Positions 1 to 39,837 of a DNA stretch of 39,837 nt are shown piece after piece. Both the position numbers and the translations under genes were made by a program. This DNA is from a bacterium (GTDB lineage: Bacteria > Bdellovibrionota > Bacteriovoracia > Bacteriovoracales > Bacteriovoracaceae), in NCBI GenBank assembly GCA_030425045.1, contig JAUHVL010000031.1:1-39837 (forward strand). Direction: 5' to 3'. The notes under the pieces are model-generated. The model was not told the origin of the DNA and made no database searches. It saw nothing but the letters and a program-made list of their open reading frames with translations. Within the stretch, counting starts at the first letter, position 1; every line of letters begins with the position of its first letter.

Positions 1-1821
1 TGTTGGAAGTGGAATACTGCACATTGGGGAGTCTGGGGAGAAAGAAACATCAGTACCGCCAGTGGCAGAAGTGACAGCACCTTTTATAAGACAGGCTTTG
101 GGAGCAAGCGACCAAGCAAGAAAGTTCGGTTGGTACTTATCACTTATTCCAGTAGACCAGTGTTCGGGAATATGTTCGCTCATCCCATCAAAGCAAAGCT
201 TTGGCATTCTAGTTCCACCACAAGGCAACATGTTGAATGGAATTTGTGCGAATGGGACTGAGATTGTCCTAGCGTGATAAGATTGAGTGTCCTCGTCATT
301 TTCCATTCCAAAAGGAGGTAATGCCGAGGCTCCTGCTAGTTGTACTGCGGCCCCAGGTAGTGCCGTAAAATGAGAGCTTCCGGCCTTAGGAGTAACTTCT
401 ATAAATGTTTGAGGAACATAATAGCGAAAATGAACGCAAGGTCTAGGAATAGGCCAGCCACACATACTTAATGAGTACCGAAAATTAAGGCAGGAGTTGA
501 ACTCAGGAGCTTTTACAACTGAGCATACATTTGGAAAGGCAAAAGCTAACGTGGGGGAAAGCGTTAGTAGTACGCCTGCTGCCGTTGTTCCAAGCCTTGA
601 AAATCTGTTAAATAGTCCCGAAAGTGAGAATAGTGAATTATTTGGCTTTAACTTCTTTAAAACCTCCTTGTGTTTTGTACTTCTTTTCTTTAAGAAGTGT
701 GGTTTTAAGTACATTTTGTAGAACTTTGTTTCTACGCCATCGTAAACCTGAGCAAAAGATTCAAAAGATTTTAACTTTGAAAACTCTTTTCCTGTGACTA
801 GGTATTCTTTTTGTTGGCTCGTGCTTATAGATTCATTAATATTTGCTCCTTTTGTGTCGAATCCACCAAGCAAAAAGTTTCTAGTGGTCTTTTGGGAGTT
901 TTCAGAAACGCTACGGCTTGTTTTTTCTTTTTCTTCTTGCCCCATAAGCTCTTTGAAATTTCTGATAGTCTCAATGTCTGAAGAGTGGCAAGCGATCCTT
1001 GTTCTAAAGTTTTGAATCAATTCCTTTGCAGCTTTTTCATTTCCAATAGCATTATGAATTGAATTTATACTTTGCGATGCAGCTAAGAAGAAAAAATTTG
1101 CTTCTCTACCTTTTGCACATATCTTGTCATCACCGATAGAACCACCATAACCAACAGAAACAAGGTCTTGATACTCGTCTGCGATTAGGGCAGCTAAAGT
1201 ATCTCTTTTTCTTTCTGGGTCTTTTAAGCGATTCAAAACAGATCGTTCATAGTGAAGCTTAATAAAAGTTCCCATTGAACGTGCTAAAGCTTCATTTTTT
1301 AGGTTGAACAAAATAATCTTTCCACTATCAACAAGCTCATCCATTGACTTAATCGTTAATTTTTCAAAAGTTGGGCAGAATAGCCTTGCTGCATTGTAGT
1401 CTTGAAACTGGTTCAAGAATGTTGTGGCAGTGACAAGAACACCAGATTTAAACTTATCTTCAAACTGTTGATATTCTTGAAAATACCTAATGGCGCAATT
1501 TATATTATAAACCTCCTCTTCATCAAAGTTGTGAGGATTGTCTTCATCATGTGCAATGGCATCCTCTAAATTATCAATTATTTCTGTGCTGTCGGCTTTT
1601 AACATTGTTTCGTAGCAATCAATTAGAGTGAAGTAATCAAGAATAGCGGCACAGTAAACGACTATGTTCTTTGTAAGGTTAAAGGCTGAGTCTTCCCAAA
1701 TGGGTGATTCCTTTGCTTTTCCTGAAAAGTTCTTAGCTGCGGCTCGTATCATACTTGTTACTTCAATGTAGTTTGAGTTTTTTAGTGGATTCTCCACATA
1801 TACTGGATTAAACGTGTGCAT
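1..1821 (-). CDS. Type IV coupling protein, C-terminal half, fused to TraU-like exported domain (partial)
   Basis: The frame is open from an ATG at 1821 to the window edge (607 codons, no stop), so the gene is incomplete. Residues 1-390 are the second half of a TraG/TraD/VirD4-type coupling ATPase. A Walker B-like segment LIADEYQD lies near residues 212-219 and an ASQSINSI segment near 248-255, but there is no Walker A, which sits in the preceding gene (1808-2650). The ATG has a good ribosome site (AGGAG, 7 bases upstream) and overlaps the upstream gene by 14 bases. After about residue 390 the protein becomes a signal-peptide-like stretch (about 403-428, ending in TLAFA) and then a Cys-rich domain (Cys near 433, 443, 454, 462) that resembles TraU-type exported conjugation proteins; that assignment is tentative. 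Coupling proteins recruit the DNA-relaxase complex to the secretion channel. A T4CP-exported-domain fusion is unusual. Confidence 0.72.
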   Translation of the reverse strand, partial: MHTFNPVYVENPLKNSNYIEVTSMIRAAAKNFSGKAKESPIWEDSAFNLTKNIVVYCAAILDYFTLIDCYETMLKADSTEIIDNLEDAIAHDEDNPHNFDEEEVYNINCAIRYFQEYQQFEDKFKSGVLVTATTFLNQFQDYNAARLFCPTFEKLTIKSMDELVDSGKIILFNLKNEALARSMGTFIKLHYERSVLNRLKDPERKRDTLAALIADEYQDLVSVGYGGSIGDDKICAKGREANFFFLAASQSINSIHNAIGNEKAAKELIQNFRTRIACHSSDIETIRNFKELMGQEEKEKTSRSVSENSQKTTRNFLLGGFDTKGANINESISTSQQKEYLVTGKEFSKLKSFESFAQVYDGVETKFYKMYLKPHFLKKRSTKHKEVLKKLKPNNSLFSLSGLFNRFSRLGTTAAGVLLTLSPTLAFAFPNVCSVVKAPEFNSCLNFRYSLSMCGWPIPRPCVHFRYYVPQTFIEVTPKAGSSHFTALPGAAVQLAGASALPPFGMENDEDTQSYHARTISVPFAQIPFNMLPCGGTRMPKLCFDGMSEHIPEHWSTGISDKYQPNFLAWSLAPKACLIKGAVTSATGGTDVSFSPDSPMCSIPLPT

Positions 1822-2650
1822 TTACATCTCCTAAAAATATGCACCTATCTGACAAACCTCTTTTATCTAGGATTTTCACTACATTTTTTATAAAGCTACC
1901 TTTTGGGTCTAAAATGAGAGCTGTTGGTACTTGTTTGAAATTTTTAAATAGTTGGTCAACATAGGTTAAAATTGTTCCCTGGGTTTTTCCTGTTCCAATG
2001 GAGCCAGTTACCAAAATGTTTCCATTAAGTGCTTTTTGTGGGATCACAACCCATTTTGGATTTTGAGCATCTTCAAAATTGCTCTTTTCTTCGCCAACTG
2101 AACCTAGCGTAAGGTGGCCCTTAACAGTTGTCTTAAGCGGCAAACCTGCGCTTAAATTCAATAATCTTTTGATTTTTAAAATCAAAGTCAATACACCATA
2201 AAGTGCAATACTTCCTAAAATTGAAGTTGAGTAAATAAATGTGTCGATAAGCAGACCATAATATTCTGCTGAAATCAGTTTGCTTATGCTTATACTATTT
2301 TGTATCGCAAACTCTCTGAGTCCTTCTGAAGAAAAATAGACGACAACACCTGATGTCACTAGCTTGCCAATAATTTCCTTGAGAGGGACATGACCTTTCT
2401 TAAGGCTTCTTAAGCGGCTACCTTGCTTTTTATACCCAATAGTTCTTTCGAGGATCATTGTAATTATAAGAACATCAAAAGTAATTGATACTGCTAAGAT
2501 CACGATAAAGAGCTTATTGGTTTCCAATGCAGACAAGATATATCTCCAATTCAGGGAGATAAACTGGTAATTTTGTAAGCCAAGAAAAAGAACGGCTACT
2601 AATCCCAAAATCCCTAAAGCTAATGTTGGTGAAATGTCATCATTTTTCAT
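1808..2650 (-). CDS. Type IV coupling protein (TraD/VirD4-like), N-terminal half
   Basis: This 280-residue protein has hydrophobic segments near 10-33, 46-67 and 133-160. A Walker A motif GSIGTGKT lies at 216-223 and the T4CP-typical LILDPKGSF follows at 246-253. It ends at a TAA just where the family continues towards Walker B, and the missing part follows in the +1 frame (ATG at 1821). It is thus a split coupling ATPase: either a true two-subunit form with coupled translation, a recoding site at GTT-TAA, or a frameshift. It would sit in the inner membrane and power substrate delivery to the conjugation channel. It overlaps the upstream 55-residue gene by 11 bases, so the operon is translationally coupled. 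The fold assignment is firm; its functional state is not. Confidence 0.82.
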   Translation of the reverse strand: MKNDDISPTLALGILGLVAVLFLGLQNYQFISLNWRYILSALETNKLFIVILAVSITFDVLIITMILERTIGYKKQGSRLRSLKKGHVPLKEIIGKLVTSGVVVYFSSEGLREFAIQNSISISKLISAEYYGLLIDTFIYSTSILGSIALYGVLTLILKIKRLLNLSAGLPLKTTVKGHLTLGSVGEEKSNFEDAQNPKWVVIPQKALNGNILVTGSIGTGKTQGTILTYVDQLFKNFKQVPTALILDPKGSFIKNVVKILDKRGLSDRCIFLGDVNAHV

Positions 2651-2807
2651 TTTTCTTACCTGATTCCTTTTTTGTCAGTTTTTTAAGGTCTAGTACATTG
2701 CTCACAATTTTCTTTGTGATGTTTAGTAGTTTTCTGTTTTTCTTTTTCTCTTTGTCGCTAACAAGCTGAAAAGCCAAAGCGAGATCGTTAGTAAGTGCAG
2801 CATCCAT
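2640..2807 (-). CDS. Small Lys-rich protein, 55 aa, unknown
   Basis: A short frame encodes 55 residues (begins MDAALTNDLALAF, ends KKNEK). It is mostly helical-looking and very basic in its second half. Its ATG shares one base with the stop of the preceding gene (TAATG), and its own stop lies inside the start of the coupling-protein gene. These tight overlaps on both sides in a conjugation operon support it as a real gene. No family is recognised. It may be a small accessory of the coupling protein, which is inference from position only. Confidence 0.6.
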   Translation of the reverse strand: MDAALTNDLALAFQLVSDKEKKKNRKLLNITKKIVSNVLDLKKLTKKESGKKNEK

Positions 2808-3013
2808 TAAAATCCTCCCTGTTGTAGAATTGGTTTCTTGTCAAAGCAGCGTCCTCTAAGGTTGAACTCAACCTTTTTGCAAGTTCCTTGGTAAAGGGTG
2901 ATGATTAAGTCTCCGTAATCAAGATCAATACCTGTTTTTTCCTTTACATTTTCTTTTAAGCGAGCAACGGCTTCTTCGATTATTACTTCGTCCTTAATCT
3001 TTTCGAGTTTCAT
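2807..3013 (-). CDS. Small conjugation-operon protein, 68 aa, unknown
   Basis: The product starts MKLEKIKDEVIIEEA and has 68 residues. A GTG nine bases upstream is possible, but AAGGTGG lies 5 bases before the ATG at 3013, so I chose the ATG. The N-terminal half looks like a charged amphipathic helix and the rest is mixed, with two Cys. It overlaps the next gene by one base (TAATG). No family is recognised. Its position in the operon suggests a role in transfer. Confidence 0.6.
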   Translation of the reverse strand: MKLEKIKDEVIIEEAVARLKENVKEKTGIDLDYGDLIITLYQGTCKKVEFNLRGRCFDKKPILQQGGF

Positions 3014-3025
3014 TGCGTCCACCTT

Positions 3026-3169
3026 TTAAGAAGTCGCGCTTACTAAGCGCGACTCAATCCTTTCAATGATTGCAACTAATTCGTGATTGGATACAAGTTC
3101 TTCCACTGACAAAGACCCGTACCATTCACGAAAGAGTCTTTTAATTTTTTCTAAATATTCCTTTGTCAT
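3026..3169 (-). CDS. Small protein, 47 aa, unknown
   Basis: The frame starts at ATG 3169 (MTKEYLEKIKRLF) behind AGGAGG with a 7-base gap. An ATG six bases further upstream lies too close to that site. It is predicted helical and charged, with no signal peptide. Its last codons contain a perfect inverted repeat (3032-3054). Spacing and ribosome site place it in the conjugation operon. Function unknown. Confidence 0.5.
   Translation of the reverse strand: MTKEYLEKIKRLFREWYGSLSVEELVSNHELVAIIERIESRLVSATS
3032..3054. repeat. Perfect 11-bp inverted repeat
   Basis: The arms AGTCGCGCTTA and TAAGCGCGACT flank a single base, inside the 3' end of the 47-residue gene. The GC-rich dyad in AT-rich DNA could fold in mRNA and tune expression or stability between small operon genes. 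No clear T-run follows on either strand, so it is not a convincing terminator. Confidence 0.7.
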
Positions 3170-3185
3170 GCTCATTCCTCCTTAA

Positions 3186-3473
3186 TTATTTACAAAATCC
3201 GTCTTCTTTTAGTTTTGCCAGTAGTTGTGCTGAGTAGGCTGCATTATGAGTCTGAGTAAGAGTGACCTCATTTACTTTTTGACCTGGGTACTGAATACCG
3301 TAGCCTTTACCCATCAAAATGCAGCGAGGTTCTACCTGTTCGCATTGAACATGGTCTGCGCCCATCTCTACGAGCTGGTCTACTGACATAGTGCCTTCTT
3401 CGTGTAAGTTAACCCCAAATGCGAAAGCTTGAGTGGTAGTAAGTAAAAGTGTTCCCAATAATAGTTTTTTCAT
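3186..3473 (-). CDS. Small exported protein, 95 aa
   Basis: The first ~20 residues (MKKLLLGTLLLTTTQAFAFG) form a textbook Sec signal peptide with cleavage likely after AFA. The mature part has about 75 residues with three Cys (near C44, C51 and the C-terminal CK), so it is probably a periplasmic protein with a disulfide. The start has AAAGGAG 7 bases upstream. It lies in the conjugation operon behind the sigma-54 promoter at 3687-3702. No family recognised; a periplasmic accessory of the transfer apparatus is a guess from context. Confidence 0.7.
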   Translation of the reverse strand: MKKLLLGTLLLTTTQAFAFGVNLHEEGTMSVDQLVEMGADHVQCEQVEPRCILMGKGYGIQYPGQKVNEVTLTQTHNAAYSAQLLAKLKEDGFCK

Positions 3474-3490
3474 TCGTTTTCTCCTTTAAG

Positions 3491-3649
3491 TTAATAATGA
3501 ATTGGAAATAGCATTTGTCCTTTTAAGAGCATTTCATGTCGATGTTGCTCTATGAGTTTATAGTTGATTTGTTTTTGTTCTCCTCCCTTAGATTTAAAAA
3601 TGTTTTCAAGTTTTTCTTTGATTCTTTTAAAAATTGCTTTTAGTTTCAT
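3491..3649 (-). CDS. First gene of the conjugation operon, basic 52-aa protein
   Basis: The 52-residue product begins MKLKAIFKRIKEKLENIFK, an amphipathic basic helix, and ends MLFPIHY. AAGGAG lies 6 bases upstream of ATG 3649. It is the first reading frame downstream of the sigma-54 promoter at 3687-3702, giving a leader of about 25 bases. No homology is recognised. It could be a small peptide acting on membrane or nucleic acid, or a leader-type gene. Confidence 0.55.
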   Translation of the reverse strand: MKLKAIFKRIKEKLENIFKSKGGEQKQINYKLIEQHRHEMLLKGQMLFPIHY

Positions 3650-3686
3650 TTGTGTCTCCTTCATAAACTTCTCACAGTTCTATAAA

Positions 3687-3702
3687 GCCAAACCTGTGCC
3701 AA
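3687..3702 (-). promoter_or_regulatory. Sigma-54 (-24/-12) promoter for the conjugation operon
   Basis: On the minus strand TTGGCAC (3702-3696) is followed after 5 bases by TGGC (3690-3687). The GG and GC are spaced as in the RpoN consensus TGGCAC-N5-TTGC, with one mismatch. The predicted start is near 3675, just ahead of the ribosome site of the 52-residue gene. Operator-like dyads lie upstream at 3787-3900, as expected for an NtrC-type activator. Confidence 0.72.
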
Positions 3703-3786
3703 AACGGGTGTCTTTTATAAGTCGTTGTTTCTATTGGTTTTTGATTCTTTTGAGCGGTGTTGATTTCAAAATCTTGAAATAGAAAT

Positions 3787-3900
3787 CTACAAGATATTGA
3801 AAGAGAATATTTAGAACGTAATTGTTTTAAGGAGTTATCGTCTTACAAGATTTTGTAGCAGTTTTTAATATCTTGTAGAATTGTCTTTAATAAATTGTAG
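3787..3900. promoter_or_regulatory. Cluster of CTACAA-N4-TTGTAG activator sites upstream of the conjugation operon
   Basis: Four copies of one dyad occur: CTACAA-GATA-TTGaaa at 3787-3802 (right arm partial), TTACAA-GATT-TTGTAG at 3843-3858, a right half TATC-TTGTAG at 3869-3878, and CTTTAA-TAAA-TTGTAG at 3885-3900. The last three are spaced 20 and 22 bp, about two helical turns. The nearest centre is about 120 bp upstream of the predicted sigma-54 start. The same dyad recurs at 10252-10458. They are the likely binding sites of the response regulator encoded at 8702-10105. The rest of 3903-4005 is AT-rich and I see nothing else in it. Confidence 0.7.
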
Positions 3901-4005
3901 ATTAAAGATGAATTGAATTAGATAAATAAAAAAATAGTTAGATGGAAAATGTACGAATGTTCAAAGGGACAATTGCCTTAGACTGTTGAATATTTTTTGT
4001 GGTGT

Positions 4006-5847
4006 TTAATTCAAAATTTGAACAGGGATTCTTTCAAGGATTGATTTTGGAACTATTGGTAGCTTGCTTTTGCAACATTCATTATGCAGCCAATTGCTAT
4101 TACCACTTGAAGTTACCAGGATAGACTTAGACTCTATAGATCGCTGTGTGATGAACTGAAGTCCAGTGTACTCTTTATGTCTCAGGTCATTATCAATGAG
4201 CAATATATAGTCTGTGTCGCTATTTTCCAGTTTATTAATATAGAGAGTAGCATCATCCAAGTTGTTAAAGTGAGTAGTTTTAATGGAGCTTTCAACCAGC
4301 TTTTCTTGAACTAGCTTTCTTTCCCAGACTTTATGAACAATCGGATCATCGTCAACAATGACAATCTCCATTCCTGGGGCAAAGTATAGTGTTGTAGGAT
4401 AAAGGTAATCAACATCAGATATGGGAAGTTTAATTAATACCTTTGAACCAACATTTTCTTTGGAGCTTATAGTGAGTTCCCCATTCCAATTTTCAATATC
4501 CTCTATAGCCGCAGCCAGTCCAATGCCAGTGCCATTTATCTTATTGAAAGTTGCGCCACGTTTTCCTATCTTTGGAAGTATGTCTTCTGGAATGCCACAG
4601 CCGTTGTCTTTGATAGATATTTCCAAAAACTCATTGTTTAAAGAGATTGTGGTTTCAATGTATCCGTCTTCCATAACTGCTTCTATAGCATTTTTATACA
4701 AGTTTAAGAGATTACGCTTGAATTTAACGGGGGCAATCTCAGCGAAAGCATCAAACGAGTCCTTATCAGTTATGGTCTTGAACTTAACCCTTTTTGACTG
4801 GGATATTTTTGATAATTTTATTTCTCCTACAATTTGATAGATAAGTGAAGCTATATGGCATTTCCTTGATTTGTCTGTCTTTTCGAGTCCGTCCAATTCA
4901 CTTGTCTCGTTTCCAGCCGCTATGTTAATTTCAAGTTCAGTTAATGAACCAATCTTAGGAATGTCCTCGACAGTATCACTAATACGCTCAAATACAGTTT
5001 TTAAAATATCAATCTGTTTAGTATTATCTGATATTGAGTCTAAGGCAGATTCTCCTATATCAAGAGAAGCAATCACATCATGCTTTACTCTTGAAGCGAC
5101 TTTCGCTATCTGTGCCTTAGAAATTGCTTTACGAGCGATATTCTCATTTTCTTTGCTTTTTAATATATAGTTAATAAGTATTTCATTGAATGAGTTTATT
5201 TCATCTAACTTCATCCAATTGTTGTTATGTTTAAAGAAGTGCTCACTTCCTACATTTTCTTTTAAAAAAACAGAGTAGTCAGTAAAAGGAGCTGTGAGAC
5301 TATTGGCCAGTCTTTGTATTCTTGAATACAGATAAAGAGAGATTAAAGTGAACAGCAGTGAGATTAATACTGTAAACCAAAAAATTGTATAAATTGGAAT
5401 TTGGTAGCCAACAAATAGTTTCCCGACGACTTGTTTCCCATAAATGACGGGCTTTTTAACCACAATATGTGGCAGACCATTGTTCCAATAAAATCTACTA
5501 TCTTTAATATTCTTAAGCTCAGGGTATATATCATAAGAATGAGCCTCTACATGCACATTATTGCGAGAGGTTGTAACCCATACATCCTTAAAATTGCCTG
5601 ATTCAACTAATGTTTTAATGATTTGAGATGGCAGAAATTCACCACCTAGTCCCATCGGCTGGCTTAAGCTTCTTGTAACAACATTTGTTGTCTGCATAAG
5701 TTGGCCGCGATAATAATATGTGCCTACCAATGCTCCAAGTAAGAAAACACTTATAACCCCAACAATAAAAATCTTAAATGAAAGCGACCTGGCTCTCATT
5801 TTCGCGTAAGATTTAATTGATTGAGGCTTTTTAGATTTCATTGGCAT
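4006..5847 (-). CDS. Hybrid sensor histidine kinase with C-terminal receiver
   Basis: The 613-residue protein has a TM helix near 23-45, a periplasmic domain of about 105 residues (46-151), TM2 near 152-174, then a coiled region and kinase core. The likely phosphorylated His is H256 (RVKHDVIAS). The N box NLYKNAIEA is at 382-390, and G boxes DNGCG (414-418) and GTGIGLAAA (439-447) follow. A receiver domain follows from about 493, with acidic VDDD, phosphoacceptor D552 (LLIDND) and Lys K601. The start overlaps the preceding gene by 17 bases; M3 (5841) is better spaced from GAGGTG and may be the true start. Last gene of the cassette, it probably senses a signal via the periplasmic peptide-binding protein (6678-8198), as LuxP works with LuxQ, and phosphorylates the regulator at 8702-10105. 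The partner assignments are inference. Confidence 0.9.
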   Translation of the reverse strand: MPMKSKKPQSIKSYAKMRARSLSFKIFIVGVISVFLLGALVGTYYYRGQLMQTTNVVTRSLSQPMGLGGEFLPSQIIKTLVESGNFKDVWVTTSRNNVHVEAHSYDIYPELKNIKDSRFYWNNGLPHIVVKKPVIYGKQVVGKLFVGYQIPIYTIFWFTVLISLLFTLISLYLYSRIQRLANSLTAPFTDYSVFLKENVGSEHFFKHNNNWMKLDEINSFNEILINYILKSKENENIARKAISKAQIAKVASRVKHDVIASLDIGESALDSISDNTKQIDILKTVFERISDTVEDIPKIGSLTELEINIAAGNETSELDGLEKTDKSRKCHIASLIYQIVGEIKLSKISQSKRVKFKTITDKDSFDAFAEIAPVKFKRNLLNLYKNAIEAVMEDGYIETTISLNNEFLEISIKDNGCGIPEDILPKIGKRGATFNKINGTGIGLAAAIEDIENWNGELTISSKENVGSKVLIKLPISDVDYLYPTTLYFAPGMEIVIVDDDPIVHKVWERKLVQEKLVESSIKTTHFNNLDDATLYINKLENSDTDYILLIDNDLRHKEYTGLQFITQRSIESKSILVTSSGNSNWLHNECCKSKLPIVPKSILERIPVQILN

Positions 5848-6670
5848 AGCACCTCAGATCATCTAAAAGTATTTTTCCAAATTCTGTGAACGTGACATTT
5901 CCATAACTATCGAGTGACTTTTTAAAATCACTAGAAAGCACATTAAGATTATCTGCTAAATATTCGCTTTCATCACTTTCAGGCAACTGACTGATAAATC
6001 GCACCATAAATGCAAGTGCAATTGTGGCATGAAAGGATTGTATTGCTGGCCTATCTGTTTTTCTAACAAATGAATGAACGGGCGTACTGAGTCCGTTTTC
6101 AATAATTGGGTCTGCCGTTTGATAAACATATAGTGCTTGATGGCCTGTTTCGTGTGCTATATTGATTGCTAGTTGATTTACTGAGTTTAATTCTAAAAAG
6201 GGAACACTTAAGAAGATTGCGCCTTTGGCGAGATGGCTGCTGAATCCTATGCCTATATCTTGAAAGTTTCCTTTTGTTGTTTTCATTGGGACAATATTCA
6301 TAACTAACTCATCGAATAACAAGGAAATATCATTGTTTGATGACATAACCTTATCCGAAGCAGCTTTAATTAGATCAAGTTCAGTTTCTTCCATTGTTGA
6401 AAATGAGACAAAATTATTCTTGTCTTCAGGAGGATAATACTGAGACTCAATAGTATTCAGAGCTTCATTAGAAGTTACAATCTTTTCATTTAGCTCATAA
6501 ATATTCTTAAGCCGAAGATGGTTACTGTAATTACTCATCCAGGGTGAGTAATTTTTGAATGAACACTTGTTTGTTGAATTGATTTGGTACAAAGCTTTAT
6601 GTCTAAAAGAGTCATTAATCTCTTTTAACCTTTTAAGCCCTGAATTTCCAAAAAACCAAGAGTCTTTCAT
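5831..6670 (-). CDS. HExxH-motif peptide-modification-type protein
   Basis: The 279-residue protein has no signal peptide, so it should be cytoplasmic. It carries HETGH near 173-177 followed by a segment with PVHSF, an Arg, RPAIQSFH and a hydrophobic helix. That layout (HExxH, then R..RP....H in a long helix) matches my memory of the HEXXH-motif putative peptide-modification family, part of which was shown to be alpha-ketoglutarate-dependent peptide beta-hydroxylases, better than it matches a secreted protease. It sits between the peptide-binding protein gene (7-base gap) and the kinase gene (overlap of 17), next to a small exported protein. I infer that it modifies the N-terminal or core part of a signal peptide before export. 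A plain zinc peptidase that trims the peptide is the main alternative. Confidence 0.62.
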   Translation of the reverse strand: MKDSWFFGNSGLKRLKEINDSFRHKALYQINSTNKCSFKNYSPWMSNYSNHLRLKNIYELNEKIVTSNEALNTIESQYYPPEDKNNFVSFSTMEETELDLIKAASDKVMSSNNDISLLFDELVMNIVPMKTTKGNFQDIGIGFSSHLAKGAIFLSVPFLELNSVNQLAINIAHETGHQALYVYQTADPIIENGLSTPVHSFVRKTDRPAIQSFHATIALAFMVRFISQLPESDESEYLADNLNVLSSDFKKSLDSYGNVTFTEFGKILLDDLRCYANEI

Positions 6671-6677
6671 TTTCTAC

Positions 6678-8198
6678 CTATTTAAGCTTTGTTCTCTCAA
6701 CAAAGAAGGTTAAACCACCATCTTGTAAGCCAGTGTCTTTCACACTGTTTGGGTTGATTGAAACTAATAATTTTTTCTCAAACAAAGGAACTACCCATGT
6801 TTCATCGTGTAGATAGCTAGATAAGTTTTTAATTGCCATTACTCGTTGATCTAGTGTTGTAGTGTGCTGTGCTTTAATAAACAAATCTTCATATATTTTG
6901 TCATTTAATGGGAAATGTGGTTTTAAAGGTGAGTTCTTGCCCCTCAATAAACCGAACAATATAATTGGGTCTGCAACATCAGCACCTAATGAAGCCAGTC
7001 GAAATAATGTTGTCTTGTCACTTTCTGGAAACTTTTTGTCGTTAGATTCAAAGAGCTTTACTTTCAGTCCTGCTTTCTGAAGCTGAGACTCAAGCCTTTG
7101 TGCGTATTTACCATACTTTGGGTCACTGATTTTACCGTTAAAAACAGGTATCTTGTAGGTTTTTGACAGGTCAAGGCCTTTAACTTTCTTCAATAGTGAA
7201 TTAGCGACGGCAATATCTTTTTCTTTCTTATGTTTAATTCTGCCCCAAAAGTGTTTTGCTAGAAACTCATCAGCAGGACTATATATTTCAACGTCTTTTG
7301 CTAACTCATTCCTATCGACGGCAAGATCAATTGCTTTTCTGAAGTTTATATTACTAGCGATTGAGCTGTTAAAATTAAAATAGATACCCGTAAGACTTGC
7401 TGATCTTTTTGATGATACTACTTTTTTATTTTCTCCATGCGAAGACAGTTCAATGTCTATCGGCTCAGTGGTCTTTTTAAAATAAAAAGCGATTTCATTC
7501 GGTGATTCACCTGATTTCTTTACTCTCGTTATAACAAGTTTTCCAGCTTTAGAGTTAAATTCTGAGACTTTGTAAGCTCCAGCTCCAACTGGATACTCAT
7601 TCCATGTCTCATAGTTGCTGCCAAAAGCTTCTATTGGAACTACAGAAAAGTATGCTCTGGCCAATGAGTGCAAAAAAGAAGGGTTTGGTTCATTCAATTT
7701 GACACTGATAGATTGCTCATCAATCACCTTAATTCCGCTGACTTGACCACTTACAAATTTTTTCTTTCCCTTGATAGCATCAATCCCTTTTATGTTATTA
7801 AGAAAGGCCAGGAAAAAGGACGGACGAGAGGAGTAAAACCCTCTTAACAAAGAAAACTCTAAGTCTTTTGACGTTACCTTTCTGCCATTATGGAAACTTA
7901 AGTTTGGTTTCAGCTTTAAAATATATGCACTACTTTCAAAATCCCAACTAAATGATTCCAGAAGACCAGGCTCCAGGTCATAGGAGTTTGATGTATAGAT
8001 TAGCTGTCCTAAGATTGGGGTTATTGTTGCATACATAGTGTCAACAGGAGCATCTTTGCTAAATGGCAACTCTTTTCCTAAAGGCAAAAGAACATTCATT
8101 CTATCTTTAGCACTGGTTCTCGCTATTGCCTTTTTATCTAATGTAGTTTGCGCTACTAACATGATTGCTCCTAATGCAATATATAGAAAAAATCTCAT
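6678..8198 (-). CDS. Orphan periplasmic oligopeptide-binding protein (SBP_bac_5, OppA/DppA-like)
   Basis: The 506-residue protein has an N-terminal signal segment (MRFFLYIALGAIMLVAQ). It shows the typical order of extracellular solute-binding family 5: an LEPGLLESFSWD region, then FHNGRKVTSKDLEFSL, then PVGAGAYKV, then FRKAIDLAVDRNEL. The family binds peptides or nickel in the periplasm for ABC importers or hands them to receptors. No ABC permease or ATPase gene lies nearby; instead it sits 6 bases after a small exported protein gene and in operon with a sensor kinase. I therefore infer a ligand-presenting sensor role, comparable to PrgZ in enterococcal pheromone plasmids or LuxP. Peptide as the ligand comes from the family, not from the sequence alone. 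Confidence 0.88.
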   Translation of the reverse strand: MRFFLYIALGAIMLVAQTTLDKKAIARTSAKDRMNVLLPLGKELPFSKDAPVDTMYATITPILGQLIYTSNSYDLEPGLLESFSWDFESSAYILKLKPNLSFHNGRKVTSKDLEFSLLRGFYSSRPSFFLAFLNNIKGIDAIKGKKKFVSGQVSGIKVIDEQSISVKLNEPNPSFLHSLARAYFSVVPIEAFGSNYETWNEYPVGAGAYKVSEFNSKAGKLVITRVKKSGESPNEIAFYFKKTTEPIDIELSSHGENKKVVSSKRSASLTGIYFNFNSSIASNINFRKAIDLAVDRNELAKDVEIYSPADEFLAKHFWGRIKHKKEKDIAVANSLLKKVKGLDLSKTYKIPVFNGKISDPKYGKYAQRLESQLQKAGLKVKLFESNDKKFPESDKTTLFRLASLGADVADPIILFGLLRGKNSPLKPHFPLNDKIYEDLFIKAQHTTTLDQRVMAIKNLSSYLHDETWVVPLFEKKLLVSINPNSVKDTGLQDGGLTFFVERTKLK

Positions 8199-8204
8199 AA
8201 ACAG

Positions 8205-8687
8205 TTACCTTATGAAGCTGTGTCTTGAGTACATAAGCTGATCTTCTCTCAATACAGGTGTTGAGTTTTCTTTTAACCTTTTTAAGATTTCATCATTACT
8301 CTTAATCGAGGTAATAGTTCCTAATCTCGAAAAAGCATGGTTCTTTGCCAGAGTATTTACAAAAACATCTTTAAGAACAAATCTGTCTGAGTCTTCATCG
8401 AATTCTACCTCATCAGAATCATGTAGTTTCTCTATAAGAGCATTAGGCAAATGGTCTGGTGAAATATAAACTTGTTGTATTTCATTATCGAAATTTAATG
8501 CTCCCATTTGAGAAAACATTTCTAATACACGAATAGTATCAACATTTACTTGAAGACTTTCTGCAATTGCCCTTGGGTCATCAGTATTAATGTTTACTAC
8601 TGGCTCATGATCTCCACCGAGTGCGTCTACTGCTGGGATTAATCCCAAAGCAGCTAGTAGTACGATTTTATTTCTTTTTAATTTCAT
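8205..8687 (-). CDS. Small exported protein, candidate signal-peptide precursor
   Basis: The 160-residue product starts with a Sec signal peptide (MKLKRNKIVLLAALGLIPAV, likely cleaved after VDA). The mature part is acidic and ends in a short basic tail (LMYSRHSFIR). No Cys is seen and no family is recognised. It lies 14 bases after the response regulator gene and 6 bases before the peptide-binding protein gene, with GGAG ahead of its ATG. Its place between regulator, peptide receptor, peptide-modification enzyme and kinase makes it the best candidate in the cassette for a pheromone precursor or a periplasmic inhibitor of the signal. This is inference; the sequence alone shows only an exported protein. 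Confidence 0.7.
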   Translation of the reverse strand: MKLKRNKIVLLAALGLIPAVDALGGDHEPVVNINTDDPRAIAESLQVNVDTIRVLEMFSQMGALNFDNEIQQVYISPDHLPNALIEKLHDSDEVEFDEDSDRFVLKDVFVNTLAKNHAFSRLGTITSIKSNDEILKRLKENSTPVLREDQLMYSRHSFIR

Positions 8688-8701
8688 ATCTCCATCCTCC
8701 C

Positions 8702-10105
8702 TTACTGGTTTTGATTTACTGTAAGTCCTAGACTTTTACGTTTAAAGATATACGTCGTATAAGGTAATCCTGTTAAACGTGCAGCTTCAGCTCTTTTTCC
8801 GTTGGCAAGTACCATCGCTTTTTCTAAGTAAAGCCGTTCAAGTCTATTCCTATGATTCTCTACAAAATCCTCATAGCTCATAAAATCTTCCATTTTACTG
8901 ATCTCATTTATTACACCCTCTAGGTCGTCACTATTTACCAAGCTAGTAAAATGTGAACGGTCAATGATTGAATCAGCAAGAGTATAAGCTTTTCTGATTT
9001 TGTTATTTAATTCCCTAATATTTCCAGGCCATGCAAAAGACTCCAAGAGCTTGATTGCATCGTCAGTAATATGTTTTTCTAACCCTGTTTCATTGTTCTT
9101 TTCATCAACAATGAACTTTGCAATTGGCTCTATGTCTTCAGGTCTTTCTGACAATGTTGGAATTTGTATTGGAAGTATATTTAGCCTGAAATACAAGTCT
9201 TCACGAAAATTTCCTTTTTTTATCTCTTCTGCTAAATTTCTGTTTGTAGCAGCAACTACACGAACATCAATTTTAGTTGGTTTTGTACTTCCCACAGGGT
9301 AGACCTCTTTTTCCTGTAAGACTCTTAATAGCTTTACTTGAGAATCAAGAGGCATTTCACCAATTTCATCAAGGAATATTGTTCCACCATGAGCAGCAAC
9401 AAATTTTCCTGTCTGATTGTTTGAAGCCCCTGTAAAAGAGCCTTTTAAGTGTCCAAACAGTTCACTTTCAACTAAATCTTTTGATATTGCTCCACAGTTT
9501 ACTGCGATAAAGGCTCCGTTTCTGTCTGAGTTATTGTGGATTGATCTAGCAACTTGTTCTTTTCCAACACCTGATTGACCAGTAATTAAAACGCTTTCAC
9601 CAGCCTGGGCGTACTTGCTTACTTCACTTGCTACTTTTGCTAACCCAGTTGAATGACCTCTAAGGTTTAGAGTTTTTTTGATCCATTCATTATTAGCTTC
9701 CTTTTCGTCTTTAGTAAGCTTTCCTCTTTTTACCTTTAATGAAGCGATCTCAGCTAAAAGAAGTATTCTTTCCTTGCTCTTACTTTTTAAGTAAATATGG
9801 TCAGCACCAGCTCTATTACATAGTGAAGATTCTTCGGCAGATAAAGAAGACGAAAGGATGACCGTATGAATAGATGGGTCAATTTTTTTAATTGATCTAA
9901 CTACTTCATTGCCTTTGATTGGCATATCGTAATCGACAATAGCCATTTTAAATGGAGAGCCGCTATTCTTTGCTTCATCAATCGCACGAATCGCTTTTTC
10001 AGGATTTGCAAAAGTTGATAGTGGAATTTGTTTTTCATTGAATAGAGCTTTAGTTCCAGTTAAGAACATTTCATCATCATCAATGGCTATAACTCTTGGC
10101 TTCAT
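8702..10105 (-). CDS. NtrC-family sigma-54 response regulator
   Basis: The 467-residue protein has three domains. The receiver (1-120) has DDDE, phosphoacceptor D58 (IVDYDMP) and a Lys in IYLKSK. The AAA+ domain (about 150-380) has Walker A GQSGVGKE, a GSFTGA loop (variant of GAFTGA, which contacts sigma-54), Walker B GGTIFLDEIGEM and the arginine region FREDLYFRL. A Fis-type HTH is at the C-terminus (GKRAEAARLTGLPYTTYIFK). It therefore activates RpoN-dependent promoters from upstream sites after phosphorylation. Its own gene lies 35 bases after a predicted sigma-54 start, so it should be autoregulated. The likely targets are the three sigma-54 promoters at 3687, 10152 and 10547 through the CTACAA-N4-TTGTAG dyads. 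The kinase at 4006-5847 is the natural partner. Confidence 0.95.
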   Translation of the reverse strand: MKPRVIAIDDDEMFLTGTKALFNEKQIPLSTFANPEKAIRAIDEAKNSGSPFKMAIVDYDMPIKGNEVVRSIKKIDPSIHTVILSSSLSAEESSLCNRAGADHIYLKSKSKERILLLAEIASLKVKRGKLTKDEKEANNEWIKKTLNLRGHSTGLAKVASEVSKYAQAGESVLITGQSGVGKEQVARSIHNNSDRNGAFIAVNCGAISKDLVESELFGHLKGSFTGASNNQTGKFVAAHGGTIFLDEIGEMPLDSQVKLLRVLQEKEVYPVGSTKPTKIDVRVVAATNRNLAEEIKKGNFREDLYFRLNILPIQIPTLSERPEDIEPIAKFIVDEKNNETGLEKHITDDAIKLLESFAWPGNIRELNNKIRKAYTLADSIIDRSHFTSLVNSDDLEGVINEISKMEDFMSYEDFVENHRNRLERLYLEKAMVLANGKRAEAARLTGLPYTTYIFKRKSLGLTVNQNQ

Positions 10106-10151
10106 TCAAGCTTCCCCTTTGTTAGAGTAGCGGTACTCTCAGGCCTCTATC

Positions 10152-10167
10152 GCAAGGTGTGTGCCAA
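10152..10167 (-). promoter_or_regulatory. Sigma-54 promoter for the signalling cassette
   Basis: The minus strand reads TTGGCAC (10167-10161), 5 bases, TTGC (10155-10152), a full match to TGGCAC-N5-TTGC. The predicted start is near 10140, giving a 35-base leader for the response regulator gene at 10105. The first dyad (10252-10267) is centred about 120 bp upstream. Confidence 0.85.
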
Positions 10168-10251
10168 TTGAACAACACCCTGAAATTTAAGGCTTTTTAA
10201 TTTGGGGGCTTAGTCACAGCTACAAAAGGAGCCTAAGCTTAGTTCAGTTTT

Positions 10252-10458
10252 CTACAAGATATTGTAGCCCTCCAAAGTCACTTTCCTTGTGCAAGCCAGT
10301 AAGTACCTGATAGAACTGGCTAATTCCTTATATCTGACCCTCTGCGATATTTCTACAATTTTTTGTAGACGGAAAATCAGGATTATGTCTACACATTAAT
10401 TAAGCATACGAAATTGCTCAGAAAATATGTTATTTTTGTTTATTACAAAATCTTGTAG
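10252..10458. promoter_or_regulatory. Three CTACAA-N4-TTGTAG dyads between divergent sigma-54 promoters
   Basis: Dyads lie at 10252-10267 (spacer GATA, both arms perfect), 10353-10368 (spacer TTTT, perfect) and 10443-10458 (TTACAA-AATC-TTGTAG, one mismatch). A half site lies at 10220-10225. Their centres sit about -120, -220 and -310 for the leftward promoter and about -122, -212 and -313 for the rightward one, so one array serves both. This is the typical layout of enhancer sites for an NtrC-type activator. The remaining bases of the 10106-10599 gap show no reading frame I would support. Confidence 0.8.
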
Positions 10459-10546
10459 ATCGCTTATAGAACTTCATTATTTTGAACAAATTACACGTTC
10501 AAATGGTGCATTTTGACCTCTTATTCTAACTTTTGAGTGAAAACAT

Positions 10547-10561
10547 TGGCCTGGTTCTTGC
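10547..10561 (+). promoter_or_regulatory. Sigma-54 promoter for the NTF2-like gene
   Basis: TGGCCT (10547-10552), 5 bases, TTGC (10558-10561) keeps the invariant GG and GC at RpoN spacing. The predicted start is near 10573, giving a 27-base leader that includes AAGGAG ahead of ATG 10600. It faces away from the promoter at 10152 and shares its upstream dyads. Confidence 0.75.
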
Positions 10562-10599
10562 CTAATGAAGTGACTAATTGATCTTAAGGAGATTAACTT

Positions 10600-11055
10600 A
10601 TGAAACGAAGAGTAATCATAGCAGCTTTTATTTGTACGACATTTCTAGTTGGAATCAATAATACTGTAGCTATGACTTGCGTTGATTTACTAAAGGAAAT
10701 TATGCCTATGCCAAAAGACATTGTAAAAAAACAACTAGAGGCTTTTAACAATCAAGATATTGAGGGTTGTTTAAAGTATTTTGCTGAAGATTTAAAAATA
10801 ATCGTTCTTCCTGAAGAAACTGTAATGGCATCGTCAAAGGAAGAGATTAGACAGCACATGAAGGATCAAATTGATTCTGGAGATTTTCTACCTGCGAAGC
10901 TAATTGATATTAGTTCAAACGGAAAATTTGTAACCACAACTGAGGTAAAGGACGACGGAAAAATAAAATCAACCATCACATTTATCTATTACGTTGAAGA
11001 TGGTTTAATTAAAAAAATGTGGGGCGCACCCTTTAGGGAAGATTCTACTAACTAG
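10600..11055 (+). CDS. Exported NTF2/SnoaL-like protein, sigma-54 controlled
   Basis: The 151-residue product has a signal peptide (about 1-24, ending in TVAM) and a mature domain that reads like the SnoaL/NTF2 fold: VKKQLEAFNNQDIEGCLKYF, then EEIRQHMKD, then a beta-rich end. Such domains are small-molecule or protein-binding cones, sometimes enzymes; no catalytic residues can be assigned. It is the only rightward gene of the divergent sigma-54 array, so it should be switched on together with the conjugation and signalling genes. A role at the cell envelope during transfer, such as exclusion or signal handling, is inference. AAGGAG lies 8 bases upstream of the ATG. Confidence 0.72.
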   Translation: MKRRVIIAAFICTTFLVGINNTVAMTCVDLLKEIMPMPKDIVKKQLEAFNNQDIEGCLKYFAEDLKIIVLPEETVMASSKEEIRQHMKDQIDSGDFLPAKLIDISSNGKFVTTTEVKDDGKIKSTITFIYYVEDGLIKKMWGAPFREDSTN

Positions 11056-11057
11056 CA

Positions 11058-11219
11058 TTATGGGCCAGTTCTTACCGCGAGAAAACCTAATTTAATTGCA
11101 ATCAAAATTAAAGCGACTATCCAGCCTTTTTTCGTAACATACCGTAGTCGGTAATCTTTCATTTGAAGTTTTAAATTAAGCTCAAATACGAGTTTGTTAT
11201 CATTTTCTTTTGTCTCCAT
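11058..11219 (-). CDS. Small single-TM membrane protein, 53 aa
   Basis: From ATG 11219 (METKENDNKL) the product has a charged N-terminal part and one hydrophobic helix near residues 33-48 (GWIVALILIAIKLGF). A longer version with an earlier start is possible, but a purine-rich AAAGGGGG lies 4-5 bases before this ATG. That ribosome site is one arm of a strong hairpin (11223-11260), so translation may be blocked until the RNA unfolds. No family recognised. It converges on the NTF2-like gene with a 2-base gap. Confidence 0.45.
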   Translation of the reverse strand: METKENDNKLVFELNLKLQMKDYRLRYVTKKGWIVALILIAIKLGFLAVRTGP

Positions 11220-11222
11220 AAG

Positions 11223-11260
11223 ACCCCCTTTCACCCAAGCCGAAGGCCAATGAAGGGGGT
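11223..11260. repeat. Hairpin over the ribosome site of the 53-aa gene
   Basis: The arms ACCCCCTTTCA (11223-11233) and TGAAGGGGGT (11251-11260) pair with one bulged base, and an inner GCC-GAA-GGC stem adds stability. On the minus strand the G-rich arm is the ribosome site of the gene at 11058-11219. No T-run follows, so it is unlikely to be a terminator. Confidence 0.55.
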
Positions 11261-11517
11261 TGTTGGACAAAAGAGCTACTATAAGCCCATTTGAAGTTTT
11301 ATGTGAAATTCAAAACAAGAATATTTTATCTGCTGTTCTTATTATTACGGCAAGACCTGTTTTAGATGCAATTAATACAGCTATAGGAGGTCGTGAGGTC
11401 GGACATGTTTATGATGGAGTTCGTAAGTTTCCAATTGTAACTCGACTTTCAGAAGATGATGGAGTTGATATTTACAATGTTAGATATAATATTACAAAAT
11501 TTGTTGCAAAGGAATAG
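11260..11517 (+). pseudogene. Remnant of a CzcA/CusA-type RND permease
   Basis: Residues about 38-67 of this frame (AINTAIGGREVGHVYDGVRK and the following FPIVTRLSED) closely resemble an internal stretch of the intact CzcA-type protein in this window (AMGGEEVGFIYEGVRKFPVI near 23030-23095). The full permease has about 1060 residues; here only about 50 remain, without start or neighbours. It is a relic of a second RND efflux operon just upstream of the CDF gene, and marks a deletion or recombination scar at the border between the regulatory and metal regions. Confidence 0.75.
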
Positions 11518-11519
11518 GT

Positions 11520-12398
11520 TTGGCACACGATCATTCTCATAATCATGGCAGCAAAAATATTTTGGTAGCATTTTTCTTAAATGCTACCTTTACTGTCATC
11601 GAATTGATCGGTGGTTATTTTACAAATAGTGTTGCAATATATTCTGATGCTCTATACGACTTAGGAGACAGTATTGCGTTGTTATTTTCTTATTTTGCTG
11701 AAAAATACAGTCATAAATCTCCAGATGCAAAATTCACTTTTGGGTATAGACGCTTTTCAGTCTTATCAGCATTGATAAATGGCTTAATACTGCTAACAGG
11801 TAGTATCTTTGTGATTTACGAGGCCATTCTTCGTATTGCAAACCCAGAAGAAGTAAAGCCTGATGGGATGCTACTTCTCGCTATCCTCGGTATTGTTGTA
11901 AATTCTATCGCTGCCTTTAGGTTATCAAAAGACAAAGGCATTAATCAAAAAATGGTCATGTACCATTTGTTTGAGGATATTTTAGGTTGGGTGGCAGTAT
12001 TAATTGTAAGTATTATTTTAATGTTTAAGCCTTGGTTTATGCTTGACTCAATACTCTCGATTCTTATTTCTTTAGTTATTCTCCGCGGCGTTTATAAAAA
12101 TATTTTAAAAATATCTGCAATTTTTCTTCAGCAATTTCCAGACGACTTGAAACTCAGAAATATAAAAGAAGAGCTATTCAAATTCGATCTCATAGATGAT
12201 GTTCACGCTTTTAAAGGTTGGTCGTTGGACTCTGAAACCTATTACCTTCGATTTCATGTGAGCATCCCTGAAACTACGACAATTCGAGAAATTGATTCTT
12301 TAAGACTTGAAGTGAAAAAGATTCTTGAAAAGTATAATATAGCCTTTTCAAGCATTGAGTTCGAGTCCTCAATCAATAACTGCATTGAAAACAACTAA
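11520..12398 (+). CDS. CDF-family cation efflux protein
   Basis: The 292-residue protein starts at TTG 11520 with a His-rich tip (MAHDHSHNHG) and has about six TM helices. The metal-site motifs are DALYD in TM2 and HLFED in TM5, the DxxxD/HxxxD pair of cation diffusion facilitators that export Zn, Cd, Co or Fe against protons. A soluble C-terminal domain of about 90 residues follows. It lies directly after the RND remnant and before the DtxR-type regulator, so it probably belonged to a larger metal operon. The exact metal cannot be read from the sequence. Confidence 0.88.
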   Translation: MAHDHSHNHGSKNILVAFFLNATFTVIELIGGYFTNSVAIYSDALYDLGDSIALLFSYFAEKYSHKSPDAKFTFGYRRFSVLSALINGLILLTGSIFVIYEAILRIANPEEVKPDGMLLLAILGIVVNSIAAFRLSKDKGINQKMVMYHLFEDILGWVAVLIVSIILMFKPWFMLDSILSILISLVILRGVYKNILKISAIFLQQFPDDLKLRNIKEELFKFDLIDDVHAFKGWSLDSETYYLRFHVSIPETTTIREIDSLRLEVKKILEKYNIAFSSIEFESSINNCIENN

Positions 12399-12489
12399 GG
12401 CGATTACCGAACGCATTCCTTAACATATGTATTGATTTTAGTGCCTGCAAAATCTTTAAAAGCCTAAATAGTCTTAATTTTTATATATT

Positions 12490-12543
12490 TGTTAGGCATG
12501 CTTGACAGAATAATTCGCATAAAATATGTTAGGCATACCTAAC
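12490..12543 (+). promoter_or_regulatory. Promoter with two DtxR/MntR-type operators
   Basis: TTGACA (12502-12507), 17 bases, TATGTT (12525-12530) is a good sigma-70 promoter. One dyad, TGTTAGG-CATA-CCTAACA (12527-12543), has perfect arms and covers the -10 and start. A second, TGTTAGG-CATG-CTTGACA (12490-12507), has an imperfect right arm and covers the -35. The arms resemble the TTAGG/CCTAA half sites of DtxR and MntR boxes, so the downstream regulator (12560) very likely represses itself and the permease operon. The stretch 12399-12489 shows nothing else. Confidence 0.82.
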
Positions 12544-12559
12544 AAAAAGAGAGGGTGCT

Positions 12560-13099
12560 TTGGAATTTCAATTTGAGCAATACTGGAAAGAATATGGTGA
12601 AAATGAGCTTTCCCATTCCGAAACTCATTACTTATTAACAATTTATTCTCTGCTGCGTAAGGATGGTCATTTAAGGGCCTCAACTATTGCAAAGGAACTT
12701 GGAGTTAGTAGAAATGCTGTTCATTTGCAGCTGAAAAAACTCAATGAGAAAAAGCTTGTAAAGATAAAAGACAATTTTATCACTCTTCCCAAGCATTCAA
12801 TTGTTCAAGTTGAGAAAATTGCCAATAAGCGTCAAACAATGGTTGTATTGCTTACTGAGGTTTTGGGTTTACCTCAACATATAGCTGTAACAGATAGTTG
12901 CAAAGTTGAGCATTTATTGTCTGATGAAACAGGCGAGGCTCTTCTTAAGTTTGTTCAATTTCTGCGTTCTGATCGAAAGGTCGTTCTACAATTTTTAAAA
13001 GAATTTCAAAAATACTACTTACAATGTGATCCTGAAATTGGATGTGGACTTTGTGAGAATATACATTCGATGGAGGAAACTAATGAAACTGAAGATTAG
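12560..13099 (+). CDS. DtxR/MntR-family metalloregulator
   Basis: The 179-residue protein starts at TTG 12560 behind GAGGG. A winged helix spans about 20-75 (TIAKELGVSRNAVHLQLKKL), followed by a dimerisation/metal segment with the family-like order VLGLPQHIAVTDSCKVEHLL. A Cys-containing tail CDPEIGCGLC is added near the end. The family represses metal uptake genes when loaded with Fe, Mn or Zn; the Cys tail suggests a thiophilic metal could also matter. Two matching operators lie in its promoter. Its 3' end overlaps the permease gene, so the two are coupled. Confidence 0.85.
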   Translation: MEFQFEQYWKEYGENELSHSETHYLLTIYSLLRKDGHLRASTIAKELGVSRNAVHLQLKKLNEKKLVKIKDNFITLPKHSIVQVEKIANKRQTMVVLLTEVLGLPQHIAVTDSCKVEHLLSDETGEALLKFVQFLRSDRKVVLQFLKEFQKYYLQCDPEIGCGLCENIHSMEETNETED

Positions 13100-14990
13100 A
13101 AATATATTTCTTTGCTTGTTTTTACTTATAGGTAATGTTGCTCTGGCAGCTAAAAATGAAAATGAACTTGCTGTGCACCTCCTGAGCTATCTTGCTCAAG
13201 ATTATGGCGCTGCGGTTGAAGATGGTAAAATTAAAAGTAAAGAAGAGTATCAAGAGCAACTTGATTTTTCTAATGAAGTCGTCCGAATTTCATCTGAGAA
13301 TGCTTACGATGATGATCTGAAAAATAGTATCATAACTTTAAATCACGGAATTTTAAATAAGAAAAGTGCCGATGAAATTGCTTTAATTGCCAATAACATT
13401 AAAGTCGATATTCTTAAAAAATTTAATCTCTTAACTTATCCACAAAAACCAATCAATTTAGTTCGAGCGGGACAACTTTACAAAGAGAACTGCATGAGCT
13501 GTCACGGGCAAAATGGATATGGAGACGGAGAGGCCGGAAAAGGTTTAGAACCAAGCCCTGCAAACTTTCATGATTTGGAAAGAATGCAAAATGTTTCACC
13601 TTATGGAGCATTTAACACCATTACTCTCGGTGTTAATGGTACAGGCATGGCACCACATGACTATCTCTCTGAACAAGACCGATGGTCATTAGCCTATTAC
13701 ATTTCTTCTTTCCGATTTCAAAACGTTAAAAAAGTTGAAGGAATGAGTCTGAATATAAAGGATAGTTCATCACTTTCAGACAATGAAATTAAGGAAAAAT
13801 TCGGGCTTGATGACAAAAAAGCATTAGGTGTAATTGCCAGCATTCGTGATAACAATTCAAACACTCCAAACAATGGTGGAGGTAAGAAAAACCAACTTGA
13901 AATTCATCTTGCAAAGGCAATTAAGGATTTAAAGCAAAGTCTAAATCTCTATGTAAGTGGACAGGCCACAGAAGCTAAAAATCTTTCTTTGAATGCATAT
14001 TTAAAAAATATAGAGCCCGTAGAGGGAATTCTTAGGGCCAATAACAAGGGGCTGGTCCCCGAAATAGAAACAGGCCTTTCTAAATATAGATCACTATTAA
14101 ATAAGAAAGCATCTAAGGATGAACTGGCAAACGTTTTATACCCTATAATTTCAAAACTAGAAGGTGCTCTACAAACAAAAAATTATAAAACAAGTGGTGA
14201 ATCATCATTTTTAATGGCGTTTGGCATTGTCCTGAGGGAAGCATTTGAAGCTGGACTAATTATATTCTTACTTTTAAGTCTAACAAGAAAATCGAATGTA
14301 ACAGTATTTAACAAGCATATTCATAGTGGTTGGATTTCTTCTTTATTTGTTGGGGGAATTTTATACTTTGTTTTAAATCAAGCGTTCAATATTACAGGGA
14401 AATTAGCTGAGTCTTTGGAAGGATACACGGCCCTGATTGCTTCAGGATTACTCTTTTATGTAGGATATTGGATGCATAAAAATACTGATGTGAAAAAGCT
14501 TACAGATAGTTTAGTTTCAGCAGTAGATAAATCTATGGGAAACGGAAAAGGGATAACTTTGTTTCTAATAACTTTTGCAGCAGCATTCAGAGAAATATTT
14601 GAAACAATTTTATTTTTAAAAATACTCATTCTTGATGGCCATCAAAAAATATTTGTTGGAGCTGGTGCGGTGGCGGCAACTATCTTAACTTTTATAATTA
14701 TTGCCATAGCTGTTAAATACTCTATAAAGCTTAATCTGAAGTTTTTGTTTAAGGCATCTACGGTTCTAATACTTTCTTTATCCACAATTTTTCTTGGAAA
14801 AGGGATAGGTGCTCTTCAAAAGACTGGAGCTTTCGCCCAAACGAGCTTGGATGGCTTTTCTATGCCAGCCTTAGGGTTTAACTCGACTCTTGAGGTATTG
14901 ATCGCTCAGACTGGAATGGTCGCGATTATTTTGACATATAGTTTTGTTAATTTGGTAAGAAAAAGAAAGCTAGCAGAAAGTGCTTTGTAA
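13083..14990 (+). CDS. Cytochrome c-FTR1 fusion permease (PbrT-like)
   Basis: I start the 635-residue protein at ATG 13083 (GGAGG 6 bases upstream), which exposes a signal peptide (MKLKIRNIFLCLFLLIGNVA). A heme c site CMSCH lies at 137-141 with an axial Met near 189 (TGMAPH). The C-terminal half is an FTR1-type permease with several TM helices and two RExxE motifs, REAFEA and REIFET, which bind iron in Ftr1. FTR1 proteins with a cytochrome-like domain include PbrT of lead-resistance operons and iron-uptake proteins. With CDF transporters, LspA and a second cytochrome nearby I favour a heavy-metal or iron uptake function under the DtxR-type regulator. Confidence 0.88.
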   Translation: MKLKIRNIFLCLFLLIGNVALAAKNENELAVHLLSYLAQDYGAAVEDGKIKSKEEYQEQLDFSNEVVRISSENAYDDDLKNSIITLNHGILNKKSADEIALIANNIKVDILKKFNLLTYPQKPINLVRAGQLYKENCMSCHGQNGYGDGEAGKGLEPSPANFHDLERMQNVSPYGAFNTITLGVNGTGMAPHDYLSEQDRWSLAYYISSFRFQNVKKVEGMSLNIKDSSSLSDNEIKEKFGLDDKKALGVIASIRDNNSNTPNNGGGKKNQLEIHLAKAIKDLKQSLNLYVSGQATEAKNLSLNAYLKNIEPVEGILRANNKGLVPEIETGLSKYRSLLNKKASKDELANVLYPIISKLEGALQTKNYKTSGESSFLMAFGIVLREAFEAGLIIFLLLSLTRKSNVTVFNKHIHSGWISSLFVGGILYFVLNQAFNITGKLAESLEGYTALIASGLLFYVGYWMHKNTDVKKLTDSLVSAVDKSMGNGKGITLFLITFAAAFREIFETILFLKILILDGHQKIFVGAGAVAATILTFIIIAIAVKYSIKLNLKFLFKASTVLILSLSTIFLGKGIGALQKTGAFAQTSLDGFSMPALGFNSTLEVLIAQTGMVAIILTYSFVNLVRKRKLAESAL

Positions 14991-15833
14991 ATGAAGAAAA
15001 CATTAGTAAAAATTCAAAAAATGGATTGCCCGTCTGAGATAAAAATGATCGAGGGGCTTGCTAAAAAGATTAATCCAAATATAAAGACGGAATTTGATCT
15101 AGAGAGCAGAATTGTAACATTTTATCATAAAGTTGATGAAGAACTGATTATTGACGAATTAAGAAATATTTTCTTGCCAGGAATGATTGTTTCATCAGAA
15201 GAAATTTTAGAGGAAGATATACCCGAAATTGCCCCTAGTGTAGAAGCAAAAACACTTAAATATTTATTAATTATAAACTTCACAATGTTTATTGTTGAAA
15301 TCATTATAGGTTTTTATGCTGAGTCAACAGGTCTAATTGCAGACGGTTTAGATATGCTTGCCGATTCCTTTGTTTATGGAGTCAGCCTGTACGCTGTTGG
15401 AAAAAGCCTTGCAGTCAAAAATAAAATGGCATATTTGAGCGGAATTATGCAAATCTCACTAGGGCTTCTGTGTCTTCTTGAAGTTGGAAGAAAGCTTTAT
15501 TTTGGAAGTGAACCCTTATCGGATTATATGATAACGATTTCAATCATTGCCTTGCTTGCCAATGTTTGGTGCCTAGCGCTTATTCATAAACACAAAGATG
15601 GAGAAGTTCACATGAAGGCCAGTTGGATATTTTCTGCTAATGACGTCATTGTAAACACAGGTGTTATTGTTTCAGGTGTCCTTGTTTATATTCTCAATAG
15701 CAACATCCCTGATCTTGTTATTGGAGGAGTTGTTTCCCTTGTTGTGATAAGAGGAGGGATCATAATTATTAAACTTTCTAGTAACAGAAATGAAATAAGT
15801 AGCGGTATTAAAAAATGCTGTTCAAAAAACTGA
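14991..15833 (+). CDS. CDF-family transporter with degenerate HMA-like N-terminus
   Basis: The 280-residue protein begins directly after the permease stop. Residues 1-70 look like a heavy-metal-associated domain, but the usual CxxC is MDCPSE, with one Cys and a Glu. The rest is a CDF transporter with DGLDMLAD in TM2 and SANDVIVN in TM5, and a C-terminal CCSKN. It should export a divalent or thiophilic metal from the cytoplasm. Coupling to the FTR1-type gene suggests balancing import and export of the same metal, which is inference. Confidence 0.82.
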   Translation: MKKTLVKIQKMDCPSEIKMIEGLAKKINPNIKTEFDLESRIVTFYHKVDEELIIDELRNIFLPGMIVSSEEILEEDIPEIAPSVEAKTLKYLLIINFTMFIVEIIIGFYAESTGLIADGLDMLADSFVYGVSLYAVGKSLAVKNKMAYLSGIMQISLGLLCLLEVGRKLYFGSEPLSDYMITISIIALLANVWCLALIHKHKDGEVHMKASWIFSANDVIVNTGVIVSGVLVYILNSNIPDLVIGGVVSLVVIRGGIIIIKLSSNRNEISSGIKKCCSKN

Positions 15834-15855
15834 TATTAAATATAGGAGGAGTTTT

Positions 15856-16189
15856 ATGAAAAAAAATTATTATTACTTTATTTTTAGGTTTGCTTGTTAC
15901 TTCATGTGCACATAATCACGGATGGTGGGGCAGTCATAGTGATTGTAGCCACATGAACTGTTCAAATCACCAGTGTAGTGAAACATGTCAACATGGTGAC
16001 GGCATGTATGATATGCATTGTGCTTATTCTATGTCTCAAGGGAATTATGATTTAAAAGGTAAAAATAGCTACCGCTGGAGTCACAAAGGGAAAACGTATT
16101 ACTTTTCTTCCGAGGAAAATAAAAATAATTTTATTAAAGATGCAGATAAAAATATTAATAAAGCTGACAAATACTGGGGAGATCGATGA
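15856..16189 (+). CDS. YHS-domain lipoprotein, start out of frame at an A8 tract
   Basis: ATG 15856 follows AGGAGG and is followed by eight A (15859-15866). Read as written it gives a short product. With one A fewer it becomes a perfect lipoprotein signal (MKKIIITLFLGLLVTSC) running into the frame that ends at 16189. The mature part is rich in His and Cys (DCSHMNCSNHQCSETCQHGD). It then shows a YHS-like segment, with CAYSM, then GKTYYFSSEENKNNFIKD, a domain often found in metal proteins. A TTG at 15890 is the only in-frame start otherwise and would lose the signal peptide. Sequencing error, phase variation and transcript slippage are all possible. Confidence 0.7.
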
Positions 16190-16716
16190 AAGCATTAATC
16201 TTTACTACCCTGATCCTGTTTTCTCTTAATTCATACTCCTGTCCCGGTATTGGCAATTGGAATATGGATAAGAGAATGAATAATAGTATGATGAAAAATT
16301 GGATGAATAACCCCAATATGCCTAAATCTCAAAAACGTGGTTGGATGGGTTGCCAAATGTCGATGGTTAGGCACCATTTTTACATGCAAAATGGATTGCC
16401 TGATAAATATGGTAATTTAACTAATCCCTTAAAGTCCTCATCTAAAGTTATTTCTGTAGGAAAAAAAGTTTTTGAAAATAACTGTATGTCCTGTCATGGC
16501 AAAAATGGATTGGGCAATGGAGTTGCCGCAGAGGGGTTAACCCCAAAACCAACAAATATTGCACGCTTTGCTAAAATGCCTATAGCCAGTGATTCCTATC
16601 TTTTTTGGACAATTTCTGAAGGTGGGGAAAAAATTGATACCGCAATGCCTTCCTTTAAGGAAAGTTTAAAGAAAAATGAAATTTGGTCAGTCATTCATTA
16701 TTTAAGAAACTTATAG
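16186..16716 (+). CDS. Periplasmic c-type cytochrome
   Basis: The 176-residue protein has a signal peptide (about 1-18). A Met-rich stretch (NNSMMKNWMNNPNM) precedes a monoheme site CMSCH at 100-104, and the axial Met lies in the TAMPSF segment near the end. The Met-rich part resembles copper-binding regions. Its start overlaps the preceding stop (ATGA). It likely passes electrons in the periplasm for metal oxidation or reduction together with the cytochrome domain of the FTR1-type permease. Confidence 0.85.
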   Translation: MKALIFTTLILFSLNSYSCPGIGNWNMDKRMNNSMMKNWMNNPNMPKSQKRGWMGCQMSMVRHHFYMQNGLPDKYGNLTNPLKSSSKVISVGKKVFENNCMSCHGKNGLGNGVAAEGLTPKPTNIARFAKMPIASDSYLFWTISEGGEKIDTAMPSFKESLKKNEIWSVIHYLRNL

Positions 16717-16725
16717 GAGTATTCT

Positions 16726-17124
16726 ATGTCGTATTATTTTAACAAAACAGTAAACACAGATTTTGAAACTACTATTTCAAGTGTAACAGCGAAGCTTAAG
16801 GAAAAAGGATTTGGAGTTTTAACGGAAATTGATGTTCAAGCAACATTGAAGAAAAAAATTGATGTTGATTTTTATAAATATAGAATTCTTGGTGCATGTA
16901 ACCCTCAATTCGCTCATAAAGCACTAATGGAAGAAGATAAGGTGGGTGTTATGCTCCCTTGTAATGTGATCGTTCAGCAAAAAAGTGATGATTCTCCGGT
17001 TGAAGTCTCGGCAGTTGACCCAATAGCTTCGATGCAGGGAATATCAAACCCTAATTTGGGAAATATCGCAAAAGAAGTCCAGAGCTTGTTGAAAGAAGTA
17101 ATTGATGAGTTGAAAAATGAATAG
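16726..17124 (+). CDS. DUF302 protein
   Basis: The 132-residue protein shows the DUF302 pattern: an N-terminal FETTISSVTAKLKEKGFGVL strand-helix, then YRILGACNPQFAHKAL, then VGVMLPCNVIV. No signal peptide is present. DUF302 proteins are common in metal and sulfur gene clusters; their reaction is not established. A conserved Cys in GACNP and one in LPCN could bind metal. It follows the cytochrome gene by 9 bases with GGAG upstream. Confidence 0.85.
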   Translation: MSYYFNKTVNTDFETTISSVTAKLKEKGFGVLTEIDVQATLKKKIDVDFYKYRILGACNPQFAHKALMEEDKVGVMLPCNVIVQQKSDDSPVEVSAVDPIASMQGISNPNLGNIAKEVQSLLKEVIDELKNE

Positions 17125-17182
17125 TATAATGAGTCGGTGAATTCATTGACTAACATAATTTCAGATTGGTATAAGGTTGTTG

Positions 17183-17551
17183 ATGTTAATTAGATTACTA
17201 AGCATTTTAGTTATTTTCTCTTTTGTTAGTACTTCTGTTCTAGAGGTAAAGGCAGGTAATAACTCTCTTGAGGTAAGCAAGTTATCGGCTTATGAGAAAG
17301 ATCAATCTAAGGGGAAGTCTGTTAATGTCTTTGGAATAATTAATAATGATGACTGCAAAGACGAAAATTGCCCAGTTTCACAAGCTTGTACTGGTTGTGT
17401 TTGCCCTTGTGGTTCTCTCTGTTTTGTTAATTCAAAAAGCAATCTTTTATGTGGCATTTCGTCACTGCATTCTAAGATGGATTGGTACACCAGTAATTTT
17501 TATCAGTCACCATTTCTAGATCCAGCCTTGAAGCCCCCCCCTTTCTCCTAG
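17183..17551 (+). CDS. Small exported Cys-rich protein (CzcI-like position)
   Basis: From ATG 17183 (MLIRLLSILVIFSFV) the product of about 122 residues has a signal peptide and then a Cys cluster (CKDENCPVSQACTGCVCPCG). It ends in SPFLDPALKPPPFS. Short exported proteins with a Pro-rich tail of this kind often precede Czc-type efflux operons (the CzcI type), but I cannot assign this one to a named family. It may bind metals in the periplasm. Confidence 0.6.
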   Translation: MLIRLLSILVIFSFVSTSVLEVKAGNNSLEVSKLSAYEKDQSKGKSVNVFGIINNDDCKDENCPVSQACTGCVCPCGSLCFVNSKSNLLCGISSLHSKMDWYTSNFYQSPFLDPALKPPPFS

Positions 17552-17612
17552 TTAAATACATACAAATTTAAACTTTAAAATTAGTTGATGCTTCAACTAC
17601 TAGGAGAATAAT

Positions 17613-17765
17613 ATGAAATTAATTCAAAATCTACTCATTGTATCTATGCTTTTTAGCATTGTAGCTTGTTCTACTACAAACACTACTACTAAGAAAAAGG
17701 ATGCTCAAAACAATAAAAAAGACCATGTTCAGCGAGAACGATTTTTTGGAAGATTTGAGCGCTAA
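17613..17765 (+). CDS. Tiny lipoprotein, 50 aa
   Basis: ATG 17613 follows AGGAG by 6 bases. The product begins MKLIQNLLIVSMLFSIVAC, a clear lipobox (IVAC), followed by a Thr/Lys-rich linker and a basic tail (FFGRFER). It ends before the LspA gene, whose product processes such lipoproteins. Entericidin-like peptides have this size, but no family can be claimed. Confidence 0.6.
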   Translation: MKLIQNLLIVSMLFSIVACSTTNTTTKKKDAQNNKKDHVQRERFFGRFER

Positions 17766-17856
17766 AAAAATGATATTAACTTCGGGTATTGCAAGTTCTT
17801 ATTGTGGTACCCAGAAGTTAATAAAGTTTTTATTTTTTATAGTGAGGGTTTGTTTC

Positions 17857-18363
17857 GTGTGTAAAAAGTATTTTATATTTATCTTTGTAGTTATTTTAAC
17901 TTTTGTTTTAGATCAAGGGACCAAATACATAGTTCATACGCAATTTGAACTTGGAGAAAGTGTAGTCATCATTAATGATATCTTAAATATTACTTATGCT
18001 AAAAACTATGGAGCCGCATTTGGAATTCTAAGTAATTCTCCAGAAACCTTTAGGAAAATATTTTTTCTATTATTTCCTTTAGGAGCACTAGCTTTTATTT
18101 TAATAATGCTTAGAAAAATTTCAGCTCAAGATAAATTGCAAGTTCTTGCACTTTCAGCCATTGCCGGCGGTGCCCTAGGTAATTGGGCGGGCCGCCTTAA
18201 GCATGGCTTTGTTGTAGATTTTATAGATTTTCACTTTAAGCGATACTTCACCTATCCAGCTTTCAATATTTCCGATTGTGCTATTGTAATTGGCGCTTTG
18301 TTGATGGTTTTAGCAATCATTCGCGATAAGAACCATAAAAATATTAAAGGAGTAAAGTCTTGA
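17857..18363 (+). CDS. lspA: Prolipoprotein signal peptidase (signal peptidase II)
   Basis: From GTG 17857 the protein has 168 residues, the family's usual length, with four TM helices. The catalytic Asp pair is D121 (VVDFIDF) and D140 (FNISDCAI). The GNxxDR motif reads GNWAGR, so the usual Asp there is Gly. A longer frame exists upstream but would overlap the 50-residue lipoprotein gene out of frame. LspA removes signal peptides from lipoproteins in the inner membrane. Extra lspA copies are typical of heavy-metal islands (compare PbrC), and lipoproteins are encoded at 15856 and 17613. Confidence 0.9.
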   Translation: MCKKYFIFIFVVILTFVLDQGTKYIVHTQFELGESVVIINDILNITYAKNYGAAFGILSNSPETFRKIFFLLFPLGALAFILIMLRKISAQDKLQVLALSAIAGGALGNWAGRLKHGFVVDFIDFHFKRYFTYPAFNISDCAIVIGALLMVLAIIRDKNHKNIKGVKS

Positions 18364-18373
18364 GCGTTCATTA

Positions 18374-18613
18374 TTATTTAGACTCTTCATTCTTTTTTTC
18401 AAAAATTTCATTTACTTCCCAGCATTTAGTTTTTTTAAATGATTTATTTAAACGGGCTTTCTTTTCAACACATTTATGGATTTTTTCAGGAGTCTTGGCT
18501 TTCTTACAGTGCTTCTGGCAATACTTTACTAGATTGTTGGTTGCCTCGTCTGCAAGCACGTTTGTTGATAAAAATCCTGTTAATAATCCAAATGCGATAA
18601 CTAGTTTTTTCAT
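18374..18613 (-). CDS. Small exported Cys/Lys-rich protein
   Basis: The 79-residue product has a signal peptide (MKKLVIAFGLLTGFLSTNVLA) and a basic mature part with four Cys in YCQKHCKKAK, HKCVEK and TKCW order, suggesting two disulfides or a metal site. GAGGAG lies 7 bases upstream. It is divergent from the arsR-type gene at 18690 and could share its operator. It converges on lspA with a 10-base gap. No family recognised. Confidence 0.65.
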   Translation of the reverse strand: MKKLVIAFGLLTGFLSTNVLADEATNNLVKYCQKHCKKAKTPEKIHKCVEKKARLNKSFKKTKCWEVNEIFEKKNEESK

Positions 18614-18654
18614 GTTTTCTCCTCGTGTTATTAAAAACTACAATGAAATATTCA

Positions 18655-18685
18655 TTGACATACTAACATACTTACGCAAGTATGC
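18655..18685 (+). promoter_or_regulatory. Promoter and ArsR-type operator
   Basis: TTGACA (18655-18660) is followed after 17 bases by AAGTAT (18678-18683). The dyad CATACTT-ACGC-AAGTATG (18667-18684) has perfect 7-bp arms and covers the spacer and -10, so a bound repressor would block polymerase. The predicted transcription start falls at or next to the ATG at 18690, so the mRNA may be leaderless. Confidence 0.7.
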
Positions 18686-18689
18686 AAGT

Positions 18690-19103
18690 ATGAAGCAAGT
18701 AAAAATTGAACCTACTGAAATTTTTAAAGCCCTCTCCGATAGAACTCGTTTAAGAATTCTAAAGATTTTGGTTTCTTTACCTTGTGAGGAAGCCTGCCTG
18801 TGTGAATTAACTGAGGCTCTCCAAGAGTCTGAATCCAATGTTTCAAGACATCTCAAAGCCCTTCGCCAATCTGGCCTTCTCGAAGCAGAAAAGGAAGGGC
18901 GTTGGATTTATCACCGTCTTGTTTCATCGAAAATGATTGAAGTTTTTTATCAAACAATCTCTAAACTTTCTGATGAAGATGGGGCTTTTAAAGAGGATCT
19001 CTCTCGGTTTAAATCCGAAATTAAAAAGAGAATATCAGAGCGTTGTCGAAAGAATTTGATGAACACTAAAAGATCAAATATTAGAACCCAAAGAAGAGCT
19101 TAA
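18690..19103 (+). CDS. ArsR-family metal-sensing repressor
   Basis: I start at ATG 18690 (MKQVKIEPTEIFKALSDRTR), giving 137 residues; the longer frame upstream runs antisense through the 79-residue gene. The winged helix holds CEEACLCELTEALQ in the position where ArsR has its ELCVCDLC metal site, then SNVSRHLKALRQSGLL as recognition helix. It should release DNA on binding As(III), Cd or a similar metal. The operator dyad lies in its own promoter and the CzcCBA-type operon follows 13 bases later, so it likely controls that operon. Confidence 0.9.
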   Translation: MKQVKIEPTEIFKALSDRTRLRILKILVSLPCEEACLCELTEALQESESNVSRHLKALRQSGLLEAEKEGRWIYHRLVSSKMIEVFYQTISKLSDEDGAFKEDLSRFKSEIKKRISERCRKNLMNTKRSNIRTQRRA

Positions 19104-19116
19104 TGATGGAGGTTTT

Positions 19117-20316
19117 ATGCGATTTTTAATGATAATTCTTCTTTGTTTAACTACTTCAAATGTATTTGCAAAAAATTGTGATATTCAATTTAAAAAAGCA
19201 GTTGATCTTTATCGCTGTGCACTTTCAGCAGATAAAAAGGTCACTACTCTAAAAATGCGAGAAGATGAAAGAAAGGGCAGAAAAAAATTGGCGGCTCAAT
19301 TCCCAAACCCTGAAGTCGAGTCTGAGTTTAGTTTTAATTCAGAAAACAGCCAAAATATTTCTATACTTCAACCTATTGAAACTGGTGGAAAAAGATCATC
19401 AAGGATTAAAATTGCTAATGCAGAAAATAGGATATCTGTTATAGAAGACGATTCTACACTAGCAGAAGTCGCTTCAAATGTGGCAATGGCCTTAGTTCAG
19501 TTTCGACAGGTTGAAACAAGATTACAATTGCTTTTGGAAATGAAAAAATCTCTTCGTCATCTAACGAAAAGTTTAAAAGCTAAGGCAGTAAGAACACCTG
19601 AAGAAAAAACAGCACTTTCAATTTTTTTAATGCAGAAAACTGTTTTAGATACTCAGATTTTAGCACTTAACCAAAAGTTAGGACTAATAAAGACAAACCT
19701 TGAGTCCTCAATAGGAAGGGAAATTAGGACATTTGAAAAACTGGAGTCTAAAGAAAAAAAACATTGGCCTACTTTAAATATAATTTCAAAAAAGGGATCA
19801 TTTAAATCTAGAAAAGCATTAGCTTCTGTAGAACAACTTCAAGGAGAACTTGATCTTCAAAAAAGTCTTTCTTGGCCCGAGCTAGCGATTGGGCCGACAA
19901 TGGAAAGACAAGATAGTAATGCAACTTCATGGGGAGCAAAAATTGAGTTTACGCTGCCACTTTTTAATTTTAACAGCGGTGGTAGACAACAAGCCCAAGC
20001 GAAGCTTTTAAGAGCAAAGGCTATCGCTTCTCAAATCAAGTTTTATGAATCTTCTAAAGTTGAAATATATATTAAGCAATACAATGATGTTACGCAATTC
20101 CTCAAAAAAAGTCCTTCACAGGAAAGCTTAAGAAGCTCAGTTGCTGAATCTTTAAGTTATTTGTCTAGAGGTATGGTTCAACCTTCAGCGATAATTGAAA
20201 GCTATCGTTCTACTCTTGAAACACTTGAGGCTATACAAAAAAAAGAACTAATCGCATATAAGTTGTACTGGATGCTTAAATCTTTCTCTGGAGAAGTCCC
20301 TAAGGAGTTTTTATGA
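19117..20316 (+). CDS. czcC: Outer-membrane efflux channel (CzcC/TolC-like)
   Basis: The 399-residue protein has a signal peptide (about 1-18) and the long amphipathic helices of the OEP family, with a typical FPNPEVESEFSFN strand and ETGGKRSSRI turn. The second repeat has LPLFNFNSGGRQQAQAKL. This is the trimeric outer-membrane duct of a tripartite RND pump. It overlaps the next gene by 4 bases (ATGA). The name follows from the operon; the metal could be Zn, Cd, Co, Cu or Ag. Confidence 0.85.
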   Translation: MRFLMIILLCLTTSNVFAKNCDIQFKKAVDLYRCALSADKKVTTLKMREDERKGRKKLAAQFPNPEVESEFSFNSENSQNISILQPIETGGKRSSRIKIANAENRISVIEDDSTLAEVASNVAMALVQFRQVETRLQLLLEMKKSLRHLTKSLKAKAVRTPEEKTALSIFLMQKTVLDTQILALNQKLGLIKTNLESSIGREIRTFEKLESKEKKHWPTLNIISKKGSFKSRKALASVEQLQGELDLQKSLSWPELAIGPTMERQDSNATSWGAKIEFTLPLFNFNSGGRQQAQAKLLRAKAIASQIKFYESSKVEIYIKQYNDVTQFLKKSPSQESLRSSVAESLSYLSRGMVQPSAIIESYRSTLETLEAIQKKELIAYKLYWMLKSFSGEVPKEFL

Positions 20317-20744
20317 AAAAATATTTTCTAATATTTTCTATTTTTCTATTACTTAATCCTGCCTTTGCAGAGGAAGAAGCGAAAACAGAGAAGGGCCGAA
20401 TTGGACCGGGGAAAGCAGTTATTTCAGCAGATGAAAAAGAAGGCTTTAAAATCTCAGAAAAAGCAAAAAGAAACTTAGATATTTCAGTCAAGGAAGTAGA
20501 TGGACCATTAGTTACCGTTCCTAAAGAGTCCTTAGTACGTTATTTAGATTTTCAGGCTGTCTACCGACTTCGTAATGGGTGGTTCAGATCTATTGAAATC
20601 GAACCAAGTTTTCAGGGTGAATACGCAACATTTACTTCAAAAGAGTTTAAGGCCGGTGACCAAATTGTTATCAAAAATGGTGGTTTACTAAGGGTTGTTG
20701 AGCTTGATGTCTTTGGGCCTGAAGCTGATGCCTGTGTAGATTGA
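20313..20744 (+). CDS. Miniature periplasmic adaptor (CzcB-like C-terminal part only)
   Basis: The 143-residue protein has a signal peptide (about 1-19) and a mature part that resembles only fragments of an RND adaptor: KGRIGPGKAVISADEKEGFK then ISEKAKRNLDISVKEV, followed by a beta-rich, membrane-proximal-like section. Normal adaptors have about 350-450 residues with a helical hairpin and lipoyl domain; both are absent. The frame is intact, with overlapping start and good spacing, so it does not look like random decay. Either the pump works with a minimal adaptor or the protein has another periplasmic role. Confidence 0.7.
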   Translation: MKKYFLIFSIFLLLNPAFAEEEAKTEKGRIGPGKAVISADEKEGFKISEKAKRNLDISVKEVDGPLVTVPKESLVRYLDFQAVYRLRNGWFRSIEIEPSFQGEYATFTSKEFKAGDQIVIKNGGLLRVVELDVFGPEADACVD

Positions 20745-20763
20745 ATTTGAGGATAAAAATACT

Positions 20764-23700
20764 ATGAATAAAATAATTTACTTTTCTGTTTATCATCGAG
20801 GAACTGTGTTGTTTGCAACAGCACTTCTAGCAGCATTTGGATGGTTTAGCTTTACAAATCTCCCTATTGACGCTGTACCAGACATCACTAATACGCAGGT
20901 GCAAGTTTTTGCACAAGCTGGAGGCCTTTCAGCTGAGGAAGCTGAACGTTCTATAACTTTTCCGATTGAAAAATCTATGGGAGGTATTTCTGGAGTCAGA
21001 CAAGTGAGATCAATTAGCCGCTTTGGTCTTTCTGTTGTCACTGTGGTTTTTAAAGATGGCTACGATATCTATCGAGCGAGACAGCTTGTGTCTGAGCGCC
21101 TACAAAGTATTTCATCTGAGTTACCTCAGGGAACTGAACCAAACTTAGGACCGATTTCAACAGGCCTTGGAGAGATATTTTTCTATGCGCTCAGGTATAA
21201 AGAAAGCGGTGCTGAGGATATATCAGATTTTGAGAAGCTAATGAAGCTTCGTTCTGTTCAAGAATGGGATGTTAAACCGAGATTGCTTACAGTTCCGGGG
21301 ATTGCTGAGGTAAACACAATTGGTGGATATGAGAAGCAGTTTCATGTTATTCCTGATCCTAAAAAATTAACACAGTATGGAATAAGTTTTTCCAGTATCG
21401 TAGATGCATTGGAAAGCACTAATCATAATGTTGGTGGAGGATATGTACAGCAATCTGGAGAACAATTTGTCGTAAAAGGACAAGGCCTACTTTCAGACCT
21501 TGAAGATATTAAAAATACACCTCTAAAACCGCTTAATTCCATAACTGTTGTGTTGATTAAAGATGTAGCTGACGTCAAACTTTCATCTGAACTTAGAACA
21601 GGGGCTTCTTTAGTTAATGGCAAAGAGGCAGTCATTGGCACTGCAATGATGCTCCTTGGAGAAAATAGTAGAGATGTAAGTCAGAGAGTCGCTGAGAGAG
21701 TTGAAGAAATTAAAAAAAACCTGCCTAAAAATGTTAAATTAGAGGTTTTATATGATCGCTCCGAACTCGTTAATAAAACTCTTGGGACAATCGAACATAA
21801 TTTACTTACGGGGGCAGCACTTGTAATTTTAATTTTATTGTTTTTACTTGGTAATGTTCGTGCAGCGATTATTACTGCTATGGTTATTCCTCTTTCGTTA
21901 TTGTTAACTTTCATTTTTATGAGGAAGTTTAATATCTCTGGAAACCTTTTAAGTCTTGGAGCACTAGATTTTGGTATAATTGTAGACGGTGCGGTTATAG
22001 TACTTGACCACTGTGTAAGAAAACTTCATGACGTTGGAAAAGAACTTGGAAGACGGTTAACGAGAGAAGAGGTTCAGCGAGTTATTTACAAGGCAACAGT
22101 TGAGATTAGAACAGCAGCCGGCTTTGGAGAACTTATTGTTGTTGTGGTTTTTCTTCCGGTTTTAGCTCTGACAGGTATTGAGGGAAAAATGTTTCAACCA
22201 ATGGCCGCTACCTTTGCTCTTGCTGTCTTTTGTGCGCTAGTACTCTCTTTTTCAACTGTCCCTGCTTTAGCTAGCATTTTCATGAGTGGAAAAGTCGTAG
22301 AAAAAGACCCTTGGTTAATGAGAATTGCCGAAAAGGTATATAAACCAACACTTGCATTAGCGACAAAATTCAGGGCGATTACAATTACTATTGGTTTACT
22401 TTCTATCGTTGCAGGAGGTATTTTGTTTAGTCGTCTCGGAGGTGAATTTCTCCCACAAATGGATGAAGCCTCTAGAACTTTGCAATTTGTAAGACCTGTA
22501 AACATATCTCTAGATCAAGCTATAAGGTTACAGGGAAAGTCTGAGACAATAATTAAGACATTTCCACAGGTCAAAACCGTTTTTAGCCGAATTGGTACTG
22601 CTGAAGTTGCGACTGATCCTATGGGTGTAAATCTTGCTGATACCTTCATAACTTTTAAAAATCGGGATGACTGGCCTAAAGATACTGACTCGCCTAAGAC
22701 GTGGGCCGGTGTTACTAGCGAAATAGTCGAACAATTGGAGGAGGAAATACCGGGCCAACGTGTTTTGGTTAGCCAGCCAATTCAAATGCGCTTTAATGAA
22801 CTCCTTGAAGGAACAAGGGCAGACGTTTCTGTAAAAATATTTGGGGATGATTTTGAATCTTTGGTTGAAGTTTCTGAAAAGGTTGCAGAAGTTGTACGAA
22901 CAGTTCCCGGTGCTGGCGATGCAGAAACTGAACTTCAAGGAGCTTCCCCAATTCTTACTGTAACTCCAAAACAAGAAGTTCTAGCCCCTCTAGGAGTTCC
23001 TAGTGGAGAGATTTTAGAAGCTGTAAAAATTGCTATGGGCGGTGAAGAAGTTGGCTTTATCTATGAAGGTGTTCGCAAATTTCCTGTAATAGTTAGGCTT
23101 AGTGAAGAGCTTCGTTCCGATTTAGGTGCGATAAGATCACTACCTGTTGAACTTGGTGAACGATATATAGTTCCTATAAGCCATGCTGCCACTGTAGAAT
23201 TTGATGAAGGTTATGGAGTGATTAATCGTGAGCAAACAAAACGTAGAGTAGCAGTTCTTATAAATCCAAGAGGAGTCGATACAGAAACTTTTGTCCGTAC
23301 AGCACAAGAAAAAGTGGAGAAGGAAGTTAAGCTTCCCCCTGGTAGTTATTTAGAATGGGGCGGAAACTTTAAAAACCTGATTCAGGCAAGAAATCGTCTT
23401 GCTGTTTTTGCACCTGTAGCACTACTTTTAGTTCTGGCCATGGTTTATATAGCCTTCGGAAGTGTTGCTCAAACGATTCTAGTATTTATGGGTGTTCCAT
23501 TTGCACTAGTCGGAGGGGTTATCGGTCTTATGCTCAATGGACTCCCCTTTAGTATTTCTGCCGGAGTTGGATTTATAGCATTATCTGGGATTTCCGTGTT
23601 GAATGGTGTTGTCTTGATCAATTGTTTTAATGACTTGAGAGCTGCTGGTTTAAGAGGTTTAGAGTTAGTAAAAAAAGGTACAGTATTAAGGATACGTCCG

Positions 23701-23949
23701 GTGTTGATGACAGCTCTCGTTGCAATGTTTGGCTTTGTTCCAATGATGCTGTCTACAGGTGTTGGAGCAGAGGTCCAGAGACCACTCGCTTCAGTCGTTA
23801 TTGGAGGTTTATTTTCTTCAACTATTTTAACTTTGGTCGTTCTTCCTATTCTTTATTTAGTATTCGAACGATTTATGGAACTTCCTGTCAAGAAAGATAA
23901 ACAGCACAATTTGGCAGCAAAAGAAGTTGAGGCTTTAGGAAGCCACTAA
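20764..23949 (+). CDS. czcA: Heavy-metal RND efflux permease (CzcA/CusA family)
   Basis: The 1061-residue protein is full length for HME-RND pumps. It begins with the usual first TM helix (VLFATALLAAFGWF) and the FTNLPIDAVPDITNTQVQV motif. The proton relay segment is LGALDFGIIVDGAVIVLDH and the last half ends in several TM helices. It exports metal ions across the envelope using protons, with the duct encoded upstream. The operon order channel, mini-adaptor, pump follows CzcCBA. The remnant at 11260-11517 is related to its central part. Confidence 0.95.
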   Translation: MNKIIYFSVYHRGTVLFATALLAAFGWFSFTNLPIDAVPDITNTQVQVFAQAGGLSAEEAERSITFPIEKSMGGISGVRQVRSISRFGLSVVTVVFKDGYDIYRARQLVSERLQSISSELPQGTEPNLGPISTGLGEIFFYALRYKESGAEDISDFEKLMKLRSVQEWDVKPRLLTVPGIAEVNTIGGYEKQFHVIPDPKKLTQYGISFSSIVDALESTNHNVGGGYVQQSGEQFVVKGQGLLSDLEDIKNTPLKPLNSITVVLIKDVADVKLSSELRTGASLVNGKEAVIGTAMMLLGENSRDVSQRVAERVEEIKKNLPKNVKLEVLYDRSELVNKTLGTIEHNLLTGAALVILILLFLLGNVRAAIITAMVIPLSLLLTFIFMRKFNISGNLLSLGALDFGIIVDGAVIVLDHCVRKLHDVGKELGRRLTREEVQRVIYKATVEIRTAAGFGELIVVVVFLPVLALTGIEGKMFQPMAATFALAVFCALVLSFSTVPALASIFMSGKVVEKDPWLMRIAEKVYKPTLALATKFRAITITIGLLSIVAGGILFSRLGGEFLPQMDEASRTLQFVRPVNISLDQAIRLQGKSETIIKTFPQVKTVFSRIGTAEVATDPMGVNLADTFITFKNRDDWPKDTDSPKTWAGVTSEIVEQLEEEIPGQRVLVSQPIQMRFNELLEGTRADVSVKIFGDDFESLVEVSEKVAEVVRTVPGAGDAETELQGASPILTVTPKQEVLAPLGVPSGEILEAVKIAMGGEEVGFIYEGVRKFPVIVRLSEELRSDLGAIRSLPVELGERYIVPISHAATVEFDEGYGVINREQTKRRVAVLINPRGVDTETFVRTAQEKVEKEVKLPPGSYLEWGGNFKNLIQARNRLAVFAPVALLLVLAMVYIAFGSVAQTILVFMGVPFALVGGVIGLMLNGLPFSISAGVGFIALSGISVLNGVVLINCFNDLRAAGLRGLELVKKGTVLRIRPVLMTALVAMFGFVPMMLSTGVGAEVQRPLASVVIGGLFSSTILTLVVLPILYLVFERFMELPVKKDKQHNLAAKEVEALGSH

Positions 23950-23952
23950 CTT

Positions 23953-23969
23953 AGTAGAAATTTTCTACT
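23953..23969. repeat. Inverted repeat after czcA
   Basis: AGTAGAAA, one base, TTTCTACT forms an 8-bp dyad, and TTTCTACTT recurs directly downstream (23973-23981). No T-run follows. It could be an operator for the methyltransferase gene or an mRNA end structure. Confidence 0.45.
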
Positions 23970-23999
23970 TAAGTTTCTACTTGTTGAAAAGAAAAATTA

Positions 24000-24629
24000 A
24001 TGAGCCAAAAAGAGCATTGGAATGATATTTACGATAGGAAAGAATACTCTGAAGTTACTTGGTTTCAGCCTGAGCCAAAACAAAGTTTAAGCTTGATAAG
24101 AGGTCTTCAGCTTGAAAAAACATCAAAAATATTAGATGTAGGAGCAGGATCTTCTACACTTGTTGATTTTCTTCTTAAAGATGGTTTTCAATTTATCTAT
24201 CTTCTCGATATTTCTCAAAATGCTTTTAGCCAATCGAAGAAAAGATTAGGAGAAATGAGCAAGAAGGTAAATTGGTTAGAAGGAGATGTGCGAAATTTTC
24301 AGCATAGCCAAAAATTTGATCTTTGGCACGATAGGGCCGTCTTCCATTTCTTAACAAACACTGAGGATCAAAATAAGTATTTAAAACGCCTAAATGACTC
24401 TCTAGAGATTGGAGCTTTTTTCATTATTTCGACATTTGCGGAAGACGGTCCATTAAAATGTAGTGGTCTTGAAATTGTCCGATATGCAAAAGATGAACTC
24501 ATTCACAACATGGGAGTGAACTTTGAATTGATGGATTTCAAAAAAGAAACTCACACTTCTCCAGGAAGAATGAAGCAAAAATTTAATTACTGGGTCTTTA
24601 AAAAACTAAAACAAGCAAATAAATTATAA
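24000..24629 (+). CDS. Class I SAM-dependent methyltransferase
   Basis: The 209-residue protein starts HWNDIYDRKEYSEVTWFQPEP, typical of a TehB/UbiE-like methyltransferase group. The SAM-binding motif I is KILDVGAGSS, followed by LDISQNAF (motif II) and LEGDVRNF. The HDRAVFHFL segment is motif IV. It is cytoplasmic. Relatives in metal clusters are often linked to tellurite or thiol-metal detoxification, so it may methylate a metalloid or thiol; the substrate is not readable from sequence. It lies 50 bases after czcA. Confidence 0.85.
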   Translation: MSQKEHWNDIYDRKEYSEVTWFQPEPKQSLSLIRGLQLEKTSKILDVGAGSSTLVDFLLKDGFQFIYLLDISQNAFSQSKKRLGEMSKKVNWLEGDVRNFQHSQKFDLWHDRAVFHFLTNTEDQNKYLKRLNDSLEIGAFFIISTFAEDGPLKCSGLEIVRYAKDELIHNMGVNFELMDFKKETHTSPGRMKQKFNYWVFKKLKQANKL

Positions 24630-24631
24630 AA

Positions 24632-25330
24632 CTAGGCGATCCACATTAAATACACGCCAACACTGATTAACAATAATCCTGAAATATTATCTGCCCAACG
24701 TCGATATTTTTCTGAAGATAATCGTGAAATTACTGAGGCAAATGTAGTTCCAACAAGAATAATAGGAATCCCTATTCCGATTCCATAAATAAAAAGCAGT
24801 AACCCTCCCCAAGTTGGATCACCTGTAGTTGCCACATAAGACAAAAGACCTGCTAAAATGGGAGTCGCACAAGGTGTAATGACTATTCCTAAGATTCCTC
24901 CCATCAAAAAAGCCCCAAATGCTCCATTTACTTTTACATTTACTCCAGAAAATGTTGGAAGTTGAAACTTTAAAACCCTAAGTAGGTACAGGCCAAAGAC
25001 TATCGGAACTATTGCAATAACATAGAAGGGCCAAGTACCAATTTGGCCAAAAACCTTTCCTGCAAGCCCAGAAATAATTCCAAGAATTGTGGTAACAACA
25101 CTTCCACCTAAAATAAAAAGCGTTGCAATTCCTAAATTTCCACGAATAGTTTCTTTTTTTAGAGCTGCACAACAACCGGCTGCTGCTGGATAAATTGGAA
25201 GACAGCAGGGATTGAGGCCAGCAATAATCCCACCAATAAAAGCAAGAGGAAGTGCTATAGATTTGCTGTATTGAAATTCACCAGAAGTGATAATGTTAAG
25301 CGATGAAATTAAAGAGTCAAAGAGTTCCAT
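24632..25330 (-). CDS. CcdA/DsbD-like membrane thiol-disulfide transporter
   Basis: The 232-residue protein has six or so TM helices with the CcdA signature NPCCLPIYPAAAGCC in TM1 and ITPCATPILAGLL in TM4, the Cys pair that shuttles electrons across the inner membrane. It is the last gene of the ArsR/MtrA-like/thioredoxin-like operon and should supply reducing power to the exported thioredoxin-like protein encoded next to it. GAGGT precedes the ATG. The link to metal or metalloid detoxification comes from the neighbouring regulator. Confidence 0.88.
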   Translation of the reverse strand: MELFDSLISSLNIITSGEFQYSKSIALPLAFIGGIIAGLNPCCLPIYPAAAGCCAALKKETIRGNLGIATLFILGGSVVTTILGIISGLAGKVFGQIGTWPFYVIAIVPIVFGLYLLRVLKFQLPTFSGVNVKVNGAFGAFLMGGILGIVITPCATPILAGLLSYVATTGDPTWGGLLLFIYGIGIGIPIILVGTTFASVISRLSSEKYRRWADNISGLLLISVGVYLMWIA

Positions 25331-25348
25331 TAATAATACCTCAAAGAT

Positions 25349-25714
25349 TTATTTTTTTACGATCTGCTTTATCGCATGCCTTAATTTTTTTATGACCCTT
25401 GATCCTTCTCCTTGGAAACGATTAATTACACTATCATTCTGTCCAAGAAAAATTACTGTTGGTGAAACCATAATCTTATATTTTTTATACTTATCTGAGA
25501 TTTTTCTAATATCAACTTCTTCAAACGCTACATTTTCCCCATTTTTAGATTCTCTTGCTAAACGTATTATTTCTGCGCACCCACAGCTCGTCTCTGCTTC
25601 TCTTGGATCAGCAAACAGCATCACTTTGGTTACTTTTTCATTTGCGTAAACAAGGCTTGAAGTTCCCATAAAAGTTGTCAAAATTAACAATAGTGCAATC
25701 CATACTTTTTTCAT
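25349..25714 (-). CDS. Exported thioredoxin-like protein
   Basis: The 121-residue protein has a signal peptide (about 1-24, ending in VYA) and a thioredoxin-like fold with a CGC pair in ETSCGCAEIIRLA and the cis-Pro motif MVSPTVIFLG. The active-site spacing is CxC rather than CxxC, so it may bind a metal or act as a special reductase. AAGGAG lies 5 bases before the ATG. Its likely electron donor is the CcdA-like protein downstream. Confidence 0.78.
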   Translation of the reverse strand: MKKVWIALLLILTTFMGTSSLVYANEKVTKVMLFADPREAETSCGCAEIIRLARESKNGENVAFEEVDIRKISDKYKKYKIMVSPTVIFLGQNDSVINRFQGEGSRVIKKLRHAIKQIVKK

Positions 25715-25723
25715 AATATCTCC

Positions 25724-26902
25724 TTAACAACACTTTTTAGATTTACAGTTACTGGTCATATCTTCTGTAGGTGTTTGAATAACCTCTGGGTCTTGCGCCT
25801 TATCTTGTATAAATGGTGTCCCAATTCTTAAAAATTCATCTGCTTTTGCTAATTCTTTTCCCAAATAGCTAGCATGATCTAACTTACTTATGAGGTTGTT
25901 TTCTATAATGGTTGAATAAATAGAGCCGATGTCTCGTCCCTCTACAATTTTATTTAAGACTCCATTGTTAGTGTAATGCTCGACAGTAATCAAATTCTTG
26001 TCTTTATCAGGATAAATTACAAAATATCCACTTGGATCAAGCTTTAATGGCGGTGGACAATTGGCCTGAATTTTCTCTATCCCTACAGACATATTAAAAG
26101 CTCCTTCAAACACTGGTATATTTTGACTTGCACATTCATTAATCGTTTCTTCAATTTTATTTAAATCTGAACAACCAACTAAATTTATAAGCTTAACTTG
26201 TTCCTTTATTTGATTAATACTAGAAATATCTACATTTTTTAACAGAGGACGTTTTCCTTTCGCTCCAATTATCCGCATCTTTTCTGGATTTACACCATTT
26301 TCAAATAAACTTACTAATGATTGCCCTGGCAAATGCCCAATTTTTTGTTCCGAATCATCACCGCATAAAATGAGGAAACGAACATTTGGATTCGTTGATA
26401 AGTTTTTTACAACTCTCTCAATTCCAAGATTTTCAGTATTCATAGTACCAACAATACTCACCCTAGAATGTCCAATATCAACAATCTTATCCATTAGGTC
26501 TTTTGAGTTTAGTGTGCATATTGCAACGGGAGCTTCAAAACGAAGGATCTCATAACTGCCGGGAAGAGGTGGCCACCCTGATCTCTCTTCTACAAAAATA
26601 TCATCTGTTGCACAACCGTCAGGCTCAAGCTCAACATCAGGATATGCTTCTGATAAAAAATTAGTTACTTCTGATGGGTAGCATATTTTGCATCCCAAAC
26701 AATCGTATTGGACGGTTTCAAAAGTTTTTTTAGACTCTTCAAGAAGAGGAGAAATTAACTCTTTATCAGAAGAATCAATTTCTTCCATCTTGCCTTCAAG
26801 GGCATTTACAGTTCCTTGCTGGCAACCGCACTTCCAGCATTTTTTATACTTAATCCCATTTTTAAGGTGGGTAATGATTTCATCAATTGGTTTTGTCGCC
26901 AT
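25724..26902 (-). CDS. MtrA-like (methyl-H4MPT S-methyltransferase subunit A-like) protein with Cys-rich ends
   Basis: The 392-residue protein has an N-terminal Cys-rich part (KKCWKCGCQQ and CLGCKICYP). A central domain follows, with RFEAPVAICTLNSKDL, then IVGTMNTENLGIERVV, then FLILCGDDSEQKIGHLPGQS and GAKGKRPLLKN. This resembles archaeal MtrA, the corrinoid-binding subunit of methyltetrahydromethanopterin:coenzyme M methyltransferase, and related bacterial domains. The C-terminus is CKSKKCC. It is cytoplasmic with no TM helix. Beside an ArsR regulator and redox proteins it may handle a methylated or thiol-bound metal(loid). The function is unproven; a metal sponge role is the simple alternative. 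Confidence 0.72.
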   Translation of the reverse strand: MATKPIDEIITHLKNGIKYKKCWKCGCQQGTVNALEGKMEEIDSSDKELISPLLEESKKTFETVQYDCLGCKICYPSEVTNFLSEAYPDVELEPDGCATDDIFVEERSGWPPLPGSYEILRFEAPVAICTLNSKDLMDKIVDIGHSRVSIVGTMNTENLGIERVVKNLSTNPNVRFLILCGDDSEQKIGHLPGQSLVSLFENGVNPEKMRIIGAKGKRPLLKNVDISSINQIKEQVKLINLVGCSDLNKIEETINECASQNIPVFEGAFNMSVGIEKIQANCPPPLKLDPSGYFVIYPDKDKNLITVEHYTNNGVLNKIVEGRDIGSIYSTIIENNLISKLDHASYLGKELAKADEFLRIGTPFIQDKAQDPEVIQTPTEDMTSNCKSKKCC

Positions 26903-26920
26903 CTTAAGTATCTCGCTTCT

Positions 26921-27310
26921 TTAAGTAGCCATGATCTTGGAGACTTCAAATTTCTCCATCCGTGGTCGCTTTTTCTTGGATTCTTCAAGCAAGCAAAGTC
27001 CAAGCTCAAGTAGGTTAATTACACAAGGGTCATTGATTTTGTAATAGATTTGGTTTCCCTCTCTTCGAGAGGCTACAATATCTTTATCCACTAGGCGTTG
27101 AAGCTGATTGGAGACTGCCTGAGGCTTCATTTCGACAATATTTGATAAATCGCTTACACATAGTTCTTCTTTTAAGATTAGGGCATGAATTAATCGTAAA
27201 CGAGTTTCGCTAGTTAAAACCTTAAAGAGATTCATTAGTTCGCCTGCCGTATCAGGTGATATAAATTTTTGATCCTTTATAGAGTTTGAGCTTGTCCTGC
27301 ACCTTTTCAT
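26921..27310 (-). CDS. ArsR/CmtR-type metal-sensing repressor
   Basis: From ATG 27310 (GGAG 5 bases upstream) the protein has 129 residues, starting MKRCRTSSNS. The winged helix has ELCVSDLSNIVEMKPQAVSN, and the C-terminal helix has DPCVINLLELGLCLLEE. Cys in the N-terminus, in helix 3 and in the last helix resemble the sites of CadC and CmtR, which sense Cd and Pb. It is the first gene of the operon running to 24632, and an operator dyad lies at 27338-27357. Confidence 0.87.
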   Translation of the reverse strand: MKRCRTSSNSIKDQKFISPDTAGELMNLFKVLTSETRLRLIHALILKEELCVSDLSNIVEMKPQAVSNQLQRLVDKDIVASRREGNQIYYKINDPCVINLLELGLCLLEESKKKRPRMEKFEVSKIMAT

Positions 27311-27337
27311 AATTTCTCCGCTATAGTAAGATTGACT

Positions 27338-27357
27338 ATTACACGATATCATGTAAT
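27338..27357. promoter_or_regulatory. ArsR/CmtR-type operator
   Basis: The dyad ATTACA-C-GATATC-A-TGTAAT is palindromic except at two positions. It lies 28 bases upstream of the repressor start at 27310 and 32 bases before the SMR gene at 27389, so it could control both directions. Confidence 0.68.
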
Positions 27358-27388
27358 GGTATAAAACTCAATGCATATTAATTCTAAA

Positions 27389-27788
27389 ATGAGAAAGAAT
27401 GAGGTAAGGCATCGAAAATCAACAAAGTTGTACAAAAAAAAATGAGACACCAAACTCCGCTTGGCTCCAGCTTTCGATAGCCGTAACTTTTGAAATAGTA
27501 GGTGCCATTAGCCTGCGTCTAAGCAAAGGCTTCACTTTGATTTTTCCAACACTAATAGCTTTGGCATCGTTTGGAGTAGCCCTTTATTTAGTTAGTCGAG
27601 TAATGAAAAGCTTGCCTGTCAGTATCGCTTATCCAATTTGGGCAGGTGGCGGAACAGTCGGGGTTGCATTATTGGGGGTATTAGTATTTGAAGAAGGTAT
27701 TAGTATTCTAAAAATATTTGGAGTAGCTTTAGTTACTTTAGGTGTCGTTATAATTAATAGAGTAACTGATAAGAAATCGGGATGCTAG
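27389..27788 (+). CDS. SMR-family multidrug exporter, frame broken at an A9 tract
   Basis: The frame ending at 27788 extends upstream past the TTG at 27537 through a typical first SMR helix (WLQLSIAVTFEIVGAISLRL), including the essential membrane Glu, but has no start codon before a TAA. An ATG at 27389 reads into a tract of nine A (27434-27442) and then stops. With one A fewer the two join into a protein of about 132 residues with a 23-residue N-terminal extension. The conserved AYPIWAGGG turn is present. SMR proteins export cationic drugs with protons, often as pairs. The frame break may be an error, phase variation or slippage. Confidence 0.72.
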
Positions 27789-27803
27789 TATAGGGGTAAA
27801 AAT

Positions 27804-28124
27804 ATGTCATACGAATGGATGTTTGTCGGACTTGCAATTTTTGCGGAGATAACAGCAGCCTTAGCCTTGCGTTTTAGCGATGGGTTCAAAAAACCCTTTC
27901 CCACAGTATTAGCTCTTTGTGCATTTGCCTCAGCTTTCTATGCAGTTAGTTTGGCTCTTGTTTCTTTGCCTGTAAGTACAGTATATCCAATTTGGGCCGG
28001 TGGAGGAACTGCGGGAGTTGCTTTACTAGGAATACTTGCATTAAAAGAGAAAGCCAATTTTTGGAAAGGTATCGGCATCACCTTGGTTGTTGCAGGAATT
28101 GTGGTTTTGAATGTAGGTGGATAA
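27804..28124 (+). CDS. SMR-family multidrug exporter, second of pair
   Basis: The 106-residue protein has four TM helices, the essential Glu in IFAEITAALALRFS, and the conserved VYPIWAGGGTAGVA. It starts 15 bases after the preceding SMR gene. Two adjacent SMR genes usually form a heterodimer, as in EbrAB or YkkCD. It probably exports toxic cations or metal-organic compounds. Confidence 0.9.
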   Translation: MSYEWMFVGLAIFAEITAALALRFSDGFKKPFPTVLALCAFASAFYAVSLALVSLPVSTVYPIWAGGGTAGVALLGILALKEKANFWKGIGITLVVAGIVVLNVGG

Positions 28125-28136
28125 GATGTTATCTGG

Positions 28137-28152
28137 TCTATTTTAAAATAGA
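28137..28152. terminator. Palindrome between convergent genes
   Basis: The perfect 16-base palindrome TCTATTTTAAAATAGA lies between the SMR gene end (28124) and the convergent capP-like gene end (28164). A T-rich stretch follows on the plus strand (28156-28171). It may be a weak bidirectional terminator, though the stem is AT-only. Confidence 0.4.
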
Positions 28153-28163
28153 AATACTTTTCC

Positions 28164-29063
28164 TTATTTTTTCTTTCCAAGAGTTGGTGGTTCCCAAGGA
28201 AAGTTATCGACTCCATCGTAAGAATAGTTCTTCTCTTCTATATCATAAGGATTGTTACTTCCCAAATAGTCAGAATCGTCATCAATTAGAACGGTCTCAT
28301 CGTCCCATAAAAGGGTTAAAACTTGTCCAAACGAGTTTATAGGTAAACTCCACTCATATAGTTCTGAATCTTTAGTTACATTTCTTCCTGAAATCCAAAT
28401 ATCAGCAGGTACTATATTAAAATCTTGGGGAGTATCTAGTTTTTTTGCCGATTTGTATGCGAATGAATCACTAGATAAGATTCTCGAATCTTTCATTTGC
28501 AGACCGTAACGAAAATCTTTTGAAGGCCTATAAAATTGAATCATGTTGTCTTTTGAAACAATCAAACAGCAAGGTATTTTTGACAAACTCATATATTTAA
28601 AAGCCGATGACATTAAAGACACTTCAAAACTATTAGAAACTTCAATAATTGAATCCCAAGAGGGTTCTTCGTAATTATATAATGATTTTACAAGTGCCTT
28701 AGGAATTAGAAGTTCACTTGCAAATTGATCTGCCCTTAACTCAATGTTGTCATTCTTGTTGAAACCCTCAATCATTTTACTGCTACATTTAAAAGATTTC
28801 GGCTTACCATAATCAACATCAAGGTTAAAATGGCCTAGTTCATGAGATACAGAAAATTTCTTTCGTGGAAAATAACTTTGCTTAGAATTGAGGCCAATTG
28901 AAGCATTTTTTCCATCAAAAAGAAGAATACCATCCAGACCATCAAAGGAGTTTTCAAAAATAGGTATTTCAAGTGATTGGCAAATTTCAAATGGATCAAT
29001 TGGATAAGAATTGATTCCTAGCTCTTCTAAAAAGTTTGCTGCGCTTGCTTCTGCTTCAATCAT
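28164..29063 (-). CDS. capP: CapP-like ImmA/IrrE-family metallopeptidase
   Basis: The 299-residue protein has the DUF955 zinc motif HELGH at 74-78 (SVSHELGHFNL) with a following ELRADQFASELLIPK helix that supplies the third ligand. A longer C-terminal domain of about 170 residues follows. It overlaps the upstream HTH gene by 8 bases. ImmA-type peptidases cleave their HTH repressor after stress; CapP does this to CapH in CBASS loci in response to DNA damage (established for other systems). The adjacent divergent CBASS operon makes that role likely here. Confidence 0.85.
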   Translation of the reverse strand: MIEAEASAANFLEELGINSYPIDPFEICQSLEIPIFENSFDGLDGILLFDGKNASIGLNSKQSYFPRKKFSVSHELGHFNLDVDYGKPKSFKCSSKMIEGFNKNDNIELRADQFASELLIPKALVKSLYNYEEPSWDSIIEVSNSFEVSLMSSAFKYMSLSKIPCCLIVSKDNMIQFYRPSKDFRYGLQMKDSRILSSDSFAYKSAKKLDTPQDFNIVPADIWISGRNVTKDSELYEWSLPINSFGQVLTLLWDDETVLIDDDSDYLGSNNPYDIEEKNYSYDGVDNFPWEPPTLGKKK

Positions 29064-29400
29064 CTGATTTTGATCTTTCCTTTAAGATGTCCATTTGAGC
29101 TTTCAGGATTTCTCTATCTTTATCTGTTAGTTCACTAAAGCCTCTATAGAACTCTTGCCACTCGCCTTGAACTTTTACTTCGTTTTCCTCATTACTTTCA
29201 CCTACAAGGTAGTCTATTGAGACATCGAGAACCTTGGCCAGCTTACGAAGAATAGGCATGTTTGGCTTTCTACTACCTTTCTCAAACTGATTGACTGCCG
29301 CCGGGGTTATCTCAGCATTTCTGGCCAACTCAGCTTGTGACCAGCCTTTTTTATCCCGAGATTGCTTAATTCTTAGACTGAAAACGTCAGAATCACTCAC
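29056..29400 (-). CDS. capH: CapH-like XRE-family repressor
   Basis: The 114-residue protein has an N-terminal HTH (KGWSQAELARNAEITPAAVN then QFEKGSRKPNM) and a charged C-terminal part. It is divergent from the phospholipase gene and overlaps the metallopeptidase gene, the same order as CapH-CapP in CBASS loci and ImmR-ImmA in ICEs. It should repress the CBASS operon until cleaved by the CapP-like peptidase. Candidate operators are listed at 29423-29519. Confidence 0.85.
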   Translation of the reverse strand: MSDSDVFSLRIKQSRDKKGWSQAELARNAEITPAAVNQFEKGSRKPNMPILRKLAKVLDVSIDYLVGESNEENEVKVQGEWQEFYRGFSELTDKDREILKAQMDILKERSKSDD

Positions 29401-29422
29401 TTTTTCTCCTTTATTACAGACC

Positions 29423-29519
29423 TATTTTCAATAAGATAGACCTGAAAATACCATCTGGCTATAACAAAATGATAATTTTATCTTATCATAGGGTTGACTT
29501 TAGTTAAAGTGTTATCATA
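29423..29519. promoter_or_regulatory. Divergent CBASS control region
   Basis: TATTTTCA (29423-29430) and TGAAAATA (29443-29450) are perfect 8-bp inverted arms 12 bases apart, near the repressor start. TTATCATA occurs twice directly (29483-29490 and 29512-29519), and TGATAA lies inverted at 29470-29475. A -35 TTGACT (29494-29499) and a -10 CATATT (29516-29521, spacer 16) sit among these copies, so binding would block the rightward promoter. Confidence 0.6.
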
Positions 29520-29576
29520 TTGTTAATAAAGACAGTCCATTGTGTTAATTATGGAATTTGGGTTAAGGAGCAGAAG

Positions 29577-30509
29577 TTGAGTACAGAAAAAGAAAACCAG
29601 ACGTTTAACATTCTCGCTATTGATGGCGGAGGGATTCGAGGAATCGTTCCGGCCCATATCCTTAATTCTATTGATGGAAAGCTTGGTATAAGCCTCAATG
29701 AAAACTTTCAAATGTTAGCAGGAACAAGCACTGGTTCAATAATTGTAGCTGGTTTGGCTTGTGGAATTTCTATAGAGGAAATAACTAACCTCTACAGAAG
29801 CATAGGCGAGAAAATTTTTATTAAGAATGAATCTTATTGGCCAAAGAACATTAAGCCTGCGTTTCACAGCCTTTATGACAATACGAACTTAAAGGAAACA
29901 CTAAAGGAAACATTTGGCGATATAAAGCTTGGCGACATAAAAAAACCACTACTAATTCCATCAACTGATATAGGTAACGGTGGAGTTCACGTTTTTAAAT
30001 CAAATTATTGTGAGCATTTCACTCGTGATATGGACGTACCTGTTTGTGATGCAGTTTTGGCCTCATGTAGTGCTCCTACTTTTTTTGACCCTACAATTGT
30101 TGGTGAATACGCATTGGCAGATGGTGGACTTTGGGCCAATAATCCGTCTTTAGCTGCATTCATTGATGCTCAACGAAGATTAAGTATTCCTGCTGATAGT
30201 ATAAAAATCCTTTCGGTTGGAACAGGCCATGCGAAATCATTTTATGGGACAGACTTAGAGAAGAAATGGGGAATGCTTAATGGATGGCAAAGACAGGAGT
30301 TTATAAGCTTCATTTTATCTCTTCAATCGCAATCAACTCATAATTATTTGCAGCTAATTATGAAAGAAGATCATCTTTTAAGATTAAATTTTGAGTCTGA
30401 CTTACCCTTGCCATTAGATGATTGTACGACAACTAAAGACCTCTTTTCGAGGGCAGACAAACTTTTTACTTATGAAACTGAAAATATAAAAGCATTTTTC
30501 AATTACTAG
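29577..30509 (+). CDS. capV: CBASS effector, patatin-like phospholipase (CapV/CapE type)
   Basis: I start at TTG 29577 because AAGGAG lies 6 bases before it; an upstream TTG would add 19 residues without a ribosome site. The 310-residue protein has the patatin oxyanion loop DGGGIRG (16-22), the nucleophile Ser51 in GTSTGS and the catalytic Asp182 in ADGGLWANNP. CapV-type effectors hydrolyse membrane phospholipids when bound by a cyclic dinucleotide made by the neighbouring CD-NTase, killing the infected cell. The nucleotide sensed here is unknown. Confidence 0.9.
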   Translation: MSTEKENQTFNILAIDGGGIRGIVPAHILNSIDGKLGISLNENFQMLAGTSTGSIIVAGLACGISIEEITNLYRSIGEKIFIKNESYWPKNIKPAFHSLYDNTNLKETLKETFGDIKLGDIKKPLLIPSTDIGNGGVHVFKSNYCEHFTRDMDVPVCDAVLASCSAPTFFDPTIVGEYALADGGLWANNPSLAAFIDAQRRLSIPADSIKILSVGTGHAKSFYGTDLEKKWGMLNGWQRQEFISFILSLQSQSTHNYLQLIMKEDHLLRLNFESDLPLPLDDCTTTKDLFSRADKLFTYETENIKAFFNY

Positions 30510-30525
30510 TTCGATGGAGAACCTT

Positions 30526-31722
30526 ATGGACACAGATGACAAAAAGAAATTTATTATAGAAAAGCTAATTGGGGAACTTGATTTACCCGAAGGAGCTTAT
30601 GAAAAGGCAATCAAACGCTATGAAGACTTAGGAGATTGGTTAAGTCGGGATGATTCATCTTTAAAAGACTATGAACCTCATATCTTTGCCCAAGGATCAT
30701 TTAGATTAGGAACGGCCACAAAACCATTAACTGGAGAAGATGAATACGATCTTGATCTTGCCTGTAAACTAAAAGACGGAGTTTCAAAAATTACACACTC
30801 TCAGGCCGACCTTAAAGATATGATTGGGAAAGAACTTGAGTTATATAGAAACTCTAGAGGTATAAAAGAAAATGTTAAAGAAAAGCACCGATGCTGGAGG
30901 TTAGAATATCAAGATGACCTAAGTTTTCACATGGATATTGTTCCTTGTATTCCAGAAAGCGGAACAAGAAGACAAGATATTTTTGAATCCTTAACAAAAT
31001 CTGGAGCAGAAGAAAGTATTGCAAGAAGTGCTTCTGAATTAACGGTATCCATTACAGATGATCGAAACCATAACTACAGGTCTATTTCAGATGATTGGAA
31101 TATTAGTAACCCTGAAGGCTATGCGAACTGGTTTGAAAAAACTATGAAGAAAGCCTTAAGGTTTGATTTAATGGAAAAGTCAGCTCAAGTTGACGATGTC
31201 CCTTTGTTTCGCAGAAAAACACCATTACAGAGAGTGATACAATTACTTAAAAAACATAGAGACATTATGTTTGTTGAAGATGAAGATTCAAAGCCAATAT
31301 CAATCATTTTAACGACACTTGCAGCTAAAGCCTACTCAGGTGAACAGGATATGTATTTAGCTCTAACAAACATTCTTGATAATATGGGTAAGTTAGTTAA
31401 CTCTATAACTCCTAGAGTCCCAAACCCTGTCGATCCGGGCGAAGATTTCGCGGATAGATGGTCTATGCCCAAGTATAGTCACCTTAACCTCGAAGAAAAC
31501 TTTTGGTCATGGCTAGAACAGGCCAAGAATGACCTTTCATTAATAGAAAATTCAACCCAGCCAGATTTTATATCAAAGCAGGCATCGGCAAAATTTGGTA
31601 TCAGGCTAGATGAAGCGGTATTGGCAAAGGGACTTGGTATAGTTAATTCTCCTTCTGTTACTTCAACTCCAAAAAGGCATGAGATCAAGGATGAAAATAG
31701 GCCTTGGAGATCGGAAAAGTAA
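30526..31722 (+). CDS. CD-NTase (CBASS cyclic oligonucleotide synthase)
   Basis: The start at ATG 30526 has GGAG 6 bases upstream; ATG 30514 would add four residues. The nucleotidyltransferase core shows AQGSFRLGTATKPL and the metal-binding DxD in EDEYDLDLAC, with a further Asp in FHMDIVPCIP. The C-terminal half is helical, as in the SMODS/DncV-like group. The C-terminus ends NRPWRSEK. In short type II CBASS the C-terminus of the synthase is the site worked on by the E2-like protein. It overlaps that gene by one base (TAATG). Confidence 0.9.
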   Translation: MDTDDKKKFIIEKLIGELDLPEGAYEKAIKRYEDLGDWLSRDDSSLKDYEPHIFAQGSFRLGTATKPLTGEDEYDLDLACKLKDGVSKITHSQADLKDMIGKELELYRNSRGIKENVKEKHRCWRLEYQDDLSFHMDIVPCIPESGTRRQDIFESLTKSGAEESIARSASELTVSITDDRNHNYRSISDDWNISNPEGYANWFEKTMKKALRFDLMEKSAQVDDVPLFRRKTPLQRVIQLLKKHRDIMFVEDEDSKPISIILTTLAAKAYSGEQDMYLALTNILDNMGKLVNSITPRVPNPVDPGEDFADRWSMPKYSHLNLEENFWSWLEQAKNDLSLIENSTQPDFISKQASAKFGIRLDEAVLAKGLGIVNSPSVTSTPKRHEIKDENRPWRSEK

Positions 31723-32384
31723 TGATTATTAATAAGGGCGATTTAAGGAAATTTTTAAGCGATTATCCTTTTATGGCCCTTAGGCCAACTAAGGATAAGA
31801 ATTTAGTTTTGAAGGGAGATTTTCAGTTTATTGCAAAATCTAAAGATGGCCCTGAAATAAAAGACAGCTTTGAACTTAAAATTGAAATTCCGAATGGCTT
31901 TCCCCAGAAAATTCCTAGAGTATGGGAGACTAATAATAAAATTCCAAGGACTGAGGAAGGTGAATTTCATATAAACCCTGATGATTCTCTTTGCTTAGGT
32001 TCACCACTAAGACTTCTTGATAAAATCAACCGTAAAGGAACACTTGTTGGTTTTATTGAATCATGCCTTGTTCCATTTTTGTACGCAGTTTCAATTAAGC
32101 TTCAAAAAGGTGGTGACTTTTACATGGGAGAACTTGCACATGGATTGCCCGGAATTTTAGATGACTATAAAGACCTACTAGGTATTGATAGTAATGAAAA
32201 CATAATAAAGGCATTGGAGTTAATAGGCACAAAAAAAAGAATCGCAAATAAAGCCCTATGCCCTTGTTCTTGTGGAAAGAGACTTGGAAAATGTAAACTT
32301 CGTTTTGTTACTAATCGTCTGCGAAAAACAACTTCAAGAAGTTGGTTCAAAAGTCACGCTAAGAATCCTGCCATTATGAGCTAA
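31722..32384 (+). CDS. CBASS E2-like (ubiquitin-conjugating-type) protein
   Basis: ATG 31722 overlaps the synthase stop. The 220-residue protein has a UBC-like domain: FELKIEIPNGFPQKIPRVWE, then a candidate catalytic Cys91 in DDSLCLGSP. A C-terminal SEC-C-like zinc motif CPCSCGKRLGKC follows. No E1 domain and no JAB protease gene is present, which marks the short type II CBASS. There, a stand-alone E2 conjugates or primes the CD-NTase (known from other bacteria). An extra zinc-binding tail is less usual. Confidence 0.82.
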   Translation: MIINKGDLRKFLSDYPFMALRPTKDKNLVLKGDFQFIAKSKDGPEIKDSFELKIEIPNGFPQKIPRVWETNNKIPRTEEGEFHINPDDSLCLGSPLRLLDKINRKGTLVGFIESCLVPFLYAVSIKLQKGGDFYMGELAHGLPGILDDYKDLLGIDSNENIIKALELIGTKKRIANKALCPCSCGKRLGKCKLRFVTNRLRKTTSRSWFKSHAKNPAIMS

Positions 32385-32487
32385 ATATTTTTTACTCTTA
32401 AGAAATTTGCTGCAAATGATCTATTTTGTTAATTGAGTGTTACTAAATTTAAATCTTTTTTTTTATTCGTATTTTTTATTCTTACCA

Positions 32488-32618
32488 TCTTAGGCTGCAT
32501 TTATCGTCCGCTACGCTCGCTTAAAAATCAAGAAAAATCCCGGTTCCTCCTACGACCTGCCACCCATATTTTTCTTGATTTTCGCTCGACTGCGCTCCTC
32601 GTTTATTACGCCCTAAGA
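32488..32618. repeat. Structured 131-base intergenic element with 15-bp hairpin
   Basis: The arms AAAATCAAGAAAAAT (32524-32538) and ATTTTTCTTGATTTT (32568-32582) are perfectly complementary around a 29-base GC-rich loop. Outer bases TCTTAGG (32488-32494) and CCTAAGA (32612-32618) pair too. Between them are two GC-rich stretches in direct orientation (CGCTACGCTCGCTT and CGCTCGACTGCGCTCC). The GC content contrasts with the neighbourhood. It could be a small RNA, a ssDNA hairpin, a MITE-like repeat or the CBASS operon end. I see no gene I would support in 32385-32640. Confidence 0.55.
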
Positions 32619-32652
32619 GGCAAATAAAAACTAACTAAAACAAGGAGAATTT

Positions 32653-32835
32653 ATGAAAACTCAATCTGAAAACAAAAAAGTATTAAAATTTGCTGAAGCA
32701 AAAAACATCGTACTTAAAAATGACTACATACTTATCTTTTTAAATGATGGCTCAGTAATTAGGAAACACGTTAATTTTTTTAAACACATTCTTGGCGTTG
32801 AATACACACCAGTAACAAAAGAAGTGGCCCAATAG
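32653..32835 (+). CDS. Small hypothetical protein, 60 aa
   Basis: AAGGAG lies 5 bases before the ATG. The product has a basic start (MKTQSENKKVLKFAEAKN) and a beta-rich core (NDYILIFLNDGSVIRKHVNF). No signal peptide and no Cys. It is likely a plasmid/ICE housekeeping protein co-transcribed with the next gene. No family recognised. Confidence 0.6.
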   Translation: MKTQSENKKVLKFAEAKNIVLKNDYILIFLNDGSVIRKHVNFFKHILGVEYTPVTKEVAQ

Positions 32836-32873
32836 GGTCACTTTCCTTTTAACAAATACACAAGGAGCTAATT

Positions 32874-33335
32874 ATGTGCTTAAAAAATATTGAATCTAAT
32901 CTAAAAAGTATTGCGTATAAAAAATCTATTCCATTTTGTTACTCTTGCTACAAAGAAGCTCCATCGGGAGTTTGTAAAACCTGCTATAGCGACGATCTTA
33001 TGAGACTAATTCCAGGTGTTGGCAGTGAATACGGTACTGAATGGGTTGTCGAAGAACTTCTCAAAGAAGACTTGGAAGCTGTTGATACAGAAGAAATCTT
33101 TGAGCAGATGATCGAAGAATGTTACGAAGAAACGACAAAAGTTGGATTCATGGAGTTTTCTACAGTAGAGCTTATGAAAAATAATGATCCTATATACTGG
33201 TCAATGGCCCAAAGTGAATATGTTGACGGGCTTGCACAGGATGATCAGTTAATCACTTTTGACAATGGTTCAAATTACTACTGGGTTCACGATCTTGAAT
33301 CTTACATTGATGAAAACCTTGAGGAAGCTGCTTAG
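32874..33335 (+). CDS. Zinc-ribbon protein, 153 aa, ICE/plasmid type
   Basis: Residues 20-40 hold CYSCYKEAPSGVCKTCYSDD, two CxxC pairs, a zinc ribbon. The rest is acidic (VVEELLKEDLEAVDTEE and the C-terminal half) and the protein ends YIDENLEEAA. Such small acidic proteins with a ribbon are frequent on mobile elements, and acidic DNA mimics such as antirestriction proteins are one option, but I cannot name the family. AAGGAG lies 7 bases before the ATG. Confidence 0.6.
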   Translation: MCLKNIESNLKSIAYKKSIPFCYSCYKEAPSGVCKTCYSDDLMRLIPGVGSEYGTEWVVEELLKEDLEAVDTEEIFEQMIEECYEETTKVGFMEFSTVELMKNNDPIYWSMAQSEYVDGLAQDDQLITFDNGSNYYWVHDLESYIDENLEEAA

Positions 33336-33391
33336 GCTTCTTCTTTTCAATGTTCTATGTAACCCTTTGAAATAACATGTTTTTATTTTAC

Positions 33392-33423
33392 TTTACTCCG
33401 TAGTGCACTACAGGGTTTATAAT
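33392..33423 (+). promoter_or_regulatory. MerR-type promoter with long spacer
   Basis: TTTACT (33392-33397) and TATAAT (33418-33423) are 20 bases apart, the overlong spacer typical of MerR-activated promoters. The perfect palindrome GTAGTGCACTAC (33400-33411) sits in the spacer. The merR-like gene starts 7 bases after the -10, so its transcript has little or no leader. Confidence 0.82.
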
Positions 33424-33429
33424 AGGTCT

Positions 33430-33834
33430 ATGAAGAAAGAATATACAATTGGAAAGTTAGCGAAAGAATCAGGTGTCACAGTTGAGACAGTGCGGTTTTA
33501 TGAACAAAAAGGCTTCATAAAGCAGCCTTCTTCTAAATCGGGATATAGAAAATATCCCGATGACGATATTATTAAGATCAAATTTATTAAGCGTACACAA
33601 GAACTAGGCTTCACATTAAATGAGGCAAAAGAACTCTTAGAATTAAGAGTAAAATCAAATGCTAAGTGTGGACAGGTTAAGATTAAAGCGGAATCAAAAC
33701 TTAAGGAAGTTGAGGAAAAAATAAAAGATTTGAATAAAATGAAGCGTTCATTGAAGAAAATGATTGGTGCCTGTTCAAATAATGAAAAATCAACAACTGA
33801 ATGTCCAATCTTAGAAAGCTTTGAGAAGGATTAA
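33430..33834 (+). CDS. merR: MerR-family mercury-type regulator
   Basis: I start at ATG 33430 (MKKEYTIGKLAKESGVTVET). The 134-residue protein has the MerR HTH (VETVRFYEQKGFIKQP), then a coiled coil. Three Cys sit in the positions of Hg-MerR: AKCGQVK, then GACSNNEKSTTECPILE. These bind Hg(II) across the dimer. It twists the long-spacer promoter upstream, activating its own gene and those after it. The Cys set makes mercury the most likely inducer. Confidence 0.88.
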   Translation: MKKEYTIGKLAKESGVTVETVRFYEQKGFIKQPSSKSGYRKYPDDDIIKIKFIKRTQELGFTLNEAKELLELRVKSNAKCGQVKIKAESKLKEVEEKIKDLNKMKRSLKKMIGACSNNEKSTTECPILESFEKD

Positions 33835-33836
33835 AA

Positions 33837-34031
33837 ATGCTAAATGTAGAATTTATTTTTGATAAAGATTGTCCAAATGTGAAGGAGACAAGAGCAAATT
33901 TAATGAAGGCCTTCTCTAGTGCTAAACTTTTTGCAAAATGGAAGGAATGGGATCGTAATTCAGATAAGTCACCTGAATATGCAAGAAAGCATGGATCACC
34001 AACAATACTGATTAACAGAAGCAAAGTTTAG
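33837..34031 (+). CDS. Short thioredoxin-fold-like protein, truncated
   Basis: The 64-residue product begins MLNVEFIFDKDCPNVKETRA and reaches KHGSPTILINRSKV. This matches the first two thirds of a glutaredoxin/thioredoxin-fold type common in mercury operons, where about 30-40 more residues normally follow. It ends at TAG directly where the membrane protein frame begins (+1 frame). Either a deletion fused two genes or recoding at GTT-TAG joins them. It has one Cys (DCPN) rather than CxxC. Confidence 0.55.
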   Translation: MLNVEFIFDKDCPNVKETRANLMKAFSSAKLFAKWKEWDRNSDKSPEYARKHGSPTILINRSKV

Positions 34032-34425
34032 CAACAATAATAATAAGTTCTTTGGATTTTTAGGAACAGCTTCAATCGGGCCAGGTATCGGTGCTGCGTT
34101 GTTAGCAAAAGCAAGTTGCCCACTTTGTTATCCTGCCATAGCAGGCTTTCTTTCAAGCCTTGGATTAGGTTTTTTATTCAAGGGAACTTACTTTTATATT
34201 TTGATGTCTATTTTTATTGGAATTGCATTGTTTGGGCTTGGATTTAAAGCTAATTCCAGAAGAGGATACGTCCCACTTTATCTTGGAATAGTTGGTTCTG
34301 TAATTGCTTTGACATTTCATTATATGCAAAACGATTACCTTTTTTATTTTGGAATAGGAATTTTAATTTTTGCTTCTGTCTGGAACCTCATTCCAGTGAA
34401 GCAAAATTGTACTGCTTGTAATTAA
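34012..34425 (+). CDS. MerT/MerC-like membrane protein lacking its own start
   Basis: The frame is open from 34012 and encodes KFFGFLGTASIGPGIGAALL, then LAKASCPLCYPAIAGFLSSL and two more TM helices, ending KQNCTACN. The CPLC pair in the first helix and the terminal CTAC fit mercury transporters. No ATG, GTG or TTG lies before TTG 34099, which would cut the first helix in half. The preceding 64-residue gene ends in the other frame at 34031, so a +1 shift at GTT-TAG would give a fusion. It may also be decaying. Confidence 0.6.
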   Translation, partial: LTEAKFSNNNNKFFGFLGTASIGPGIGAALLAKASCPLCYPAIAGFLSSLGLGFLFKGTYFYILMSIFIGIALFGLGFKANSRRGYVPLYLGIVGSVIALTFHYMQNDYLFYFGIGILIFASVWNLIPVKQNCTACN

Positions 34426-34440
34426 AGCTAGGAGGTTTAT

Positions 34441-34695
34441 ATGTCTAATAAAGTAGAAATTTTCAGTGCTGGATGCCCAGCTTGCGAAAGCACAATTAAT
34501 CTCGTGAATGAAGTTGCGTGTGACAATTGTGAAATTAGCGTTCTTGATATGAATGACAAAGAAGTATCTAAGCGAGCTAAAGAACTTGGAATAGCCAGAG
34601 TACCTGCTGTAGTTGTAAATGGTAAGCTCGCTGATTGTTGCCAAGTCAAAGGGCCAACCGCAGAAGGATTAAAAGCTGCTGGAATTGGAAGATAG
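34441..34695 (+). CDS. Thioredoxin-like CPAC protein
   Basis: The 84-residue protein has a redox or metal pair GCPACEST near residue 11-18, an internal CDNC, and a conserved cis-Pro region ARVPAVVVNG followed by ADCC. No signal peptide. It resembles small glutaredoxin-like proteins of mercury and arsenic operons and could hand Hg(II) or electrons to partners. AGGAGG lies 5 bases before the ATG. A terminator follows at 34715-34748. Confidence 0.8.
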   Translation: MSNKVEIFSAGCPACESTINLVNEVACDNCEISVLDMNDKEVSKRAKELGIARVPAVVVNGKLADCCQVKGPTAEGLKAAGIGR

Positions 34696-34714
34696 TTATT
34701 TACAACTAATAGTA

Positions 34715-34748
34715 CTGGAAGAATTTTTCTTCCAGCACAGATTTTTTT
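34715..34748 (+). terminator. Intrinsic terminator of the mer-like operon
   Basis: CTGGAAGAA (34715-34723) and TTCTTCCAG (34727-34735) form a 9-bp stem with a TTT loop; a run of seven T follows at 34742-34748. It closes the operon started at 33392. Confidence 0.82.
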
Positions 34749-34786
34749 ATCGTTATCTTTCAGTCATGGCCAAGGGGAGGATACAC

Positions 34787-35101
34787 CTATGCAACTTCAC
34801 TTGAATCTGGTGCTTCAAGGGTTAGTTTCACTTTTAAATGAAAAACTTTATCAATGAGCTTAGAGAGCTTATCAGTACTCCATTTATGCCTTTTCGCCAC
34901 AAAATCTGAGACTCCCTGAATAGAGACTTCAGCCTTATTTGCAAAATTCTGTAGTCCCATTGCTTTAATTGTTTCGCGTAGGGCTTCATCAACAGAAAGT
35001 CCTTCGCTTGCGACAATATCAAGCAAATAGCCTTGAGCATATTCAAGGTTTTCAAATTTACCTGCTAATACTTCGTCATAGCTTTTATTTCTGTTTGCCA
35101 T
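34787..35101 (-). CDS. higA: Antitoxin of HigA type (HTH)
   Basis: I start at ATG 35101 (GGAG 5 bases upstream), which gives 104 residues, MANRNKSYDEVLAGKFENLE onward. A helix-turn-helix-like segment NFANKAEVSIQGVSDFVAKR is central. It overlaps the toxin gene by 17 bases. Toxin before antitoxin is the HigBA order. It should bind the toxin and the operator at 35428-35451. Confidence 0.78.
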   Translation of the reverse strand: MANRNKSYDEVLAGKFENLEYAQGYLLDIVASEGLSVDEALRETIKAMGLQNFANKAEVSIQGVSDFVAKRHKWSTDKLSKLIDKVFHLKVKLTLEAPDSSEVA

Positions 35102-35411
35102 AATTACTCCAATACTCTTTAGCTTTTTTAATGTCTCTGCTTTGAGTTCCTTTATCTCCACCGACTAAAAGAAGAATAAGCTTGTCTCCATCTTCACCAA
35201 AGTACACCCTTAACCCAGGGCCGTGAGGAATCTTTATTTCAAAGACACCATCCTTTAAACTTTTAATCGACTTTTTAGCACCGCCTTGGGCGACTCTTTG
35301 GATTAAACGGTCAACTTTAAGTTGGCTGGTCATATCCAAATTGTTAACCCACTCAAGGAAAGGTGCTTTATCATTTTCCGTCACATAGTAGTCTATCTTC
35401 TTCGTTGCCAT
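35085..35411 (-). CDS. higB: RelE/HigB-type toxin
   Basis: The 108-residue protein has the addiction-module killer pattern: FLEWVNNLDMTSQLKVDRLI, then SIKSLKDGVFEIKIPHGPGL with RVYFGED, and LLLVGGDKGTQSRDIKKAKE. Such toxins are ribosome-dependent mRNA nucleases. It heads the operon and its promoter holds a perfect palindrome. The pair probably stabilises the island. Confidence 0.85.
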   Translation of the reverse strand: MATKKIDYYVTENDKAPFLEWVNNLDMTSQLKVDRLIQRVAQGGAKKSIKSLKDGVFEIKIPHGPGLRVYFGEDGDKLILLLVGGDKGTQSRDIKKAKEYWSNYGKQK

Positions 35412-35427
35412 CCATGCTCCTTTCTTT

Positions 35428-35451
35428 AAACTACTAAAAAATTAGTAGTTT
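35428..35451. promoter_or_regulatory. Toxin-antitoxin operator and promoter
   Basis: AAACTACTAA and TTAGTAGTTT are perfect 10-bp arms around AAAA. On the minus strand a -35 TTGACA (35457-35452) lies just upstream and TAGTTT at the -10 overlaps the far arm (17-base spacer), so the antitoxin should repress from here. Confidence 0.8.
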
Positions 35452-35527
35452 GTCAATATCGAGTCTTAAGTTACTAAAAACAGAGGGGAAAATGACATTT
35501 CCCTCTGTAGGTTTGCGACAAGTAGGC

Positions 35528-35887
35528 TTAAACATTTGCAGCTACCTTAAGCCTGGAGTTTGATGAAATGAACTCTCCTAGTTGTCCAAGGTAAAGCATC
35601 TCTTTCCACTTATTGTCAGAAACTTTGCCTTTTTTCTTTTCCCAAAGTTTGCGAAGACGCTTTTCTTCATGTGACCAAGTGACAGTTTTCAACTGAAGCG
35701 ATTCAATGTCCTCTTTTTCGACCTTTTCTAAAAAGTAGCCAATCAAAGTGTCGAAAGTTACCTTTCCGCAGTCTTCAGTTTTGTTTACTTTCTCCAAAAA
35801 CTTTGTCACATCGTCCTTGGTTTTGTCTTTAACACGAATGGAAGTGTAGTTGTAATTTTTCTTAGTTGTTGAATCTGTATTTTTCAT
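35528..35887 (-). CDS. Small basic protein, possible DNA-binding accessory
   Basis: The 119-residue product starts MKNTDSTTKKNYNYTSIRVK, where the strand YTSIRVKD followed by a helix looks like a ribbon-helix-helix start. It then continues with Lys-rich helices (HEEKRLRKLWEKKKGKVSDN). No Cys cluster or TM. AAGGAG precedes the ATG. A relaxosome or partition accessory is possible by position near the island end, but I cannot assign a family. Confidence 0.6.
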   Translation of the reverse strand: MKNTDSTTKKNYNYTSIRVKDKTKDDVTKFLEKVNKTEDCGKVTFDTLIGYFLEKVEKEDIESLQLKTVTWSHEEKRLRKLWEKKKGKVSDNKWKEMLYLGQLGEFISSNSRLKVAANV

Positions 35888-35911
35888 TTTTGAAACTCCT
35901 TATATTAAAAA

Positions 35912-36553
35912 CTAGGCTTTAAATGTTGTTAGTAGTGGGTAAACAGCTTTGAGCTTTTCTTCTGAAAGTTCTCTTATAATTTCCATACATTCATCTTGAA
36001 TATCTGTGACAAATCGCTCGGACTTCATGTGATATTCAAAGTCTTTCATCGTGAAGCCATAGGACTTCACAATGTGCTGGATTCTTGAGCTTGGGATTTC
36101 AACTCGTCCATTCTCAATGTGTCCAATTGCAGTCTTATGGTATTTACAAAGGAAGCTCGCTTGATACTGAGTTACGCCTTTTAGTTTACGCAAAACCTGA
36201 AGAGTCCTTACTTCTTTAGTAATATTCTTTTTGTAACTTCTTCTGAGTTTATTGTTTTCAATTACCTTTTTCGCTTTGGGACTAAGGTTTCTTTTAACTT
36301 GTTCAACTCTTCCTTCAACAAGTAACTCAAAGTTAGCAATAGAGAATCCATAGTTTTTGATAAATTGACTAACAAGTGCAGGGGTTAGTTCAACAAAACC
36401 ATTTTCAATTTTCTCTAATTGCTTGGCATTTTTTTCGACAAGGATAGCTGCTTGTTTGCGATCTAAGTTTAAAATTTCGCGCATTTTTCTTATTGCCAAT
36501 GTTTCAGGCAGCATAATTTTTTGTCTACTTCTTGGTGTTTTAGTTTGTTCCAT
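35912..36553 (-). CDS. Tandem-HTH regulator (two XRE domains)
   Basis: The 213-residue protein holds two XRE-type domains: one near 15-70 (LAIRKMREILNLDRKQAAIL then LEKIENG) and one near 120-175 (LQVLRKLKGVTQYQASFLCK then IGHIENG). The repeat suggests internal duplication. It is the last island gene before the repeat-rich region and the tRNA. Likely roles are control of excision or maintenance; the target is unknown. AAGGAG lies 5 bases before the ATG. Confidence 0.8.
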   Translation of the reverse strand: MEQTKTPRSRQKIMLPETLAIRKMREILNLDRKQAAILVEKNAKQLEKIENGFVELTPALVSQFIKNYGFSIANFELLVEGRVEQVKRNLSPKAKKVIENNKLRRSYKKNITKEVRTLQVLRKLKGVTQYQASFLCKYHKTAIGHIENGRVEIPSSRIQHIVKSYGFTMKDFEYHMKSERFVTDIQDECMEIIRELSEEKLKAVYPLLTTFKA

Positions 36554-36619
36554 TCTTTCTCCTTTTTTGTTAAAAGCTTTTGCTTTTTGAGATTTAGAAT
36601 GGCCCTCTGCCAGCAGTTC

Positions 36620-36654
36620 ACTGGTTTAGAAAAGCGACGTTTCTGCCAGTGTTA
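36620..36654. repeat. Imperfect hairpin near island end
   Basis: CACTGG...GAAA and TTTC...CCAGTG can pair around a 7-base loop, with a small bulge. It lies between the tandem-HTH gene and the tRNA and could be an arm site or transcript structure. The whole gap 36554-36903 shows no convincing gene. Confidence 0.4.
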
Positions 36655-36695
36655 TGCGACAAAGTAAACTCTCGAAAACAAACGCATTTGAAACT

Positions 36696-36710
36696 CAAAT
36701 TGCGAATTTG
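36696..36710. repeat. Palindrome CAAATT-GCG-AATTTG
   Basis: Perfect 6-bp arms around GCG. A related GCGAATT occurs again at 36730-36736. A possible operator of the tandem-HTH gene or an accessory recombination site. Confidence 0.5.
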
Positions 36711-36736
36711 AAATTTCCAAAAATCGCTTGCGAATT

Positions 36737-36807
36737 GCTCTAGGCACTACTCTAGGCAACTCTAGGCGAAATCGAGTAATTTCGTGTAATCTCAAGTAAC
36801 ATCAAAA
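36737..36807. repeat. Short tandem direct repeats near the integration site
   Basis: CTCTAGGC occurs three times (36738-36745, 36750-36757, 36760-36767), 12 and 10 bases apart. A second series of about 10-base units follows: TCGAGTAATT, TCGTGTAATC, TCAAGTAACA (from 36772). Helically phased repeats next to a tRNA att site resemble arm-type sites for integrase or excisionase, or iterons. Confidence 0.55.
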
Positions 36808-36903
36808 GAAGCAGATAAACGTAACCATTGGAAACCATTGTGGTTTTAATTCAATTAGTTACGCCAAAATCTGATTACCTCAGAAAAAATGAGGTGGGAA
36901 AAA

Positions 36904-36979
36904 TGGTGGACCGAACAGGGATCGAACCTGCGACCTCAACGCTGCCAGCGTCGCGCTCTCCCAACTGAGCTACCGGCCC
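36904..36979 (-). tRNA. tRNA-Ala (anticodon GGC)
   Basis: The minus strand gives a full 76-base cloverleaf with encoded CCA (36906-36904). The anticodon loop is CTGGCAG, so the anticodon is GGC (Ala). The acceptor stem pairs GGGCCGG with TCGGTCC and has the G3:U70 wobble that marks alanine tRNAs. The T-loop is TTCGATC. Its 3' end points into the island, the usual attachment site for tyrosine integrases. A small dyad ACCTCA/TGAGGT lies just downstream (36877-36895). The duplicated tRNA end expected at the far side of the island is not in this window. Confidence 0.96.
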
Positions 36980-37039
36980 ACTTAAGTGGTAGAGTTAATG
37001 TATTGAATTTAAGAGAAAGGAGCAAGTAAAAATTTAGAT

Positions 37040-38332
37040 TTAAAAGTATCTCGTGAGGGTGAGGTAGCCGTGATGATCTTCGTCATAGGCCTCTAGACCT
37101 TGAGGAACGGGACCTTTTTGAGGTGCGTCGTATATTCTGATACCGCCTTTAATCTTCCACTCATTTGTTAATCTTTGAGTATAGCTGAAGGTATAAAGGT
37201 GCTCATGGGAGCGCTCTAGATCATTAAAAAAGCCAAACATCAACTCCTTTCCCATAACATCATTAATAGCATGTCTAACGGCGAAAAACGCGTCTCTCTG
37301 AAAAACTGATAGTTCGGCCCTTGTCTCTTCATTTGTTCCAAAGACGCTATTTCCTTCGAGGATTAAAAATGTTTCACCACCATAATCATGAGTAAAGGAA
37401 TATTCTAATCCGACGGCCCATTCTTGGTGGTCAGTAATTTGCCTGAGACCTAACAACGTATAGATGGGATCTGACTCTTTAAAATCTCTGATAGCACCTT
37501 CGATTTTCAGAAGAAAAGGTCCAAAGATTCCTTGTGAGGTAAAACCATATTCTCTAGAGCGAAAGTAATAGGGGACGGGAGCATTTAAGAGTTTATTGAG
37601 GTCATTGGGAAAAGTTTGTCCAAGCAGCGTTGTGTACTGATGAGTTCCAAGAATAGGAAAGTTTCGATCGATATGGTCAATAGCATGAAAGGCCAAATCA
37701 AAATCAAATATAGTAAACCCAAAACGTGTACCGTATTGGGGAACCCACTGTTCTCTTTCTAATTCGCTTCCTTCTAAAATAATGGGCTTATCCAGATCAG
37801 CACCAAGGCCAAGTCTCGACTGATCACCAGGATAAAAAGGTCTTTCAAAGCGAGGAAAGTAAAATAAAGTCCAATGGAAGTTTTCTAACTCCATTTGAAA
37901 TTCGATGGCCGGCTCGCCTAGTTTTTCAAGGTTTTCTAAATTGGTATCATAATTTCGACTATTGATACTGTCGGCAGGGTGAAATGCTTCTGTGGTAGAC
38001 CAGTTGAAAATTTTGTATCCGGCACTGAAGGCAAAAGTTTGATTTTCGTTGAGATACATTTTTAAATAAGCATCTTCAATAGACATTAAAGAGCGGTCCG
38101 TATCTTCCTTGTCGACTCTGGCAAACCCCCTAAAAACATATTTCCAGCTTTCTCCTTCATACTTATTTTCTAATCGTGAAAAGACTGAGATGGCGGAGTC
38201 TTCTGTTGTCACATTTCCATCGTCTTTAAATTGTCTAAACTCAAGGGCCAGCTCTCCTTGACCTGTACCTTGTGAAAATACGTTATGAATAAAAAGAAAG
38301 CTTAAAAGAAAGAGGTATTTTTTTTTGATCAT
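37040..38332 (-). CDS. Outer-membrane beta-barrel-like protein
   Basis: The 430-residue product has a signal peptide (about 1-20) and then alternating hydrophobic/polar strands rich in aromatic residues, ending in F (LTRYF), the usual C-terminal mark of outer-membrane barrels. It resembles the large group of porin-like proteins paired with LolA-like proteins and RND/MMPL-type exporters. It overlaps the upstream gene by 4 bases. No substrate can be given. It is on the chromosomal side of the tRNA. Confidence 0.75.
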   Translation of the reverse strand: MIKKKYLFLLSFLFIHNVFSQGTGQGELALEFRQFKDDGNVTTEDSAISVFSRLENKYEGESWKYVFRGFARVDKEDTDRSLMSIEDAYLKMYLNENQTFAFSAGYKIFNWSTTEAFHPADSINSRNYDTNLENLEKLGEPAIEFQMELENFHWTLFYFPRFERPFYPGDQSRLGLGADLDKPIILEGSELEREQWVPQYGTRFGFTIFDFDLAFHAIDHIDRNFPILGTHQYTTLLGQTFPNDLNKLLNAPVPYYFRSREYGFTSQGIFGPFLLKIEGAIRDFKESDPIYTLLGLRQITDHQEWAVGLEYSFTHDYGGETFLILEGNSVFGTNEETRAELSVFQRDAFFAVRHAINDVMGKELMFGFFNDLERSHEHLYTFSYTQRLTNEWKIKGGIRIYDAPQKGPVPQGLEAYDEDHHGYLTLTRYF

Positions 38333-39138
38333 TTAAGTTTGTTTTTGGTGAAAATCCTATCTGGGTGCTTCACTCCAATCTTTCTTTTTTTCCAAGTAAA
38401 GATAGATTGTTTTTTTGTTTGCACATTTTTCATATGGATTTTACCAGGTCTCCAAAGTTTTTTTCCATTTACATTATAACTCTGAAAATTAGAAACGGTG
38501 GAAACTTTTAATAATTCATTTTTCCGATCATAGTACTCAATCTTTGTCGGGTTCATTAATTTTTTTGAAACCCACATAATATTTTTACTATAACCTGAGT
38601 TTTTAATATCTTTAGGTTTTCTCTCTAAAACCCAATAACTTGAACCACTTTTTGTTTTTTCATCTCTTAACCATTTATAAGAGTATTTTTCGATTTCTTG
38701 AGATCCTAGATCTTCATAAGAAAATTCACTTCCCATAAAAGCAGAAGACTTACTACTAGATTTAATTCTTTTTACTCTTCTAAGAGAAGGTAAGTAGAGC
38801 CACTGGTCATCATCATCTTTTTTATGGGTAATCGTTAACATTTTGGTACCCTTAACATCTGCTGGGCTAAGAAAAATACTTAATGATTTATCTCCATCAT
38901 TGGCCACTTCTTTTGATTTCCCATCGAGCTTTCTCGTAATCTTTTCTCCGTAAGCATCAATTAAAATCATCTCCATTGATGACGTTTCGCCAACAAAGCC
39001 TTTATTGGCCTTTTCCATTTTTTTAGCGATGGCCAAGCCTTTTTGTGAAGGAGTTATTTTTTGTTTCGTTTTGGCCGTACTATCAAAACAGAGGAGAAGA
39101 GTGAAAATTGTGATAAATGCTGATATATTAGTGTTCAT
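38329..39138 (-). CDS. Outer-membrane lipoprotein-sorting (LolA-like) protein
   Basis: I start at ATG 39138 (MNTNISAFITIFTLLLCFDS), where a signal peptide follows AAAGGA; the longer frame adds 11 residues without one. The 269-residue protein has the family order: DDDDQWLYLPSLRRVKRIKS, SSAFMGSEFSYEDLGSQ, and WVSKKLMNPTKIEYYDRKN. This group (PF17131) has the LolA fold and probably carries a hydrophobic cargo between envelope layers. The gene pair with the barrel downstream suggests one envelope pathway. Confidence 0.85.
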   Translation of the reverse strand: MNTNISAFITIFTLLLCFDSTAKTKQKITPSQKGLAIAKKMEKANKGFVGETSSMEMILIDAYGEKITRKLDGKSKEVANDGDKSLSIFLSPADVKGTKMLTITHKKDDDDQWLYLPSLRRVKRIKSSSKSSAFMGSEFSYEDLGSQEIEKYSYKWLRDEKTKSGSSYWVLERKPKDIKNSGYSKNIMWVSKKLMNPTKIEYYDRKNELLKVSTVSNFQSYNVNGKKLWRPGKIHMKNVQTKKQSIFTWKKRKIGVKHPDRIFTKNKLK

Positions 39139-39242
39139 ACTGTTATCCTTTCGAAACTTTTGCAGCTCCATTCTAGAAGGAAAGCTGATTGTTGAAAAGG
39201 AATCTCTTTTTTTTACACGGCTTTTAGCGTCATGGAGGAATC

Positions 39243-39837
39243 TTGAAAGTATTTATTAACAGGCCTTTAGATTTCAAAAAGATAAAGGCGATAGGTTTTG
39301 ACCAAGACCATACCTTGGTGCGTTACCATGAAACAAACTTTGAACTCTTGTCTCATACCGAAACGGTAAAAAGGCTTGTCTCTCACTTTGGTTACCCCAG
39401 CGATATTTTAAAACTTACTTTTGATCCAAACCGAGTCATTCAAGGTCTTATTATCGATAGAAAGCTTGGACATCTTTTAAAAATTAGTCGTTTTGGAAGA
39501 GTCAAAAAAGCATATCACGGTAAGAGGCTTCTTGATCGAGAGGAGGTTCAAAAAGTTTATGATAATTATAGTATTGATTTAAAAGAGACTCGCTTTACTA
39601 GTCTCGATACTAATTTTTCCATATCTCAGGGGGGGATTTTTAGTCAGTTGATAGAACTTAAAAGTGATGGACTTGATTTACCAGAAATGTCGCAAATTAG
39701 TGATGATGTAAAAGAGGCCATCGATATGGTTCATCGTGATGGTACTTTAAAAAATTGTGTGCGAGCAGAAGTTGAAAAATATATTATTCAAGATCCTCCT
39801 TTGGTTGATCTTCTTAAAAAATTTAAAACAGCGGGTA
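39243..39837 (+). CDS. HAD-IG family 5'-nucleotidase (partial)
   Basis: The frame starts at TTG 39243 behind GGAGG (4 bases) and is open to the window edge (198 codons). The HAD motif I is GFDQDHTLVRY near residue 18-28, with Asp nucleophile and the second Asp two residues later. The segments FDPNRVIQGLIIDRKLGHLL and GRVKKAYHG fit the purine 5'-nucleotidase family (cytosolic, IMP/GMP-type). The rest lies outside the window. It is divergent from the LolA-like gene and belongs to the chromosome. Confidence 0.85.
   Translation, partial: MKVFINRPLDFKKIKAIGFDQDHTLVRYHETNFELLSHTETVKRLVSHFGYPSDILKLTFDPNRVIQGLIIDRKLGHLLKISRFGRVKKAYHGKRLLDREEVQKVYDNYSIDLKETRFTSLDTNFSISQGGIFSQLIELKSDGLDLPEMSQISDDVKEAIDMVHRDGTLKNCVRAEVEKYIIQDPPLVDLLKKFKTAG

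Follow-up and report, generated by a model that had tools for sequence, protein, structure and literature searches.

A candidate peptide-signalling cassette built around an aKG-HExxH-type enzyme on a putative integrative conjugative element of Bdellovibrionota

Closest described systems

In Vibrio, the LuxP-LuxQ-LuxO system transmits the small-molecule signal AI-2 from a periplasmic binding protein and a hybrid kinase to a sigma54 regulator of the NtrC type. The Enterococcus plasmids pCF10 and pAD1 present another arrangement, in which conjugation is controlled by a peptide, and a family-5 solute-binding protein (SBP) encoded by the element binds this peptide. The cassette described here was found in a window of 39,837 nt, the whole stretch of DNA that was analysed, from a bacterium of the family Bacteriovoracaceae. 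It shares with the Vibrio system a periplasmic binding protein, a hybrid kinase and a sigma54 regulator, and with the enterococcal plasmids a family-5 SBP coupled to conjugation on the element. However, its binding protein is of the peptide type (SBP_bac_5) and the signal would be gene-encoded, unlike AI-2, while the enterococcal pheromones are unmodified peptides that depend on cytoplasmic import and a cytoplasmic receptor, and involve neither a kinase nor an oxygenase. In addition, the window regulator scored 261.7 bits with the LuxO equivalog model and did not reach its cut-off of 800.

In the ComQXPA quorum sensing system of Bacillus, one operon encodes the modifying enzyme together with the pre-peptide, a histidine kinase and a response regulator (PMC4008528). 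A modifying enzyme, a candidate pre-peptide, a kinase and a regulator likewise stand together in the window operon, whereas ComQ is an isoprenyl transferase and its system has no SBP, in contrast to the aKG-HExxH-type enzyme, periplasmic receptor and sigma54 regulator found here. Judged by these comparisons, the window module is not a member of ComQXPA, LuxPQ-LuxO or the enterococcal pheromone plasmids, and it resembles their logic.

Regarding the enzyme itself, ChlB/ChlH, PflC/PosC, BpmH and PesO (TIGR04267/IPR026337) have the same profile, fold and combination of HExxH, Arg and His. For members already characterised, the residues oxidised in peptides are His, Asp, Phe, Gln and Pro (PMC13060819); two members cleave backbones (PMC12636437; PMC13060819), PflC hydrolyses peptides when the leader is absent (PMC12636437), and the known products come from RiPP clusters (PMC12636437; PMC13060819). 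In view of these activities, peptide oxidation would be the default expectation for the window enzyme. Short ORFs for precursors next to the enzyme in the RiPP systems have a counterpart in the candidate precursor ORFs of the sister cassettes of the window. The known enzymes, however, are encoded in clusters with radical SAM, MNIO and other tailoring enzymes, whereas here the neighbours are an SBP, a kinase, a sigma54 regulator and conjugation genes. In the literature searched, which covered few subscription journals, the aKG-HExxH enzymes described all tailor natural-product peptides, and neither a modified-peptide pheromone controlling Gram-negative conjugation nor a density control of conjugation in Bdellovibrionota is described.

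The HExxH enzyme and its conserved gene neighbourhood

The enzyme gene (5831-6670, minus strand) encodes a protein of 279 aa, in which HETGH spans residues 173-177 and RPAIQSFH residues 207-214. Hydropathy reveals neither a transmembrane nor a signal segment, indicating a cytosolic protein. Translation and hydropathy thus agree with the motif layout (HETGH, Arg, RPAIQSFH) and the lack of a signal peptide from which the preliminary description had assigned this ORF to the HEXXH peptide-modification family. This assignment is now supported by profile and fold. The protein passes the NCBIfam model for the aKG-HExxH peptide beta-hydroxylase domain (TIGR04267) with 41.5 bits at a cut-off of 40, and comparison of PDB sequences with a profile built from nine relatives retrieved ChlH (8s5f; E 8.9e-18) and another HExxH entry (22nu; 1.5e-4). 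The AlphaFold model (pLDDT 90.5) superimposes on the HExxH domain of ChlB with Z 24.1 and rmsd 3.0 over 263 residues, followed by SjiH with Z 19.9, and the next unrelated fold reached only 5.9. The closest profiles and structures are therefore HExxH oxygenase-family entries and not a zinc peptidase only; a Pfam search, peptidase families included, gave no match at E 1. All 59 aligned relatives keep residues H173, E174, H177, R207, P208 and H214. Within this set, the Arg and the C-terminal His align with those of ChlH, from which R207 and H214 would have ligand roles. Because the HETGH motif is invariant in all 59 relatives and the order of the five genes of the window cassette recurs in other genera, it is not a chance match.

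These five genes form a minus-strand operon in the order sigma54 regulator, 160-aa protein, SBP, enzyme and hybrid kinase, where the enzyme and kinase genes share 17 overlapping bases and the remaining intergenic gaps measure 6-14 bases. The SBP (6678-8198; PF00496, 2.2e-36) and the kinase (4006-5847; PF02518, 6.3e-17) flank the enzyme gene, as noticed in the preliminary description. The sigma54-dependent response regulator (8702-10105) combines a receiver (PF00072, 1.5e-9), an AAA+ domain (PF00158, 1.5e-67) and a weak Fis HTH. The hybrid kinase has two transmembrane segments by hydropathy (24-42 and 155-173), a periplasmic region and the HATPase domain matched by PF02518, and alignment reveals a receiver-like domain at the C-terminus. 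The SBP and the 160-aa protein (8205-8687, minus strand) each have a signal or transmembrane segment by hydropathy. Divergent from the cassette lies a gene for a secreted SnoaL/NTF2-like protein (10600-11055, plus strand; PF12680, 3.6e-6), which is a conserved neighbour in four further loci (L010, L011, L012 and L071).

A sequence search detected relatives in 8 of 97 genomes, and 132 of 369 Bdellovibrionota genomes encode TIGR04267 members. Among the 59 Bdellovibrionota HExxH loci used for comparison of the module, a family-5 SBP adjoins the enzyme in 40; nearly all of these also have a sensor kinase and, often, a sigma54 regulator. Loci with an SBP cluster on the tree, requiring four changes of state as opposed to 16.4 in shuffles. 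In these loci, the module is conserved. Matches in the named genome collection were Bdellovibrionota records and one MAG filed as Alphaproteobacteria, where the enzyme is present with neither SBP nor kinase. No relative was found on viral contigs, and plasmids yielded a single distant match, in Pantoea. A search of window positions 1-12000 against Rfam returned nothing. Furthermore, a separate long HExxH protein (about 320-500 aa; L096-L102), with neither SBP nor kinase, is common in the family to which the window belongs.

Candidate precursors and their export

A short candidate precursor ORF next to the enzyme is clear in sister cassettes, while the window offers only the 160-aa protein, which lacks the shared core. 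In five cassettes, free peptides of 26-32 aa are encoded directly upstream of the enzyme, with a common core (e.g., FNLDIHRDPVLGEIRGS), and the motif NLDIxxDxxxxExR describes the core of the free peptides of 24-32 aa. A PSSM was built from these five peptides, chosen by eye, and scanned against 10,417 small ORFs. Behind the five, the next ranks were taken by ORFs situated just upstream of enzymes, in L061 (70 aa), in L057 and L076 (24 aa in both) and in L094. The five themselves ranked 4 to 8 when each was left out in turn. In L061, the 70-aa ORF (6753-6965) holds the putative core as a tandem duplicate, upstream of the HExxH gene and with an MFS gene near. A few places below this group, with two unrelated ORFs between, came proteins from L016, L056 and L059. 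A second group of precursors comprises Sec-signal proteins of about 95 aa with a related C-terminal stretch (e.g., VDISIFDSHQFAQARMDFVRQ); the motif common to these Sec-type precursors could be a folded element instead of a core. In several other cassettes, such as L068, L082, L072 and L015, no precursor was recognised.

The 160-aa protein has an orthologue in every cassette of the window subtype. Its structure model is of low confidence, and its tail (residues 142-160, ending in REDQLMYSRHSFIR) is disordered, with pLDDT under 50. The NLDI core is absent from it, and profile-profile comparison with the group of about 95 aa revealed no similarity beyond the signal peptide. A single precursor family uniting the two was considered and dropped for this reason. 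For the same reason, it is the position of the 160-aa protein in the operon that suggests it as the substrate, or precursor, on which the window enzyme would act.

In the free-peptide cassettes, a gene for an MFS transporter is located between the enzyme and kinase genes, or an MFS-like domain is fused to the kinase. All seven free-peptide cassettes that include a kinase have such a transporter or domain, and none of the 19 Sec-type cassettes does (Fisher 1.5e-6, with shared ancestry ignored, for a table sorted by hand that covers few lineages). Two of the seven cases (L057 and L076) are fusions of MFS and kinase, which match the cassette transporters with 97.5% in hhalign. An MFS profile gave no credible match to these 1002-aa kinases and Pfam none either, so the fusion rests on the profile-profile comparison. 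Both kinases (L057 1193-4201; L076 1652-4663) are about 1000 aa long, and their N-terminal half is an MFS-like domain with 11-12 transmembrane segments. The division into free-peptide cassettes with MFS and Sec-signal cassettes is as expected if the peptide must be exported.

Carrier element, sigma54 sites and the proposed circuit

Beyond the kinase gene, small ORFs of 57, 95, 49, 71 and 55 aa (2640-3664, minus strand), most with orthologues in L011, L012 and L078, head a conjugation operon that continues into a T4SS coupling protein (TraD/VirD4-like; PF12696, 2e-8; PF10412, 3.1e-7), encoded by two overlapping ORFs (1-2650, minus strand) and running off the contig end. The split of the coupling protein recurs in L011 (13436-16481) and L012, with Walker A in one ORF and TraG-D_C in the other, and in the copies seen a ribosome-binding site stands before the start of the second ORF. 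Another contig of the same genome (C90) supplies the remaining part: aligned with the L011 orthologue of 740 aa, it covers residues 607-738 and the window 3-604. There, TraC, a relaxase and an integrase follow. In two genomes (G016 and G298), T4SS, coupling protein, relaxase and integrase are found in the same order in one contiguous stretch, and HTH_17, relaxase and integrase lie beside the T4SS. The MobF relaxase profile (PF08751) gave no match in 11 genomes. A tRNA-Ala(GGC) (36904-36979, minus strand) is the probable insertion end of the element, and G016 has this tRNA at the corresponding side. No exact attachment repeats of 14 bases or more were detected; the search returned a 10-base direct match to the end of the tRNA and a 12-base match near the integrase in the wrong orientation. 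The gene content (relaxase, T4SS and integrase) and the tRNA-Ala together point to an integrative conjugative element. The enzymes of L056 and L059 are identical although they come from two genera, which fits horizontal transfer.

Two further parts of the window resemble cargo of such an element. A CBASS anti-phage locus (28164-32384) includes a capP-type peptidase (28164), a patatin effector (29520), a CD-NTase (30514) and an E2-like protein (31704). Between 11520 and 28000, translations suggest metal-efflux and related genes, namely CDF, CzcA-type RND, ArsR/MerR-type regulators and an FTR1-type permease with cytochrome c.

A perfect sigma54 (-24/-12) promoter, TGGCACACACCTTGC (10152-10166, minus strand), is located 61 bases ahead of the regulator gene, and all seven close relatives have this perfect site before the cassette, at 33-65 bases in six; 0.03 perfect sites per window are expected by chance. 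Two weaker sites are TGGCACAGGTTTGGC (3687-3701, minus strand), before the conjugation operon, with equivalents in L011 (12394), L012 (9863) and L078 (4798), and TGGCCTGGTTCTTGC (10547-10561, plus strand), 53 bases before the SnoaL-like gene, with equivalents in L010 (5407) and L071 (631). Before the SnoaL-like gene, the L071 site is perfect, while those of the window and L010 are weaker. Of the three window sites, these two are thus imperfect. Chance would give roughly one site per window at the threshold that admits them, so they rest on their conserved placement. RpoN is present. TraC lies within 20 kb of 8 of the 18 cassettes on long contigs, as opposed to 0.43 expected (P about 1e-9, with shared ancestry ignored). 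Since about half of these cassettes have no TraC nearby, conjugation is not the sole output.

We somewhat favour the explanation that the cassette is a hydroxylated-peptide pheromone circuit which is carried by the integrative conjugative element and controls its conjugation. For the hydroxylated signal peptide suggested in the preliminary description, strong indirect support comes from the precursor-like ORFs conserved directly upstream of the enzyme in sister cassettes, from the division between free-peptide/MFS and Sec-signal cassettes, and from the sigma54 sites before the cassette and the conjugation operon. The cytosolic Fe/alpha-ketoglutarate HExxH enzyme would oxidise a precursor encoded in the cassette, most likely by beta-hydroxylation; the precursor would be the 160-aa Sec-signal protein in the window, and the 24-32-aa peptide or the Sec-signal protein of about 95 aa in the sister cassettes. 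The oxidised product would be exported via Sec or the dedicated MFS exporter, and the periplasmic family-5 SBP would bind the product or its fragment and present it to the hybrid kinase, which would signal to the sigma54 regulator. This regulator could act on its own operon, in positive feedback, on the SnoaL-like gene and on the T4SS operon, and conjugation would thereby be adjusted to producer density. For the window, we infer the identity of the substrate, its hydroxylation, sensing by SBP and kinase, and the control of transfer. The wider proposal, of an enzymatically hydroxylated and self-encoded Gram-negative pheromone with sensing by SBP and hybrid kinase, sigma54 autoinduction and a conjugation switch, in free-peptide/MFS and Sec versions across Bdellovibrionota, is tentative, and we hold it as possible and somewhat short of probable.

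The most constant partners of the enzyme are the SBP and the kinase, no small precursor was recognised in some cassettes, and SBP-kinase pairs for ordinary metabolites are already known (PMC11113362). Such features would also suit an enzyme that modifies the SBP or the kinase before export or assembly and so tunes a sensor of nutrients or prey peptides, with the small proteins as periplasmic accessories. We consider this unlikely, since it leaves unexplained why short ORFs that share one motif are conserved right next to the enzyme gene, on its upstream side, and why MFS exporters occur solely where the peptide has no signal. The constant presence of a peptide-type SBP and a kinase, together with a putatively autoregulated operon, would fit product sensing, and no additional tailoring enzyme was recognised within the cassettes compared. 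These points render it improbable that a small secreted protein is oxidised or cleaved to a bacteriocin, metal chelator or mating factor while the SBP and kinase sense another cue, although the known aKG-HExxH products do come from RiPP clusters and two members cleave backbones (PMC12636437; PMC13060819). A zincin-type metallopeptidase, processing the precursor or degrading the signal, seems very improbable: HExxH, the zincin-like fold and the hydrolysis of leaderless peptides by PflC of the same family (PMC12636437) speak for it, yet two HExxH oxygenase-family entries are by far the closest structures, the resemblance to zincins is distant, with 5.9 the best score beyond those entries, Arg and the C-terminal His match ChlH, and no Pfam peptidase family matched.

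Returning to the hydroxylated-peptide circuit, a dedicated signalling role for an aKG-HExxH enzyme would, if true, be new. The precursors of 24 aa make the chemistry open to direct test with synthetic peptides. If confirmed, the circuit, carried by a relative of predatory bacteria, would add a new type of chemical signal exchanged among Gram-negative bacteria.
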